Assembly (NCBI GenBank): GCA_014894395.1
Contig: JADBLO010000059.1
Location: 1 to 64,000, forward strand
From: Thermoplasmata archaeon
Lineage (GTDB): Archaea > Thermoplasmatota > E2 > DHVEG-1
DNA: 64,000 bases
Direction of reading: 5' to 3'
Both the position numbers and the translations under genes were made by a program. The notes below the pieces were generated by a model. It was not told the origin of the DNA, did not search any database, and saw only the letters and a program-made list of their open reading frames with translations. How positions within the stretch are numbered: the stretch's first letter is position 1; each line of letters opens with the position of its first letter. This document shows, piece by piece, positions 1 through 64,000 of this stretch.

Positions 1-188
1 CGTCTGATAAATGCTTCTCCTGTTGGGACGGGAGAACAATTGTTAGACAGCCTCATTTTATTAAAAAGAATTCCCGTCAATGACATACATTCATTTATTA
101 ACCTTGACGGATGTAATAAAATATATTATTTTAGAAACATTTAAATGACTATTAGCTATTCCATAAGTTATTTGGGGAAGGAAAATAT

Positions 189-1082
189 ATGAAACAAAAT
201 GAGGAATTAGGAAATAAAGGAAATTTTAAAGGGCGGTTTGTTTGGAGGCTAGCGACGATCGTCGTTGTTTTTGTCATGATTGGTAGTGGTTCAGTATGGT
301 ATCTCTCAATAGATAAATCAAATCCAGAGATTACGACAAGTAATAGAAATATCATCGCTCTTGAAGCACCGCTTTTATTACCCCTAGGGGAAAATGGGAC
401 GAGAAGCTCATTTCTCGATCAAGAAGCAGGGATATCTGCATATACAAACGTGGGAACGACAATAAATTTGACTTTGGCAAGGAATGCTTTTCGGACTATA
501 GAAAATGAATCAACAGACTATATAATCGGATCTGTGCCACTGCCAGATTATTCTGAATCAGAAGATGTCCATTGCTATGTTCACCAGGATGGCTGGATTG
601 TCTCATATTACCTAAAGACAGAACCGATAGGAAAAATATTCGACGGGGTCGACTATACAACAGATGGACAAATTACAGATACGAAACTAAATGACGGTAT
701 CGATGCAGTATGTGAGGCTGCAGCTGTAGTTCCTGGAAATATTAATTATTTTGATTTCGAATGGCCAAATGCCCAAAAAATGATGATAGTTGGTGATGCG
801 ATATGGGGTTATCCAGGAGGCCCAAACACATTTAATCTCACATTACCTACGGATTTTACCTTTTACGAACGTTCATTTTGTCATTATAGTGTAAACTCTT
901 GCAGCTATTCACAACTTTATATTAACCAACAACAAATCAGTTATGTATACCATTCGTTTAATTATGGTTCACTCTCATCATCGCAGCTTCCATCAGGCCC
1001 AACTAATATCATAAAATTAACCTCGAATTGTGGAAGCAGCCAGCAGACATCCGCGATGATCTTACTTCTCTATAAAGAATGA
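189..1082 (+). CDS. Membrane-anchored extracellular protein of unknown function
   Basis: 297-aa ORF; N-terminal hydrophobic segment (LATIVVVFVMIGSGSVWYL) followed by a polar, N-glycosylation-sequon-rich ectodomain; no recognised family. Confidence 0.7.
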   Translation: MKQNEELGNKGNFKGRFVWRLATIVVVFVMIGSGSVWYLSIDKSNPEITTSNRNIIALEAPLLLPLGENGTRSSFLDQEAGISAYTNVGTTINLTLARNAFRTIENESTDYIIGSVPLPDYSESEDVHCYVHQDGWIVSYYLKTEPIGKIFDGVDYTTDGQITDTKLNDGIDAVCEAAAVVPGNINYFDFEWPNAQKMMIVGDAIWGYPGGPNTFNLTLPTDFTFYERSFCHYSVNSCSYSQLYINQQQISYVYHSFNYGSLSSSQLPSGPTNIIKLTSNCGSSQQTSAMILLLYKE

Positions 1083-1128
1083 TAAACTAATGAGTGACCA
1101 CAAGCGAAATAGAAAGACAAGGTGAAGC

Positions 1129-4100
1129 ATGAAGAGAGTCTTGGTTCCAATTATCGCTTTTCTTCTCATGAGTAGTCAATTGGTTTTTGTTGTTCATGCA
1201 TCCCAGATCATTATACAAAATGCGGATACTCAATGGACTACTGTGACCACTTCAAATTCGGACATGAAAAATTCAACCACAATTGTAAAATCTCGGATTA
1301 TCGCTGAATATGCAGAAACACTATATAGATATTCCTTAAGTCATTCAGTTAATCTTGATATCCTTGCCGCGTTAGTGAGTAATCGAATAATTGTTGAATA
1401 TGCAAATACATTAAAACATTATCCACTCATTCATTCTTCAATTCTCAATTTACTCATTAGTGGGGTACCACCACGTATCATTATGGAATATGCAGAAACT
1501 GCCAAAACCTTTGATTTGTCCCCTTTTAATCAAAGTCAAAATCAACCACCATATGTACCAATGAATCTCAAACAACTTACAATTCAAGGAACAGAAATAC
1601 CTGTTGGTGGCATTGTTACGAATAGAACCATTTACGTCAGAGGAACGGCCAACGATACCAATACTGACAAGGTGCGTCTTCAGATAGAATTACGGCGACT
1701 CACCGAAAACAATGGAACATTCCTAAATAAATATACACAGCAAAGCACGTTAGTGGATAGCGGAAGTCAAATTAATATTACTATTAGTGGTCTTGTTAAG
1801 GGAGACTATCACTGGCAGGCAAGAACAGTGGATCAATATGGTCTGACATCGAATTGGACCAGCTTTGGAAACAACAATAATTCAGCTCTAGATTTCTCAG
1901 TTAACATCACATCCCCACCCGATTCAATCTTTACCTACTCCCCGACATCACCACAAATCGGAGAACAAATATTTTTCAATGCAACACAATCACTAGACCC
2001 AGATGGCGGAGAAATATCATGTTCATGGCATTTTGGTGATGGTCAAGACGGATCAGGAAAAACAACAACCCATGCCTATAACCAAATAGGACAATATAAT
2101 GTGACCCTGACAGTAACCGATAATGAACAGAAAAAAAGCAATTATACGTTAAAAATACAAGTAGTGAGTGACCAGTTACAGGATTGCGTAGAAAATTTCG
2201 TACAAGAAACAAAAAGCCAAATTACCGATATAAGCAATCATGCATTACAGTCAGCTTCTGCCGCTGATTTCTTTAATGACGAAGTGAACAACGATCAAAA
2301 AGAACTCGTAAGAGAGGTCATAGACGCATTATTATCTATTGTTTTTGATTATGGTCTAGAAACTAATACAAAAGTAGGTGCTCTCTCGATATGGGATTAT
2401 TCGAAGTACCATGATATGTTTCCAACCCTTATCGATTTGATTGACACAAAGGGATGGATCGCTGGAGATGTTTTAAAAACCATTCTACAGCAATATGCCG
2501 AAGAAGTTATTTTTGATTACATTCAAAAAAATCATAAAGATTTACTTGAGAACACACAGTATAGTTATCTTGGATCATTTAGTCATCTTTTGTCAACACA
2601 AAATATGCAAAGAAGAAATACTCTGGATGCATTAAAAAACCAGGCTTTAGCAAATCTCAGTAAATTAACTCCTCAACAAATCAATTTATTTGTAAAAGAT
2701 ATTCAAAAGAGGCATACCGGAAATCTGTTTATCGATAATCTTTACTCGACTAAATCTATTTTACCAACCACCCTACAAGCGATTAGAGAACAACTTAATC
2801 AAGATGTTTTATTAATTTTAGTTAATGAACTCGGGTTACCTGCTGCTATGGTGGTTTTATCAATGATATTTGGGCCAGGAGCATCAATACTAGAAAAATG
2901 TATAAAAGTCACCTATCTTTTAAATAAAATGCGTAATGACGCAAAAATAGCATCTATAGGGGCAAACACATTATTTGATGGATTTACCGGATGCGACCTT
3001 ATTTCTCGTAACACCTGTCAAGATCTTATAAATATTAACAAGAAATCTATTCCTTCAACAGTCACTGGAAAAATCGTTTCCATTGAAAATTTTGCAAGAG
3101 GTTGGCTACGAAAACCTGTTCACTATGACGACTATCACGGGTTTTTCCCGGTAGACGTTTATTCTGTAGTGACTATAAAAAACACTGGGAATATCACAGC
3201 AACATTTGAACTTTCAGGAGTGTACACCAAGACCTATAGTTACTTGTATGATTTACCGGTTGTGATTACAGAGAAAAAAGAGGATATTGCGCCTCATCAC
3301 ACAGAGACATTGACGATTTGGTTCAAAAGAAACGGTAGTGGCGCTAATATGGACAATCAAATAGTAAATTATTATCTCCTAGGGATAAACAAAGATAATG
3401 GAGTTTATGCTGCTGATATGACAAGTAGTAAATTTGGGACAACACGAATAGTCACCAATGGAGACATTGTACCCCCGGAAGAATTAGAAAACGCCCCTAT
3501 GTATTCATATCCAATAAAATCTGAAATAACTAAACAAGAAGATATATACAATCTTAGTATCTATCTTGAAAACCCCTTTGAATTCCCTATAGATATCAAT
3601 CTTTCGCAGCAAATCCCAGATACTCTTATCATACTCTCGTCTGAGAATGGTACTATTCTAAATAACAATATTTCTTGGAATATGACCTTAGAGCCAGAGG
3701 AACACAAGGAAATCAACAGTATATTACAACCACAAGGTTCTACCGTGCAACAGGTGAATGTCTCAGGAGCTGAACTAAACATGTATGACCGTGTTCATGA
3801 TTATTGGATTGATTTTCTCTCAAATAATATTTCTTTTAACACAAACATCGCACCGGTTGCATCATTTATTTATTCTCCGTATCCTTCACGAATAAACCAA
3901 GAAGTCACCTTTAATGCCTCGTATTCCAGTGATGTAGATGGAACTATCTCTTCATATTCATGGGATTTCGGTGATTTAACACAGGCTTCTGGAAAAATAG
4001 TTCAGCATATGTATACTGATACTGGCACCTATGTTGTAACATTACAAGTAACAGATGATAAAGGAACCGTGAATAATTCATCAGAGATTATAACGATAAA

Positions 4101-4578
4101 AATGTTATCGCCACCTCAGCTCAATCAAGAATATCCTGGCAATAATTCCAATGGAAATGGACGTCCACCAAGTGATCTCCATTCAACAATATCTGATCCT
4201 ACGGGCGATTCTATGACTGTCTATCTCAGATGGATGAACCATACTGGAAAATGGGTAACTCTTCAGATCTACTTTGTTGTTGGAAATGGTACCTGTAATT
4301 TCATTCCTTCTGATAATAATTGGATATGGGGTAATACCACCTACTTCTGGAGCGTAAACGTCACCGATGGAACTTCTTGGACCAATAAAACCTATCATTA
4401 TACAACCAAGGGGAGCAGGTACGACGTCAACAACAATAATATGGTGAATTTCCAGGACGCTGGATTAGTCTGGACCCATCGTACCAGCCTTGTCCCTTAC
4501 GATGGACTCTATGATGTAAATGGCAACGGACTGGTGAACTTCCAGGACGCTGGACTGACATGGACTCATCGAGATTAA
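1129..4578 (+). CDS. Secreted PKD-domain protein with three N-terminal RIIxEYAxT repeats and C-terminal type I-like dockerin
   Basis: Signal peptide MKRVLVPIIAFLLMSSQLVFVVHA; two PKD domains (WHFGDGQ..., WDFGDLT...); C-terminal duplicated Ca-binding repeat DVNNNNMVNFQDAGLVWTHR / DVNGNGLVNFQDAGLTWTHR. Confidence 0.9.
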   Translation: MKRVLVPIIAFLLMSSQLVFVVHASQIIIQNADTQWTTVTTSNSDMKNSTTIVKSRIIAEYAETLYRYSLSHSVNLDILAALVSNRIIVEYANTLKHYPLIHSSILNLLISGVPPRIIMEYAETAKTFDLSPFNQSQNQPPYVPMNLKQLTIQGTEIPVGGIVTNRTIYVRGTANDTNTDKVRLQIELRRLTENNGTFLNKYTQQSTLVDSGSQINITISGLVKGDYHWQARTVDQYGLTSNWTSFGNNNNSALDFSVNITSPPDSIFTYSPTSPQIGEQIFFNATQSLDPDGGEISCSWHFGDGQDGSGKTTTHAYNQIGQYNVTLTVTDNEQKKSNYTLKIQVVSDQLQDCVENFVQETKSQITDISNHALQSASAADFFNDEVNNDQKELVREVIDALLSIVFDYGLETNTKVGALSIWDYSKYHDMFPTLIDLIDTKGWIAGDVLKTILQQYAEEVIFDYIQKNHKDLLENTQYSYLGSFSHLLSTQNMQRRNTLDALKNQALANLSKLTPQQINLFVKDIQKRHTGNLFIDNLYSTKSILPTTLQAIREQLNQDVLLILVNELGLPAAMVVLSMIFGPGASILEKCIKVTYLLNKMRNDAKIASIGANTLFDGFTGCDLISRNTCQDLININKKSIPSTVTGKIVSIENFARGWLRKPVHYDDYHGFFPVDVYSVVTIKNTGNITATFELSGVYTKTYSYLYDLPVVITEKKEDIAPHHTETLTIWFKRNGSGANMDNQIVNYYLLGINKDNGVYAADMTSSKFGTTRIVTNGDIVPPEELENAPMYSYPIKSEITKQEDIYNLSIYLENPFEFPIDINLSQQIPDTLIILSSENGTILNNNISWNMTLEPEEHKEINSILQPQGSTVQQVNVSGAELNMYDRVHDYWIDFLSNNISFNTNIAPVASFIYSPYPSRINQEVTFNASYSSDVDGTISSYSWDFGDLTQASGKIVQHMYTDTGTYVVTLQVTDDKGTVNNSSEIITIKMLSPPQLNQEYPGNNSNGNGRPPSDLHSTISDPTGDSMTVYLRWMNHTGKWVTLQIYFVVGNGTCNFIPSDNNWIWGNTTYFWSVNVTDGTSWTNKTYHYTTKGSRYDVNNNNMVNFQDAGLVWTHRTSLVPYDGLYDVNGNGLVNFQDAGLTWTHRD

Positions 4579-4599
4579 AGAAAACAAAAGAATAACAGA

Positions 4600-5553
4600 G
4601 TGACTGAAATGAGACAGCAAAACCCCCTCAAATCATATACCGTAGGAATCTTTACACTGATTCTCCTTACATCTTTTTTCCTTTCTTGTAGTAATACTGT
4701 TTTCGGAGAAGAAGTATCAGAAATCAACCTCATTCCCTCATCAAACCAAATCTTAGTCGGACAGGAATTTACTTTAACGCTCTCGATAAACCCAACCGAG
4801 GCAATCGGCGGCTGGTCACTTTCTCTTCGTTTCAACCAAGCACTCATCCAAGCAACCAACATCACCCCGGGAATCGACTGGACTGCATTCTTCAACCAAG
4901 GCGAGATCAATAACCTGAACGGAACAATTGCAGAGATACAGACCTGGAGCACAGGTCCGTATCCAACAACAACTCATACCCTCTGCTCCATTCGTTTCCA
5001 AGCAATTTACGCAGGTATCTGTCATCTTTCTATCGAGCAGGTGCAAGTCACCAACACATCATTTCAAACGATACCTGTTTCTTCTAAAAACACCACTGTC
5101 ACCATTGTAGAAACCTCAGGGGGAAATGACTCTCAAGGTTCAAATGAAGAGCCAGATGGGTATCTCACTGATACCGACCAAGACGGAATCTATGACACCT
5201 TCCATAATAATGAAACAGAGAACGATACTACAATACAAAAACATAACAATCGATATCTCATTGACAGCGACGGCGATGGTATCTGGGATTATTTATTTGA
5301 TCCACAGACGAAAGAAATGACGCAATACCATCCTACGAGCGAAGCAGAACAACAAGATAGCACTCCGCTTTTCATTTTAGGAAGTATTCTTGGCGTGATT
5401 CTTATTTTTTTCGTCATATTTTTACTGTTGACACGAAAGAAAAAAAATAAGTCAGCACCACTACCTCAATCCTTTGAAAGTGAAAAACTAGTAATGGAAA
5501 AAGCAACTCCGAAGAAATCTTCAACAAAGAACCCACGGAAACCAGTAAAATAA
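4600..5553 (+). CDS. Cell-surface cohesin-domain protein with DxDxDG Ca-binding stalk and C-terminal membrane anchor
   Basis: Signal peptide; cohesin-like domain (EINLIPSSNQILVGQEFTLTLSINPTEAIGGWSLSLRFNQALIQATNITPG...TLCSIRFQAIYAGICHLSIEQVQVTN); DTDQDGIYD and DSDGDGIWD; TM FILGSILGVILIFFVIFLLL and a basic tail. Confidence 0.85.
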   Translation: MTEMRQQNPLKSYTVGIFTLILLTSFFLSCSNTVFGEEVSEINLIPSSNQILVGQEFTLTLSINPTEAIGGWSLSLRFNQALIQATNITPGIDWTAFFNQGEINNLNGTIAEIQTWSTGPYPTTTHTLCSIRFQAIYAGICHLSIEQVQVTNTSFQTIPVSSKNTTVTIVETSGGNDSQGSNEEPDGYLTDTDQDGIYDTFHNNETENDTTIQKHNNRYLIDSDGDGIWDYLFDPQTKEMTQYHPTSEAEQQDSTPLFILGSILGVILIFFVIFLLLTRKKKNKSAPLPQSFESEKLVMEKATPKKSSTKNPRKPVK

Positions 5554-5572
5554 TATTCCCCATCTTTTTTTT

Positions 5573-6667
5573 TTACATTCGAGATTGGTGGAGATAGTCA
5601 TAGAGTGATTTCAGAATTTTAAAACGAGAAAGCAAAGTGAGAAGAAGGGGATGTTGTACCACGCCATGAGTGTAACTTTCTTGGGATGATTGTTCGGGTT
5701 GATCTGCGAAGATCGTATAGGATGACTGTTGCGAGATGATGCCCGATTCAACGATATCTCCACACTGTTCTATGAGAAGGGAGGAATCTTCCATGAGATG
5801 GATGTTTGCTACCTGGCTCTTTTGAAGGATGTTTTCTGATGCTTGTACGAAGGTAATAGTGTCATCGGAGAATGTGCACTGCGTAATCAGATTATTTGAT
5901 GACCCGGCAAGGTAGAGACCAAATCCTTGATTATTGCTAAACTCGCAGTTTGAGATGGTGTTGTTGTCATTGTTTGATTCTATGGCGTCGATGCCTGCAT
6001 GCGTGTTTTGAGTAAAGGTGCAAGAGGTAATTAGGTTGTTTGATGCATATTGGAGTTCGATGCCGTCGCAGTTTTTATAAAAGTTACAGGAGATGATGGT
6101 ATTGTTGTTACATTCCGATGTTGAGGCGCCCAGAAGGACGATTCCTTCGTCGTCGCAGCCTCTGAACTCGCATCCGGAAATCGTGTTTTCTGAGCTCCAG
6201 ATGGCTAGTCCGATAGGGGTGTCGTGGAACGTGCAGTCCTGTATGGTGGTGTTGCAGGCACTGATTTTTACGCAGGTTGTATAGAGTCCTGATCCTTGGT
6301 TGGTGATGTCTAGACCGCTCAGGGTGACTCCTTCTGCACTGATTCTGATGGCGTATCCGTTGTTTGCTGAGGTGGGGGAAAGAAGGGTTCGTGTTGTTCC
6401 TTCTCCTTTGAGGTGGAGTGGTTTGTTGATGGTGAGAATTTCTGTATAGGTTCCTGCAGGTAGTTGGATGGTTGAGTTTGGTTGTGCGGAATTGATGGCG
6501 TCTTGAATGGTGGTGGCAACGGCAGAAATGTCTATTACTATCTCGGTGTTAGGCACGGTGTTCTTTGATGTTGTTACTTCAGTGATTCCCGGAACAAAAA
6601 AGGTAATACTAAGAAATAATAGTGTCGTAAGAAGAGTGAGTAATCTCCTTGTATGCATTTTCTCCAT
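5573..6667 (-). CDS. Secreted right-handed parallel beta-helix (NosD/PbH1-type) protein
   Basis: Signal peptide; IQDAINSAQPNSTIQLPAGTYTE followed by repeated NxISxCxF...N coils (NTISGCEFRGC, NTIISCNFYKN, NLITSCTFTQN). Confidence 0.85.
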   Translation of the reverse strand: MEKMHTRRLLTLLTTLLFLSITFFVPGITEVTTSKNTVPNTEIVIDISAVATTIQDAINSAQPNSTIQLPAGTYTEILTINKPLHLKGEGTTRTLLSPTSANNGYAIRISAEGVTLSGLDITNQGSGLYTTCVKISACNTTIQDCTFHDTPIGLAIWSSENTISGCEFRGCDDEGIVLLGASTSECNNNTIISCNFYKNCDGIELQYASNNLITSCTFTQNTHAGIDAIESNNDNNTISNCEFSNNQGFGLYLAGSSNNLITQCTFSDDTITFVQASENILQKSQVANIHLMEDSSLLIEQCGDIVESGIISQQSSYTIFADQPEQSSQESYTHGVVQHPLLLTLLSRFKILKSLYDYLHQSRM

Positions 6668-7172
6668 TTCCTTCCATTCCTGCCATTCTATATCATGTTA
6701 AATAATGACTTGCTACTCTCTGTCATTAAACCTTTATAAAGCCTCTCGGGAAAAACGACAAAGCGGACATTTGCCACGGGTAAACAGAAAAGAAAAATGT
6801 TATCAAAACTAACGTTTATCGGGAAAATATTTTATTATGAATAAGTAATTATAAAAATTATCATTTCTGACAGATAACCTATTATAAAAATTTCGAAACA
6901 TTTTTAAATGTTAATTGTATTCATGATAACGTATATCAAAAGAAATAATGCATTATGAGATGTTTAAGAGAAGCGTATCACAAGGAGAGGAGGAAGGGAC
7001 GTTTTACGTTCTTCATATTATCCCCCTAATTTTTTCCCTTCCTTCTTTATTTTTATGACCTCGTAAAAAAAGTTGTTTTTCCACTCTCCGAATATGATAG
7101 TTTGGAAAAAGTTTTAAACGAATACCGGATTGCAGTCTCCGTAAAAATTATTTAGTGGAGGCAAACGTAGAT

Positions 7173-8351
7173 ATGAATGAAGCAGTCATTGTAGCAGCGC
7201 TCCGAACAGCGCAGGGAAAATTTGATGGTACCTTAAAAAGCTTTTCCGCTCCTCAACTCGGAGGAATCGTCATAAAAGAAGCCGTGAAAAAAACAGGGAT
7301 ACAACCAAAAGAAATCAATGAAGTCATCATGGGAAATGTGATCTCCGCTGGTCTAGGCCAGAATGTGGCACGACAGGCCGCTATCGCAGCAGGACTCCCG
7401 TATGAGATCGGTTGTTTTCATATTGACAAGGTCTGCGGATCGTCACTCAAGGCAGTGATTCTTGCTGCTCAAGCAATAAAACTCGGGGACGCAGACTGTA
7501 TCATCGCAGGAGGCATGGAGAGTATGACAAACTGCCCGTACATCCTTGACAAGGCGCGGTTCGGGTACCGCATCTTCGACGGGAAGATCATCGACTCTAT
7601 GGTTCATGATGGCCTCTGGGATGCGTACAATAATTTCCATATGGGGATGACCGGGGAAATCGTCGCAGAAAAATATAAAATAAGCAGGAAAGACTGCGAT
7701 GAGCTTGCCTACCAAAGCCATCAGAAAGCAGCAAAAGCAACGGAGACCGGGAAATTCAAAGACGAAATAGTCCCGGTGGAGATTAAACAAAAGAAAGGAG
7801 ATCCGATTATTTTTGCATACGATGAAGGCATCCGCAAGGATACCACCATGGAGAGTCTTGGTGCATTAAAACCATTCTTCAAAGAAGGAGGTGTGATTAC
7901 CGCGGGAAACGCCTCACAGATTACCGATGGCGCATCAGCAGTGGTCGTGATGAGCAAAGAGAAAGCAAAAAAAGAAAACCTCGAGATACTCGCGACCATC
8001 AAAGGATATGACACCACCGGAGTAAAACCAGAGTATGTCATGGAAGCACCGATCCCTGGACTCAGAAACCTGTTTAAAAAGATGAAACTCACGATTGACG
8101 ATATCGATCTTGTGGAGCATAACGAAGCGTTCTCCTCTGCCTCCGCAGCACTCATCAAAGAGATCGGCATCCCAACGGAGAAATTCAATGTCCATGGCGG
8201 CGCAATCGCCATTGGTCACCCAATCGGCAGCAGCGGGTCTCGTATACTCGTAACATTACTTCATTCGATGAAACACTATAAGAAACACCGCGGTCTTGCG
8301 ACCATCTGTCTAGGTGGTGGCCATGCGGTATCAATGATTGTGGAACGGTAG
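7173..8351 (+). CDS. Acetyl-CoA C-acetyltransferase (thiolase)
   Basis: [22 protein letters not shown]; catalytic [40 protein letters not shown]. The track start at 7155 overlaps the GGAGG-like SD; ATG at 7173 preferred. Confidence 0.93.
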
Positions 8352-8362
8352 GAGAAATTCAG

Positions 8363-9220
8363 ATGACCATAAAAAAGATAGGTATTATCGGCGCGGGAAC
8401 CATGGGTCATGGGATCGCATTGGTTGCCGCAAAAGCAGGATATGAGGTTGTTCTTCATGATATAAAAGATGAGTACGTGAAGAAAGGACTTACTTCCGTT
8501 GAGAAGTTCGTGGATAAATCCGTTGAGAAAGGAAAAATGACCCCGGATGACAAAAAAAACATCCTGGGAAAAATCCATGGAACAACAAAACTAGAAGACA
8601 TGAAAGACGCTGATGTAATCATCGAGGCAATCCTGGAAGAGGTGAAGATGAAAAAAGAGGTTTTCCAGAAACTCGATGGGATCTGCAAGAAAGAAACCAT
8701 TTTTGCTTCAAACACATCCACGATCCCTATTACGGATCTCGCTTCAGCAACAAAGCGGCCGGATCAGTTCATCGGGATGCATTTCATGAACCCGGTACCG
8801 CTGATGAAACTTGTTGAGGTCATCCGTGGATTACGCACATCCCCTGAGACAGCGACCATAATCAAGCACCTTGCAGAGAAAATGGAGAAAATCCCTATAG
8901 AAGTAAACGACGGACCAGGATTCATATCAAATCGCGTGCTGTTCGCCATGATCAACGAGGCGATGTTCTGTCTGCAGGATGGAACCGGCACCGTGCAATC
9001 CATCGATAGCGTGATGAAGCTGGGGATGAATCATCCCATGGGCCCCCTGGAGCTTGCTGATCTGATAGGACTTGATGTCAGCCTCAACATCATGAACGTC
9101 CTATATGAAGGATTCAATGATTCGAAGTACCGCCCCTGCCCGCTGCTAAAAAAAATGGTGCACGCCGGGTACCTCGGACGGAAAACCGGGAAAGGATTCT
9201 ACGACTATCCCCCGAGGTGA
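8363..9220 (+). CDS. 3-hydroxyacyl-CoA (3-hydroxybutyryl-CoA) dehydrogenase
   Basis: [21 protein letters not shown] Rossmann fold; [31 protein letters not shown]. Confidence 0.93.
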
Positions 9221-9226
9221 GAACCT

Positions 9227-10006
9227 ATGAGTTATAAAGACATCATCGTTGAAAAGAAAAACGCAGTCGCAACAATCATCATGAACCGGCCACAGGTCCT
9301 CAATGCGTTAGATAAAGTAACATTGGAAGAACTCATCAACGCAGTGGAGGAGCTGGAAAACGACCCTGCCATTCACGTGGCAATACTCACAGGGGAAGAA
9401 AAAGCGTTCATCGCAGGCGCAGACATCAAACAAATGCAGCAGATGAACACGCTGCAGGCAAAAGAGTTCGCAGCACTTGGACATCGGCTTCTGCAGAACA
9501 TAGAAAACTCACGTCTTCCCTACATCGCTGCAGTCAACGGGTACGCACTTGGGGGTGGCTGTGAGGTGATGATGGCCTGTGACATTGTCCTTGCCTCTGC
9601 GAATGCAAAGATAGGTCAGCCGGAAATTAATCTTGGGATCCACCCGGGGTTCGGAGGGACGCAACGACTGCCACGGCTTGTTGGAACCATAAAAGCAAAA
9701 GAGCTGCTTCTCACCGGTGATACGATTGATGCACAGGAAGCATGTCGCATCGGCCTGGTAAACAAGGTTGTCGACCATGAGAAACTCATGGAGGAAGCGG
9801 ATAAACTCGCACAAAAAATCGCAGGGAAATCCACTGTTCAGACCGGATTTATCAAAGCACTGGTCAATAAAGGAAGTAACATTGATCTTCCATCGGCATG
9901 CGCACTTGAGATCTCTTATTTCTCCGCAAGCTTCTCCACAGAAGACCAGAAAGAAGGCATGATTGCGTTCCTGGAAAAAAGAAAACCCCTGTTTAAAGGA
10001 AAATAA
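9227..10006 (+). CDS. Enoyl-CoA hydratase/isomerase (crotonase fold)
   Basis: FIAGADIKQM, YALGGGCEVMMACDIVLAS, GQPEINLGIHPGFGGTQRLPRLVG. Confidence 0.93.
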   Translation: MSYKDIIVEKKNAVATIIMNRPQVLNALDKVTLEELINAVEELENDPAIHVAILTGEEKAFIAGADIKQMQQMNTLQAKEFAALGHRLLQNIENSRLPYIAAVNGYALGGGCEVMMACDIVLASANAKIGQPEINLGIHPGFGGTQRLPRLVGTIKAKELLLTGDTIDAQEACRIGLVNKVVDHEKLMEEADKLAQKIAGKSTVQTGFIKALVNKGSNIDLPSACALEISYFSASFSTEDQKEGMIAFLEKRKPLFKGK

Positions 10007-10088
10007 TCAGGAGACAACATAAAAAAAACTTCACTATATTATAAAGGATACCTTTATAAAAGAATTCCTTATTAGTAAATACTACTGG

Positions 10089-11108
10089 GTGAAAGTGATG
10101 AAAACGAAACTTATTGGATTGTTAATATGTGTAATGCTGATGACCACACTTTTAGCAGTTGCAAAACCTCCACAAAAAATAGAGATTACCTCATCAACAG
10201 AAACGATGTCTACTGCATACGATGCTGATGTCCCTGTATGGGAAATCGGTGATTACTGGACATACCAGATCGATAACATTTCCATACTGTATCAACAAGA
10301 AGGCAAATTAATTAATCTGTACCTTACGATAGCAGAATTACCACTGACCGTTATCAGTACGACAGGGGACTTCTATACATTGGAGTTCCAAACATCCGTA
10401 AGCGGACTATGTAAAGTCAACGTTGATTTAGGCGACGGTCCTGTGAACCTAACAATCACCTTTTCAGACCTTGAAATCTCAGGAAACGTACTCATTGAAA
10501 AATCTACCTTAGGAATCAAGGAAGTATCTGCTGGTTTTATCAAAGGAAAATTCTTGGTCGATATCCTCGAACAACCATATATTAAGTTACCAAGTATTCT
10601 TCAAAAAATTTCAGCGAAGATAACCATGAACATGACAACAACCTTTGACACGCCCTTTTCATTGCTGACGTTTCCCTTAAGCGCAGGAATTTTTTGGAAC
10701 TTAACAGCGACAAATTTCACGATAAACGGGAAAATTCAATGTTTATGGTTTAACCTCATCAATTTCCTCAACAACATGGCCAAACTAATTGGCTATGAAT
10801 TCTTACCTCCCGAAGTTGCCGCGCTCCTTCCAATCATTGATATCAAAGAGGCATTAACCACACTTGGTCCTGGAAACGTGTTTGAAATTCCTGCCTTAGC
10901 TGATGCGTTTTTCTGCCTGAACACCGAAAATATTACGGTCCCCGCAGGAACCTATGAAGCATATAATATTACACTTATCGGAGGACTCGGTCAATGTTAC
11001 TACGCGCCCACAGCGGGAAACATGGTCAAAATAACAGGGAATTTCGAAGAAATCATCCCCTACATAACAAACATCAATATGGAGCTTCTCTCGACAAACT
11101 ACAGTTAA
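10089..11108 (+). CDS. Secreted protein of unknown function with WEIGDYWTYQI motif
   Basis: Signal peptide MKTKLIGLLICVMLMTTLLAVA; 339-aa ORF with beta-rich composition. Confidence 0.7.
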   Translation: MKVMKTKLIGLLICVMLMTTLLAVAKPPQKIEITSSTETMSTAYDADVPVWEIGDYWTYQIDNISILYQQEGKLINLYLTIAELPLTVISTTGDFYTLEFQTSVSGLCKVNVDLGDGPVNLTITFSDLEISGNVLIEKSTLGIKEVSAGFIKGKFLVDILEQPYIKLPSILQKISAKITMNMTTTFDTPFSLLTFPLSAGIFWNLTATNFTINGKIQCLWFNLINFLNNMAKLIGYEFLPPEVAALLPIIDIKEALTTLGPGNVFEIPALADAFFCLNTENITVPAGTYEAYNITLIGGLGQCYYAPTAGNMVKITGNFEEIIPYITNINMELLSTNYS

Positions 11109-11175
11109 TCTTCCTGCATAATCCTCTCTGAAGTAACAGGAGCACTCATCGCTCTCATTGAAAATTCTTTTTCAA

Positions 11176-12114
11176 TTACTTCAGAATTTTTCCTAAAATA
11201 TCATCAGCAGCGGTGTAGGGGTCAAGCTCTTTTTTAGAAATTTGATCAATGCAACAGTCCACTGTTTTTTTCAGTTTTTTTTCATCAAAGATAAAGCTCA
11301 TGAGTCGTTTGCGTATGATTTCAATGAGCTCTGCTTCGTACCGTTGTCGTCTCCGCGTGTCAAATGTCTTGCTTTTTTTAAGGTACTCTTGATGTTCGGC
11401 AATCTTAGAAGTAAGCAGCTGAATTCCTTTTTTTTGCTTCACCGAGGTCGCAACAATAGGTGTTCTATACTCAGTATGTCCCACAAGATCAAGCATGGAC
11501 TCAAGGTCCGCAACCGTCTGTTCCACACCAGGTTTATCCGCTTTATTGACCACAAAGATATCTGCTATCTCCATGAGACCTGCTTTAATCGTCTGAACAG
11601 AATCACCAAGCCCGGGAATGAGGACGACAAGAGTGGTATCAGCAATCTTCACGATATCGACTTCATCCTGGCCAACACCAACTGTTTCAATGAGGATAAC
11701 GTTCATTCCTGCGGCATCAAGGATTTCCACGACATCGTACAGAGCACTCGTTAACCCTCCCATCATCCCTCTCGTCCCCATACTGCGGATAAACACACCG
11801 CTGTCGGTTGAGAGGTCCATCATTCTGATACGGTCACCAAGTAAGGCACCGCCGCTGAACGGACTCGTGGGATCAATCGCGATGATCCCAACCTTTTTTC
11901 CTTCGGCTCGATACGCCAAGGCAAGTTCGAAAATCAAGGAGCTTTTCCCGCTCCCCATCACACCAGTGACCCCGATGATCTGGGCCTGACCCGTATACCG
12001 GTGGATCTGTTTCATTGCTTCAATAGCCTCGGGTACATCGTTCTCAACCAGGGTTATCAGCCGAGCAATCGACCGCGGATCACCGGCAATAACCTTTGCG
12101 GAAAGCTCACTCAT
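11176..12114 (-). CDS. meaB: Methylmalonyl-CoA mutase-associated GTPase MeaB/ArgK
   Basis: [63 protein letters not shown]; overlaps the mutase small subunit by 4 nt. Confidence 0.93.
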
Positions 12115-12506
12115 CGTTTCACGTTCTTTTTGATATAGCTCACAATATCCTCAACCGGCGTCCCTGGTCCAAAAACCTCAGCGATCCCCGCCTTCTTCAA
12201 CCCGGGAACATCCTGCTGAGGAATGATGCCGCCGCCGACAATCAACACATCGTCCATCTGTTTTTCTTTTAACAGCAGGGCAACATCGATGAACAGCGTC
12301 ATATGGGCACCGGAGAGTAAACTCAATCCGACAACGTCAACATCTTCCTGAATAGCGGTGTTCACAATCTGTTCTGCGGTCTGATGCAGACCTGTATATA
12401 CTACTTCCATGCCAGCATCCCGGAGCGCACGGGCAACAATTTTCGCACCGCGATCATGGCCATCTAGACCTGGTTTTGCAACCAATACCCTAATTTTTTT
12501 TATCAT
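12111..12506 (-). CDS. Methylmalonyl-CoA mutase, B12-binding subunit
   Basis: [43 protein letters not shown]; DxHxxG cobalamin-binding motif. Confidence 0.95.
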
Positions 12507-12518
12507 GGTTTTTTCTCC

Positions 12519-14213
12519 TTAAAAAATCGCTTGTTCTTTATACTCTCCAAACACCTCTCGTAGGACGTCGCAGGTTTCCCCTAATGTCGCATAGCTATGG
12601 ATACAATCCAGTATAAAAGGCATGAGGTTTTCGTCTCCTTCCGCTGCTTTCCGTAGCCGCTGGAGGTGGTTCTGAACCTTTGTCGCATCTCGTTCTGAAC
12701 GGAGTTTCTTCAACCGGTGTATCTGTCGTTCCTCGCCTTTCTCATCCATCTTCAGAATCGGAATCGAAGGTTCTTCATCGAGTTTGTAGCGGTTCACCCC
12801 GACAATAATTCGCTTGTTCTCATCTGTCTCCTTTTGATACCGATATGCGCTTTCAGCAATCTCCCGTTGGAAGAATCCTTTTTCAATCGCGGGGATGACT
12901 CCACCGAGCCGTTCGACCTTATCGAAATACTTGTAGGTTTCCTCCTCCATCTTCGATGTTAACCATTCGATATAATAGGAACCACCGAGCGGGTCGACGG
13001 TATCGGTGACGCCACTTTCTTCCGCGATGATCTGCTGGGTTCGTAGTGCGATCCGCACCGCTTTTTCCGAGGGTAACGCAAGAGCTTCATCCATGGAGTT
13101 GGTATGTAACGACTGTGTGCCGCCTAAGACAGCGGCGAGTGCTTGCATCGTCACCCGAACAATGTTCATTTCTGGTTGTTGCGCAGTAAGAGAACACCCT
13201 GCTGTCTGGGTATGAAACCGCATCCATAATGACCGTTGTTTTTTCGCACCAAGTTTTTTCATCTCAGATGCCCAAATCCTGCGGGCAGCCCGATATTTGG
13301 CTATCTCTTCAAAGAAATCATTGTGAGCGTTGAAAAAGAAACTAAGCCGTGGCGCAAAATCATCAATAGAAAGACCTCGTTTCATCGCAGCTTTGACGTA
13401 TTCAATCCCGTCACCTAAGGTAAACGCGAGCTCTTGAACTGCGGTCGACCCAGCTTCTCTGATATGGTACCCGCTGATGCTGATCGTATTCCATTTTGGA
13501 ATGTTTTTAAAACCATATTCAAAGGTGTCAACAATCAACCGCATGGACGGCTCCGGGGGGAAGATGTATGATTTCTGCGCAATATATTCCTTAAGGATAT
13601 CATTTTGGATGGTTCCACCGATCTTATCTTTCTTGATTCCCTGGTTCTCAGCGTTCGCGATGTACATCGCCCACACTATAGCAGCAGGACCGTTAATCGT
13701 CATCGAGGTCGTAATTTTATCTAACGGGATCCCATGAAAGAGCAACTCCATGTCGAGTAATGACGAAATCGCGACACCGCATTTCCCAAACTCGCCTCGT
13801 GCGAGCGGGTGATCGGTGTCGTACCCGTATAACGTCGGATAATCAAACGCGACACTCAACCCGGTTTCGCCATGTTCCAAGAGATAGTGATACCGCTTGT
13901 TTGTCTCTTCCGCACTCCCGAACCCAGCGAACTGACGCATCGTCCAGAGACGGCCTCGATACAGGTTCGGGTGCACGCCTCGAAGAAACGGTTCCTCTCC
14001 AGGGAACCCAACATCCTTCAGATACTCAAGATCTGCGATATCTTCCGGTGTATACAGATTTTTAATTTCAATATCGGAGAGATTCTTGAATTTCTGTTTT
14101 CTTTCAGGGTTTTCTGAAATCGCCTTGGAATATTTTTGTTTCTCCCAGTCTACTCGTTTCTTTTGTATCTGCTTGATTGTTTCTTTTTCAACCATGTTGC
14201 TCCTCGCCCTCAA
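12519..14213 (-). CDS. Methylmalonyl-CoA mutase, large (catalytic) subunit
   Basis: [97 protein letters not shown]. Confidence 0.95.
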
Positions 14214-14215
14214 TC

Positions 14216-14740
14216 TTACCAGTCGATACCTTTTCTACTCTGGACTCCTTTCTGATACGGATGTTTGATTTCAAGTATTTCACTCACGATGTCAGCGTGT
14301 TTGATGATCTCTGGTGATGCATAGCGACCGGTTAAAACCAGCTCTAGAGTCTCTGGTTTATTTTCAAGTAATTCGATAACATCCTTTAAAGAAATGAGAT
14401 TAAAATCAAGAGCAACATTGATTTCATCAAGGATCACCAGGTCATAGGCATCTTTTTGTATGATTTCTTTTGCATAAGCAAATCCTTTTCGTGCGAGATC
14501 AATATCCACCTGTTCTGGTTTCTCTTTGGAGACAAATTCATCACGGCCAAACTGTACCACCGTGAAATTTTTTATATGTTGTAGCGCATCAAGTTCACTG
14601 TACCTTCGTCCTTTCATAAATTGAATCATTGCGACCTTCAGCCCCTCCCCGGTCGCTCGTATACCTAAACCAATTGCAGCGGTTGTTTTCCCTTTTCCGT
14701 TACCAGTATACACGTGAATAAAACCTTTTTTTAAGGACAT
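14216..14740 (-). CDS. cobO: Cob(I)yrinic acid a,c-diamide adenosyltransferase (CobO/BtuR type)
   Basis: [27 protein letters not shown]-loop; [27 protein letters not shown]. Confidence 0.92.
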
Positions 14741-16004
14741 GGTGAGTTTCTTTAACTTCTATCCGTATTATATTTCTTTCTTTTACAAAAACCATCTTTT
14801 TATAGGATTATCTCTATGGATATTAACAGAAACCTTTATGTTTGATGATTTGATTCCAACCCCCATGAAACTAGAACTCAACGAACAGCAAAAAATGATT
14901 CGAAACATGGTACGGGAATTCGCAGAAAAAGAGGTTGCACCGCTCGCCGCTGAACTTGATAAAAAGGGGGAGTATCCAACAAAAACACTTGAAAAAATGG
15001 CAAAACTAGGATTACTCGGCATTATTATCCCACAACAATATGGTGGAGCTGGTCTTGATACCATCAGCTATGTGACTGTCGTCGAAGAAATATCACGGAA
15101 ATGTGCCTCAACCGGTGTGATCACCTCAGTTCACAACTCACTTGCCGCCTGGCCTATCATGAAATATGGATCCGAAGAACAAAAAAAGAAATATCTCCCG
15201 ATTCTCGCAAAAGGAGAAAAAATCGGCGCGTTCGCAGGGACCGAACCAAACGCGGGTTCTGATCTAGGGGCGATGAAAACCACTGCGGTGCTCAAAGGCC
15301 ATCATTACATTATCAACGGGGACAAGACGTTTATCACCAGTGGTCCGAAAGCAGGGATTATCATCGTGTTCGCGGTGACCGATAAAAACGCGGGAACCAA
15401 GGGACTGAGCGCATTCATTATTGAAAACACATTTAAAGGATACAAGGTCGGCAGCATCTTTGATAAACTTGGTATTAACGCGTCACAAACCTCAGAGCTT
15501 CTCTTTGAAAACATGGAGGTTCCTCAGGAGAATCTTTTAGGCAAAGAAGGCGACGGGTTTAAAATCGCGTTAAGCACACTTGACGGGGGTCGAATCGGGA
15601 TTGCTGCCCAAGCGGTTGGTATTGCCCAGGCAGCACTTGATGAAAGCATCGCTTATTCCAAACAACGTGAGCAGTTCGGTAAACCCATCGCAAAATTCCA
15701 GGCGATCCAATGGATGATCGCGGATATGGCAACACGGATTGAAGCAGCACGATTCCTTGTCTATAACGCAGCCTACATAAAAGATAAAGGAGAACGATTC
15801 TCCAAAGAAGCAGCGATGGCAAAACTTTTTGCCTCAGAAACCGCGATGGAGGCGGTCATCAAGGCAGTGCAAATACATGGTGGGTACGGGTATACAAAAG
15901 AATACACGGTAGAACGATTATTCAGAGACGCAAAAATCACGGAGATTTATGAGGGTACCTCTGAAGTTCAACGTATGGTGATCTCCGCAAATCTCCTCGG
16001 ATGA
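14739..16004 (+). CDS. Acyl-CoA dehydrogenase
   Basis: [78 protein letters not shown]. True start probably internal ([18 protein letters not shown], about 14838). Confidence 0.94.
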
Positions 16005-16052
16005 TATCCTGTTTAATCGTAGTCGATAATGCATTCAGGTAGGTGAAAATAA

Positions 16053-17681
16053 ATGGGGGATTTTGAGTACGAGAAAACATATAAGGCGTGGAAATGGGAC
16101 ATCCCAAAGAAGTACAATATCGGTGCAGATGTTGTTGATAAACATGCTGCTTTAAAGAACCGCAACAAGGTGGCGCTCTACTGGGAGAACGCTGCTGGTG
16201 AAACCGCGAAGTACACGTTTGGGGATCTGAAGAACCTTTCAAACAAGTTTGGGAACGCGTTAAAAAAAATCGGGTTTAAAAAAGGAGACCGGTTTTTAAT
16301 CCGTCTTCCGAATATCCCTGCGTTTCAGATATCGTTTCTTGGTGGTGTCAAGATCGGTGCGGTACCGATTCCTTCCAGCGTCATGTTCCGTGAACACGAA
16401 ATAGAATATCGAATGAATGACAGCAGCGCAAAAGCAGTGATTACCACCCCTAAGTTTGTCAAAGAGGTTCATGCGATCAAAAAGAACTGCAAGACCCTGG
16501 AACATATTATCGTGGTTGGTGACGCACAAACAGGAGAATCCTCCTATGACGAGCTTATGAAAGGATCCTCCAGCAATCTTGATTTGGAGCCGACAAAGAG
16601 CACAGACATCGCATTCTTCTGTTACACCTCAGGTACCACTGGTAACCCCAAAGGCGCGGTGCATCTCCATCGATGGGTCCCAGGGAACGACCCCAGTGTG
16701 ATCTTCTGGCAGAATGCTCTGGAAACCGATATCGTTGCTCATACCGGGGATCTCAACTGGATTTATCCGCTGGGGAACGGATTTTTATATACCTGGCGTT
16801 GGGGGATATCCACATTTGTCTACGACGGGAAGTTCGACCCGGTGCATTGGTTTGAACTCATGGAGAAATATCGGGTGACGAACCTCGCGTCTGTTCCGAC
16901 CGCATATCGGATGTTTCTGACGATAAAAGACGCGGAGAAAACCTACGATCTCTCCGCGTTACGGCATTGTATCTCCGCTGGTGAACCCTTGAACCCTGAG
17001 GTAATCAAAGAGTGGAAACGACGGTTCGGGTTGGATGCCCATGATGGGATTGGCATGACCGAGGTGATGGTGTATCTCTCCAACATGCGAGACATGAAGA
17101 TTAAACTAGGGTCCTGTGGGAAACCACAACCCGGTCATATCTGCGCGCTTCTCGACGAAAACGGAAAACCGGTTCCTGTTGGTGAAACAGGCGTACTCGC
17201 AGTGAAGAAAACAGATCCCGGGCTTTTCAAAGAATATTGGAACAAACCAGAAAAAACACAAGAGAGCTTCAGTGGTGACTGGTTCCTCAGTGGTGATGTC
17301 CTCTATCAGGATGAAGAAGGGTACTATTGGTTCAGCGGGAGGAACGATGACCTGATCAAGGCGAGCGGGTATCGGATCTCACCGTTCGAAGTCGAATCAG
17401 CGATCATCTCCCATCCACAGGTGTTGGAATGCGCTGTGGTTGCAAGCCCTGATCCGATGCGAGGGACTATCATCAAGGCATATGTGGTGCTCCGTGACAG
17501 GAAGGACGCATCAGAAAACATGGTAAAAGAAATCCAGGAGCATACAAAGAAGGTCGCTGCTCCGTATAAATATCCGCGGGAAATCGAGTTTGTCACCGAG
17601 CTTCCAAAGACGCAGAGTGGAAAAATTAAAAGAAAGGATTTACGAGAGCTGGAAAGACAAAAGAAAGGAGTGTTGAAATGA
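16053..17681 (+). CDS. AMP-forming acyl-CoA synthetase
   Basis: FFCYTSGTTGNPKGAVHLHRW; GIGMTEVMVYLSN; WFLSGDVLYQDEEGYYWFSGRNDDLIKASGYRISPFEVE; TQSGKIKRKDLR. Confidence 0.94.
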   Translation: MGDFEYEKTYKAWKWDIPKKYNIGADVVDKHAALKNRNKVALYWENAAGETAKYTFGDLKNLSNKFGNALKKIGFKKGDRFLIRLPNIPAFQISFLGGVKIGAVPIPSSVMFREHEIEYRMNDSSAKAVITTPKFVKEVHAIKKNCKTLEHIIVVGDAQTGESSYDELMKGSSSNLDLEPTKSTDIAFFCYTSGTTGNPKGAVHLHRWVPGNDPSVIFWQNALETDIVAHTGDLNWIYPLGNGFLYTWRWGISTFVYDGKFDPVHWFELMEKYRVTNLASVPTAYRMFLTIKDAEKTYDLSALRHCISAGEPLNPEVIKEWKRRFGLDAHDGIGMTEVMVYLSNMRDMKIKLGSCGKPQPGHICALLDENGKPVPVGETGVLAVKKTDPGLFKEYWNKPEKTQESFSGDWFLSGDVLYQDEEGYYWFSGRNDDLIKASGYRISPFEVESAIISHPQVLECAVVASPDPMRGTIIKAYVVLRDRKDASENMVKEIQEHTKKVAAPYKYPREIEFVTELPKTQSGKIKRKDLRELERQKKGVLK

Positions 17682-18442
17682 ACATCATCGTATGTGCGAA
17701 ACAAGTGGTTGATGTCGCAGAGATAAAGGTTGATTCGTCGACTAAAAAACCGATTCTTGTTGGTGTGCCTCAGAAAATTAGTGACATGGATAAAAATGCA
17801 CTGGAAGAAGCGATCAAGGTTAAAGAAAAACACGGTGGGAAAATCACGATTCTAACGGTCGGTGCCCCCGATGCAAAGGAGCGGATGAAGGAGCTGCTTG
17901 CCATGGGTGCAGACGAAGGCGTTTTAATCCCGCCACCGGAACATGCTGATTATCATGTGATCGCTCATCTCTTAGCTGGTGCGATGAAAAAAATTGGGAG
18001 TTACGATATCATCTTCTGTGGTGAGGCATCCATTGATATGTTCTCAGGTCAGATGGGGCCACGTATCGCAGGACTGCTGAATATCCCGCAGATAACCTAT
18101 GCGCAGCAGGTGACCGTGGAACAAAATAAAGTAGTTGCAGAACGGAACCTTGGAGAGAAAGCAGTCATTATTGAATCCCCGTTTCCCGTGTTGATTACCG
18201 TGACAAAAGAAATCAATCAGCCGCGGCTCCCAAGTCTCATGGCAATCCTTGCATCATCCAGTAAACCGATTCATGAATGGCCTGCGACCGATGTGACAAC
18301 GGAGGCACTCGTGCCAAAGCTACAGACCATGGATATCAAAGGGATCCCGATGCAGCGGAAGAACATCATCTATCAAAATGACCTTGATCAATCAGTAGGA
18401 AAACTGGTTGACGAGCTTGCCAAAGTCGGAGTGTTGAGGTGA
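17678..18442 (+). CDS. etfB: Electron transfer flavoprotein beta subunit
   Basis: MNIIVCAKQVVDVAEIKVD; DKNALEEAIKVKEKHGGKITILTVG; FCGEASIDMFSGQMGPRIAGLLNIPQITY. Confidence 0.93.
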   Translation: MNIIVCAKQVVDVAEIKVDSSTKKPILVGVPQKISDMDKNALEEAIKVKEKHGGKITILTVGAPDAKERMKELLAMGADEGVLIPPPEHADYHVIAHLLAGAMKKIGSYDIIFCGEASIDMFSGQMGPRIAGLLNIPQITYAQQVTVEQNKVVAERNLGEKAVIIESPFPVLITVTKEINQPRLPSLMAILASSSKPIHEWPATDVTTEALVPKLQTMDIKGIPMQRKNIIYQNDLDQSVGKLVDELAKVGVLR

Positions 18443-19398
18443 TTACCATGGTACTCGTCTATTCTGATGAGAAGAAGTTGACCTTGGAATTACTGAATAT
18501 CGCAAGGGAACTTGCTTTAGAGCTTCATAAGAAAGTCATTGCAGTTGCCATCGGTCATGATGAGCATGCAACGGAGTACCTTGAACATGGTGCTGATCTG
18601 GTGATTGTCGCTGAGACGCCACAGCATCAGTTCAAAGCAGAGGAGTACACCAGCATCCTCCAAAGTATTATGAAAGAACATCGCAACGAGATCGTGCTTA
18701 TTGGCTCAAATAAAAATGGAAAAGAACTTGCTGGAAGGCTTGCATCAAAACTGGATGCCGGCTGCGTCATGGATTGCACGAAAGTATACATTCACGATAA
18801 GAAACTCACCACGGAACGCATCGTCTACAGCGGAAATGCAATCGCAGTTGAACAGTTCACCTCACCTCCACAGATTGTCACGATCCCTTCGAAGGTATTT
18901 GACCCGCTACCAAAGAATCCGAATCACAAAGGGGAAATCATCAAAAAGAAATTCGACAGTGAGCATTCCCCCTCAAAAATCCTGAAAGTCCAGGAGATGA
19001 AATCAGAGGGAGTAAACGTTGAGGACGCGCAAATCATTGTCTCCTGCGGCAGAGGATTCAAAAAGAAAGAAGATATCAAATTGGTCAGTGAGCTTGCGGA
19101 CGTCCTCAAAGGCAGGACCGTTGGATGCTCCCGTCCTATCGCGGCAGACCTGAAATGGCTGTCTGAGGATCATTGGATCGGACTGTCCGGTCATAAGGTA
19201 AAACCAAAGCTCTATGTCGCCTGCGGGATCTCCGGTCAGATCCAGCATATCGCAGGGATGCGTGACTCCGGTGTCATCGTCGCAATCAACAAAGACCCAG
19301 AAGCACTGATCTTTAAATCCGCTGACTACGGGATTGTCGGGGATCTCTACGAGGTTCTGCCGAAGTTGACCAGCGCGATTAAAGAAAAAATGGGGTAA
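18439..19398 (+). CDS. etfA: Electron transfer flavoprotein alpha subunit
   Basis: IVSCGRGFKKKEDIKLVSELADVL; GCSRPIAADLKWL; GLSGHKVKPKLYVACGISGQIQHIAGM. Confidence 0.93.
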   Translation: MITMVLVYSDEKKLTLELLNIARELALELHKKVIAVAIGHDEHATEYLEHGADLVIVAETPQHQFKAEEYTSILQSIMKEHRNEIVLIGSNKNGKELAGRLASKLDAGCVMDCTKVYIHDKKLTTERIVYSGNAIAVEQFTSPPQIVTIPSKVFDPLPKNPNHKGEIIKKKFDSEHSPSKILKVQEMKSEGVNVEDAQIIVSCGRGFKKKEDIKLVSELADVLKGRTVGCSRPIAADLKWLSEDHWIGLSGHKVKPKLYVACGISGQIQHIAGMRDSGVIVAINKDPEALIFKSADYGIVGDLYEVLPKLTSAIKEKMG

Positions 19399-19455
19399 CT
19401 ATTTCAATTTCTTCACATAGAAAACATGCTCAGGATCTGAGCAGAACTCTTTACA

Positions 19456-19995
19456 GTGGTATGTATGAGTAAAAATGACGACGTGAAGCTTCTCTCTTTA
19501 CTTCCGAAAGAAAAAATACCTGAATACATTTTTATGCAGCTGCGGAACCTTTGGACTGCTGATGGATTGTATTTCCTTGGAATCGAGGAACTCTATGGGA
19601 CAGAGGTTGCTACAAAGATTGATGCACAGGTCTGGGCGGTGATGGGAAAAATTGAGGCGCGAAAACTCAAAGAATTCCTTGGTATCACCGGGAACGATAT
19701 TCCGTCTATGATGAAAGCATTGCAGTACACCACCTGGGCACTCGACCTTGAAGACAAAGAAATCATGATAAAAAAAGACCATGCAATGATTCGGAATGTC
19801 CGCTGTCGCGTCCAAAACACACGAGTGAGTAAAGGTCTGAAAGAGTTTGGTTGCAAACCGGTTCGTTTTGGGTTCCTGAAAGCGTTTGCAAAAGAATTTA
19901 ACCCGGACATTGTTGTGAAATGTACTGTCTGTCCACCAGACAGCCACCCGGAAAACCTCTGGTGCCAATGGGAGTTCACCTATAAGGAGAAATAA
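19456..19995 (+). CDS. Conserved cysteine-containing protein (DUF6125-like)
   Basis: LLPKEKIPEYIFMQLRNLWTADGLYFLGIEELYGTEVATKID; C-terminal CRVQNTR...CTVCPPDSHPENLWCQW. Start likely MSKND just inside the track start. Family assignment from memory. Confidence 0.6.
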   Translation: MVCMSKNDDVKLLSLLPKEKIPEYIFMQLRNLWTADGLYFLGIEELYGTEVATKIDAQVWAVMGKIEARKLKEFLGITGNDIPSMMKALQYTTWALDLEDKEIMIKKDHAMIRNVRCRVQNTRVSKGLKEFGCKPVRFGFLKAFAKEFNPDIVVKCTVCPPDSHPENLWCQWEFTYKEK

Positions 19996-19998
19996 TGT

Positions 19999-21456
19999 AT
20001 GAAAACATCAAAAGAGTATAAAGAAAGCCTTCGAATGATGCGGCCGAATATTTACAAGTTCGGGGAACTCATTAAAGACGTGACAACGCATCCTGCGACA
20101 AAACGGTCGATAGAGGGTCATGCGCAGATCTTTGATGCTGCACGGAAATCAGAATATAAGGATATTCTCACGACCACTTCGCATCTCACCGGTGAACCAA
20201 TATCTCGGTATCTCTCCATTGTTCAGGGACCTGAGGATATGATCGCGAATGTCCGCATGAAACGACTTATGTTCAACCTTACCGGTACGTGCACCGGTGG
20301 TCGATGTGTTGGGTTCAACGCAATTAATGCGATGTGGGCGACGACCTACGATATTGACCAAGACCTGAGGACTGAGTATCATAAAATACTTCAGACCTGG
20401 CTTAAAGACGCTCAGAAGAAAGACATCACGCTTGCTGGTGCACTCACGGATGCGAAAGGTGATCGTTCAAAATCACCATCACAGCAATGTGACCCTGATC
20501 TAAGCCTCCATGTTGTTGAAAAAAGAAAAGATGGGATCATTGTTCGGGGTGCGAAAGTGATGATCTGTGGTGTCGCAGCAGCAAACGAGATCCTTGTCAT
20601 GCCTGGAACCGGATATAAGGAAGAAGATAAAGACTACGCGATTTCATTTGTCATCCCTCGAGACATTGAGAACCTGACGATTATTGAGACGCGACGACCA
20701 AGTGATACCCGGGAGCAAGAAGAAGGCTATGACGCTCCAGTGGATATCGGTGGTATTACCCAGGCCTATCTGTTATTTGAGGATGTGTTTGTTCCAAAAG
20801 AACGTATCTTCATGTGTGGAGAGTACGCGTATTCTCTGAAAGCAGTTATGAACTTTATTGCGTCGTATCGGGCAGCGATTGGTGGCTGTGTCGCAGGACA
20901 GGGTGACGTGATGGTTGGCGCGGCAGCACTCATGGCGCGAGCAAACGGTCTTTCTGAAAAGGTATTCAGGGAGAAACTCACGCAGATGACGATCAACAAT
21001 GAAACCACGTTTGGCATGGGTGTCGCTGCTGGTGTGCTAGGAACCAAGCATCCGTCCGGTGTTTGGATCCCAAATGCGTTACTATCCAATGTGAATAAGG
21101 TTCATGTGGCAACACTTCCCTATGAAACAAAGAGATTAGCTCAAGATATCGCTGGTGGCATCGCAGAAACTGGTTGTCTGCCCTCTTACAAGGATATTAA
21201 TGATCCGCGGTACGGGAAGCTTCTGAAGAAATATCTTCAAGCAAATTGCTCTGGTGAGACACGAGCAAAAATCGCCCGATTAATAGAATGGTTGACGATC
21301 GGTAGTGGCGTTCCCGGATGCATGCATGGTGGCGGTTCTCCAGATAGTGCGAAACTGGTTATCAACGCATCCACCGATATCGCTCATAACATCGAGCTTG
21401 CGAAACGTCTGGCGAACATCAAAGAAGATATCCAGGTAGAGACGAAGAAAAAATAA
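19999..21456 (+). CDS. 4-hydroxybutyryl-CoA dehydratase (AbfD)/HpaB-superfamily flavoprotein, divergent
   Basis: MKTSKEYKESLRMMRPNIYKFGELIKDVTTHPATKRSIEGHA; ALTDAKGDRSKSPSQQCDPDLSLHVVEKRKDGIIVRGAKV; SYRAAIGGCVAGQGDVMVGAAALMA; DIAGGIAETG. Confidence 0.85.
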   Translation: MKTSKEYKESLRMMRPNIYKFGELIKDVTTHPATKRSIEGHAQIFDAARKSEYKDILTTTSHLTGEPISRYLSIVQGPEDMIANVRMKRLMFNLTGTCTGGRCVGFNAINAMWATTYDIDQDLRTEYHKILQTWLKDAQKKDITLAGALTDAKGDRSKSPSQQCDPDLSLHVVEKRKDGIIVRGAKVMICGVAAANEILVMPGTGYKEEDKDYAISFVIPRDIENLTIIETRRPSDTREQEEGYDAPVDIGGITQAYLLFEDVFVPKERIFMCGEYAYSLKAVMNFIASYRAAIGGCVAGQGDVMVGAAALMARANGLSEKVFREKLTQMTINNETTFGMGVAAGVLGTKHPSGVWIPNALLSNVNKVHVATLPYETKRLAQDIAGGIAETGCLPSYKDINDPRYGKLLKKYLQANCSGETRAKIARLIEWLTIGSGVPGCMHGGGSPDSAKLVINASTDIAHNIELAKRLANIKEDIQVETKKK

Positions 21457-21464
21457 AGGAGAAA

Positions 21465-21539
21465 TGGGCCTGTTGCGATTTGAACGCAAGTCTCTAGCTC
21501 CCAAAGCTAAAAGGATGGACCAAGCTACCCTACAGGCCC
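21465..21539 (-). tRNA. tRNA-Pro (anticodon TGG)
   Basis: Minus strand GGGCCTG...CAGGCCC acceptor stem; anticodon arm TTAGC-TTTGGGA-GCTAG (loop U33-UGG-G37); T arm TTGCG-TTCAAAT-CGCAA; 3' CCA not encoded. Confidence 0.92.
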
Positions 21540-21609
21540 CAGCATACACGGTGTAACAACATATTGTATTTAAAAATATTTATCTACTCAATATTGTTTT
21601 CACCGGTTC

Positions 21610-22362
21610 ATGTATTTCAATTTTAAAAAACCAACTCATCTTTTTGCACTTATCGGATTGTTGGGATCTTTATTTCTGTTCGTCGTCTACCCCCTGATCG
21701 CCGTTTTTTCATTCACACAGACTCCCTCGCTTTACACTCCATCCATGACGCCGGACCAAAAACTCACGCTAGAGATATCCCTGCTCTTTTTCCAATTTCT
21801 TTTCGTATTTGCTGGTCTCATTCTCGTTCCCTTGCTGTGGTACAAGCTCGTGAACCGGATTACTTTAAAAGAAATGTTCGCCAGGTTGAATCTTCGTAAA
21901 GAAGGATTAAATAATGCGATTCTGTGGGGATTCATTACTGTCATTGTTGCGTTTGCCATCACCATGATCATTGGTCTTGTCTACCTGTTTCTAACAAAAA
22001 CAAATCCTAACACGTTAAGCAATATTCCTGATCTTCAACAACTGTTTTCAATCACCTCATTGTACCTTATTGTAGCAATTCAACCCTTCTGCGAGGAGTT
22101 TTTCTTCAGAGGATTCCTGCTCGAAAAAATCACTAGGGTTGGTGGTACGACAATCGCGGTCGTAACAACCGCTGTTCTGTTTGGGATATCCCATCTGACC
22201 TATACCTATGCCTATACCGCAATCGTAGCGGTCGTCCTCGGATTGCTCTTTGCTCTTGTCGTCTTGAAAACAAAAAACCTTTATTCAGCGATTTTCGCTC
22301 ATACCGTCATCAACATCACGAGCCTCACCCTGTATTTTTTCGGGAAATCTTTTGGTATGTAA
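21610..22362 (+). CDS. CPBP (CAAX/Rce1-like) family intramembrane metalloprotease
   Basis: Multi-TM protein with EEFFFRGFLLEKI, FGISHLTYTY and HTVINI motifs. Confidence 0.88.
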   Translation: MYFNFKKPTHLFALIGLLGSLFLFVVYPLIAVFSFTQTPSLYTPSMTPDQKLTLEISLLFFQFLFVFAGLILVPLLWYKLVNRITLKEMFARLNLRKEGLNNAILWGFITVIVAFAITMIIGLVYLFLTKTNPNTLSNIPDLQQLFSITSLYLIVAIQPFCEEFFFRGFLLEKITRVGGTTIAVVTTAVLFGISHLTYTYAYTAIVAVVLGLLFALVVLKTKNLYSAIFAHTVINITSLTLYFFGKSFGM

Positions 22363-22419
22363 ACGTTAATTCTATAAACAGGAGATCAATCCTCTTGTAA
22401 ATAAAAAGGTGAAAGAACT

Positions 22420-22875
22420 ATGCAGAAAGAACAAACGTTTGCGATGATCAAACCTGATGCAGTCCAACGAGGGTTCATCGGAGAAATCATCAGTCGGTTT
22501 GAAAAAAAAGGAATCAAAATAGTCGCGATGAAACTCGTCGCTGTTGACCGCAAACTCGCAGAAAAACATTACGGTGTCCATAAAGGCAAACCGTTCTTTG
22601 AGCCAACCGTGAAATACATTACTTCTTCTCCTGTCGTCGCCATGGTTCTTGAAGGCGTGAATGTTATTGAGATGGTCAGAGGAATGACCGGGGTAACCGA
22701 TCCGCAGAAAGCAGCGATGGGGACCATTCGAGGAGATTATGGACAGTTCATCGGCAGAAACATTATCCATGCCTCTGATGGGAAAGACACTGCGCAGTTT
22801 GAAATCAACCTCTGGTTTCCCCCTGAAGAAATCGCACAATACAGTCGCATCGATGAGCAATGGCTTATCGAGTAA
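22420..22875 (+). CDS. ndk: Nucleoside diphosphate kinase
   Basis: EQTFAMIKPDAVQRGFIGEIISRFEKKG; RGDYGQFIGRNIIHASDG active-site His. Confidence 0.96.
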   Translation: MQKEQTFAMIKPDAVQRGFIGEIISRFEKKGIKIVAMKLVAVDRKLAEKHYGVHKGKPFFEPTVKYITSSPVVAMVLEGVNVIEMVRGMTGVTDPQKAAMGTIRGDYGQFIGRNIIHASDGKDTAQFEINLWFPPEEIAQYSRIDEQWLIE

Positions 22876-22996
22876 GAGACTTCTTTCGTTTCTCCTGATT
22901 TTCTTCTGTTGAAAAAATCGAAGTTTTTAAATAGAAGATTGTAGTTCTTACCATTCAATAAATAGGTAAAATAAACGTTAGAGGAGAGTATGAAAT

Positions 22997-23404
22997 ATGA
23001 CAAAAGATATGATGGGTAAAGTAGCAATATGGGCATTTATCATAGGCGCACTAGTAGCACTATTAGTCGGTCTGTGGCAAGCCTACACCATTGAACAAAA
23101 CCAAATACCAGCATTCAGGACTGATATGGGCGGCTGGATCGCTTGGACATTAGCGATTATCGGTGGTATCGTAGGAATATTAGCCGTGTTAGGAAAGGGA
23201 ACTATCACCAAAGCTGAAGTTCCAGCGTTTCTCACCGCAGGTATTGCGCTACTCGTTATGTATGCAGTCTTCCAGGGCATCAACCTCGACCCATGGATCG
23301 GATCATTGTTATCCGGAGTATCCATGAGCCTGGCAATATTTATTGCCCCCGCGGTCGGCATCCTTTCAATAAAAGCAATCTGGGACATTGGGAAGGACGT
23401 TTAA
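22997..23404 (+). CDS. Membrane protein of unknown function (about 4 TM)
   Basis: 135-aa ORF with four hydrophobic segments; SD-like GGAGAG upstream. Confidence 0.65.
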   Translation: MTKDMMGKVAIWAFIIGALVALLVGLWQAYTIEQNQIPAFRTDMGGWIAWTLAIIGGIVGILAVLGKGTITKAEVPAFLTAGIALLVMYAVFQGINLDPWIGSLLSGVSMSLAIFIAPAVGILSIKAIWDIGKDV

Positions 23405-23558
23405 TCGTCCTCAATCTTTTTTTTTGTATAGAAAGTATAGACTTTGTCGAGTAATGCCAGGGAAGTATAAGTTTTTATAAGATATAGTATGAACAAATAT
23501 TGTGTAATAATTTTGTGAAATAACGTCGAAATAATATTTATTAGCATCATGTCATATT

Positions 23559-23786
23559 ATGGTGCACCTGGTGCATCGTTATGGACGTAAAAAAATAAAA
23601 ATAGGGATAGCAGTAGACAAGGATGTAGTAGAAAAACTTGATGAAATTGCTAGCTCCTCTACATATTTGGATACAAGCAGATCAGAAATTATCAATGTGA
23701 TATTGAGAGCTTTTTTCAAATCCAACGTGAATCAAACAGAAAAAGCAAGAGAACTTGTCATTAGATATCGAAAAGACCTATTGTAA
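23559..23786 (+). CDS. Ribbon-helix-helix (CopG-like) DNA-binding protein
   Basis: KIGIAVDKDVVEKLDEIASSSTYLDTSRSEIINVILRAFFK: beta strand followed by two helices, RHH pattern. Confidence 0.7.
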   Translation: MVHLVHRYGRKKIKIGIAVDKDVVEKLDEIASSSTYLDTSRSEIINVILRAFFKSNVNQTEKARELVIRYRKDLL

Positions 23787-24059
23787 GGGGAAGTTTCATT
23801 CAGGTATCTTATAATTTCCCCGAAGGGGCTTTCTCATTATGTAACAGTGAATTCAACAGGGTCTATTTTCTTTCATAAAGCTCCCACGAACAACTCGGAG
23901 TAAATTCGGATAGTCGTTTTTTGTTTTTCTCCTAAACAAATCCCTGTAAATAGGTATTAATAGCCGATAATAAATCCCTAGTAGCTTGCGGGTACTATCT
24001 ATATCAACAGAATACGGAGGTTTTTCCTCCTTATCTCACTATAAAAAGAAGCGAAAACC

Positions 24060-26042
24060 ATGGAAAACAATGATCCTAAACCAAGCATATTGCGGAGGAT
24101 TTCAACAAAGATTATAGGTCGCCCGCGCAATATCAACGACCCTTCAATTTTTTATAAATTATCATTAATAGCATTACTGTCATGGATAGGACTTGGAGCA
24201 GACGGTCTTTCATCTTCCTCCTACGGTCCTGAGCAAGCATTCAAAGCAATCGCAGGACATACCTATCTAGCCATCTTTTTAGCGATTGCAACTGCGCTCA
24301 CAGTTTTTATCATATCGTATACCTATTCGAAAATCATTGAACAGTTCCCTCATGGTGGTGGAGGGTACATCGTTGCCACCCATACACTCGGCAAAAGTGC
24401 AGGGGTTGTCTCCGGGTCTGCCTTACTTATCGACTACGTCCTCACTATCACCGTTTCCATTGCAGCCTGTGGAGACGCTATCTTTAGTTTTTTACCTTTA
24501 GAATTCCATCAGTACAGTCTCCTATTCAAAGTCTCTTTAATTTTCATCTTGATTATTCTAAACCTTCGAGGGATTAAGGAGTCGGTGACTGTCCTTGCTC
24601 CTATCTTTCTCCTATTTATCATCACTCATATCCTCCTGTTAGGATACGGTATTTTCAGTCAAGCGTCTGCGGTTGGTACACATGTCAATCAATTTTCAAC
24701 AGGATTGGGAGGTGATCTGCAGGTAATAGGGCTCTTTGGCATCCTTGCGATTTTCCTCCGCGCCTTCTCATTAGGAGGTGGAACATATACCGGAATTGAA
24801 GCTGTCTCCAATGGTCTCCCGGTCATGAGAGAACCCAAAGTAAAGACCGGTAAACGAACTATGATGTATATGGCAATTTCCCTTGCTCTAGTGGCAGGGG
24901 TGCTTTTTATTTGCTATTTTCTTCTCGATATTCAGGCTGTACAAGGTAAGACGTTAAACGCTGTCCTTGCAACAAGACTCTTTGGCGGGTGGCCAGCAGG
25001 AATTTGGATTGCGGCAATTATTATCTTTTCTGAGGGTTTGCTCCTTTTTGTTGCAGCTCAGACCGGTTTCATTGACGGACCGCGAGTGATGGCCAACATG
25101 GCTGTCGACTCATGGTTTCCAAAGAAATTCGCCGCGTTATCAGAGCGACTCACTATGCGAAACGGTGTTTTGTTCATGGGAATTGCCGCTCTTTTTTTAA
25201 TGATTGGTACCAATGGTTCCATCTCCGCGCTCGTGGTGATGTACGCGATTAATGTGTTCCTCACGTTCTCACTCTCACAATTAGGTATGGCAAAATTTTC
25301 GATAAAAATCAGAAAAAAGAAAGAGCATTGGATACGATACCTTTTCATCTTCGTTATCGGGTTTATTCTCTGTTTTACCATCCTGATTGTTACCATCTAT
25401 GAAAAACTTTGGCAAGGTGGCTGGTTTACTCTAGTGGTTACCTTGGCTGTTGTTCTTATTTGCTATTTGATTCATAATCATTATAAAAAAATCAAAAAAG
25501 CGATGCGGAAATTCGATGAGGTATTGTTGTTATCAAGCATCCATCTTGTTGGGCATCCAAATACAAAACCGGTGAATCCGAAACACATGACCGCCGTGAT
25601 TCTAGTGACAGGGTATAATGGCTATGGGGTGAACACGTTTTTATCATTGATCAGAAGCTTTCCCGGGTTGTATAAGAATATTATTTTTGTTTCAATTGCG
25701 GAGATCGACTCAGGCTCCTTCAAAGGCGCTGAGGAAGTAGAAGCATTGAAAACATCAGTACAAAGTTCGTTACTCAAGTACGTCATTCTTGCGCAGAGAC
25801 TCGGATTCTCCGCTGACTATCGAATGGATATTGGTACTGATGTGGTAGAGACCGCGAGCCATCTCTGTGAATCCATCGCAGAAGAGTTCCCAAAAGTCAT
25901 GTTTTTCACTGCAAAACTCGTTTTCCGACATGAGACTCTCTTTCATAAATTGCTTCACAACGAAACCGCGTTTTCAGTCCAGCGTCGATTGCAATGGAAA
26001 GGTCTGCCTGTAGTTATTTTGCCTGTGCGCATTGACATATAA
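24060..26042 (+). CDS. APC-superfamily permease, KimA/KUP-like (probable K+ or amino acid transporter)
   Basis: Twelve-TM-like core: LGADGLSSSSYGPEQAFKAIAG, FPHGGGGYIVATHTLGKSAGVVSGSALLIDYVLTITVSIAA; C-terminal cytosolic domain. Confidence 0.8.
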   Translation: MENNDPKPSILRRISTKIIGRPRNINDPSIFYKLSLIALLSWIGLGADGLSSSSYGPEQAFKAIAGHTYLAIFLAIATALTVFIISYTYSKIIEQFPHGGGGYIVATHTLGKSAGVVSGSALLIDYVLTITVSIAACGDAIFSFLPLEFHQYSLLFKVSLIFILIILNLRGIKESVTVLAPIFLLFIITHILLLGYGIFSQASAVGTHVNQFSTGLGGDLQVIGLFGILAIFLRAFSLGGGTYTGIEAVSNGLPVMREPKVKTGKRTMMYMAISLALVAGVLFICYFLLDIQAVQGKTLNAVLATRLFGGWPAGIWIAAIIIFSEGLLLFVAAQTGFIDGPRVMANMAVDSWFPKKFAALSERLTMRNGVLFMGIAALFLMIGTNGSISALVVMYAINVFLTFSLSQLGMAKFSIKIRKKKEHWIRYLFIFVIGFILCFTILIVTIYEKLWQGGWFTLVVTLAVVLICYLIHNHYKKIKKAMRKFDEVLLLSSIHLVGHPNTKPVNPKHMTAVILVTGYNGYGVNTFLSLIRSFPGLYKNIIFVSIAEIDSGSFKGAEEVEALKTSVQSSLLKYVILAQRLGFSADYRMDIGTDVVETASHLCESIAEEFPKVMFFTAKLVFRHETLFHKLLHNETAFSVQRRLQWKGLPVVILPVRIDI

Positions 26043-26258
26043 AAAAAAATATATAGAAAAAAACCGCGATTATTTTTAAAAACCAACGGTTTATGAATAC
26101 TAATCATTCTCCTAGCGAGAATGAAAAAAGCTATGTTTTAGACACAATCTAAAAAAATTGGAACGTAAGGCTTTGCTATGGAAAAATTTGACTATAGTTG
26201 AATGTAAACTAAAAAGAGATAAGATATTCGCAAATCTGTATCCAAATACTAATATATA

Positions 26259-26594
26259 GTGGTTAGATTTCGGTTTGTGAACATGATACCTCTCGAAAAA
26301 ATCAAAGCAGCAGAAGCTGAGGCAAAACAAGCAATCCGCGAAGCAGATATCAAAGCAAAAAAAATAATAGATGCTGCAGAAAAGAATGTAGAAAAAGAAA
26401 AACATAGGATTATTGAATTTGCCCTGAAAAAAAATCAAAAAATGCAAGAAGATGCAGAAGCAGAAGCAAAAAAAGAGACGGTAATTATTCAGGAAAAAAG
26501 TAAAGATGAACAGGACGCGATTAAGAACAATGCAATAAAAAACATGGAAAAAGCAATTTCCTTGATTATTACTAAGATTACAAAGGAGGAATAA
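26259..26594 (+). CDS. atpH: A/V-type ATPase subunit H (peripheral stalk)
   Basis: Charged coiled-coil AEAEAKQAIREADIKAKKIIDAAEKNVEKEK at the head of the ATPase operon. True start probably ATG at 26283. Confidence 0.8.
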   Translation: MVRFRFVNMIPLEKIKAAEAEAKQAIREADIKAKKIIDAAEKNVEKEKHRIIEFALKKNQKMQEDAEAEAKKETVIIQEKSKDEQDAIKNNAIKNMEKAISLIITKITKEE

Positions 26595-26615
26595 CAAATT
26601 CTTTTTCCATCCCTG

Positions 26616-28619
26616 ATGAGTAAAGTAACAGTAACAGTGCATCAAGACTATATAGAAGAGATTATAACGACTCTTTATGAAACAGGGATGGTTGAGATTA
26701 TCGACATCGTAAATGATGCCCAGTCTTTTAACGATGAATCAACAGATAGAGAGCTTCTAGGTCAAGGGTTTGATACCTCCTTTGAGTTGAGATTAACACG
26801 TATTATTGATATTTTAATGAAAAGCAATAAACCACTTAAAGGCATTCGAGAACTGCTGCATCCGCAGCTGCCAGAGGTTACAGCGGTAAAAAAATGTTCG
26901 TTGAAAGAACTTTATTCTTCTTGTGATCACCTTTTTCAAGAAATTGAACCGAATATTCTTACTTGTGAAAAACAACTCAATTTCCTAGAAGAACGAAAGG
27001 TGATCCTCCTACAACAACAAGAACAGCTTGCCTATTTTAAAAATATGAAGTTTACTCTCTCAGATATAAACGATTCATCGTCGGTTCTTGTGAGAGTTGG
27101 AAAAACCACTGATCTTGCATCATTGGAAAAAGACCTAGAAAAAACGGAATTAATACTGTTTCAATCAGAATCGTATACTATCGGGAAAAAAAAGGAATGG
27201 GCGATCCTTCTTGTTGCTCATCGTTCTGAACAAGAACATGTAGAAAAAATTAGTCGAGACTTCCTGACATTATTTTCTCTTCCTCTGACTGACGAATCAC
27301 CACGACAAGCGATACAGACACTAACAGATACTCTTAAACAACTAGATGAGGAAAAACATCAGATTCTTTCTCAACTACGTTCATTAGTAGAAAAACACCT
27401 TCAGATGCTCCTTGTTCTACGAGAGCAACTCCAGCTTGAACATGTGCGTACAGAAGTATGTAAAAATTTTGGAAAAACACAGTTTACCTATCAAATTCAA
27501 GGTTGGGTTTTAGAAAAAAATGCAAATAAATTAACTACTATACTTTCCGAAACATCAAACGATCATGTCTATTGTAGTTTTGAGACACCTTCACCAAACC
27601 CTGATCACCCCCCTACCTACATAGAGACGCCTCGCTGGGGATCACTCTTTAAAACATTTGTTGATCTTTTTTCTACTCCAAAGTATAATGAGTTAAATCC
27701 AACAATATTCATTGGGATTTTCTTTATTTTATTTTTTAGTATTATGCTTGGAGATGCAGGATATGGTTTGGTTATTCTCCTGCTTTCAGTATTTGGATAT
27801 GTAAAATTTAGGAAATTTAGTCCGACTATCCGAGACTGGTCGTTTCTTGGTATCTTCCTTGGTGTTTCAACTATTATAGCGGGTTTACTCATGAATAGTT
27901 TTTTCGGAGATTTTATTCCACGATTCATTTATCAAAATCCGGAGCGGCCATTATATAGTATGACGATTCTGGGCATCCATTTTCCAATAGATGCACTGGG
28001 TGATCCTCTGACGGTTCTTACTATAGCATTATGTTGCGGTTTGATCCATCTCAACATTGGAATTTTTTTAGGTTTAATTCAATCGTTAAAACAACATGAT
28101 TATAAAACCTTTATCACCCAGCGGTTCTGTTGGATTCCGCTTCAGATTGGTGGAGGTATTTTAATAGGAGATATGATCCTTGATTGGCAGACACCCACGT
28201 TGTTATTTTATCTTGGAGGAGCCTTCACGCTAATAGGAATTATTTTATTGTTTATATCTTCGGGTCCTGTAGGTTTTTTTGGAATCACCGGATTTGTTGG
28301 TGATTGGCTTTCTTACGCCCGTCTTCTTGCTTTAGGACTTGCAACATCAGGAATGGCTCTGGCATTCAATGTGGTAGGAGATATTCTCTCGGGAATGATT
28401 CCCGTTATTGGTATAGTTATTCTTCCAATTTTTCTCGTTATTGCTCACACAGCGAATTTAGCAATTCAATCGTTAGGTGCGGGGGTTCATTCTTTACGAT
28501 TGCAATATGTTGAATTTTTTAATCGGTTTTATGAAGGCGGTGGTAGAGAATTTGCACCGTTTCATGTAAGAAGAACATATACAAAAATTGAAGATATAAA
28601 AACTGGAGATAAAATATGA
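26616..28619 (+). CDS. atpI: A/V-type ATPase subunit I (a)
   Basis: Cytosolic coiled-coil half plus TM half; FFILFFSIMLGDAGYGLVILLLS, DWLSYARLLALGLATSGMALAFN, LAIQSLGAGVHSLRLQYVEFFNRFYEGGGREFAPF. Confidence 0.95.
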   Translation: MSKVTVTVHQDYIEEIITTLYETGMVEIIDIVNDAQSFNDESTDRELLGQGFDTSFELRLTRIIDILMKSNKPLKGIRELLHPQLPEVTAVKKCSLKELYSSCDHLFQEIEPNILTCEKQLNFLEERKVILLQQQEQLAYFKNMKFTLSDINDSSSVLVRVGKTTDLASLEKDLEKTELILFQSESYTIGKKKEWAILLVAHRSEQEHVEKISRDFLTLFSLPLTDESPRQAIQTLTDTLKQLDEEKHQILSQLRSLVEKHLQMLLVLREQLQLEHVRTEVCKNFGKTQFTYQIQGWVLEKNANKLTTILSETSNDHVYCSFETPSPNPDHPPTYIETPRWGSLFKTFVDLFSTPKYNELNPTIFIGIFFILFFSIMLGDAGYGLVILLLSVFGYVKFRKFSPTIRDWSFLGIFLGVSTIIAGLLMNSFFGDFIPRFIYQNPERPLYSMTILGIHFPIDALGDPLTVLTIALCCGLIHLNIGIFLGLIQSLKQHDYKTFITQRFCWIPLQIGGGILIGDMILDWQTPTLLFYLGGAFTLIGIILLFISSGPVGFFGITGFVGDWLSYARLLALGLATSGMALAFNVVGDILSGMIPVIGIVILPIFLVIAHTANLAIQSLGAGVHSLRLQYVEFFNRFYEGGGREFAPFHVRRTYTKIEDIKTGDKI

Positions 28620-29197
28620 GAAAAAAGCAAATGGTAATAGGAATTTTAATGCTAATGACACTCCTGCTTGTATCAGCAGGTATTGCGAGTGCTCAGGAAG
28701 AAACTCCTGTCTCTCAAGCAGATCAGAACAAAATATTGTTAATATTGGGGTGTGCATTTGCGATAAGTATCGCAGGGATCTCTGCTGCTATCGGACTTAC
28801 ACTGGCTGGATCTGCAGCAGTAGCTGTTACCGCTGAAAAACCTGATCTTTTCGGGAAATGTCTTGTTCTCTCGGTATTACCGATGACACAGGCAGTATAT
28901 GGCTTGCTTACCGCTATCCTGTTGATGTTAGGGGCAGGTCTCTTGGGAGGAAGTGCAAGAGCTGATATGGCTAATCCTGTTATTGGAACCGCGTCTATTT
29001 TGATTGGTCTTATTGTGGGATTAACCGGTGTTTCTGCTATAAACCAAGGAATGGTCGCCTCTGCTTCCATTAGTGCTGTGGGGAGAAACCCTGATGTCGC
29101 AGCACGTGGCATCATTTTCACTGTTCAGACAGAAACCATCGCTATCTTTGGGCTATTAGCTGGTATTTTGTTAATGACGGGGCTTGGATTACTCTAA
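28616..29197 (+). CDS. atpK: A/V-type ATPase subunit K (c ring), 4-TM double hairpin
   Basis: Signal-like N-terminus, then two duplicated hairpins; LPMTQAVYG and INQGMVASASISAVGRNPDVAARGIIFTVQTETIAIFG. Confidence 0.95.
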   Translation: MRKKQMVIGILMLMTLLLVSAGIASAQEETPVSQADQNKILLILGCAFAISIAGISAAIGLTLAGSAAVAVTAEKPDLFGKCLVLSVLPMTQAVYGLLTAILLMLGAGLLGGSARADMANPVIGTASILIGLIVGLTGVSAINQGMVASASISAVGRNPDVAARGIIFTVQTETIAIFGLLAGILLMTGLGLL

Positions 29198-29224
29198 GGC
29201 GATTGATACTCTAGGAAGAAAACC

Positions 29225-29785
29225 ATGTCTGCAGAAAAGATAATTACTCGCATACACGACGATTCAGAAAAACAAATACGTCAGATTATTAAAAAAGCGG
29301 AGAACAACGCTGAAGAGTTAATTCAAACTGCAAAAAAAGAGGCACAACAAGAAGCAGAACGCATATTTGCTATGGGTGAGACACAAAGTGAAAACATTAA
29401 AAAGATACACATTTCGAAGGCCCATCAAGAGGCAAGACGAGAGGTAAGCAATGTAAAAGAACACATAATCGATGAGTGTTTTACCCAAGCATTCCAACGT
29501 TTATCAGAGATTCCAGATGATCATTATAAAGATATTATCACTCAACTCATAAACGAAGGAAAAAAGAAACTTGGAGATTCATGCGTAGCAATCATATCAG
29601 GAGAACGTGACAGAGAAATAGCAAAAATGGAAAAGGTTCCAGTAAAGGGAATCATCGCTGCATCTGGTGGGGTTATCTTGCAATCAGAAGATGGAAAAAT
29701 CGCTATTGATAATACCTTTGAGGGAATACTCAAACGTAAAAGAAATACAATCCGCATTGAGGTAGGACAATTATTGTTCTCATAG
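29225..29785 (+). CDS. atpE: A/V-type ATPase subunit E
   Basis: Charged N-terminal coiled coil; GGVILQSEDGKIAIDNTFEGILKRKRNTIRIEVGQLLF. Confidence 0.93.
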   Translation: MSAEKIITRIHDDSEKQIRQIIKKAENNAEELIQTAKKEAQQEAERIFAMGETQSENIKKIHISKAHQEARREVSNVKEHIIDECFTQAFQRLSEIPDDHYKDIITQLINEGKKKLGDSCVAIISGERDREIAKMEKVPVKGIIAASGGVILQSEDGKIAIDNTFEGILKRKRNTIRIEVGQLLFS

Positions 29786-29795
29786 GAGGAGGACT

Positions 29796-30920
29796 ATGCT
29801 AGAAGGGATACTAGAGCCATCATCTCCTCTGTTCTGGGGGCTTATCATTGCTCTTATCTCGTTTGTTATTGTTATTATTTCAAGGCCTTTGGCAACCTAT
29901 ATTAAATTTGTTTATCCAAATGCAAAATTTGAGGCAATCGGTAACCCATTCATCCATGAAAAAGAGCTCCTTCGTCTGATCGAGAGCAAGGATCTCACCT
30001 CTTTTAAAGATATATTAAACATATTAAAAGACTATCAGGTTGAAGGAGACGATGTTGTATCTCTACAGCGATCTTTAGATAAAGGACTTATCAAAACCGT
30101 TGAAATGATGGAAAACGATAGCTCAAAGGCATTACACCAGTTTTACACTGTGTACTACGAAAAACGCGATCTAGTTCTTATTAAAGAGTCCCTGAAAAGC
30201 ATTCTTAGTGGTACAACAAAAGACACAACATTAGCAGATAATGCGTATCTGCCACAAACCAAAGAATTGTTAAATAAATTACATGAGGCGACAAAAGAAA
30301 CCCTTGCTCCAATCTTATCTGCGTATGGATATACTGACACACTTATTCAGTTGTTGATAACAGAACCACCCGATTTTTTTAAGATAGACTTCACATTAGA
30401 TCAACATATCCTTAACAAATTCAAAGAAGTAAAAGTACCCTATAAATGTGAAAGAGCAAAGAAAAATTACTGTCAACGATTGTTAGATATTATGAACATC
30501 AAATATCTGCTTCGGGCAAAGCATATTGGGTATGATATTGATATGTGTAAAACAATGTTCCTGGGAGAGGGAACGGAGCTTGCTTTATGGAGATTTAAAC
30601 AGATGGCTGAAGCAGAAGATATCGTAAACGCGATTGCTGCACTTGAAGGAGCATCTTACTTTTCTGCATTAGATGAGAAAAAAGAAACATACATTAAAGA
30701 AGGATCTGTTCAGATATTTGAAAATACGCTTGACCGGTTGTTTCTCAAACATATAAAGGATATTTCTCTGCAGGATTATTCAACACTCGGTCCGACACTT
30801 CGATTCCTTGTGTCTAAAGAATATGAAATTCAGAATTTAAAAGTCATTGTAAAGGGATTAGATGAGCATGTGTCCACTGATGCCATAAATCGGTTTATTG
30901 TCACGGAGGCAATGACGTGA
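29796..30920 (+). CDS. atpC: A/V-type ATPase subunit C (d)
   Basis: Position in operon; IMNIKYLLRAKHIGYDID and ILKDYQVEGDDVVSLQRSLD pattern. Confidence 0.88.
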   Translation: MLEGILEPSSPLFWGLIIALISFVIVIISRPLATYIKFVYPNAKFEAIGNPFIHEKELLRLIESKDLTSFKDILNILKDYQVEGDDVVSLQRSLDKGLIKTVEMMENDSSKALHQFYTVYYEKRDLVLIKESLKSILSGTTKDTTLADNAYLPQTKELLNKLHEATKETLAPILSAYGYTDTLIQLLITEPPDFFKIDFTLDQHILNKFKEVKVPYKCERAKKNYCQRLLDIMNIKYLLRAKHIGYDIDMCKTMFLGEGTELALWRFKQMAEAEDIVNAIAALEGASYFSALDEKKETYIKEGSVQIFENTLDRLFLKHIKDISLQDYSTLGPTLRFLVSKEYEIQNLKVIVKGLDEHVSTDAINRFIVTEAMT

Positions 30921-31237
30921 AAATCGCGGTGATAAGCGACAAGGACACGGCAGTAGGATTTCGACTTGCCGGCATACACCATGTACTTATCCCAACAGGG
31001 CAACCGTTTCCTGTCTTCCAGGATCTTATAGGTCATAAAGATATCGGGATTGTTTTTATCACAGAACCTATAGCGAATCAGATGGGAAAGCCGTTGAAAG
31101 AATATAGACTCAAAAACGATCTCCCACTCATTGTGGAAATCCCTGATAAAAAAGGACATTCAAAAGAGCAGGTCGATTTTATCTCTCATCTTATAAAACG
31201 AGCAGTTGGAGTTGATATCGAGAAAAAAGAAAAATAA
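30917..31237 (+). CDS. atpF: A/V-type ATPase subunit F
   Basis: KIAVISDKDTAVGFRLAGIHHVLI; IGIVFITEPIANQM; PLIVEIPDKKG. Confidence 0.94.
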   Translation: MKIAVISDKDTAVGFRLAGIHHVLIPTGQPFPVFQDLIGHKDIGIVFITEPIANQMGKPLKEYRLKNDLPLIVEIPDKKGHSKEQVDFISHLIKRAVGVDIEKKEK

Positions 31238-31252
31238 AATGGAGGAACATAT

Positions 31253-33028
31253 ATGGCTCAAATTATTGGAAAAATCATACGGATCTCAGGACCAGTTATT
31301 GAAGCAGATAATATGCGCGGCGCAAAAATGAATGATGTGGTCCATGTTGGCAAAGAACGTCTTATCGGTGAAATTATTCGTTTAAACCAAGATGTTGCTA
31401 CAATGCAGGTATATGAGGATACAACGGGGTTAAAACCAGGAGAAATCGTTGAGTCAACCCAAGAGCCGTTATCAGTTGAACTTGGCCCCGGTCTAATAAC
31501 AAGCATTTATGATGGTATTCAACGACCGCTTCCCGCCATCCGAGAACATACCGGAGCATTTATCGCTCGTGGTGTCCAAGCATTTTCTCTTGATCGAAAG
31601 AAAAAATGGCTGTTCACTCCCGAGGCGCAGAAAGGAGATGCCGTCGTTGGAGGTGATGTTATTGGAGAAGTACCTGAAACCTCGCATATTCAACATAAGA
31701 TTATGGTTCCTCCATTACTTACCGGGATTATTGCATCTATTGCTTCGGAAGGCAAATATACAATTGAAGAAGAGATTGCTACCATTACAACTAACAATGG
31801 TCCTGTAAAAATAACGATGATGCAACGATGGCCGGTACGTAAAGCACGGCCGTTTATTGAGAAATATGATCCCACCGTGCCCTTGATTACTGGTCAGCGT
31901 ATCATCGATACGTTCTTCCCCATAGCGAAAGGAGGTACTGCAGCAATTCCTGGTGGTTTTGGAACAGGTAAAACCGTGATGCTTCATCAATTAGCAAAAT
32001 GGAGTGATGCTAAAATTGTTGTGTATGTAGGATGTGGTGAACGGGGCAATGAAATGACTGATGTCCTCAGAGAGTTTCCTATGTTGGAGGACCCAAGAAC
32101 TGGTGAGCCTCTTATTAACCGAACCGTCCTTATTGCGAATACCTCTAATATGCCTGTTGCTGCTCGTGATGCAAGCGTTTACACAGGGATAACTATCGCA
32201 GAGTATTATCGAGATATGGGCTACGATGTTGCGTTAATGGCCGACAGCACATCTCGATGGGCTGAGGCAATGAGAGAAATCTCGGGGAGGCTCGAAGAAA
32301 TGCCTGGAGAAGAAGGATATCCAGCGTATTTAGCATCGCGTCTCGCAGAATTTTATGAACGGGCAGGACGGGTGAAACTTCTTGGGTCGAAACATCGTGA
32401 AGGTTCAGTGTCCGTCATGGGTGCAGTATCACCCCCTGGTGGTGATTTCTCTGAACCGGTTGCTCAGAATACCCTTCGCATCGTGAAAGTCTTCTGGGCT
32501 CTTGATGCCGACCTTGCAGATAAACGACATTTCCCCTCAATTAATTGGCTAAAATCCTATTCATTGTACCTTGAGGAGGTAGGAAAATGGTGGGAACAAC
32601 AAGTTGGAAAAGATTGGCTTAACCTTATTAATCGGGCGATGGCCCTTCTTCAGAAAGAATCTGAGCTTCAAGAAATTGTGAAACTCGTTGGACCAGATGC
32701 TTTACCGCCACGAGAACGTGTTCTTTTAGAAAGCGCAAGAATGATCCGAGAACATTATCTCCAACAGAGTGCTTTCCATGAAGTTGACACGTATTGTCCT
32801 GGGAAAAAACAGTATGAAATGCTTCGACTTATGTTAAAGTTTTCAGAAAAAATTCTTGAAGCTGCAGAGAAACATGCTCATATTGACAAAATCCTTGCTC
32901 TTCCATCTCGAGAGGTTCTTGCGCGAATGGGTAAGATGGCGAACGATGAATTTGAGCAACGATTTCATCAGATTGAGGACGATTTAGAAAAAGAATTAGA
33001 TGCGCTGATAAAGGAGAAAATCGCATGA
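31253..33028 (+). CDS. atpA: A/V-type ATPase catalytic subunit A
   Basis: [89 protein letters not shown]. Confidence 0.98.
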
Positions 33029-34425
33029 AGAACACCGACATTGAATATACCACAGTAACTGAGATAGCAGGCCCATTAATGGTTGTTGAAAGTATCACTG
33101 ATGTTGCGTACAATGAAATTGTAAAGATTCGAACTTCGTCTGGTGAGGAACGTACTGGTCAAGTAATTGAAGTGTTTGAAAACAAGGCTATCGTTCAAGT
33201 CTTTGAAGGAACTCGAGGGCTGGATACGAAACATACCTCTGCACGTTTCATCGGGGAGACCATGAAACTTGGTGTATCAAAAGAGATCATTGGTCGTGTC
33301 TTTGATGGGATGGGAAACCCCTTGGATCATATACCATCTATTATTTCTGAAGATCGTCGGGACATCAACGGCAAACCAATAAACCCGTACGCACGAGAGT
33401 ATCCCCAAGAGTTTATTCAGACTGGCATCTCTACCATCGATGGACTAAATACTCTTGTTCGTGGCCAGAAACTTCCGATTTTTTCAGGTTCAGGTTTGCC
33501 TCATAACGAGCTTGCTGCTCAGATAGCACGACAAGCGAAAGTTCGTGGGAACGAAGAAAAATTCGCTGTTGTCTTTTGTGCTATGGGGATTACTGCAGAG
33601 GAAGCAAACCTGTTCATTAAGGATTTTGAGAACACAGGATCACTTGAAAGAACCGTGATGTTTTTGAACCTTGCTGATGACCCAACCGTTGAACGGATTA
33701 TTCTTCCACGTATGGCCCTCACCTGCGCTGAGTACCTGGCCTTTGATCTTGATATGCACGTGTTAGTTATTCTTACAGATATGACCAACTATGCTGAAGC
33801 ACTGCGAGAAATTGCTGCCGCGCGGGAAGAAGTTCCTGGACGACGTGGATATCCGGGGTACATGTATACGGATCTCTCGATGATTTATGAGCGAGCAGGG
33901 AGAATTCAGCAGAAAAAAGGATCCATTACTCAAATTCCAATGTTGACTATGCCTGATGATGATATCACTCATCCTATCCCCGATCTCACGGGGTATATCA
34001 CCGAGGGTCAAATCGTATTAGACCGAGGGTTGCATAAGAAAAATATCTACCCACCCATCGCTGTCCTTCCTTGTCTTTCCCGGTTAATGGATCGAGGGAT
34101 TGGAAAAGATCGAACACGAGAAGACCATGCGGATGTGGCAAACCAGTTGTACGCTGCGTATGCAGAAGGACGAGATCTGCGAGATTTAGTTGCTATAGTA
34201 GGTGAAGATGCTCTCTCTGAACGAGATCAGCAATTCCTTAAATTTGCTGATCAATTTGAACAGCGGTTTGTTGCCCAAAGTTCCCATGAAAACCGAAGTA
34301 TTGAGCAAACACTCTCCATTGCTTGGGAGTTACTCTCCGCACTACCTGATTCTGAACTGAAAAAAATCGATGAAAAGTACATTAAAAAATATCATCTGAA
34401 AATAAAAGAGAAAAAGACGATATGA
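33025..34425 (+). CDS. atpB: A/V-type ATPase subunit B
   Basis: [74 protein letters not shown]. Confidence 0.98.
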
Positions 34426-35078
34426 CCGAGCAAATCCTCGAGGATGTCAACCCGACACGCATGGATCTTTTAGAAACAAGAAAGAAACTTGCGTTAGCGA
34501 GAAAAGGTTATACCTTACTTGAAGAAAAACGAGACACCCTTGTAGAAAAACTCTTTGGAGTTATTACAAAACGTAGCACACTGAAACAAACAATCGATAC
34601 AGGTTTTCACGATGCTTTTTTCTCTTTGCTTCAAGCACAAATGCTTCTTGGCGAACAGCAGGTGAACGATGCCTCTCAGTTAACGCCGCCGGCTGGGGAA
34701 ATCGATTTAGAACCCCATAACATCATGGGGGTAAAGATTCCTAAGCTGAATAAACAGCACCTGCAACATCCAACTAAACCGCGCTACAGTTTTTTAGAAA
34801 CCTGTGCCTCCCTTGATGATGCCTATAAAAGATTCAATGACCTGCTAATTCAGATGGTTGAACTAGCTGAACTTGAAGGCATTATCAAATCCTTATCTGT
34901 TGAAATAGAGAAAACAAAAAGACGGGTTAACGTCCTTGAACATACCTTGATTCCACGGCTCCTTGCAACGATAAAGTATATTGAGATGCAGCTTGAAGAA
35001 AGAGAACGAGAGGATTTCTTCCGTAGGAAACGAATTAAAGCACTTTTAGAAGCAAAGAAGAGCAAATATGTCCATTGA
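34422..35078 (+). CDS. atpD: A/V-type ATPase subunit D
   Basis: [70 protein letters not shown]. Confidence 0.97.
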
Positions 35079-35223
35079 AAATGATCCTATTCTTGGCAGG
35101 TTTTTTAATACGCCTGAAAAAAAAGCAAAATGGATCGTGTTTATAAAAATTGGGTATATCGTCTGGATTCTTTTCATGGTTCTTGGACTTTTCTCAATTC
35201 TTCTCTACTATATATTCTGGTAA
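35068..35223 (+). CDS. 51-aa single-TM small membrane protein overlapping atpD end
   Basis: Direct translation: [51 protein letters not shown]; starts inside the last codons of atpD (11-nt overlap). Below the 60-aa cut-off of the supplied track. Confidence 0.65.
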   Translation: MSIENDPILGRFFNTPEKKAKWIVFIKIGYIVWILFMVLGLFSILLYYIFW

Positions 35224-35337
35224 TATATCAAAATAAATGTATGCAAAAGAGAGGCTGTACATTTAATTAACTATATAAAATACATATTGTTGTCAACACA
35301 TACAATCTAACTGAAAATTAAAAGGGAGAGCTTACGT

Positions 35338-37620
35338 ATGTTTCTTCAGGGAGCAACAGTATTTGAGGTCGCAGCACTATGGATTACTCTCCTTGTTGCC
35401 GTTTTAGGTCTTGTTTATGCCTACTTTCTTAAAAAATACGTCATGAAACAGGATGACGGCAATAAAGAAATGAAAGAAATATCAAAAGCAATTCAAGATG
35501 GTGCTGAAACATATCTACGCAGACAACTAAGAACTGTTTTCTTTGTCATCGTAATTCTAGCAATAGCGCTCTTTCTTACTGCTTATGTAGGAAAACCGGT
35601 GAACTGGGCAGGGTCAAACGAAGAATGGATGCTTGTTTCTATCGGTCGAATGCTCGCTTTCCTTATGGGCGCTGGTTTCTCTGCAAGTATTGGCTACTTT
35701 GGGATGAGGATGGCTGTGCGTGCTAATGTGCGAGTGGCACAAGCATCAAAAACAAGTTTGAAAAAGGCAGTCACTATAGGATATAGAACAGGTACGATAG
35801 TTGGGATGTTGACTGATGGTCTTGGGCTGCTTGGTGGTGCAATAATTTTTATTATCTACGACATCAATGCTCCTGAAGTTTTGCTTGGTTTCGGGTTCGG
35901 TGGTACGTTAATTGCCCTGTTCATGCGCGTAGGTGGTGGAATATTTACAAAGGCAGCAGACGTTGGTGCAGACCTCGTCGGTAAATTAGAAAAAGGAATC
36001 CCTGAGGATGATCCCCGAAACGCGGCTGTAATAGCAGATAATGTTGGTGATAATGTTGGGGATTGTGCAGGGATGGCCGCCGACATTTTTGAATCCTATG
36101 AGGTGACGATGGTTTCAGCAATGATTTTAGGCTTAGCAGCTTTTGCTGGTAACCCTCATCATCAATATGTAGCCGTGGTATTTCCGCTGTTGGTGAGAGC
36201 CATTGGTGTTGTCAGTTCCATCGTTGGTACCTACGCGGTTCGCTCAAAGACTGAAAAAGAGCATGTGATGAAGTCGATTCATCGAGGATTTAGCATTTCC
36301 GCGTTTATATCCATTGTTGGATTTATTGTTCTTGCATTCTTCTGGGTAGATACTCAAATAGCAGATGGTTGGAAGTTTGGCGTTGCAACATTATCTGGAA
36401 TCATTATGGCAGTGGTTATTAACTATCTTACCGATTATTTTACTTCAACCAAACATAAACCGGTCCAAGAAATCGCCGAATCAACGGAAACTGGTTCTGC
36501 AACGACCATCCTCAGTGGTTTAGCCACCGGAATGGAAAGCAGCGTATGGGCACTGTTCGTCATAGTTGGCGCGATGATTGCATCCGCCCTTTTATTTCCT
36601 GCTGAATCGCCCTTTCTTATAGCATATGGTGTTTCGCTTTGTGGGATAGGGATGCTTACGTTGACGGGAAATACGATCTCCATGGACTCCTTTGGTCCCA
36701 TTGTGGATAATGCAAATGGCATAGGAGAAATGACACATATGGAACCTGAGGCTCGACAGAGGCTGGCAGAAATGGATGCTGTTGGTAACACAACAAAAGC
36801 AATAACAAAAGGAATTGCTATTGGTTCAGCAGTAATCGCAGCAGTGAGTTTATTCATGGATTTCATTGTGAGGGCATCAGATGCAGGAAGTCAATTATTG
36901 CGCGTAGAGGGTGGGCAGATTACAGGTCATGTTGTTATTAGTACACCAATCTTTTTCGCAGCGTTACTCATTGGTGGGGCAATTCCCTTTCTCTTTAGCT
37001 CTATGTGTATCAGAGCAGTAGGAAGAGCCGCGAGTTTAATCGTGTTTGAGGTAAGAAAACAGTTTACAACGATAAAAGGCCTCTGGGAGGGCAAGGCCAA
37101 ACCAGATTATACGACCCCCATTGATATCTGCACCAGAGCAGCACAGAAGGAGCTTATCGGTTTAGGTTTACTTGGTATTCTTTCCCCCATTATCATTGGT
37201 TTGATTTTCAATGAGGTCGCCCTCGGAGCATTCCTTGCTGGAACAATACTTTCAGCCCAGCTGCTGGCTGTATTTATGGCAAACGCTGGGGGAGCATGGG
37301 ATAATGCTAAAAAAAGCATTGAAGCTGGAAATCATGGAGGTAAAGGGTCAGAATGTCATCGGGCCAGTATCTGTGGGGATACCGTTGGTGATCCTCTGAA
37401 GGATACCGCAGGCCCTGCGTTAAATCCCTTAGTTAAGGTCATCAATCTTATTGCAATTCTTATTGTGCCAATTGTGGTACGTTACAATTTAGGCATGCTG
37501 AAGGACCCAGTATCATTTTCTTTGGTAATTATCTGTGTTGTTTTAATGATCGTTGGTCTATCATTGGCTGTTTTGGCCAGTAAAAAACCTTCGAAAATTC
37601 AACAGATATCTGATCTATAA
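35338..37620 (+). CDS. hppA: Membrane-bound pyrophosphatase, K+-independent signature (H+-PPase type)
   Basis: [61 protein letters not shown] (Lys at the K+-dependence position); [14 protein letters not shown]. Confidence 0.96.
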   Translation: MFLQGATVFEVAALWITLLVAVLGLVYAYFLKKYVMKQDDGNKEMKEISKAIQDGAETYLRRQLRTVFFVIVILAIALFLTAYVGKPVNWAGSNEEWMLVSIGRMLAFLMGAGFSASIGYFGMRMAVRANVRVAQASKTSLKKAVTIGYRTGTIVGMLTDGLGLLGGAIIFIIYDINAPEVLLGFGFGGTLIALFMRVGGGIFTKAADVGADLVGKLEKGIPEDDPRNAAVIADNVGDNVGDCAGMAADIFESYEVTMVSAMILGLAAFAGNPHHQYVAVVFPLLVRAIGVVSSIVGTYAVRSKTEKEHVMKSIHRGFSISAFISIVGFIVLAFFWVDTQIADGWKFGVATLSGIIMAVVINYLTDYFTSTKHKPVQEIAESTETGSATTILSGLATGMESSVWALFVIVGAMIASALLFPAESPFLIAYGVSLCGIGMLTLTGNTISMDSFGPIVDNANGIGEMTHMEPEARQRLAEMDAVGNTTKAITKGIAIGSAVIAAVSLFMDFIVRASDAGSQLLRVEGGQITGHVVISTPIFFAALLIGGAIPFLFSSMCIRAVGRAASLIVFEVRKQFTTIKGLWEGKAKPDYTTPIDICTRAAQKELIGLGLLGILSPIIIGLIFNEVALGAFLAGTILSAQLLAVFMANAGGAWDNAKKSIEAGNHGGKGSECHRASICGDTVGDPLKDTAGPALNPLVKVINLIAILIVPIVVRYNLGMLKDPVSFSLVIICVVLMIVGLSLAVLASKKPSKIQQISDL

Positions 37621-37692
37621 GACTTCAGGGTAAAAAATCTTCCCAATTATTTTGTTTTTAATTGATAGCCATTAAATACACGATTTCTGTTT

Positions 37693-38202
37693 ATGAGCCT
37701 AATGAAAAATCGTTTAATCACCGGGTTTTATGAACTGAAAATCAAACAAGTAATTGATAAACGTATATGGGATATCCCGGTAATTGAAGAAAAAGATGAC
37801 ATTGAGAATGTATTAAAAATTTTTGGCAGACGACACCATGTTTGGGTTCTTAAAAGTCAAAAGAGTAAAGAGCTTGTTGGTGTAATTACTGAACATGATA
37901 TACTCTCGATTCTTGTACCGAAAAAATTTTCAGCCTATGGTGTCGGAATGCCTGATATTCGATCACTTCAATATGAGACGGTTACAACAGCGAAGGATCT
38001 TATGTCGACAAAAATGATTTCCTGTGGACCTGATGATACGATAAAAAATGTTCTGCAAAAAATGGCTCGATATCAAATACGTCGTCTTCCAGTAGTTGAT
38101 GGGAAAAAGTTAGTTGGAGAGATTACTCTGCATCAAATGATTCAAAGATACTATGAAGCGACTCAATACTATTCGCTCGTAGAGAATAAAAAAGAAGGTT
38201 GA
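37693..38202 (+). CDS. Tandem CBS-domain protein
   Basis: Two CBS repeats: LVGVITEHDILSILVPK; STKMISCGPDDTIKNVLQKMARYQIRRLPVVDGKKLVGEITLHQMIQ. Confidence 0.92.
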   Translation: MSLMKNRLITGFYELKIKQVIDKRIWDIPVIEEKDDIENVLKIFGRRHHVWVLKSQKSKELVGVITEHDILSILVPKKFSAYGVGMPDIRSLQYETVTTAKDLMSTKMISCGPDDTIKNVLQKMARYQIRRLPVVDGKKLVGEITLHQMIQRYYEATQYYSLVENKKEG

Positions 38203-39407
38203 TTTTTACGGTTACGATAGTCGATATTGCTTTTTCCCTTGCTTTAGCCCTTATTATTGCACGAGTAATGGGTTATTTTTTTGATAAATTAAAACAACCG
38301 ACCGTCATTGGTGAAATCATCGCAGGGATCTTGCTTGGAGGGTTTGGTTTAGGGGTTCTCTCAGGGTTTACTTTTTCGTTCTTTGGTTTAACGATTTCTC
38401 TCCCCCAATTATCCTATACTTCTGACGAATTCCGCTTCTTCGCAGATTTAGGTATTCTTTTACTGATGTTTATTATAGGCCTGGAAACAAGTATATCTAA
38501 ACTAAAGGAGGTGGGAAAACCTACTTTTTTTGTTGCATTTGGAGGTGTTATCCTCCCTTTAATCCTAGGAAGTATTGCGGGTACTCTGTTTGGTTTTTCC
38601 TGGCAAGAAAGTATACTCATCGGTTTAATGCTTGTCGCAACCTCAATTGGCGTTACGGTAAGAACACTGGCGGATCTTCATGTCTTAAACACCAATGTTG
38701 GCATCACGGTTTTAGGCGCCGCTGTTATCGATGATGTATTGGGAATTATTGCATTTGCTCTTATTTTAGGGATTTACAATCCACTTCAGATAGGTATTAC
38801 CATAACGATTTTTTTCCTAATTTTCCTTTACCTGGGATTGAAAATCATCGATAAAGTGATGAATCTTGGAGAAAAAATCAACCTCCCGAAATCGCTCCTT
38901 AGCATTTCTCTTGCTATTTTCCTTTTCTATTCGTTTTTCGCTGATCGCTGTGGAATTACTGGGATAACAGGTGCTTTTGTCGCAGGATTATTAATTGGGC
39001 AAACCATACAATCAAAAAAAATCTCTGATGATGTGAAAGCGATAGGCTATAGTTTTTTCGTACCTTTGTTTTTTGTAGGAGTTGGGGCAAGTGTTGACCT
39101 TACTGCTTTCTTAGTTATTGGTGTTTTTTCTGTTGTTGTCATCATCGTGGGAATTATCGGTAAAATTGTTGGTTGCGGTATTGGTGCAAAACTAGCTGGC
39201 ATGTCGCTTCGCCATTCCCTACAGGTGGGGGTTGGTATGATTCCAAGGATGGAGGTTGCACTCATTATTGTTAGTATTGCCATTTCTCGCGGGCTTATCA
39301 CTGGAGACGTTGCTCATCAGATACTTGCAACAACGATTGTGACGACCATTGTTACTACGTTGATTACGCCTTTCTTACTTAAAGCTACATTTAAATATCG
39401 ATTTTGA
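38199..39407 (+). CDS. CPA2-family monovalent cation/proton antiporter (KefB/NapA-like)
   Basis: KQPTVIGEIIAGILLGGFGLG; LGILLLMFIIGLETSISKLKEVGK; DDVLGIIAFALIL; GAFVAGLLIGQTIQ. TTG start overlapping the CBS gene stop by 4 nt. Confidence 0.9.
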   Translation: MIFTVTIVDIAFSLALALIIARVMGYFFDKLKQPTVIGEIIAGILLGGFGLGVLSGFTFSFFGLTISLPQLSYTSDEFRFFADLGILLLMFIIGLETSISKLKEVGKPTFFVAFGGVILPLILGSIAGTLFGFSWQESILIGLMLVATSIGVTVRTLADLHVLNTNVGITVLGAAVIDDVLGIIAFALILGIYNPLQIGITITIFFLIFLYLGLKIIDKVMNLGEKINLPKSLLSISLAIFLFYSFFADRCGITGITGAFVAGLLIGQTIQSKKISDDVKAIGYSFFVPLFFVGVGASVDLTAFLVIGVFSVVVIIVGIIGKIVGCGIGAKLAGMSLRHSLQVGVGMIPRMEVALIIVSIAISRGLITGDVAHQILATTIVTTIVTTLITPFLLKATFKYRF

Positions 39408-39437
39408 TGTAAAAAAAATCGAAAAAGAGATGAATCT

Positions 39438-39456
39438 AACGTCATGATTTGACGTT
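39438..39456. terminator. Inverted repeat in convergent intergenic region, candidate transcription terminator
   Basis: aacgtca-tgatt-tgacgtt, perfect 7-bp stem between convergent antiporter and hppA genes. Confidence 0.35.
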
Positions 39457-39564
39457 CTGACCTCCTCTAAGAATCGTTCTCTTTTTTCTGAGATAAAACA
39501 TTCAGTATTTAATTCATTGATATGTCTAATCCAGTAGTCTCAACATCCTTCTTTTTTGTTAACG

Positions 39565-41652
39565 TTAACCAAACAGAACAAACAATGGCAGAAATACAAG
39601 CGTTACAACTGACATTAACTTGATGAGAATGTTGAGCGATGGCCCTGAGGTATCTTTACATGGATCTCCAACGGTATCACCAATAACCGCCGCCTTATGA
39701 GCAGGCGATCCTTTTCCACCAAGATTACCTGCTTCAATGTATTTTTTTGCGTTATCCCAGGCACCACCCGCATTTGCAAGGAAAACGGCAAGCAGGAAAC
39801 CTGTTGTAATCGAACCAAGGAGAAGACCAGCAAGACCCGCAAGACCAGCTCCTTTAGGACCAACGAGACCAAACACAACTCCGATAATAATTGGAGAAAT
39901 AACCGCTAGTACACCAGGTACAATCATCTCACGTAATGCTCGTTTGGTACTGATGGTGACACATCGTTTGTAATCAGGTTTACTGTTTGGATCTGTTAAC
40001 AAGTGGAATTCTTTGAACTGGTATCGAACCTCGTCCACCATACTCCGTGCTGCTTTTCCGACCGCACCCATGGTAAGTGCAATGAAAATAAAGGGTAGCA
40101 TCGCACCGAGAAACACCCCTGCAACCAGATACGTGTTACTGATTGACAGCATCTGACTGATTTCAATATCAGAGTAGTACAGTCGCAGGGAAACCATAAA
40201 CGTGGCAATCAACGCTAGTGCAGTAACCGCTGCTGAACCAATCGCAAATCCTTTTCCCATCGCAGCAGTTGTATTTCCAACGGCATCAAGTGCTTCTGCA
40301 CGCTCTCGAACCTCTTTTCCCAGTCCCGCCATCTCAGCAATGCCTGCTGCATTATCCGCAACAGGTCCGTAACAATCAGTTGCTAGTGAGATACCAAGAA
40401 CACTCAGCATTCCCACTGCAGACAATGCAACACCATAGAACTCAGCAAATTGATATGCAAAGATCATCGCTGCGACTACCGCAAGAACAGGGATGACCGT
40501 GCTCATCATACCCGTAACCATTCCTTGGATAATAGTGGTTGCTGGACCAGTTTTTGCTGCTTCTGCGATCCCATGCACTGGTTTTTGTTTCTCTGAGGTG
40601 AAATATTCAGTGCTCAACCCGATGATAATTCCTGCAATCAAACCAGCAAGCATAGCATAATAGGGACCAAGTTCACCGTCGAGTACATACCATATTGCGA
40701 TGCCGCCAAGCACAGCTACAAGAATCGTGCTTACAAACAATCCATTTCGTAGTGCAGAGTAAACATTCCCTTTTTTCCCTGATCGGACAAACAGCATCCC
40801 TAGAATTGAGGCAAAGATACCAATTGCAGAGATCAACAAGGGAAGCATCAGTGCCTTTTCACCATACATAGTGAATGCAAATCCTCCTGCAATTGCTGCG
40901 AGCGCCATTGTAGCAATGATTGCTTCAACATAGGATTCATATAAATCTGCACCCATGCCAGCAACATCACCAACGTTGTCGCCGACGAGATCAGCGATAA
41001 CTGCAGGATTCCTTGGATCATCTTCAGGGATGTTTTCCTCGACTTTCCCCACAAGGTCTGCTCCGATGTCAGCAGATTTCGTATAGATGCCACCTCCAAC
41101 TCGTGCAAACAATGCTACTGAGGATGCGCCGAAACCAAAACCAAATAAAACATTGGTAGTTACCGCTGCATCTAAGTGAAAGAGGTCATGGAATAGAGTA
41201 TACATGCCCCATACTCCTAGAATTCCCAGACCGACAACGCAGAGCCCCATGACTGCTCCGCTGGAAAATGCGATAGATAATCCTTTATTCATATTCTTTT
41301 TTACGCCTTCTGCTGTTTTCGCATTAGCAAGTGTAGCAATCCGCATGCCGATATTTCCAGATAGCATAGATAAAATTGCACCAATAAGAAACGCAAATGC
41401 TGTACCCCAATGGAGATTGCTGTTCGGGATAAACGATGCCCCTGCTAGGATAACAGTCATGATACCTACAAAGATGATGAGTACTTTGGTTTCACTGTTT
41501 AAAAATGCAATAGCCCCTTGTCGTATCGCATGACTTATTTCCTGCATTTTTTCGTTACCTGAGCTCTCGCGACGTATCTTATACGCGAGATATCCTGCAA
41601 AAAATAAGGCAACTAATCCACTTATCAATACAACTATTGAAATGTTTTCCAT
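39565..41652 (-). CDS. hppA: Membrane-bound pyrophosphatase, K+-dependent signature (candidate Na+-PPase)
   Basis: [65 protein letters not shown] (Ala at the K+-dependence position). MENISIVV start at 41652 preferred over the track start at 41718. Confidence 0.95.
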
Positions 41653-41829
41653 AAATGACACCTCACGACTAGCGAGAACAAGATATAGATATTTAATTAT
41701 TATGAAATTAACAAACAAACACTCATATTAAAATACCCGATGTTCTACATTCCGACGAAGATGCTCAATATTTTACTGAGAAATTGTTGTTTTTTAGTAA
41801 AACAGAGCGGTAATTGACTGGAATAGATT

Positions 41830-42546
41830 ATGAGAAAAAAGGGTAAGATTCAAAAACAAAACATGATTACCATCTTGTTAGGCAAAAGAATTATGCTTAG
41901 AAACATACAATCGTTTTTTTGTAAAAAAAACGTGATTTATAGGCTCAAGCTCCTTGTAGTTTTTGTAAGTATTGTTGCAGTGGGTGCCCTTCTTTTTCTA
42001 ACAATTCTTAACCTTTTAACACCAGATCAACAGAAATGGTATTCAGCTCTTTCTCTTGCTTATTTTCTTCCTCCTGCAGGTAAAGAAACTGTAATTCCTT
42101 TGGGATTAAGCCAAGGTTTGCCCATACTTCCCTGGTGCATTACTCTTTTTTTCTTTGATTTTCTTGTCTGTATTGGATTTCTTACTAACTGGTGGCTCCT
42201 GGAATTCCTTATTGCACATATCCCTCCATTTCCCTTTTTAGGAATAAAAAGACAAAAACCTCATTTCTATAAAAAAAAGATTTCTCTTAAACTATGGTAC
42301 GAGAAGTTGCATAAAAAAACAAAAGAGATTGAAGCTAAAAAATATGGTAAGTTGCTTCCAATTGCTTTGTTTATTTTTATGCTTGTTCCTTTTCAAGGAA
42401 CAGGTGCAATGTCAACAACAATTATTGGAACATGGTTGGGTCTTCGACAAAAAGAAACACTGTTCATTGTTTCAATAGGATCTTTTCTTTCAATTCTCTT
42501 AATTGTAGCAATCTATCTAGGTATCGTAGAAATCTGGAGAGTTTAG
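41830..42546 (+). CDS. COG2426-like small multidrug export family membrane protein
   Basis: FLPPAGKETVIPLGLSQGLPI; GTGAMSTTIIGTWLGL; multi-TM. Confidence 0.7.
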   Translation: MRKKGKIQKQNMITILLGKRIMLRNIQSFFCKKNVIYRLKLLVVFVSIVAVGALLFLTILNLLTPDQQKWYSALSLAYFLPPAGKETVIPLGLSQGLPILPWCITLFFFDFLVCIGFLTNWWLLEFLIAHIPPFPFLGIKRQKPHFYKKKISLKLWYEKLHKKTKEIEAKKYGKLLPIALFIFMLVPFQGTGAMSTTIIGTWLGLRQKETLFIVSIGSFLSILLIVAIYLGIVEIWRV

Positions 42547-42633
42547 ATAAAAGAAGCAGAATTTTTCATAATGCTTATTTACAGTTAACTGTTATCTTAC
42601 GTTTGAATATATATTTTATGGTGGAGGCATCGG

Positions 42634-43878
42634 TTGGATATAACGTTATTGCTCATCGCGGGTGGTGCGAGTGCTATCGGTTTTTACATGGCATGGAACA
42701 TAGGAGCTAATGATGTGTCCAACTCGATGGCTACCGCAGTTGGTGCCAAAGCGATAACCTTTCGACAAGCGGTTCTTATTGCAGCGGTATTAACCTTTGT
42801 AGGTGCGGTATTTGTCGGATCCCAGGTTACAGAAACAATAAAAGGAGGTATTATTGATCCCTATAAAATCGGTGATCCCTTTATTTTATTGTTAGGGTTC
42901 GTTTCTTCTCTTTTAGCAGCATCGATCTTTGTAACGCTAGCAACATGGAAAGAAATGCCGATTTCCACGACGCATGCAATCATCGGTGCCATAGTTGGTT
43001 TTGGACTTATTGCGGGCGGAAACACCTGTATCAATTGGGGGAAACTAGCGGAGATTACAGCGAGCTGGGTATTATCACCAGTTGTAGGGTGTATCATTGC
43101 CTTCATTGTGTTTAAGGTCATTGTCAAGTTGATTTTCTCCAAAGAAAATCCTGTAGAGGCTGCGAAGATAGTTGGCCCCGGGATAATTGGAGTGACCACG
43201 TTTATGATCGTTTCTTCTCTTTTCATGAAAACTAATCTTGGTGAAAGGTTAGGGATCATCGATTTACCACTTATTTTAACCATCTCCATTGTTACAGGGG
43301 TTTGCCTCGCAGGTGTGTCTACTTTTTTACTAAGACATATAATGGCGCGTACGCCATCAGAGGACTACGGAACAGTAGAACAGATATTTAGAAAACTGCA
43401 AATAATAACCTCCTGCTACGTTGCATTCTCTCATGGTGCAAACGATGTAGCAAACGCAATAGGGCCCGTAGCCGCTATCTTTTCTCTCGCAACTGAAGGA
43501 GTGGTGAATACAACGGCTGAGATTCCTACCTACTTGCTTGCTTTAGGCGGCATTGGAATAGGCGTTGGAGCAATAACATGGGGTCATAAGGTCATGAGAA
43601 CAGTTGGATATAGAATAACTAGTCTTACTAATACACGGGGCTTCTCTGTTGATTTTGCGGCTGCAACCACAGTGCTGGTAGCATCAAAGCTTGGGTTACC
43701 AATATCTACGTCTCATACTGTTATAGGGGCTGTTATTGGTGTTGGTCTAGCGAGAGGGTTAGATGCAGTAGATTTAAAAGTTATAAAGAAGATCATTTAC
43801 TCGTGGCTTCTGACTGTCCCTTCAGCGATAGCGCTCTCAGCGATAATTTTTATAGGACTTAAAGCCATATTGTATTAA
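42634..43878 (+). CDS. PiT-family inorganic phosphate transporter
   Basis: GFYMAWNIGANDVSNSMATAVGAKAIT and FSHGANDVANAIGPVAAI duplicated signature; ISTTHAIIGAIVG / ISTSHTVIGAVIG. TTG start. Confidence 0.95.
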   Translation: MDITLLLIAGGASAIGFYMAWNIGANDVSNSMATAVGAKAITFRQAVLIAAVLTFVGAVFVGSQVTETIKGGIIDPYKIGDPFILLLGFVSSLLAASIFVTLATWKEMPISTTHAIIGAIVGFGLIAGGNTCINWGKLAEITASWVLSPVVGCIIAFIVFKVIVKLIFSKENPVEAAKIVGPGIIGVTTFMIVSSLFMKTNLGERLGIIDLPLILTISIVTGVCLAGVSTFLLRHIMARTPSEDYGTVEQIFRKLQIITSCYVAFSHGANDVANAIGPVAAIFSLATEGVVNTTAEIPTYLLALGGIGIGVGAITWGHKVMRTVGYRITSLTNTRGFSVDFAAATTVLVASKLGLPISTSHTVIGAVIGVGLARGLDAVDLKVIKKIIYSWLLTVPSAIALSAIIFIGLKAILY

Positions 43879-43892
43879 AACAAGGTGAAAAC

Positions 43893-44591
43893 ATGAAAGA
43901 AGAAATGAAACACTTCAGAGCACCAATCACAGAAACCTTAAGACGAAAATCCCCTTTTAATCAATTATTAGACCACATGGGAAAAGTCAAAGAATGTATC
44001 GATATCCTTGGAGATAGTTTAATTCGATATTATAAAGGCGATTACAAAGGATTTTCAGAAATATCTGAGAATGTTTCAAGACTTGAACATGAGGCTGACC
44101 AAATCAAGGGGAATATTCGAAACCATCTCCCTACTTCCATCTTAATGCCCGTTGATAAAGGAAAGTTTTTATGGGCGTTGCGGGAGCAGGATTCCATTCT
44201 TGATCATGCAGAAAATCTCGTGCAAATGCTTGATATGCGTCATACAAAAATCCCCAAAGAGCTACAGGTTCTTTTTATTGAACATACCTGGTTAGTTATA
44301 GATACCGTAAAAGCTATGGAAGATGCAGTACAAAATATTAGAGATTTGGTTGAATCGGGTTTCGTAAAACGGGAACGAGAGCAAACAAAGAGTTACATTC
44401 ATAAGGTCCATGAATTGGAATGGGCAGCAGACCAAAAGAAGTATGATATGACAAAAGGTATTTATAAGCTTGAAAAAAAACTCGAACCTATGGATGTGTA
44501 TCATTTGTTAAAAATTGCAGATTGGGTCGACGATATTGCTGATCATGCTGAGAACGTGGCAGATTGGTTGCGGTCAATGATTGCACGATAA
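43893..44591 (+). CDS. DUF47/TIGR00153 PhoU-like protein
   Basis: EISENVSRLEHEADQIKGNIRNHL; HELEWAADQKKYDMTKGIYKLEKKLEPMDVYHLLKIADWVDDIADHAENVADWL; directly follows the PiT transporter. Confidence 0.9.
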   Translation: MKEEMKHFRAPITETLRRKSPFNQLLDHMGKVKECIDILGDSLIRYYKGDYKGFSEISENVSRLEHEADQIKGNIRNHLPTSILMPVDKGKFLWALREQDSILDHAENLVQMLDMRHTKIPKELQVLFIEHTWLVIDTVKAMEDAVQNIRDLVESGFVKREREQTKSYIHKVHELEWAADQKKYDMTKGIYKLEKKLEPMDVYHLLKIADWVDDIADHAENVADWLRSMIAR

Positions 44592-44677
44592 ATCTTTTTT
44601 TGTGAAAAAACATAATACCGGAAATTTCTAATAGTCCTAGAGATTACATCGCCTGTAAAAAAATTGAGGGTTGCTGT

Positions 44678-45115
44678 ATGGGAAAAAATCTCCCCAAGTC
44701 ATTTAAGAAAGCACTGTGGGTGTATCATTGTAATTCTGGCTCATGTAATGGATGTGACATCGAAATAATTGCAGCTCTCTGTCCTCGTTACGATGTCGAG
44801 CGATTTGGAATAAAACTTGTTGGTTCACCAAGACATGCTGATGTGTTATTAATTACTGGAGCAGTGACACGACAGCTTGCTGATAAAATAAAACGTGTAT
44901 ATGAGCAGATGCCTGATCCAAAAGCCGTAATTTGCGTAGGGAATTGTGGAAACACTGGTGATGTTTTCTATGAATCGTATAATCTGGTTGGTCCTGTTGA
45001 TCAAATCATCCCTGTTGATGTTTATATCATTGGATGTCCTCCACGACCGGAAAACATCATCTATGGAGTTGCAAAAGCATGGATGAAACTCGAAACATTA
45101 GAGGCAAAAACATGA
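44678..45115 (+). CDS. mbhJ: [NiFe] hydrogenase group 4 small subunit (MbhJ/NuoB-like)
   Basis: YHCNSGSCNGCDIEIIAALCPRYDVERFGIKLVGSPRHADVLLITGAVT...CVGNCGNTGDVF...IIGCPPRPENII. Confidence 0.93.
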   Translation: MGKNLPKSFKKALWVYHCNSGSCNGCDIEIIAALCPRYDVERFGIKLVGSPRHADVLLITGAVTRQLADKIKRVYEQMPDPKAVICVGNCGNTGDVFYESYNLVGPVDQIIPVDVYIIGCPPRPENIIYGVAKAWMKLETLEAKT

Positions 45116-45651
45116 CAAAAAAAGAGCGGTTAACTCCTGAGGAACTCATCCAATCAATAAAAGATATGTTCACTACCAATATCCAGGATGCTCGAATAGA
45201 AAAACGAACCATGGGAAAAAAGAAAACAGAATTTTATCATCTGTGGATACGACTCGATAAAACCATATTCAAAGAAGCAGTAAGGCACCTTCAAAGTCTT
45301 GATCCGGCGCTGCATTTTGCTGTCGCCTCTGGCTACGACCTTGATGATACCATTGAACTGGTCTATTCCTTCTCACTCTACCACGGAGTAAGACATCAGG
45401 AAATATCCGTGAATCTCACGGTTGCTCTCCCAAAATCAGACCCAACAATTGAAACCATTACTGATCTCATCCCTGGTTCCTTGATCTCTGAGCAAGAAAA
45501 GCAAGAAATGCTTGGAATTACTGTAAAAAACATCCCGAAAAACTCACGAGTGTTCATCGCAGATGATTTTCCCAAAGGAGTGTACGCCTGGCGACGTGAT
45601 GAAACCGGACCAAAAAAACTCATCCGCAACCTTCATAAGGTGAAATCATGA
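45112..45651 (+). CDS. mbhK: Group 4 hydrogenase subunit MbhK (NuoC-like)
   Basis: MTKKERLTPEELIQSIKDMF; YHGVRHQEISVNLTVALPKSDPTIETITDLIPGSLISEQEKQEMLGITVKNIP. ATG at 45112. Confidence 0.85.
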   Translation: MTKKERLTPEELIQSIKDMFTTNIQDARIEKRTMGKKKTEFYHLWIRLDKTIFKEAVRHLQSLDPALHFAVASGYDLDDTIELVYSFSLYHGVRHQEISVNLTVALPKSDPTIETITDLIPGSLISEQEKQEMLGITVKNIPKNSRVFIADDFPKGVYAWRRDETGPKKLIRNLHKVKS

Positions 45652-46874
45652 AGACCGCTGAGAAAACAACCTACCAACTTCCCATCGGTCCCATTCACCC
45701 CGCGTTAAAAGAACCAGTGATGTTTGAGTTTGAAGTTGACGGGGAACGCATTGTGAATGTTAATGTTCGACTTGGTCATGTTCACCGCGGCGTAGAATGG
45801 ACCGGGACCCAGAGAAATCCTATTCAAATTTTGTATCTCGCGGAGCGCATCTGCGGGATCTGTTCGTACTGCCACCCGATGGCGTTTAGCCTTGCAGTGG
45901 AACGTGTTGCCGGAATCGAGGTCCCAGAGCGTGCAGATTACCTTCGGGTGATCCATGGGGAACTCGAACGTATCTGTTCTCATATCCTCTGGGCTGGTGT
46001 CGCAGCTCATGAAATCGGTTTTGACTCTGTTTTATTCTTGACATGGCAGATGCGAGAAAAAGCATTAGATCTCACTGAATATCTCACAGGGAATCGGATC
46101 ACCAAAGGTATTACCATGATTGGCGGCGTCAGACGGGATATCACACCTGATATGCATCCGAAGATTCAGGAGACTTTACAGTATTACAAAGAAATTTTTA
46201 AAAAACTTCAACATGTGTTCTTAGATGATAAAACATTTCAGTTGCGTTGCAAAGACTGCGGCGTATTATCCAAAGAAGATGCGGTAAAGCTCTGTGCTGT
46301 TGGACCTACCGCTCGTGCATCCGGGGTGAAAAAGGATGTTCGCCTTGACCAAGGATATTTCGCGTATAGTGATCTTGATTTTGATTATATCACCCCTGAT
46401 ATTTATACGGGTGAAGTACATGGTGACGTGTATGATAGGATCGTTGTTCGTTTGCTAGAAATACAACAATCGATAGGATTGATTGAGCAATGCCTTAATC
46501 AAATGCCTGCTGGTCCTATTGTTTCTGAGCCAAAGCCGTTAAAACTTCTGGCGAAGTTGAAGAATGTGTCTGGTGAAGGAATCGGGCGGATGGAAGCACC
46601 CCGCGGAGAAGTCTTCCATTACGTGAAACTGAGTGCTCAGGATGCCCCCTATGCATGGAAGGTACGTGCGCCAACATACAACAACATCCTGCCTTGGATC
46701 CCTATGCTTACCAATCAGCAGATAGCGGATATTCCGATTGTTGCGGCGTCCACCGACCCGTGTATGTCATGCACCAACCGAGTAACGATTGTAAAAAACC
46801 AGGACACCTCATTCTTGGACAAGGAAGAGTTACATCGGATGAGTATACAAAAAACACGGAGGCTTCAGCCATGA
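45648..46874 (+). CDS. mbhL: Group 4 [NiFe] hydrogenase large subunit (MbhL)
   Basis: Both NiFe ligand motifs intact: ERICGICSYCH near the N-terminus and STDPCMSCTNRV near the C-terminus. Confidence 0.94.
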   Translation: MKTAEKTTYQLPIGPIHPALKEPVMFEFEVDGERIVNVNVRLGHVHRGVEWTGTQRNPIQILYLAERICGICSYCHPMAFSLAVERVAGIEVPERADYLRVIHGELERICSHILWAGVAAHEIGFDSVLFLTWQMREKALDLTEYLTGNRITKGITMIGGVRRDITPDMHPKIQETLQYYKEIFKKLQHVFLDDKTFQLRCKDCGVLSKEDAVKLCAVGPTARASGVKKDVRLDQGYFAYSDLDFDYITPDIYTGEVHGDVYDRIVVRLLEIQQSIGLIEQCLNQMPAGPIVSEPKPLKLLAKLKNVSGEGIGRMEAPRGEVFHYVKLSAQDAPYAWKVRAPTYNNILPWIPMLTNQQIADIPIVAASTDPCMSCTNRVTIVKNQDTSFLDKEELHRMSIQKTRRLQP

Positions 46875-47272
46875 GATTCCCGATGATTTTCCAGTTGCTT
46901 AGGCAGTTATTTAAAAAACCGCATACGAACAAATTTCCTGTGAAATATACACCGTCGTCAACAACCAGGTTTTTTGCTGATGTTCACGATGGGAAAAAAA
47001 CCATATGTTCTCCAGTGGAAACACCGCAAGGGTTCCGAGGTAAAATCCAGTATGAAAAAGACAAATGCATTGGCTGCCAGCTCTGCCTGAAGGTCTGCCC
47101 CTCTGAAGCTATCGAATTTAAAGCTGAAGAAAAGAAGATAAAAATTTATCTTGCACGATGCACGTTTTGCTCGCAATGTAATGACGTCTGCCCAGTGAAT
47201 TGCCTGAGTATGAGCAATGAATTTTTACTTGCGGATACAGACAAGTATTCGAAGGATTTGATTGTTGAATAA
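46871..47272 (+). CDS. mbhN: Hydrogenase ferredoxin-like subunit MbhN (NuoI-like, 2x[4Fe-4S])
   Basis: CIGCQLCLKVCP and CTFCSQCNDVCP; ATG at 46871 overlapping the mbhL stop. Confidence 0.9.
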   Translation: MRFPMIFQLLRQLFKKPHTNKFPVKYTPSSTTRFFADVHDGKKTICSPVETPQGFRGKIQYEKDKCIGCQLCLKVCPSEAIEFKAEEKKIKIYLARCTFCSQCNDVCPVNCLSMSNEFLLADTDKYSKDLIVE

Positions 47273-47470
47273 CTATTGCACAATTTCAAAATTTTTTTTG
47301 GTAATCATTACCTTGTTTACATATTCTAATTTTCAATAAAAAGGACATATTTCAGAAAATTATTCTCATCTTGATAATCACATCCTTTAAAAAAAACAAC
47401 AAGTTTAAAAAAACACTACGTTTACCATTCGCTTAACAACCAATAATTAAATAAACGTAGGGAGGCAACC

Positions 47471-47995
47471 ATGAAAAGATATGTTATCACAACCATCGTC
47501 TGTTTCATCATCTATCTTTTATTGACAACGGGTAGTGGAACTGACGTGCTAGGACTCTGGAGCTATATCGAGATGCTGTTCGGTCTCTTATTATCATTGA
47601 TTGTCGGATATGCTACACGGACCCTGTTTATCAAAGATAATTTCAGAATGCTGAACCCTGTTCGATGGTTCCTCTTTCTTGCGTATCTCATAGGACCATT
47701 TTTCGTCGCTCTTGCCAAAGCAAACCTTGACGTTGCTTACCGGGTCATCACAGGAAAAATAAACCCAGGTATTGTGAAAATTTCCCCCGGCATCCATACC
47801 GATCTAGGTATTACCCTGCTTGCCAATTCAATTACACTCACCCCTGGGACGTTAAGTGTTGATATCGACGAAGAGACCAACGACCTTTATATTCACTGGA
47901 TTAACATCGACATAAAAGCCTTAGAAAAAAAACCTGTTGATTGTAAATACATCTGCGGGAATTTCCCACAATGGATACGGAGGATTGCAGAATGA
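47471..47995 (+). CDS. mbhA: Mrp/Mbh Na+/H+ antiporter-like subunit E (MbhA)
   Basis: MnhE-type: PVRWFLFLAYLIGPFFVALAKANLDVAYRVITGKINPGIVKI...LLANSITLTPGTLSVDI. Confidence 0.92.
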   Translation: MKRYVITTIVCFIIYLLLTTGSGTDVLGLWSYIEMLFGLLLSLIVGYATRTLFIKDNFRMLNPVRWFLFLAYLIGPFFVALAKANLDVAYRVITGKINPGIVKISPGIHTDLGITLLANSITLTPGTLSVDIDEETNDLYIHWINIDIKALEKKPVDCKYICGNFPQWIRRIAE

Positions 47996-48261
47996 TTGAC
48001 CTTTTGACAACATATTTGATTGTCGTCATTGCATTGACGCTCTGTAGCATCCTTGCCTTAATTCGGGTGATACACGGACCAACCGCACCTGACCGTGTTG
48101 TCGGCGTTGACACAATCAATACAATGGTGGTTGTCGGCATGATCGCCTTTGGTGTCGCATACAGAGAAGTCATTTACATTGATGTCGCCATTGTCTATGC
48201 GCTCCTCTCTTTCATCTCAACCTTATTCATTGCCAGATATCTTGAAGGAGGCGAGTTCTAA
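47992..48261 (+). CDS. mbhB: Mrp/Mbh subunit F (MbhB)
   Basis: IRVIHGPTAPDRVVGVDTINTMVVVGMIAFG; ATG at 47992 overlapping the mbhA stop. Confidence 0.92.
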   Translation: MIDLLTTYLIVVIALTLCSILALIRVIHGPTAPDRVVGVDTINTMVVVGMIAFGVAYREVIYIDVAIVYALLSFISTLFIARYLEGGEF

Positions 48262-48262
48262 A

Positions 48263-48646
48263 ATGATATTTGACATCATCATCTACCTATTCATCGGAAT
48301 CGGAATCTTTTTTAATCTTCTCGCAGGTATTGGACTCCTCCGTTTCCCTGATGTATATACCAGATTGCACGCAGGAACGAAATGCACAACATTTGGCTCT
48401 CTTTTCCTTATCGGGTCTGTCATCCTCATTGGTTTGAAACTATGGTGGGAAAAAGATACCAATGGATCAGTACTTGCGATTCATTCTACGATTGCGTTGA
48501 TCGCTATTCTGTTGACAAACCCAGTTGGCGCCCATGCGATCGCCCGCGCTGCGCATCGTAGTGGTATTCAACCAGTAGGTGCAGTCATCGATGAACTCCA
48601 AACAAAACCAGTGGAAAAAAATGAAGAAAAAACAGGAGGAGACTAA
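48263..48646 (+). CDS. mbhC: Mrp/Mbh subunit G (MbhC)
   Basis: GIGIFFNLLAGIGLLRFPDVYTRLHAGTKCTTFGSLFLIGSVIL; NPVGAHAIARAAHRSGI. Start ATG 48263. Confidence 0.92.
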   Translation: MIFDIIIYLFIGIGIFFNLLAGIGLLRFPDVYTRLHAGTKCTTFGSLFLIGSVILIGLKLWWEKDTNGSVLAIHSTIALIAILLTNPVGAHAIARAAHRSGIQPVGAVIDELQTKPVEKNEEKTGGD

Positions 48647-48901
48647 ATGGGGATGGAGTTTCTTATCGCAAACATTCTTGTCTTGATTCTTACGGTCGTC
48701 GCATCCCTTGTTGCTGTGCTGCTTCGTGATCTTCTTGCTGCCGCGGTTGCTATGGCAGCAATGAGCCTGTTATTGTCGTTAGAATTCTTTATCTTGCAAG
48801 CACCCGACGTCGCCATCGCAGAAGCTGGAGTAGGTGCTTGTCTTTCCACCGCGATCGTTATTATTGCTATCAAGGGAACAAAACGCACGGAGGATGAATA
48901 A
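48647..48901 (+). CDS. mbhD: Hydrogenase subunit MbhD (DUF4040-like)
   Basis: [48 protein letters not shown]. Confidence 0.88.
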
Positions 48902-48903
48902 TA

Positions 48904-49176
48904 ATGGAGAAGAGAACTATCGTGGCTGTTCTTGTTTTTGCAATTGTTGCTGTCTTCTTTTTCTTCAGTATCTTCCTGATTCACCCTTTTGGTAAACCAG
49001 GTCAGGTAAACATGGATGATCATATCATTGCAAACACCCAAAATGAGACAGGAACAAACAACGGAGTTACCTCCGTTGTTTTTGATTACCGTGGCTTTGA
49101 TACCCTTGGGGAGGCAACGATTTTATTTTCAGCTGTTGCAGGAGTGCTGATGATCTTTCGGAGGGTAAAACAATGA
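48904..49176 (+). CDS. mbhE: Hydrogenase subunit MbhE
   Basis: [38 protein letters not shown]; position in operon. Confidence 0.85.
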
Positions 49177-49649
49177 GCGGTATGTCAAAGATTGTGAAAA
49201 CCTCGGTCAACATCCTGTTTCCTCTCACTATGATTTTCGGGTTGTATGTGATTGCCCATGGTCATCTCACACCCGGTGGAGGTTTTCAAGGTGGTGCGAT
49301 TGTTGCATCCGGATGTGCCATGATTGTTGTTGCATATGGGTCAAAGTGGGTTTTTAAACAGATAAAAGAAAAACGATTATCCTCGTTTGAAAGCATCGGT
49401 GGGGTCGGTTTCATCACTGTTGCGTTATTGGGTCTTGTGTTTAGCTCTGTGTTTTTCGGTAACTTCCTTGCCGGCTCCAACCTCCTCTTTGGTACGACAC
49501 CAGCAACTGGGTCAACCGGCGCTGATTTCAACACCGGTGGAGTCCTGCCGCTAATGAATTTTGCTGTGGGGGTCAAGGTCATAGCTGGGTTATTCGTCAT
49601 TGTGTTAGTCATGGCGTACGCTAGTAGTGTTAAGGAGTGGGACACATGA
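49173..49649 (+). CDS. mbhF: Mrp/Mbh subunit B (MbhF)
   Basis: [57 protein letters not shown]. Confidence 0.92.
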
Positions 49650-50005
49650 TTGAATATATACCTTTTATCGCAGTCGTAACTATGATATTCATTGGGTTGT
49701 ACGCTGTATTATTCCGTAGGAATCTGATTAAAATTGTCATCGGCATTTCAATTATTGAGAGTGGAGTGAATCTTTTTTTAATCACGTTAGGGTATCGTGA
49801 AGGCGGTGTCGCGCCGATCTTTACAAGTTTACCTCCAGGAACAACATATCCAGCGGGAATGGTACTTCCTGTCCCTCAGGCATTAACACTCACTAGTATT
49901 GTGATAGGTGTCGCTGTTCTTGCGTTGATGCTATCGCTGGTTATGCATATTTATAGGAAATATGGCACGCTGGATGTTCGAAAGATTCGGAGGTTGAAAG
50001 AATGA
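49637..50005 (+). CDS. mbhG: Mrp/Mbh subunit C (MbhG, NuoK-like)
   Basis: FRRNLIKIVIGISIIESGVNLFLITLGYREGGVAPIF; PVPQALTLTSIVIGVAVLALMLSLV. Confidence 0.93.
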   Translation: MGHMIEYIPFIAVVTMIFIGLYAVLFRRNLIKIVIGISIIESGVNLFLITLGYREGGVAPIFTSLPPGTTYPAGMVLPVPQALTLTSIVIGVAVLALMLSLVMHIYRKYGTLDVRKIRRLKE

Positions 50006-51567
50006 ACATCATCGACGTTCTTATCGAGCAGTCTCCTGCATTGATTATTGCGATTCCGTTGCTTGGCGCATTTCTCATGCCGCTGGTCAGTCGTATAAAC
50101 AGCACAGTACGAAATATTTTTGGTTTGCTCGTGTTGTGTCTTACCGGGTTTTTTGTTGGGATACTCGCATCTGATGTGCTTGCCAACGGTCCTCGTCTTT
50201 ACATTTTCGGTGCAAAAGATCTCGCGGTCCCCATGGTTCGTATCCTTTTTGAAGTCGATAGTATGAGCATTTTCATGGCTCTTATCACCATGGTACTTGC
50301 GTTCATCACATTGATCTACTCATGGTCGTTTATGAAAGATCATGACGGGTTAGATAAGTACTACACGCTCGTTTTATTGTTGATTACGAGTACTCTTGGG
50401 ATGGAGCTGACTGGTGATATCTTCAACTTCTTCGTATTTTTAGAAATCTCATGTATCGCCTCATGTGCACTTATTGCTTTTTGGATTTCAGAAGGCGAAG
50501 CGTTGGAAGCTGCGTTTAAGTATATTGTCGTGAGTGCGATCGGCGCACTTTTTGTTCTTTTTGCCATCGGACTGCTTTATGCACAATATAACGCGTTGAA
50601 TATCGCGACGCTTGCAAACGTGCTCAAGTACACGTTTTTGGATAAAATCATTTTAGTATTGTTACTTGTAGTTCTTGGGATGAAAGCAGGGCTTGTGCCC
50701 ATGCATATGTGGCTCCCTGATTCGTATGGACGGGCGCCTCCCTCAGTCACACTTATCATCATGGGTGCGACACTTGCAAGTTTCTATGGCGTGCTTCGCG
50801 TTATTTTCACGCTGTATGGAAACGTTTTATCAACAACGATGAGATTTTCCATTCCTCTGAATGTCCTGGTTGGGTGGATTCTTATCACACTCGCAATTAT
50901 CTCGATCATTGTCGGCGTTGCGATGGCATTGGTACAGTCTGATTTTATGCGACTCATTGGATTTAGCGCGGTCGCAGAAGTCGGGTACATGTTTCTTGCA
51001 ATCGGAGCAGGAATTGCTGCATTAGGCACCCCGTACGCGACAACAGCGTTACAAGGTGGTATCCTGCATCTGTTAAACGACGCGTTAGATATCGGACTTT
51101 TGTTCTTGGTTGCTGGTGCGGTCTATTATATCACAAAAAAACGATCATTGGATGACATCAGTGGTCTGGCCAGGAATATGAAATACACCACGGTCTTTTT
51201 CGTCATCGGGCTTCTCGCGGTTGTAGGCATGCCGCCCTTGAATGGATTTGCATCAAAATTTCTCATCTATGAGTCTGTCTATCAACTGAATCCAATCCTT
51301 TCAATCGTCGCGATCTTATGCAGCATCTTGATGCTTGCTGTTTTTGTGAAGGTGTTCTACGCGGTGTTCATGGGGCCGGAACTGCCTGCGTTTAAAAACG
51401 TCACAGAAGCACCAAGAAGTATGTTGCTTGCGATGGGTGTTGTTGCTGCACTGATGATTTTTATCGGGTTGTTTCCCAATCTTGTCATTGATGCTCTTGT
51501 GAAACCAGCAGCAGATGCGTTGTTGAACCATGCGCAATATATTGGTACGGTTGTTGGAGGGGTTTAA
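50002..51567 (+). CDS. mbhH: Mrp/Mbh antiporter-like subunit D (MbhH)
   Basis: DIFNFFVFLEISCIASCALIAFW; KAGLVPMHMWLPDSYGRAPPSVTLIIMG; GILHLLNDALDIGLLFLVAGAV; GMPPLNGFASKFLIYES. Confidence 0.95.
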   Translation: MNIIDVLIEQSPALIIAIPLLGAFLMPLVSRINSTVRNIFGLLVLCLTGFFVGILASDVLANGPRLYIFGAKDLAVPMVRILFEVDSMSIFMALITMVLAFITLIYSWSFMKDHDGLDKYYTLVLLLITSTLGMELTGDIFNFFVFLEISCIASCALIAFWISEGEALEAAFKYIVVSAIGALFVLFAIGLLYAQYNALNIATLANVLKYTFLDKIILVLLLVVLGMKAGLVPMHMWLPDSYGRAPPSVTLIIMGATLASFYGVLRVIFTLYGNVLSTTMRFSIPLNVLVGWILITLAIISIIVGVAMALVQSDFMRLIGFSAVAEVGYMFLAIGAGIAALGTPYATTALQGGILHLLNDALDIGLLFLVAGAVYYITKKRSLDDISGLARNMKYTTVFFVIGLLAVVGMPPLNGFASKFLIYESVYQLNPILSIVAILCSILMLAVFVKVFYAVFMGPELPAFKNVTEAPRSMLLAMGVVAALMIFIGLFPNLVIDALVKPAADALLNHAQYIGTVVGGV

Positions 51568-51569
51568 CG

Positions 51570-51905
51570 ATGTTTTCTCTTGAGAGTGGTAGTGGTTTTT
51601 GGAATCCTATCCTCTGGATTTTCATTTTCTTTATTGCGTTTCTCCTTTTTTATGGGATTAGAGGGTTTGGGAAGAGCGCCTATAAAAAAGATACGGATCA
51701 GACGAAGGCATTTCTCTCTGGGAATGAGGAATCTTCAGCGGAGGAGATGCATGTCAAGGCGAGTAACTTATACTGGGGGTTTACCACTAGTATGAAAACC
51801 GTGTATACTGAATTACGAAAGATGCATACGGGAAACGCAAGTGATTACGTTCTTTGGTTTGTCATTATCCTGGCATTCCTCTTTCTTATCATAGGGGTGA
51901 TGTAA
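51570..51905 (+). CDS. mbhI: Hydrogenase subunit MbhI-like
   Basis: GIRGFGKSAYKKDTDQTKAFLSGNEESSAEEMHVKASNLYWGFTTSMKTVYTELRKMHTGNASDYVLWFV; located between MbhH and MbhM. Confidence 0.8.
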   Translation: MFSLESGSGFWNPILWIFIFFIAFLLFYGIRGFGKSAYKKDTDQTKAFLSGNEESSAEEMHVKASNLYWGFTTSMKTVYTELRKMHTGNASDYVLWFVIILAFLFLIIGVM

Positions 51906-52931
51906 ATGGACGTCCTCGGACTCTCTGAGCTTTTGGTGCGAATCATCCTTGGGACACTTGGTCTGGCTACGTTTGGCATTATCTTCGGTCTTTTCTACAT
52001 AGGTATTGATCGTAAGCTCTCTGCCCACATGCAAGGTCGTATCGGTCCACCATTTAGACAACCATTCAGAGATGTTGCGAAATTATTTACAAAAGAAAAC
52101 ATCATCCCGGATCATGCGATCCCATGGATATTCAATCTCAGTCCACTCATTGGACTGATCGCCACCATCTCAATTCTTCTATATCTTCCTCTTGGTGGAT
52201 TCCCGCCACTTTTTGCATCAGGTGGAGATTTGATTGTGATCCTGTACCTCTTGATTATACCCTCTCTTGCCCTGGTCATCGGTGGTTTTTCCTCAGGTTC
52301 GCCGTACGCAATTATCGGTGCTCAACGAGAAATGGCAACGATGATAGCGTATGAATTCCCCCTGGCTGTTCTTATTATCACTGTCGCATGGAATTTACTC
52401 CAAAAAGGAATCACCAATGTCTTTTCGTTTTCCACGATTGCTGCAGCACCTGTCTGGAATCAGGTTGCTGGGCCACTTGGATTTATTGGATTTGCGATAT
52501 TGCTTTTTGTTCTTCTTCTGGTAACACCAGCGGAGCTTTCCAAGATACCATTTGATTCACCAGAAGCAGAAACAGAACTCGCTGGAGGACTGCTTGTGGA
52601 ATATTCAGGGAGAAACCTTGCTATGTACTATCTCACCGACGGGGTAAAAACAGTGGTGATGGCATCAATAATTGTCGCATTATTCTTCCCGTATAATCTC
52701 TCACCTTTTATCGGTCTGGGCAGCTATACAGGTATCATCATTGATGTTTTGTTCTATCTTTTAAAAGTTTTTCTTGTGATCTTGTTCTCTGTGACCTTGA
52801 TCCGCGTTTCGATCGCGCGACTGAAAATCGATCAAATCGTGTACACCTACTGGATTCCACTGACTCTGGCAAGTCTGGTCGGATTGATTCTTGTCATGTG
52901 GGATCAAAATATTGTACAGTGGTTCAGTTAA
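51906..52931 (+). CDS. mbhM: Hydrogenase membrane subunit MbhM (NuoH-like)
   Basis: DRKLSAHMQGRIGPPFRQPFRDVAKLFTKENIIPDHA; SKIPFDSPEAETELAGGLLVEYSGRNLAMYYLTDGVK. Confidence 0.95.
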   Translation: MDVLGLSELLVRIILGTLGLATFGIIFGLFYIGIDRKLSAHMQGRIGPPFRQPFRDVAKLFTKENIIPDHAIPWIFNLSPLIGLIATISILLYLPLGGFPPLFASGGDLIVILYLLIIPSLALVIGGFSSGSPYAIIGAQREMATMIAYEFPLAVLIITVAWNLLQKGITNVFSFSTIAAAPVWNQVAGPLGFIGFAILLFVLLLVTPAELSKIPFDSPEAETELAGGLLVEYSGRNLAMYYLTDGVKTVVMASIIVALFFPYNLSPFIGLGSYTGIIIDVLFYLLKVFLVILFSVTLIRVSIARLKIDQIVYTYWIPLTLASLVGLILVMWDQNIVQWFS

Positions 52932-53025
52932 AAATAAACTGATCGATGATACTAATTTTTATTTTTTTTATTGAACATTCAGATTATAAGATGTCGTTTC
53001 ATTAAGATATCTATTGGAGAAGACC

Positions 53026-54789
53026 TTACATCCCCCAGAACTTATTTGTCTTACGTTTAATATCAATGATCTTATTGAGCACGTCTTTCTCATCTTCGTT
53101 GAGGACGTCCATAAGTTTCAGTTTTTTCGCATCACTCTCAGGAAGATCGGTAAACAGAATATCTCCTCCTTTTATCTGTCTGCCCACCGTAACACCTTCA
53201 ATGGAGATAGCTACCTCTGCCCCCTGAAGCGCCTCAGATATTGCTTTATTTTCTAACTGCATACCCTTGATGTGTCCAACGGTTTTTCCGTCTTGATCAA
53301 TAAGTCTCATATCCACTTTTATTCGTCCACCAAGAACCCGCACTCCGATAACTGCAGGATGGCTGATCCGGAACACGTACTCTGGTAGGAACTTAACCAT
53401 CCCTGGGTGCGTGTAATCCTCCCTACGTTTCTTCTCCAGTTCCTCTTTCTTCCTTACCAACCATACATCATAGTTTTCGATAATTGTATAGATAACATCT
53501 TCGTTAAAAACGGTGACCTCCGTGTTTAAAAGTTCTTCTTTTGCTTCAGGTAGTATCTTTACATTAAACGCAAAAATGATTCGTTCCAAGGGATTATTTA
53601 ACGCAGATGTTTCCATGATATCCCGCCGGGAAATATTCCCGATTTCCACTTTCCTGATATTGATGCCGTGCTCTTGAGATTCTTTAACCAGGGCCTCGAG
53701 AGAGCCGATCGTATCTGCTTTAATAAACAGACCATCTTTATCAAGTTCGATATTAACTTGAGATTGACTTTTGATTTCCTGGATCAGCTCTGCCTTATCA
53801 CCATGTACGACACGCAGTGGTGCACCAGGGACGACGAGGTCAAGATTCGGAGCAGAAATTTTAATACCGCAGGCAGCATGAACCTCTTTGACGCTTTCGA
53901 ATTGTTCCCGTGGATCACGGATTTCATCCATTGGTTTTGGTTTGAGTAACGCTTTTATTTTTGTAACCAGTGGTTCGTTTCGTGTTCCAAAGATAATGGT
54001 GTCTTCTTTTTTAAGAATACCACTGTAAATGATAGCGTCTACGGTTGTTCCTAATCCAACGTCTTCTTTAACTTCAAGAACAGTTCCTTTGCCCGCACCG
54101 GTTTCACTTGTCAGTTTTTCTTCGAGGAATCGTTGTGCTAATCCAACGAGAACCATAAGCAACTCCGGTACACCTTCACCAGTTTTTGCAGATACAGGCA
54201 TGATAGGGATACTTTTACGGAAATCTTTAATGTTAAAGTACAAGTCTGATTCAAAGCCTTTATCATAGATGGTTCCAATCAATTCAAATAACTTAGTTTC
54301 GAAGAGAGTTTTGGTCATGGGACGCTGGTTTTGAATCCGGTTCATTGCGATATCATCACTGCGTTGCCAACCATTGATCGCGTCGATTTTGTTTGCTGCG
54401 ACTATAAATGGTGTTTTGTATTGACGGAGAATGGTGATGGATTCATAGGTTTGCGGCCGAAACCCTTCCTTAATATCGACGACAAGAATCGCAAGATCTG
54501 CCAGGGAACCACCACGGGTTCGTAAGGTGGTAAACGCATGATGTCCTGGTGTATCGATAAACAAGAGACCAGGTACAGAGAACTTCTTACCCCCAAGAAG
54601 ATGACCACACATCGAGTAAATCGCATCAATAGGAACTTCGGTTGCACCGATATGTTGAGTGATTGCTCCTGCTTCTCGAGCGGCAACGGTTGAGCCTCTG
54701 ATGAAATCCAACAGCGATGTTTTTCCATGGTCGACATGACCCAGTACACTGACGATGGGTTGACGGGTATGTTTAGAAAGGGTGGTCAT
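53026..54789 (-). CDS. infB: Translation initiation factor IF-2 (archaeal aIF5B)
   Basis: PIVSVLGHVDHGKTSLLDFIRGSTVAAREAGAITQHIGATEVP; LLFIDTPGHHAFTTLRTRGGSLADLAILVVDIKEGF; NKID. No intein. Confidence 0.97.
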   Translation of the reverse strand: MTTLSKHTRQPIVSVLGHVDHGKTSLLDFIRGSTVAAREAGAITQHIGATEVPIDAIYSMCGHLLGGKKFSVPGLLFIDTPGHHAFTTLRTRGGSLADLAILVVDIKEGFRPQTYESITILRQYKTPFIVAANKIDAINGWQRSDDIAMNRIQNQRPMTKTLFETKLFELIGTIYDKGFESDLYFNIKDFRKSIPIMPVSAKTGEGVPELLMVLVGLAQRFLEEKLTSETGAGKGTVLEVKEDVGLGTTVDAIIYSGILKKEDTIIFGTRNEPLVTKIKALLKPKPMDEIRDPREQFESVKEVHAACGIKISAPNLDLVVPGAPLRVVHGDKAELIQEIKSQSQVNIELDKDGLFIKADTIGSLEALVKESQEHGINIRKVEIGNISRRDIMETSALNNPLERIIFAFNVKILPEAKEELLNTEVTVFNEDVIYTIIENYDVWLVRKKEELEKKRREDYTHPGMVKFLPEYVFRISHPAVIGVRVLGGRIKVDMRLIDQDGKTVGHIKGMQLENKAISEALQGAEVAISIEGVTVGRQIKGGDILFTDLPESDAKKLKLMDVLNEDEKDVLNKIIDIKRKTNKFWGM

Positions 54790-54892
54790 TGCCGTTCACC
54801 TTGTTTCAAAAGCCGTAGATAAAACATGCTTTAAAAACATATGGGTAATAAAAAAAAGAAATTTTATAATATTCTCCTGAAAAAAAAGGTTC

Positions 54893-55459
54893 TTACGGTA
54901 ATTCTAGTGTTGCGTGACGGGACCGCATCGATTCTTCGTTTTCTTTTTTGTTTTTCATGAGCTCAGCAATGATACCGTCGAGGAGAATCCATGCGCTTGC
55001 CTCAAATAAGGTTCCAAGAGGAGCGAATTGTTTCCGTTCTTTCTCAGTGCAGTCAGCTGCAAGGACGATTGCGATATCAGCAAATTTTATGATTCGCGAA
55101 TTTCTCTCCCCAGTGACGACCACAAGTTTAGCCCCTAGTTTTTTAGCTATCTCCGCGGTCATGACCGCAGGGATGGTTTCTCCTGAACCAGATACGATAA
55201 ATACGAGATCGCCTTTTTTCACTGGTGCGCCGATGGTTTCTCCGATGACAAAGGTCTGGAATCCGAGGTGTACAAGTCTGATGGCAAATGCTTTGGCGAC
55301 AAGACCGGAACGTCCTGCTCCATATACAAAAACACGGTTTGCTTTGAAAAATGATTGAATGATTTTTTTAATATCCTCTTTGGTTACCTTATCAAGGATA
55401 TCTATGGTCTTTCGTTGGATGTAATCAAGTGACCTGCGAAAAGTATCTGGGTTGTTCAT
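54893..55459 (-). CDS. hxlB: 6-phospho-3-hexuloisomerase (SIS domain)
   Basis: RVFVYGAGRSGLVAKAFAIRLVHLGFQTFVIGETIGAPVKKGDLVFIVSGSGET. Confidence 0.9.
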   Translation of the reverse strand: MNNPDTFRRSLDYIQRKTIDILDKVTKEDIKKIIQSFFKANRVFVYGAGRSGLVAKAFAIRLVHLGFQTFVIGETIGAPVKKGDLVFIVSGSGETIPAVMTAEIAKKLGAKLVVVTGERNSRIIKFADIAIVLAADCTEKERKQFAPLGTLFEASAWILLDGIIAELMKNKKENEESMRSRHATLELP

Positions 55460-56349
55460 TTTTTTATGACCTCAGAGAGATCTTTGTAATAGGCCGTTTC
55501 TTTGCCGGTTCTTTTCATGATCGCTTTTTCCACTTGAAGGCGGATGTAGACTGCGTCATGTTCTAGCAACGGTGATTCTGAGATGAGGGTGACGTTGAGA
55601 TTTCGGTCAAGAATAACCTCGATGAGAGGCGCCAACGGCATATCTCCTTTTTTAATCGGGACGTGGTATAACTCGTTCCCGTTTTCATAGAGGACGCCGG
55701 TGATATGGATTAGGTAGTGTCGTAACCGTAAGGGTTTGAGTTTGTCAAAGATTGCTTCGAAATCTTCTCGTTGTTTAATACACCCGTTTCCACGGGCATG
55801 AATGTGACCAAGATCGAGGACGGGGACGACTTCTTTGACGTGTTGACAGACTTCGACAATTTCATCAATGCTGCCGAAGACTTTTTGTTTCCCCATGGTT
55901 TCCATCGCAAGTTTGGTTTTAAGTTTTTGTTTTTTGAACATGCTGACAAGTTTTTTTGAGTTTTTGGTAATAAGTTTCATGGTTTTTTTCTGGCTATGCT
56001 CTGCATAAAACCCTGGGTGGATAATCAGTGTTTTTGATCCGATGTTATTAGCCATTTTCGCTGATTTCATGATTTTTTCATAACTCATGGTGATTTCGTC
56101 GCGGTCCCCAGCTAGATTCAAGTAATACGGTGCATGGACATGGATTTCGATGTCGTTTTGCTGTGCGTAATCTTTGATGAATAATGCTTCTTCTTCTGAC
56201 AGAACATATAATCCGCGGACGAATTGTATTTCAATGGCGTTTAAATCAAGACTTTTATGGGTATACACAAGTCCATCCTTGTTAGTACGTCCTTTGCAGG
56301 ATAAAGGGATGCCAGCTTGTCCGATTCGTATCATTTTATCTTCCTCCAT
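55456..56349 (-). CDS. AP endonuclease 2/xylose isomerase-like TIM-barrel protein
   Basis: IEIHVHAPYYLNLAGDRDEITMSYEKIMKSAKMANNIGSKTLIIHPGFY; VPVLDLGHIHARGNG. Confidence 0.82.
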   Translation of the reverse strand: MEEDKMIRIGQAGIPLSCKGRTNKDGLVYTHKSLDLNAIEIQFVRGLYVLSEEEALFIKDYAQQNDIEIHVHAPYYLNLAGDRDEITMSYEKIMKSAKMANNIGSKTLIIHPGFYAEHSQKKTMKLITKNSKKLVSMFKKQKLKTKLAMETMGKQKVFGSIDEIVEVCQHVKEVVPVLDLGHIHARGNGCIKQREDFEAIFDKLKPLRLRHYLIHITGVLYENGNELYHVPIKKGDMPLAPLIEVILDRNLNVTLISESPLLEHDAVYIRLQVEKAIMKRTGKETAYYKDLSEVIKK

Positions 56350-56395
56350 TTTCGTTTCAATGAACGAATGGTTGTCCTTGTTGATAAAAAATATA

Positions 56396-56653
56396 TTATG
56401 CGAGTTCCTCCAAACGACTCAGGATATTCCAGATGAGAGTTCGTCCATGTAGTGGAATATTTGGATCGTTTGCGAGTTCGTCAAGAATTGAGGTTGCAGA
56501 GGCAACACGGAGGTCAATAGGGTCGTCTGGTTTTCTCAGGATTTGTTTGACTTCTTCGGCCCCTCGTCTGATGTTTCTTGGGATAGAGTTATCCTCACTA
56601 ATCATATTTAAACCATCACAAATCTGATCGATTTTTTTATTATCATCGGGCAT
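56396..56653 (-). CDS. UPF0147 family protein
   Basis: DGLNMISEDNSIPRNIRRGAEEVKQILRKPDDPIDLRVASATSILDELANDPNIPLHGRTLIWNILSRLE. Confidence 0.88.
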   Translation of the reverse strand: MPDDNKKIDQICDGLNMISEDNSIPRNIRRGAEEVKQILRKPDDPIDLRVASATSILDELANDPNIPLHGRTLIWNILSRLEELA

Positions 56654-56708
56654 AAATAGTCACCCCTAGACTTGACGGTAATCACAAAGTGAGATAAAAA
56701 TATTTGGG

Positions 56709-58973
56709 CTAGTCTTTGAGATACTCTGCGTTGAGTATTTTGAGGATATCTGCAGCGATGTTCTTCCCTATCCCCTGGATCTGGCAGAGGTCGTCTTCAG
56801 ATGCGTTGGCAAGAGATCTGATGCTGCCGAAGTGCTGCAGGAGACGTTGTGCAAGAACTGCTGAAATGTTTGGGAGACCTTCGACGAGGAATTGTTGATG
56901 TTCAGAAATAGTTTTTGCTGTTTTTTCTCCACGTATGGCGATTGCCTTATCTCCTTCTCTTTGTTCCCGTTGAGCCATGACGGCAAGGAAGTCTGCGGTT
57001 TCTTGCGGGGTATGGGTGGTGATGATAGGGATGCCGAAGTCTACGATGATTGAGACAAGGCTGCCGAAGATCGCGTTATGGCTAATGTTTCTCTTGGTAA
57101 GAAGGCCATCTCCTTCAACAAGTAACAGTGGTCTGGAGTATGCGGTTCGAAGGTTTTTCATTTGGACAAATAGTTTTCCATCGATAAGTGAATTGAGGAA
57201 ATCATCTACGGTTTTTCGTTCGACGCCGATGCGGGAGGAGATGATGTAGTCTCCAACGTCGAGTTGTTGAGGTTCAACGATGATGTCTTTTTGTGAGAGG
57301 AATCGCATGACGGGGGAGCGAGATTCTCGGTGGTCAACGATGATTTTGACGTCGGTTTTTTTTGAGTATTCGTCGAGTTTTTTTTGGTTTTCTTGGTGAA
57401 GCGCAGTGTGGTAGACAGCAGCAGGGTCATGGAGTTTTTTACGGAGTGCAGTTCTGAGTATTTCGAGTTCACTGTGCATCCTACGTTCTTTTTGTCGACT
57501 GGACCAGTAGTATGCTTCGTCTGGTGTTCCTTTGGCGATAAGAATAATGACTTTCCCTGCCATTTGCCGTGCGGTTCTGCCTTTCCGTTGGATGGTACGT
57601 ATCTCTGAGGGAACAGGTTCGTAGAAGACCACAAGGTCTGTTGAGGGGATATCAAGTCCCTCTTCAGCTACAGAGGTTGCGATGAGGACGTTGTATTCAT
57701 CTTTTTTGAATCTTCTGATGATATCGATTTGTTCTTTTTGTGTGAGTCCTTTATCGTTTTCTCTTCCAGCTTGTCCAATGAATCGAACTGGTCTTGCAAT
57801 CGGAATTTTTTCAAGTTGTTTGAGGACATAAAGGGAGGTGTCTCGATAGTGGGTGAAGACGATGATTTTTGATTCTTTCTTGAGGGTGAGTTGTTCTGTG
57901 ACGATAGTGACGATTTCTTGGATTTTTGGATGTTCAATTTTGAGAGCTTTGACATAGGCGATTGCTTCGAGGACGTTAGGGTCTTTCATGATGTCTCGGG
58001 AGGCTTTGCTTCCTCCTTTTGAACTTGCCTCAGTTGCCATGCGGGAAACGTAGTGGCTAAGGGCGTTGACTCCTTGAGTTTGAAGAAGTTCAATGGCGTG
58101 TGCAAGTTTCATGGCCGCGTTTTGCGCAGAGGCTGCTTTGAACAGGGTTTGTGATGGTTGCGGGTTGGAACGCAGTTCTAATTGTATTTTTTGTTGGACT
58201 TCTAAGAGTTTTTTTCTGTTGATAAGTGCCAATGAAGCTGAATCAAGGACGCCGATGCTTTTTAGGATGCTAAGCCGTTCAGCGAGTGCTTTTCTAAGGA
58301 GTTGGAGAGTGTAGTTGAATTCGGGGGGGAGTAATATCTCTCTCCATTTGATGTCGAGGTCATGTACGTAGGGTCTGACGTCCTGGTCTATTTTTGTTCG
58401 TATCTCAATGTTGGTGATTTCTAGGTTTTTGCAGACTTCTAGGATTTCTGAAAGGTTATTTCCTGGAGATGCTGTCATGCCAAGGCTGTGTCGTTCGCTT
58501 TGTTGTTTCTTGAACATGTCTGCAATGAAGACGTATGAGTAGTTTCCTGCCGCGCGGTGTGCCTCGTCAAAAATAATACGAGATGTTTTGGCTAGATCGT
58601 AACGTCTTGCAATCAGGTCGTTTTCGATAACTTGCGGGGTGGAGACAATGATTCGTTTGCTGTTCCAGAGTTCTATTCTTTTTTCCGGGGGGACTTCACC
58701 GGTGAAGACCGCGACGGCATCGTCAAGGGTAAGAAGGTCGGTAAGAGACTGTGCGTGTTGGTTCACGAGCGGTTTTGTCGGGGAGAGAAATAGGATATTG
58801 TTGTCATTTTTTGCGAGTTCTTTTGCGATAACGAGCAGTGCGATGATGGTTTTTCCCATGCCGGTGGGAATCACGACCAGGGTACTTGCGTTCGCTGCAG
58901 AGTTTGCGATATTGTACTGATACTCTCGTCGTTCTACGGAATTTGGTTTGATAAAGTCGTGCTGGATGTACAC
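56709..58973 (-). CDS. hef: Hef: SF2 helicase fused to ERCC4/XPF nuclease
   Basis: VVIPTGMGKTIIALLV, DEAH (FDEAHRAAGNYSYV), SVAEEGLDIPSTDLVVFYEPVPSEIRTIQRKGRTAR; nuclease GVERKTVDDFLNSL; C-terminal HhH. Confidence 0.96.
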   Translation of the reverse strand: MYIQHDFIKPNSVERREYQYNIANSAANASTLVVIPTGMGKTIIALLVIAKELAKNDNNILFLSPTKPLVNQHAQSLTDLLTLDDAVAVFTGEVPPEKRIELWNSKRIIVSTPQVIENDLIARRYDLAKTSRIIFDEAHRAAGNYSYVFIADMFKKQQSERHSLGMTASPGNNLSEILEVCKNLEITNIEIRTKIDQDVRPYVHDLDIKWREILLPPEFNYTLQLLRKALAERLSILKSIGVLDSASLALINRKKLLEVQQKIQLELRSNPQPSQTLFKAASAQNAAMKLAHAIELLQTQGVNALSHYVSRMATEASSKGGSKASRDIMKDPNVLEAIAYVKALKIEHPKIQEIVTIVTEQLTLKKESKIIVFTHYRDTSLYVLKQLEKIPIARPVRFIGQAGRENDKGLTQKEQIDIIRRFKKDEYNVLIATSVAEEGLDIPSTDLVVFYEPVPSEIRTIQRKGRTARQMAGKVIILIAKGTPDEAYYWSSRQKERRMHSELEILRTALRKKLHDPAAVYHTALHQENQKKLDEYSKKTDVKIIVDHRESRSPVMRFLSQKDIIVEPQQLDVGDYIISSRIGVERKTVDDFLNSLIDGKLFVQMKNLRTAYSRPLLLVEGDGLLTKRNISHNAIFGSLVSIIVDFGIPIITTHTPQETADFLAVMAQREQREGDKAIAIRGEKTAKTISEHQQFLVEGLPNISAVLAQRLLQHFGSIRSLANASEDDLCQIQGIGKNIAADILKILNAEYLKD

Positions 58974-59025
58974 AGAATTGACATGGAATCAGAGTTTTTG
59001 TATGTTTGGGGGAAGTTTATATGAT

Positions 59026-59096
59026 GACCACTCAGCTCGCCCATTTCTCAGCATGTTGCAGCACTCAGTGTGAGATAGTTTTTCATCATTGTGGTC
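59026..59096 (-). ncRNA. Candidate C/D-box guide sRNA
   Basis: Minus strand GACCAC-A-ATGATGA(C)-AAAACTATCTCACA-CTGA(D')-GTGCTGCAAC-ATGCTGA(C', 1 mismatch)-GAAATGGGCGAG-CTGA(D)-GTGGTC; 6-bp terminal stem GACCAC/GTGGTC closes the box C/D motif. Confidence 0.65.
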
Positions 59097-59186
59097 AGTT
59101 GTTCTCATGGCGTGGGAATTTTTAATTGTTTCTGCTGGGGTGTAAAGAAGGTTTCCAAATGTTTAAATGAATTAAAGTGATTCTCA

Positions 59187-59399
59187 ATGATGGTGGCAAT
59201 GGAGTTCCTTTCGATTTCAGTTCCGTTGTGGGCGGTTTTTCTGATTTTGTTGATCGTGTTGATTCTTATCTGGCAGTTTTTACGGTTTACGTTGCGGCTG
59301 TTGTTGTTTTTTGTGTTGTTTTTTGTGTTGTTGATAGGGCTGGATATCATTGGAGTTTTTAGTTGGATCCAAGATAATATTCTTTCGTCGTTTCTATAG
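59187..59399 (+). CDS. Small hydrophobic membrane protein of unknown function
   Basis: 70 aa, two strongly hydrophobic stretches (FLILLIVLILIWQFLRF, LLLFFVLFFVLLIGLDIIGV); only plausible gene between hef and ksgA on + strand. Confidence 0.5.
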   Translation: MMVAMEFLSISVPLWAVFLILLIVLILIWQFLRFTLRLLLFFVLFFVLLIGLDIIGVFSWIQDNILSSFL

Positions 59400-59421
59400 A
59401 TGAAAAAATGGAAAACAAGCC

Positions 59422-60168
59422 TTATTTTAGGTGCCACAAAACATTGCTCAGTTCCCCGATCTGCGCAGGGGTGAGTTCCTCGACTCGCTGATCAAGATAC
59501 GGGAGTTGCTCGAGGTCTCCATACAATGCCTTAATCGTATATCTGATCTTTTTTCTCCGATGGTTAAACAACTGTTTCGTGAGCTCAAAAAAAAACCGCT
59601 CATTTTCAACATTGAACATGGGTTTCTCGCAAGGGGTAAGTTCGACAATGGAGGAATCGACTTTAGGTGCTGGAGAAAAGCAGCTTCGGGAGACGTCTTC
59701 CAAAATCCGACAATGTGCCTTATAGGAGACACCGACGGTGAGACGTGAATATTCCTTTTTTCCAGGGAGTGCTACGAGGCGCTCAGCGAAATCTTTCTGA
59801 TAAATCAGAATGGCCGTTGAAAAGGAAGATTCCAGGAATTTAAAGGTGATCGGTGACGATATCTCAAAAGGGAGGTTTGAGACGATCTTCGTAAACCGCG
59901 GAAGTGTCTGGAAATCAACAGAAAGAGCATCTCCAGAAATCAAGGTCACGTTCTCCGGAAGTGCTGTCTTCAATTTGTCCACAAGTCGTTGGTCGATTTC
60001 TATAGCGATTACTTGTTTTGCTTTCTGTGCTAATAAACGAGTAATGACTCCTTTTCCAGGACCAATCTCGAGAACAATGTCATCTTTTGTAATCTTCGCG
60101 TATTCAACCTCTCGGCGGGCAACTGACAGATCAATAAGAAAGTGCTGCCCAAAACGTTGTTTTACCAT
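59422..60168 (-). CDS. ksgA: rRNA adenine dimethyltransferase KsgA/Dim1
   Basis: QRFGQHFLIDLSVARREVEYA; DIVLEIGPGKGVITRLLAQKAKQVIAIEID; IVSNLPFEISSPI. Confidence 0.96.
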   Translation of the reverse strand: MVKQRFGQHFLIDLSVARREVEYAKITKDDIVLEIGPGKGVITRLLAQKAKQVIAIEIDQRLVDKLKTALPENVTLISGDALSVDFQTLPRFTKIVSNLPFEISSPITFKFLESSFSTAILIYQKDFAERLVALPGKKEYSRLTVGVSYKAHCRILEDVSRSCFSPAPKVDSSIVELTPCEKPMFNVENERFFFELTKQLFNHRRKKIRYTIKALYGDLEQLPYLDQRVEELTPAQIGELSNVLWHLK

Positions 60169-60172
60169 TCTC

Positions 60173-60754
60173 TCAGTATTGTTGGTCCCGTGTCAACGGC
60201 AGGCGGGTGAAAATACGATATTTCTGATTCGGATCAGTTAACTCTAACTCGATACGTTTGGAGATAAGTTTATCTGGTGATCTCAGGAAGTCAATACGGT
60301 CTTGCATCTCCTTGAAGGTGGTGAATGGTTTCTTTTTTCGTTCATCAAGGATTTCTATCATCATCTTCTTCCCTAAACCAGGGAGGAGCTCAAGGACATG
60401 GTATCTCGTTGAGATGGCGGATGCCTCGTTGAAGAATTTAACATACCGTGCTTCATTATTATGAACAATATCTAATAGTACGTACGGGAGTTCCCCATGT
60501 GCAGTCGAGGTGAGATCCTCAAAATTGACGCGCCCTTTGATTTTCTCAATTTTGGTTCGCATCGTTGGGTCTTTGCCGACATAGATACGTTCACCAGTGG
60601 TGAATGCCGCATCTCGCTTCGGTATCAATTCAAGAAATGTGTACTGGCTTTCCCCGATGCCGTAGACCACCGGGTTTCTCTTAAACGCAGGGAGATCCCC
60701 GCGTCCTTTTGCCAAATAATCTAAGACATAGACATAATCTTCCACGCTAACCAA
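60173..60754 (-). CDS. DUF655 family RNA-binding-like protein
   Basis: YVYVLDYLAKGRGD...VYGIGESQYTFLELIPKRDAAFTTGERIYVGKD; HhH region LLPGLGKKMMIEILDERKKKPF; adjacent to ksgA and rpo4. Confidence 0.9.
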   Translation of the reverse strand: MVSVEDYVYVLDYLAKGRGDLPAFKRNPVVYGIGESQYTFLELIPKRDAAFTTGERIYVGKDPTMRTKIEKIKGRVNFEDLTSTAHGELPYVLLDIVHNNEARYVKFFNEASAISTRYHVLELLPGLGKKMMIEILDERKKKPFTTFKEMQDRIDFLRSPDKLISKRIELELTDPNQKYRIFTRLPLTRDQQY

Positions 60755-60763
60755 CCCCCACCA

Positions 60764-61108
60764 CTATTCAACAGAATGTTTTTTTACGATCTCCAGGACG
60801 TTTTTAATTTCTTTATCATTAGGCGTATAACGCTCTTTGGCAAAAATAGCTTTCACATCATCCTCAGTATTAGGAAGTATGTCCGCTATTTTGTACGCAT
60901 GAATTTCTTCGATATGATCAAGTTTCATTAACTCAGTGATTAAATCCTTGGTTTGTTTCGCAGTAAGTTTTGCAAATTTCTCTGCGTGCTCCAAGGCGAT
61001 TCTCTGCTCATAAAGGAGCTCTTTTCGTTCCTTACTGATTTTCTTAAGTATGTTTTTTACTTCTGCTAGGGAAACAATTTTACCGATTTTTTCTGTTGAA
61101 GTTTCCAT
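60764..61108 (-). CDS. rpo4: DNA-directed RNA polymerase subunit Rpo4 (RpoF)
   Basis: SLAEVKNILKKISKERKELLYEQRIALEHAEKFAKL...LPNTEDDVKAIFAKERYTPNDKEIKNVLEIVKKH. Confidence 0.92.
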   Translation of the reverse strand: METSTEKIGKIVSLAEVKNILKKISKERKELLYEQRIALEHAEKFAKLTAKQTKDLITELMKLDHIEEIHAYKIADILPNTEDDVKAIFAKERYTPNDKEIKNVLEIVKKHSVE

Positions 61109-61402
61109 TTACGTTACTCTCCCCAAATGCTCTGGCAGCACAATGAGTGTTTTATGTTTCTTACCAACCGTGATACCAACGAGGTAGGCGTCGCCTTGCA
61201 TGCCTTCAATTTTTCCGGTACGTCCTTGGAACCGTGGATGCGGCATGCCTTTGTGCACCGCAGAGTCGATGTCAATGCTGACGCTAGCTCCAACTTCAAA
61301 TTGTTGTAGTGCTCTCGTTATAGAGGAAACACCGCGCGTTCGCGGTTTTTTTCTCATGATGTATCTGCTTTTACTTCGTGTTCCTTTTGATCGTTTCACC
61401 AT
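61109..61402 (-). CDS. rpl21e: 50S ribosomal protein L21e
   Basis: KRSKGTRSKSRYIMRKKPRTRGVSSITRALQQFEVGASVSIDIDSAVHKGMPHPRFQGRTGKIEG. Confidence 0.96.
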   Translation of the reverse strand: MVKRSKGTRSKSRYIMRKKPRTRGVSSITRALQQFEVGASVSIDIDSAVHKGMPHPRFQGRTGKIEGMQGDAYLVGITVGKKHKTLIVLPEHLGRVT

Positions 61403-61408
61403 ATTTTG

Positions 61409-62623
61409 TTATTCCCCCTTGACATCAATTACATCGAGTTCTTTGACTTTGCAGGGAATGCCTATGAGTTCACTCAGGTTCGGTTGGGTTTTGTTGTCAT
61501 CGCCAGAAACGAATTCCTTTATATAGGTGCCGGATTCGGTTTCAAGGGTTAATCTGGCTATGATGCCCTCTACCGATTCAATGGTGCAGTTGTATATTGT
61601 GCGTTCTCTAATCTTGTTGGCCCGGCGATGAGCCACTCGAGTTGGTGTCAACTGCTTTATGAGTTTACCCTGTAATGTCTGAGCCACCTTTATAAGTTTT
61701 TCTTTATTCAAAGGTTGGGTTGCTTCAAGGGTGACTCGGTAGGTTTTTCTGAATTCTGCTGCTTTGATACGTGCGATTTCGTCTCTGGCGGAGAACCGCA
61801 GGCAGGTGATTTCGACTTTGTTTTTTGTGGTCTGGTTTGTCTCTTTTTCTAGCAGTATAAGGTTGATGTTTCTTATTTTTGGGTTTTTGATTTCAAGAAC
61901 GAACGGTCGTCCGGATCCTAGCATAAGGGCGTCGATGTCTTCTCGTCCGCTCCCATGGAATGATTCGTCGGTTCCTTTGGTGAGTTCCAAGGCCTTCTGA
62001 GCGACGAGCTCTTCAACCGTGGTTTCATACAGTTTTCCGGTATAGTTACATTTCTTGCACCCTTTACCGCGACAGATCTGACATGGCCATTTCGTTTGAG
62101 GGATTCCTCTCTGGAGTTTCTTATATCTTCCATAGATGAATAACGAGGTTATTTGAAGAGAGACGATGTCGTAGGTGGTGTCGATTACCGCCATGATTTC
62201 AGGATTTGGGATATCAACAGTTTTCCCGAGTTGTGGTTCGAGGATTTTTCCGATTTCTCTGTTGATTTCCATCTTGATGGGTTCAGCATCCTCTAGTTTC
62301 AGATGTTTCCAGAGGCGTTGTTCTTTTTCTTGAATGTCTTCGTCTATTTTTGAGCCGACGAGGAAGGTTTCAAACTCGTAATCTTTGACGGCGTCAGCGA
62401 TTAATTTGGTGAAATGAGGGATTTCATCAATGAGTCCTTCGCACAGCCAACAGTCATGTGTTGCTGTCTTCTCTGTACGGTGCAGTTGTTTTCTGATGAA
62501 TTGCCCTTTCTGCGAGTTGGTACCATCTTTGATTTCTTTTCTGAATAATCTCCCGAAACAAGAGTCGCAGAGTCGGTACTCATGCAGGAGTTGTTCTGCT
62601 TGTTTCAATGTTTCGCCCTTCAT
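61409..62623 (-). CDS. pus10: tRNA pseudouridine(54/55) synthase Pus10
   Basis: LCDSCFGRLF; CEGLIDE; GSGREDIDALMLGSGRPFVLEIKNP; THRR-like VAHRRANKIR; two CxxC zinc motifs. Confidence 0.95.
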   Translation of the reverse strand: MKGETLKQAEQLLHEYRLCDSCFGRLFRKEIKDGTNSQKGQFIRKQLHRTEKTATHDCWLCEGLIDEIPHFTKLIADAVKDYEFETFLVGSKIDEDIQEKEQRLWKHLKLEDAEPIKMEINREIGKILEPQLGKTVDIPNPEIMAVIDTTYDIVSLQITSLFIYGRYKKLQRGIPQTKWPCQICRGKGCKKCNYTGKLYETTVEELVAQKALELTKGTDESFHGSGREDIDALMLGSGRPFVLEIKNPKIRNINLILLEKETNQTTKNKVEITCLRFSARDEIARIKAAEFRKTYRVTLEATQPLNKEKLIKVAQTLQGKLIKQLTPTRVAHRRANKIRERTIYNCTIESVEGIIARLTLETESGTYIKEFVSGDDNKTQPNLSELIGIPCKVKELDVIDVKGE

Positions 62624-62734
62624 TGAGGATGCTGAATGTCATGAGTTGTTTAAACGTTTCCATTCAGCAGGTTATGATTGAACGGGGGGGCGCTAATTAG
62701 CCAATTCTAATTAGCCGTTACTTTCATAAACTAT

Positions 62735-62752
62735 ACATGCTTAAAAGCATGT
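62735..62752. repeat. Perfect hairpin downstream of tnpA, candidate IS right-end structure or terminator
   Basis: acatgctt-aa-aagcatgt. Confidence 0.35.
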
Positions 62753-62794
62753 GCGTTTTAGATGGAAATGGGGCGCGCGAAAAATCATGTTAAT

Positions 62795-63301
62795 CTACAT
62801 CCAATCTGTCAAGTTCAAAGGTTTTGTTGTTGATGGTTTCTTTGTTTCGTACTGATGACGTTGGTATTTTACATAGTCATAGTCCTCATCAGTCCAATGT
62901 TTCTTCTGTTGTCGTTCGATGTAATATTTCATGGAATCGTTGGTGAACCATCCGATGAATTCATGGAAGTACCCATCGTGCCAGAACGAATCACCCCAGA
63001 GTTTATCCTTAATCTCATCCCAACATTCTGCGCAGATTTTCTTTGAGCTGTATCCTTTAAAACATTGGACGAGATAGGGAACCATATATTTCATGGTGTT
63101 TCCGACAAACACATGGTCATGGTCAGGTCCAAAGTCATGGGCATGATAAATCAAACCCAATTTTTCAGCAATCTCCCGATACGCCTGGTCACAGACTGCT
63201 TGAACTTTTTTGCTTTCAAAAACATCTCGCCTATATTTCGGTGTGAATTAGAAGTGGATGTTACTGCTTCCAATCGTCGACCGACTGCGGACTAAACCCA
63301 T
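62795..63301 (-). pseudogene. tnpA: IS200/IS605-family Y1 (HUH) transposase TnpA, interrupted by one in-frame TAA
   Basis: Minus strand from ATG 63301: MGLVRSRSTIGSSNIHF*FTPKYRRDVFESKKVQAVCDQAYREIAEKLGLIYHAHDFGPDHDHVFVGNTMKYMV...LWGDSFWHDGYFHEFIGWFTNDSMKYYIERQQKKHW; stop at 63248-63250. Confidence 0.85.
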
Positions 63302-63379
63302 GTTCGACATTTTTCATGCATCTCCGAAAATTTTTTGAAAGCTTATGTTAATACACAAAATTAGCTAGCTCTCTTTTTT

Positions 63380-63405
63380 GGAGAGACACTTTTGTCCGTC
63401 TCTCC
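63380..63405. repeat. Perfect 8-bp stem hairpin upstream of tnpA, candidate IS left-end structure
   Basis: ggagagac-acttttgtcc-gtctctcc. Confidence 0.35.
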
Positions 63406-63437
63406 ATTTTCAAAATGTCTTAAAACTACTAAAAATC

Positions 63438-63650
63438 TATCGCAATTCATCTTACAGCTAAAGCAGTGAGTGTTCTTGCGATAATTTCAATAAACCCAAT
63501 GGAGAAGATTGGATGATTGCACTATAAAGTTATAATATTTGAAGCGACAATACCCCCTATGACCTTGGCATAGATAAGCAGGCTTTGGAAAAAAGATACG
63601 TCGTCGGTATCTTTTTAATAAATCCCGACAGACGGGGGAGGTGAAAGAAA
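63438..63650 (+). promoter_or_regulatory. Structured 5' leader candidate upstream of secreted-protein gene
   Basis: tatcgcaa/ttgcgata (63438-63445/63476-63483), ccaat/attgg, ccccc/ggggg (63553-63557/63634-63638, overlapping the SD) enclosing aaagatac/gtatcttt (63592-63599/63607-63614) followed by T-run. Confidence 0.4.
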
Positions 63651-63652
63651 GG

Positions 63653-64000
63653 ATGAAGAGAATAAAAACAATACTGACTACCGCAATTGTGGTTATCGCA
63701 TTTTTGACACTCGCCTTATCCCCTTTGACAATAGCGGTATCACCAGCAAAAGCAATCACAACTACAGACACTATCACGATTTGTATTACGATTGGGAGAC
63801 AAACCACTGAGAAAGAGATGTCTCTTAGCGTAATCAAATCAGTCATGGACATCGGCGCATCATGCAAAAAAGACTTCCTGACAATATACGACAAACAAAA
63901 AACGTCAGAAGAAGTAGCACAAGCATTTGAAAATGTTCAACCGTTTTTCCAAGCAATGATAGATAACGACTTAACGGATAAAACAGTTGATGAGTTCAAC
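63653..64000 (+). CDS. Secreted protein of unknown function, truncated by window end
   Basis: Direct translation from ATG 63653 with SD gggggaggtga: MKRIKTILTTAIVVIAFLTLALSPLTIAVSPAKAITTTDTITICITIGRQTTEKEMSLSVIKSVMDIG...; open to window end. Confidence 0.7.
   Translation, partial: MKRIKTILTTAIVVIAFLTLALSPLTIAVSPAKAITTTDTITICITIGRQTTEKEMSLSVIKSVMDIGASCKKDFLTIYDKQKTSEEVAQAFENVQPFFQAMIDNDLTDKTVDEFN

Follow-up and report, generated by a model that had tools for sequence, protein, structure and literature searches.

A probable surface-docking pair of dockerin and cohesin proteins encoded by adjacent genes of a Thermoplasmata archaeon

Two adjacent genes in the 64,000-nucleotide stretch of DNA analysed here (the window; contig JADBLO010000059.1, positions 1 to 64,000) very probably encode, as judged from their sequences, a surface-docking pair. 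That the large secreted product of the first gene (ORF2) is tethered non-covalently to the cell surface through the cohesin of the second (ORF3) is the best explanation of the data, and one we regard as quite likely. It draws on direct observations of the domains, of the gene order, of the recurrence of this order in relatives, and of the way in which dockerin and cohesin types vary together. The pair is a divergent, clade-restricted variant of known archaeal cohesin–dockerin pairs and not a cellulosome.

Gene arrangement

The genes concerned are the following.

189..1082, + strand: ORF1, 297 aa, with an N-terminal transmembrane (TM)/signal anchor and without a family match
1129..4578, + strand: ORF2, 1149 aa, secreted cargo with a C-terminal dockerin and two PKD domains
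4600..5553, + strand: ORF3, membrane-anchored cohesin protein, 317 aa when read from a GTG

ORF2 starts with an ATG, 5' of which lies a GGTGA motif, and its residues 2–29 constitute a signal peptide region by hydropathy. The gap between ORF2 and the GTG start of ORF3 is 21 bp; an ATG at position 4609, which is as plausible a start, would give a protein of 314 aa and a gap of 30 bp. ORF1 is located on the same strand, 46 bp from ORF2, and is possibly part of the same transcript. Its only relative in the 80 genomes of the class that we compared (locus G039:C1; 48% identity over the full length) directly precedes a relative of the ORF2 N-terminus. The latter, a 378-aa protein, is 41% identical at its N-terminus to the N-terminal module of ORF2. 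It contains an SLT transglycosylase domain and is itself equipped with a hydrophobic anchor at the C-terminus; no dockerin or cohesin was detected in the G039 genome. This locus may represent an anchor swap, as the only relative of the pair formed by ORF1 and the ORF2 N-terminus appears to employ a hydrophobic tail of its own instead.

The cargo protein and its dockerin

ORF2 comprises the following parts.

1198..1540, + strand: N-terminal module containing three imperfect copies of 'RIIxEYAxT', read from the sequence
1920..2163, + strand: PKD domain 1 (PF18911)
2164..3843, + strand: 560-aa orphan region, including a hydrophobic stretch (residues 559–588, by hydropathy)
3847..4089, + strand: PKD domain 2, residues 907–987 (PF18911)
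4108..4416, + strand: conserved domain before the dockerin (spacer), Ig/Fn3-like by sequence
4417..4575, + strand: dockerin, residues 1097–1149, two repeats
4423–4458 and 4513–4548, + strand: dockerin calcium loops, each followed by a short helix-like AGLxWTHR segment

The two PF18911 stretches are recognized with an E-value of 3e-37 for the whole protein; a match to a cellulose-binding protein domain (PF21027) that overlaps PKD domain 1 stayed under the cut-off and was discarded. The orphan region, which makes up about half of ORF2, has no relatives in the other 79 genomes of the class, no noteworthy hit in Pfam and none at all in the PDB. Its hydrophobic stretch might span the membrane, in which case the topology of the protein would not be a simple one.

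The original prediction of a large PKD protein ending in a complete two-repeat dockerin agrees with what we see, both calcium loops being intact by sequence. The two repeats, DVNNNNMVNFQDAGLVWTHR and DVNGNGLVNFQDAGLTWTHR, are identical at 16 of 20 residues, and each holds a 12-residue calcium loop with the expected residues (D1, N3, N/D5, N/D9, D12). The profile of the ORF2 dockerin group, searched against the PDB, retrieved 2y3n (8.7e-9) and the X-dockerin of CipA (2b59; 1.8e-7). The Pfam dockerin family (PF00404) scores only 14.2 bits on ORF2 itself, under the cut-off of 22.9, but 26.2 bits, over the cut-off, on a 742-aa homologue with the same type of dockerin. No relative of it was found in viral contigs.

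The position of the spacer resembles that of the X-module in type II cellulosomal dockerins. The AlphaFold2 model of the spacer together with the dockerin is unreliable (pLDDT 46) and too poor to confirm helices after the calcium loops, and the likeness of the spacer to bacterial X-modules is one of placement. Spacer and dockerin together are 59–66% identical among the dockerin-bearing relatives; weaker copies of the spacer occur in many proteins without a dockerin.

The membrane-anchored cohesin

ORF3 is built of a signal peptide, a cohesin, an acidic DxDxDG stalk and one TM helix.

4711..5112, + strand: cohesin domain of type A (PF00963, AlphaFold2, Foldseek, cohesin tree)
5155..5340, + strand: acidic stalk, whose two DxDxDG-type loops read DTDQDGIYD and DSDGDGIWD
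5368..5430, + strand: single TM helix, a strong hydrophobic helix at residues 257–277 followed by a basic cytoplasmic tail

As for the dockerin, the Pfam match is weak: in the window both domains remain under the cut-offs, the cohesin with 18.3 bits (E = 0.0029; cut-off 24.1). The structural evidence is firmer. The AlphaFold2 model of positions 4702–5130 is all beta (pLDDT 91.2, pTM 0.84), and the best 50 Foldseek matches to it in the PDB are cohesin modules or cohesin-containing complexes, the top match being the Archaeoglobus cohesin 2XDH (E 2.2e-9, TM 0.78/0.81). The domain thus adopts, in the model, the jelly-roll beta sandwich of cohesins, and its clade in the cohesin tree is supported by values of 100/99. 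Together with hydropathy, these comparisons bear out the architecture initially proposed for the gene 21 bp downstream of ORF2, i.e. a cohesin-like domain on a DxDxDG stalk with a C-terminal TM anchor. A lack of structural matches to cohesins was to have counted against the original prediction, and such matches are present. A stalk and TM module like that of ORF3 terminates many surface proteins of the family.

Recurrence of the arrangement and covariation of types

The suggestion that these domains are sporadic in archaea does not hold for this class, with cohesins present in 40 of the 80 genomes and dockerin-then-cohesin arrangements in 23. Both domains occur in 36 genomes and neither in 34 (Fisher p = 3.7e-12). 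Of 109 dockerins, 34 have a cohesin on the same strand within 1.5 kb downstream, against 0.2 expected; 13 further ones have a same-strand cohesin upstream, and none has a cohesin on the opposite strand only. Across 48 pairs, distances between dockerins correlate with those between cohesins (Mantel r = 0.73, p = 1e-4), and the covariation stands out also against within-genome shuffles (p = 5e-4). As evidence to the contrary, no dockerin gene was found near 33 of the 92 cohesin genes within the stretch retrieved around each.

Two dockerin types can be named by their motifs, FQDAGLxW (type A, that of ORF2) and DLVLVSNHYG (type B). The type A cargo in relatives is a NosD beta-helix protein, a DUF362 protein or unassigned. 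In the metagenome-assembled genome CSMAG_2286 (G028:C49), the genes of three secreted FQDAG-dockerin proteins, two with a NosD beta-helix and a third of 274 aa, immediately precede that of an ORF3 orthologue, which likewise consists of cohesin, stalk and TM helix. Another locus of this genome (G028:C16) encodes a DUF362 dockerin protein preceding an adaptor with both a cohesin and a dockerin, a natural cohesin–spacer–dockerin fusion. In G032:C100 the recognition motif has changed from FQDAGL to VQDLSY, and the gene adjoins a cohesin of the ORF3 clade. Speaking against a cognate pair, a genome of the same genus (G003) has two genes with the ORF2 dockerin type, yet only cohesins of the other type were found in it; this assembly is 84% complete and one of the two dockerin genes is cut by a contig end.

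These patterns also bear on a reading in which the genes merely form a cluster of surface genes, the dockerin-like repeats serving as stabilizing calcium knobs and the cohesin-like domain as an ordinary beta-sandwich adhesion domain. The sub-threshold Pfam scores of both domains would fit it, and cohesin-like folds without a dockerin partner are known from adhesion proteins (e.g. as reported for TMEM132). Nevertheless, we deem it very improbable given the excess of same-strand neighbours, the co-occurrence of the domains in genomes and the covariation of their types, and also since the best fold match comes from an archaeon with a proven dockerin–cohesin pair. The recurrence, co-occurrence and covariation instead lend good support, at the level of sequence, to the notion that ORF2 and ORF3 are cognate partners.

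A partner for ORF2 may, however, also exist elsewhere in its own genome. Four cohesins were found there, all single in their proteins; two of the proteins (C137, with a type B cohesin, and C117) pass the PF00963 cut-off. A second type A cohesin, that of C139, sits at the C-terminus of a 3867-aa protein and falls into one clade with the ORF3 cohesin, so that a picture of one plug and one socket may be too simple. The main partner of the ORF2 dockerin could then be the giant C139 protein, and that of the ORF3 cohesin some other dockerin protein, more dockerins possibly being missing from an assembly that is 92.7% complete and in 146 contigs. We consider this unlikely: the only dockerin of the ORF2 type found in the genome directly precedes ORF3, the same order recurs in relatives, and if cohesins of one type share dockerins, partners are gained without the neighbour being replaced.

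A model of docking and comparison with known systems

A cell-surface, non-covalent docking pair, as originally envisaged, is hence the reading best supported by the sequences. ORF2 and ORF3, with ORF1, would be made from one transcript. ORF2 would be exported and fold outside the cell, and its dockerin, with the conserved Ig-like spacer in front, would bind the ORF3 cohesin. This cohesin would sit on a stalk, probably stiffened by calcium, that one C-terminal helix fixes in the membrane. ORF2, lacking an anchor itself, would in this way stay attached to the surface. The cargo might serve in the adhesion or surface-layer architecture first suggested; about 560 aa of it have no relatives that would bear on the choice. 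Going by the family, docking should require calcium, and the near-identical repeats might let the dockerin bind in either of two orientations, like clostridial type I dockerins. The sequences do not fix whether docking occurs in cis or in trans, and for ANME archaea such pairs have been put forward as mediators of contact with bacteria (PMC9012536); ORF3 could accordingly hold ORF2 released by a neighbouring cell, or ORF2 could bridge to another organism. Such a role in cell contact seems rather improbable, the adjacent co-oriented genes with their gap of 21–30 bp suggesting that both proteins are made together and dock on the cell that makes them.

Knowledge of non-cellulosomal dockerin–cohesin pairs dates back to 1999. 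The closest parallel is AF2375/AF2376 of Archaeoglobus fulgidus, likewise adjacent archaeal genes with a dockerin encoded by one and a cohesin by the next, on one strand and with no cellulase context; the cohesin structure 2XDH belongs to this system. AF2375 bears both a cohesin and a dockerin, a build resembling that of type B loci of the class (e.g. G028:C16 and G040:C112). By contrast, ORF2 lacks a cohesin and has a dockerin of another type, the ORF3 cohesin is only 13% identical in the alignment, and ORF3 has a stalk and a TM anchor. In Archaeoglobus, binding between the ORF2375 dockerin and the adjacent ORF2376 cohesin is strong and specific (PMC9705933).

The bacterial type II systems (CipA/ScaA) are similar in that a surface cohesin takes up the Ig-like-spacer–dockerin end of a big secreted protein, and the profiles of both the ORF3 cohesin group and the ORF2 dockerin group reach bacterial cellulosome-anchoring entries in the PDB. 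They differ in their anchor, an archaeal stalk and TM helix replacing SLH domains or sortase. A cellulosome can be rejected: as previously noted, ORF2 and ORF3 contain no glycoside hydrolase or carbohydrate-binding module (CBM) over the cut-off, and there is no multi-cohesin scaffoldin, ORF3 having a single cohesin. The ANME dockerin and cohesin proteins are also archaeal and non-cellulosomal, with variable cargo and a proposed role in surface attachment, but they come from another phylum, where dockerins are described together with S-layer domains and single proteins may have as many as five cohesins (PMC9012536), in contrast to the linked cargo–anchor pair described here.

Literature searches combining dockerin with Marine Benthic Group D gave no joint mention among the matches listed, and earlier reports of the loci are possible; those combining it with 'Thermoplasmat-' gave mostly gut-microbiome and fungal work among the matches listed.

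There is, in our estimate, an even chance that this class of uncultured Thermoplasmatota uses several parallel cohesin–dockerin types, each a linked cargo–anchor unit and orthogonal to the others in one cell, as a general and exchangeable means of surface attachment for secreted proteins that would otherwise need a C-terminal anchor; one membrane could then hold separately addressed sets of proteins. The linked pairs would constitute new small binding pairs which, from their sequences, are probably mutually exclusive. With several linked types per genome, and with the G039 protein anchored by its own tail, the surface-anchoring hypothesis is directly testable with recombinant domains.

Architecture of the ORF2 and ORF3 proteins

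The two genes occupy the positions given for them in the original prediction, and their main features are as follows.

189-1082, forward strand: ORF1, the gene upstream of the pair
1129-4578, forward strand: ORF2, a secreted protein of 1149 aa with, in this order, a signal peptide, a short N-terminal module of three RIIxEYAxT repeats, two PKD domains, a 560-aa region, an Ig-like spacer and a dockerin
4417-4575, forward strand: the C-terminal dockerin of ORF2
4600-5553, forward strand: ORF3, with a signal peptide, a cohesin, an acidic stalk bearing two DxDxDG-type loops, one transmembrane (TM) helix and a basic tail

For ORF3, the ATG at 4609 is an equally plausible start. Searches of the 79 other class genomes, Pfam and the PDB found no relative of the 560-aa region of ORF2, which contains a hydrophobic stretch (residues 559-588, window 2803-2892) that represents a buried helix or else a membrane segment. 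Many surface proteins in the family end in the stalk-TM anchor module seen in ORF3 (window 5155-5430); the ORF3 copy shares 49% identity (E 8e-28) with the end of a protein encoded on contig C139 of the same genome. Convergent with ORF3 lies a gene for a secreted NosD-type beta-helix protein without a dockerin (5573-6667, reverse strand).

Identity of the two domains

Pfam searches on their own make a thin case for either domain, as the scores stay below the cut-offs both for the cohesin (PF00963, 18.3 versus 24.1 bits) and for the dockerin (PF00404, 14.2 versus 22.9 bits). When modelled with AlphaFold2 (pLDDT 91.2), however, the ORF3 domain retrieves cohesins as its best 50 PDB matches, headed by 2XDH, a non-cellulosomal cohesin from Archaeoglobus. 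AlphaFold2 gave no usable model of the ORF2 dockerin; a homologue with the same dockerin type scores 26.2 bits against PF00404, the calcium-loop positions are kept in both repeats, and searching the PDB with a profile of this dockerin group retrieves dockerins. On these grounds we regard both domains as genuine, and the predicted cohesin and two-repeat dockerin are thus upheld.

Occurrence in the same genome and in relatives

At the profile thresholds used, the genome harbouring the window encodes four cohesins and three dockerins. Type A (FQDAGLxW dockerins and matching cohesins) comprises the window pair and the C-terminal cohesin of a secreted 3867-aa protein (C139, L045 1609-13212); the gene behind the latter encodes a 750-aa PKD protein that ends in the stalk-TM module. 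Type B (DLVLVSNHYG dockerins and their cohesins) is represented by C137, which encodes a cohesin and a dockerin in one protein, by a dockerin protein on C15 and by a membrane-anchored cohesin on C117.

In Ca. Thermoplasmatota MAG CSMAG_2286 (G028), an ORF3 orthologue (42% identity over most of the length) is directly preceded by three genes whose products are secreted and share the same C-terminal combination of spacer and FQDAG dockerin. Another of its contigs encodes a DUF362 protein with a type A dockerin and then an adaptor that combines a cohesin and a dockerin, both of type A. NosD beta-helix proteins account for two of the type A dockerin proteins of this MAG, whereas the NosD-type protein in the window lacks a dockerin. 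The whole MAG, 65% complete, has 26 dockerin matches, only five of them type A, and six cohesin domains.

Type A cohesins form one clade in the cohesin tree (support 100/99), which also includes G032 C30. On another contig of G032 (C100), a dockerin with an altered recognition motif (FQDAGL to VQDLSY) directly precedes a cohesin gene of this clade. In G003 a type A dockerin is present and a type A cohesin was not found; no cohesin gene follows a type A dockerin gene there (C46, L063 92-2239), and the genes behind it (2437-6935) have products that, on visual inspection, resemble a papain-type protease, a C25-like protease and a serpin. The ORF2-type dockerin profile matched five of 390 genomes of the phylum, all from one family, the fifth (G033) weakly. 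Outside this lineage, two peptides of the dockerin, sought in about 85,000 species genomes, gave a single, distant match, in a bacterium; this rarity is approximate because the peptide patterns were narrow.

Association of cohesins and dockerins across the class

We searched 80 class genomes with cohesin and dockerin profiles. Both domains occur in 36 and neither in 34 (Fisher p = 3.7e-12; this and the following p-values are indicative, since the genomes, all from one class, are not independent samples). A same-strand cohesin lies at most 1.5 kb downstream of 34 of the 109 dockerin domains (0.2 expected under random placement) and only upstream of 13 more, many of these being cohesin-dockerin proteins; none has a cohesin on the opposite strand only. 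At the gene level, 21 of 92 cohesin genes encode a dockerin within the same protein, and in 30 cases a dockerin gene on the same strand overlaps the cohesin gene or lies no more than 250 bp away. Distance matrices of the two domains are correlated over 48 pairs (Mantel r = 0.73, p = 1e-4). Swapping partners only inside genomes, which takes out much of the shared species history, gave a mean correlation of 0.50 (p = 5e-4), with few genomes having several types and one cohesin common to two pairs.

Domains, gene order, recurrence and covariation are established. The ORF2 dockerin would bind the ORF3 cohesin, as originally proposed, presumably in a calcium-dependent manner and on the producing cell; its near-identical repeats suggest dual-mode binding.

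Proposed anchoring and relation to known systems

ORF1 and the ORF2 N-terminus each have one relative in the class, again neighbours, in G039 (C1, L189 476-1384 and 1435-2571). In the second of these proteins (378 aa), an SLT transglycosylase domain (PF01464, 7e-16) is combined with a hydrophobic C-terminal tail that comes near the Heimdall-CTERM sorting model (22.9 bits against a cut-off of 24), and a profile search detected no cohesin or dockerin in that genome. ORF2 has no such tail; it carries a dockerin instead, with an anchored cohesin adjoining. This difference is as the tethering hypothesis predicts, in one case with about 98 residues in common. Bacteria-killing archaeal peptidoglycan hydrolases have been reported (PMC12352652), so this module could belong to surface-displayed weaponry.

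Archaeal surface proteins with dockerins and cohesins are known from ANME (PMC9012536). Adjacent archaeal dockerin and cohesin genes, as in the window, occur in Archaeoglobus, where binding is proven (PMC9705933), whereas for the window pair we infer it. Among Thermoplasmatota relatives, four-cohesin proteins of G072 (C71, L058 6848-8857) and G070 (C18, L125 1438-6989), each with a dockerin gene directly before it, are scaffoldin-like. A cellulosomal identity of the window pair was rejected; we regard it as a divergent variant that is restricted to one clade and brings its own anchor.
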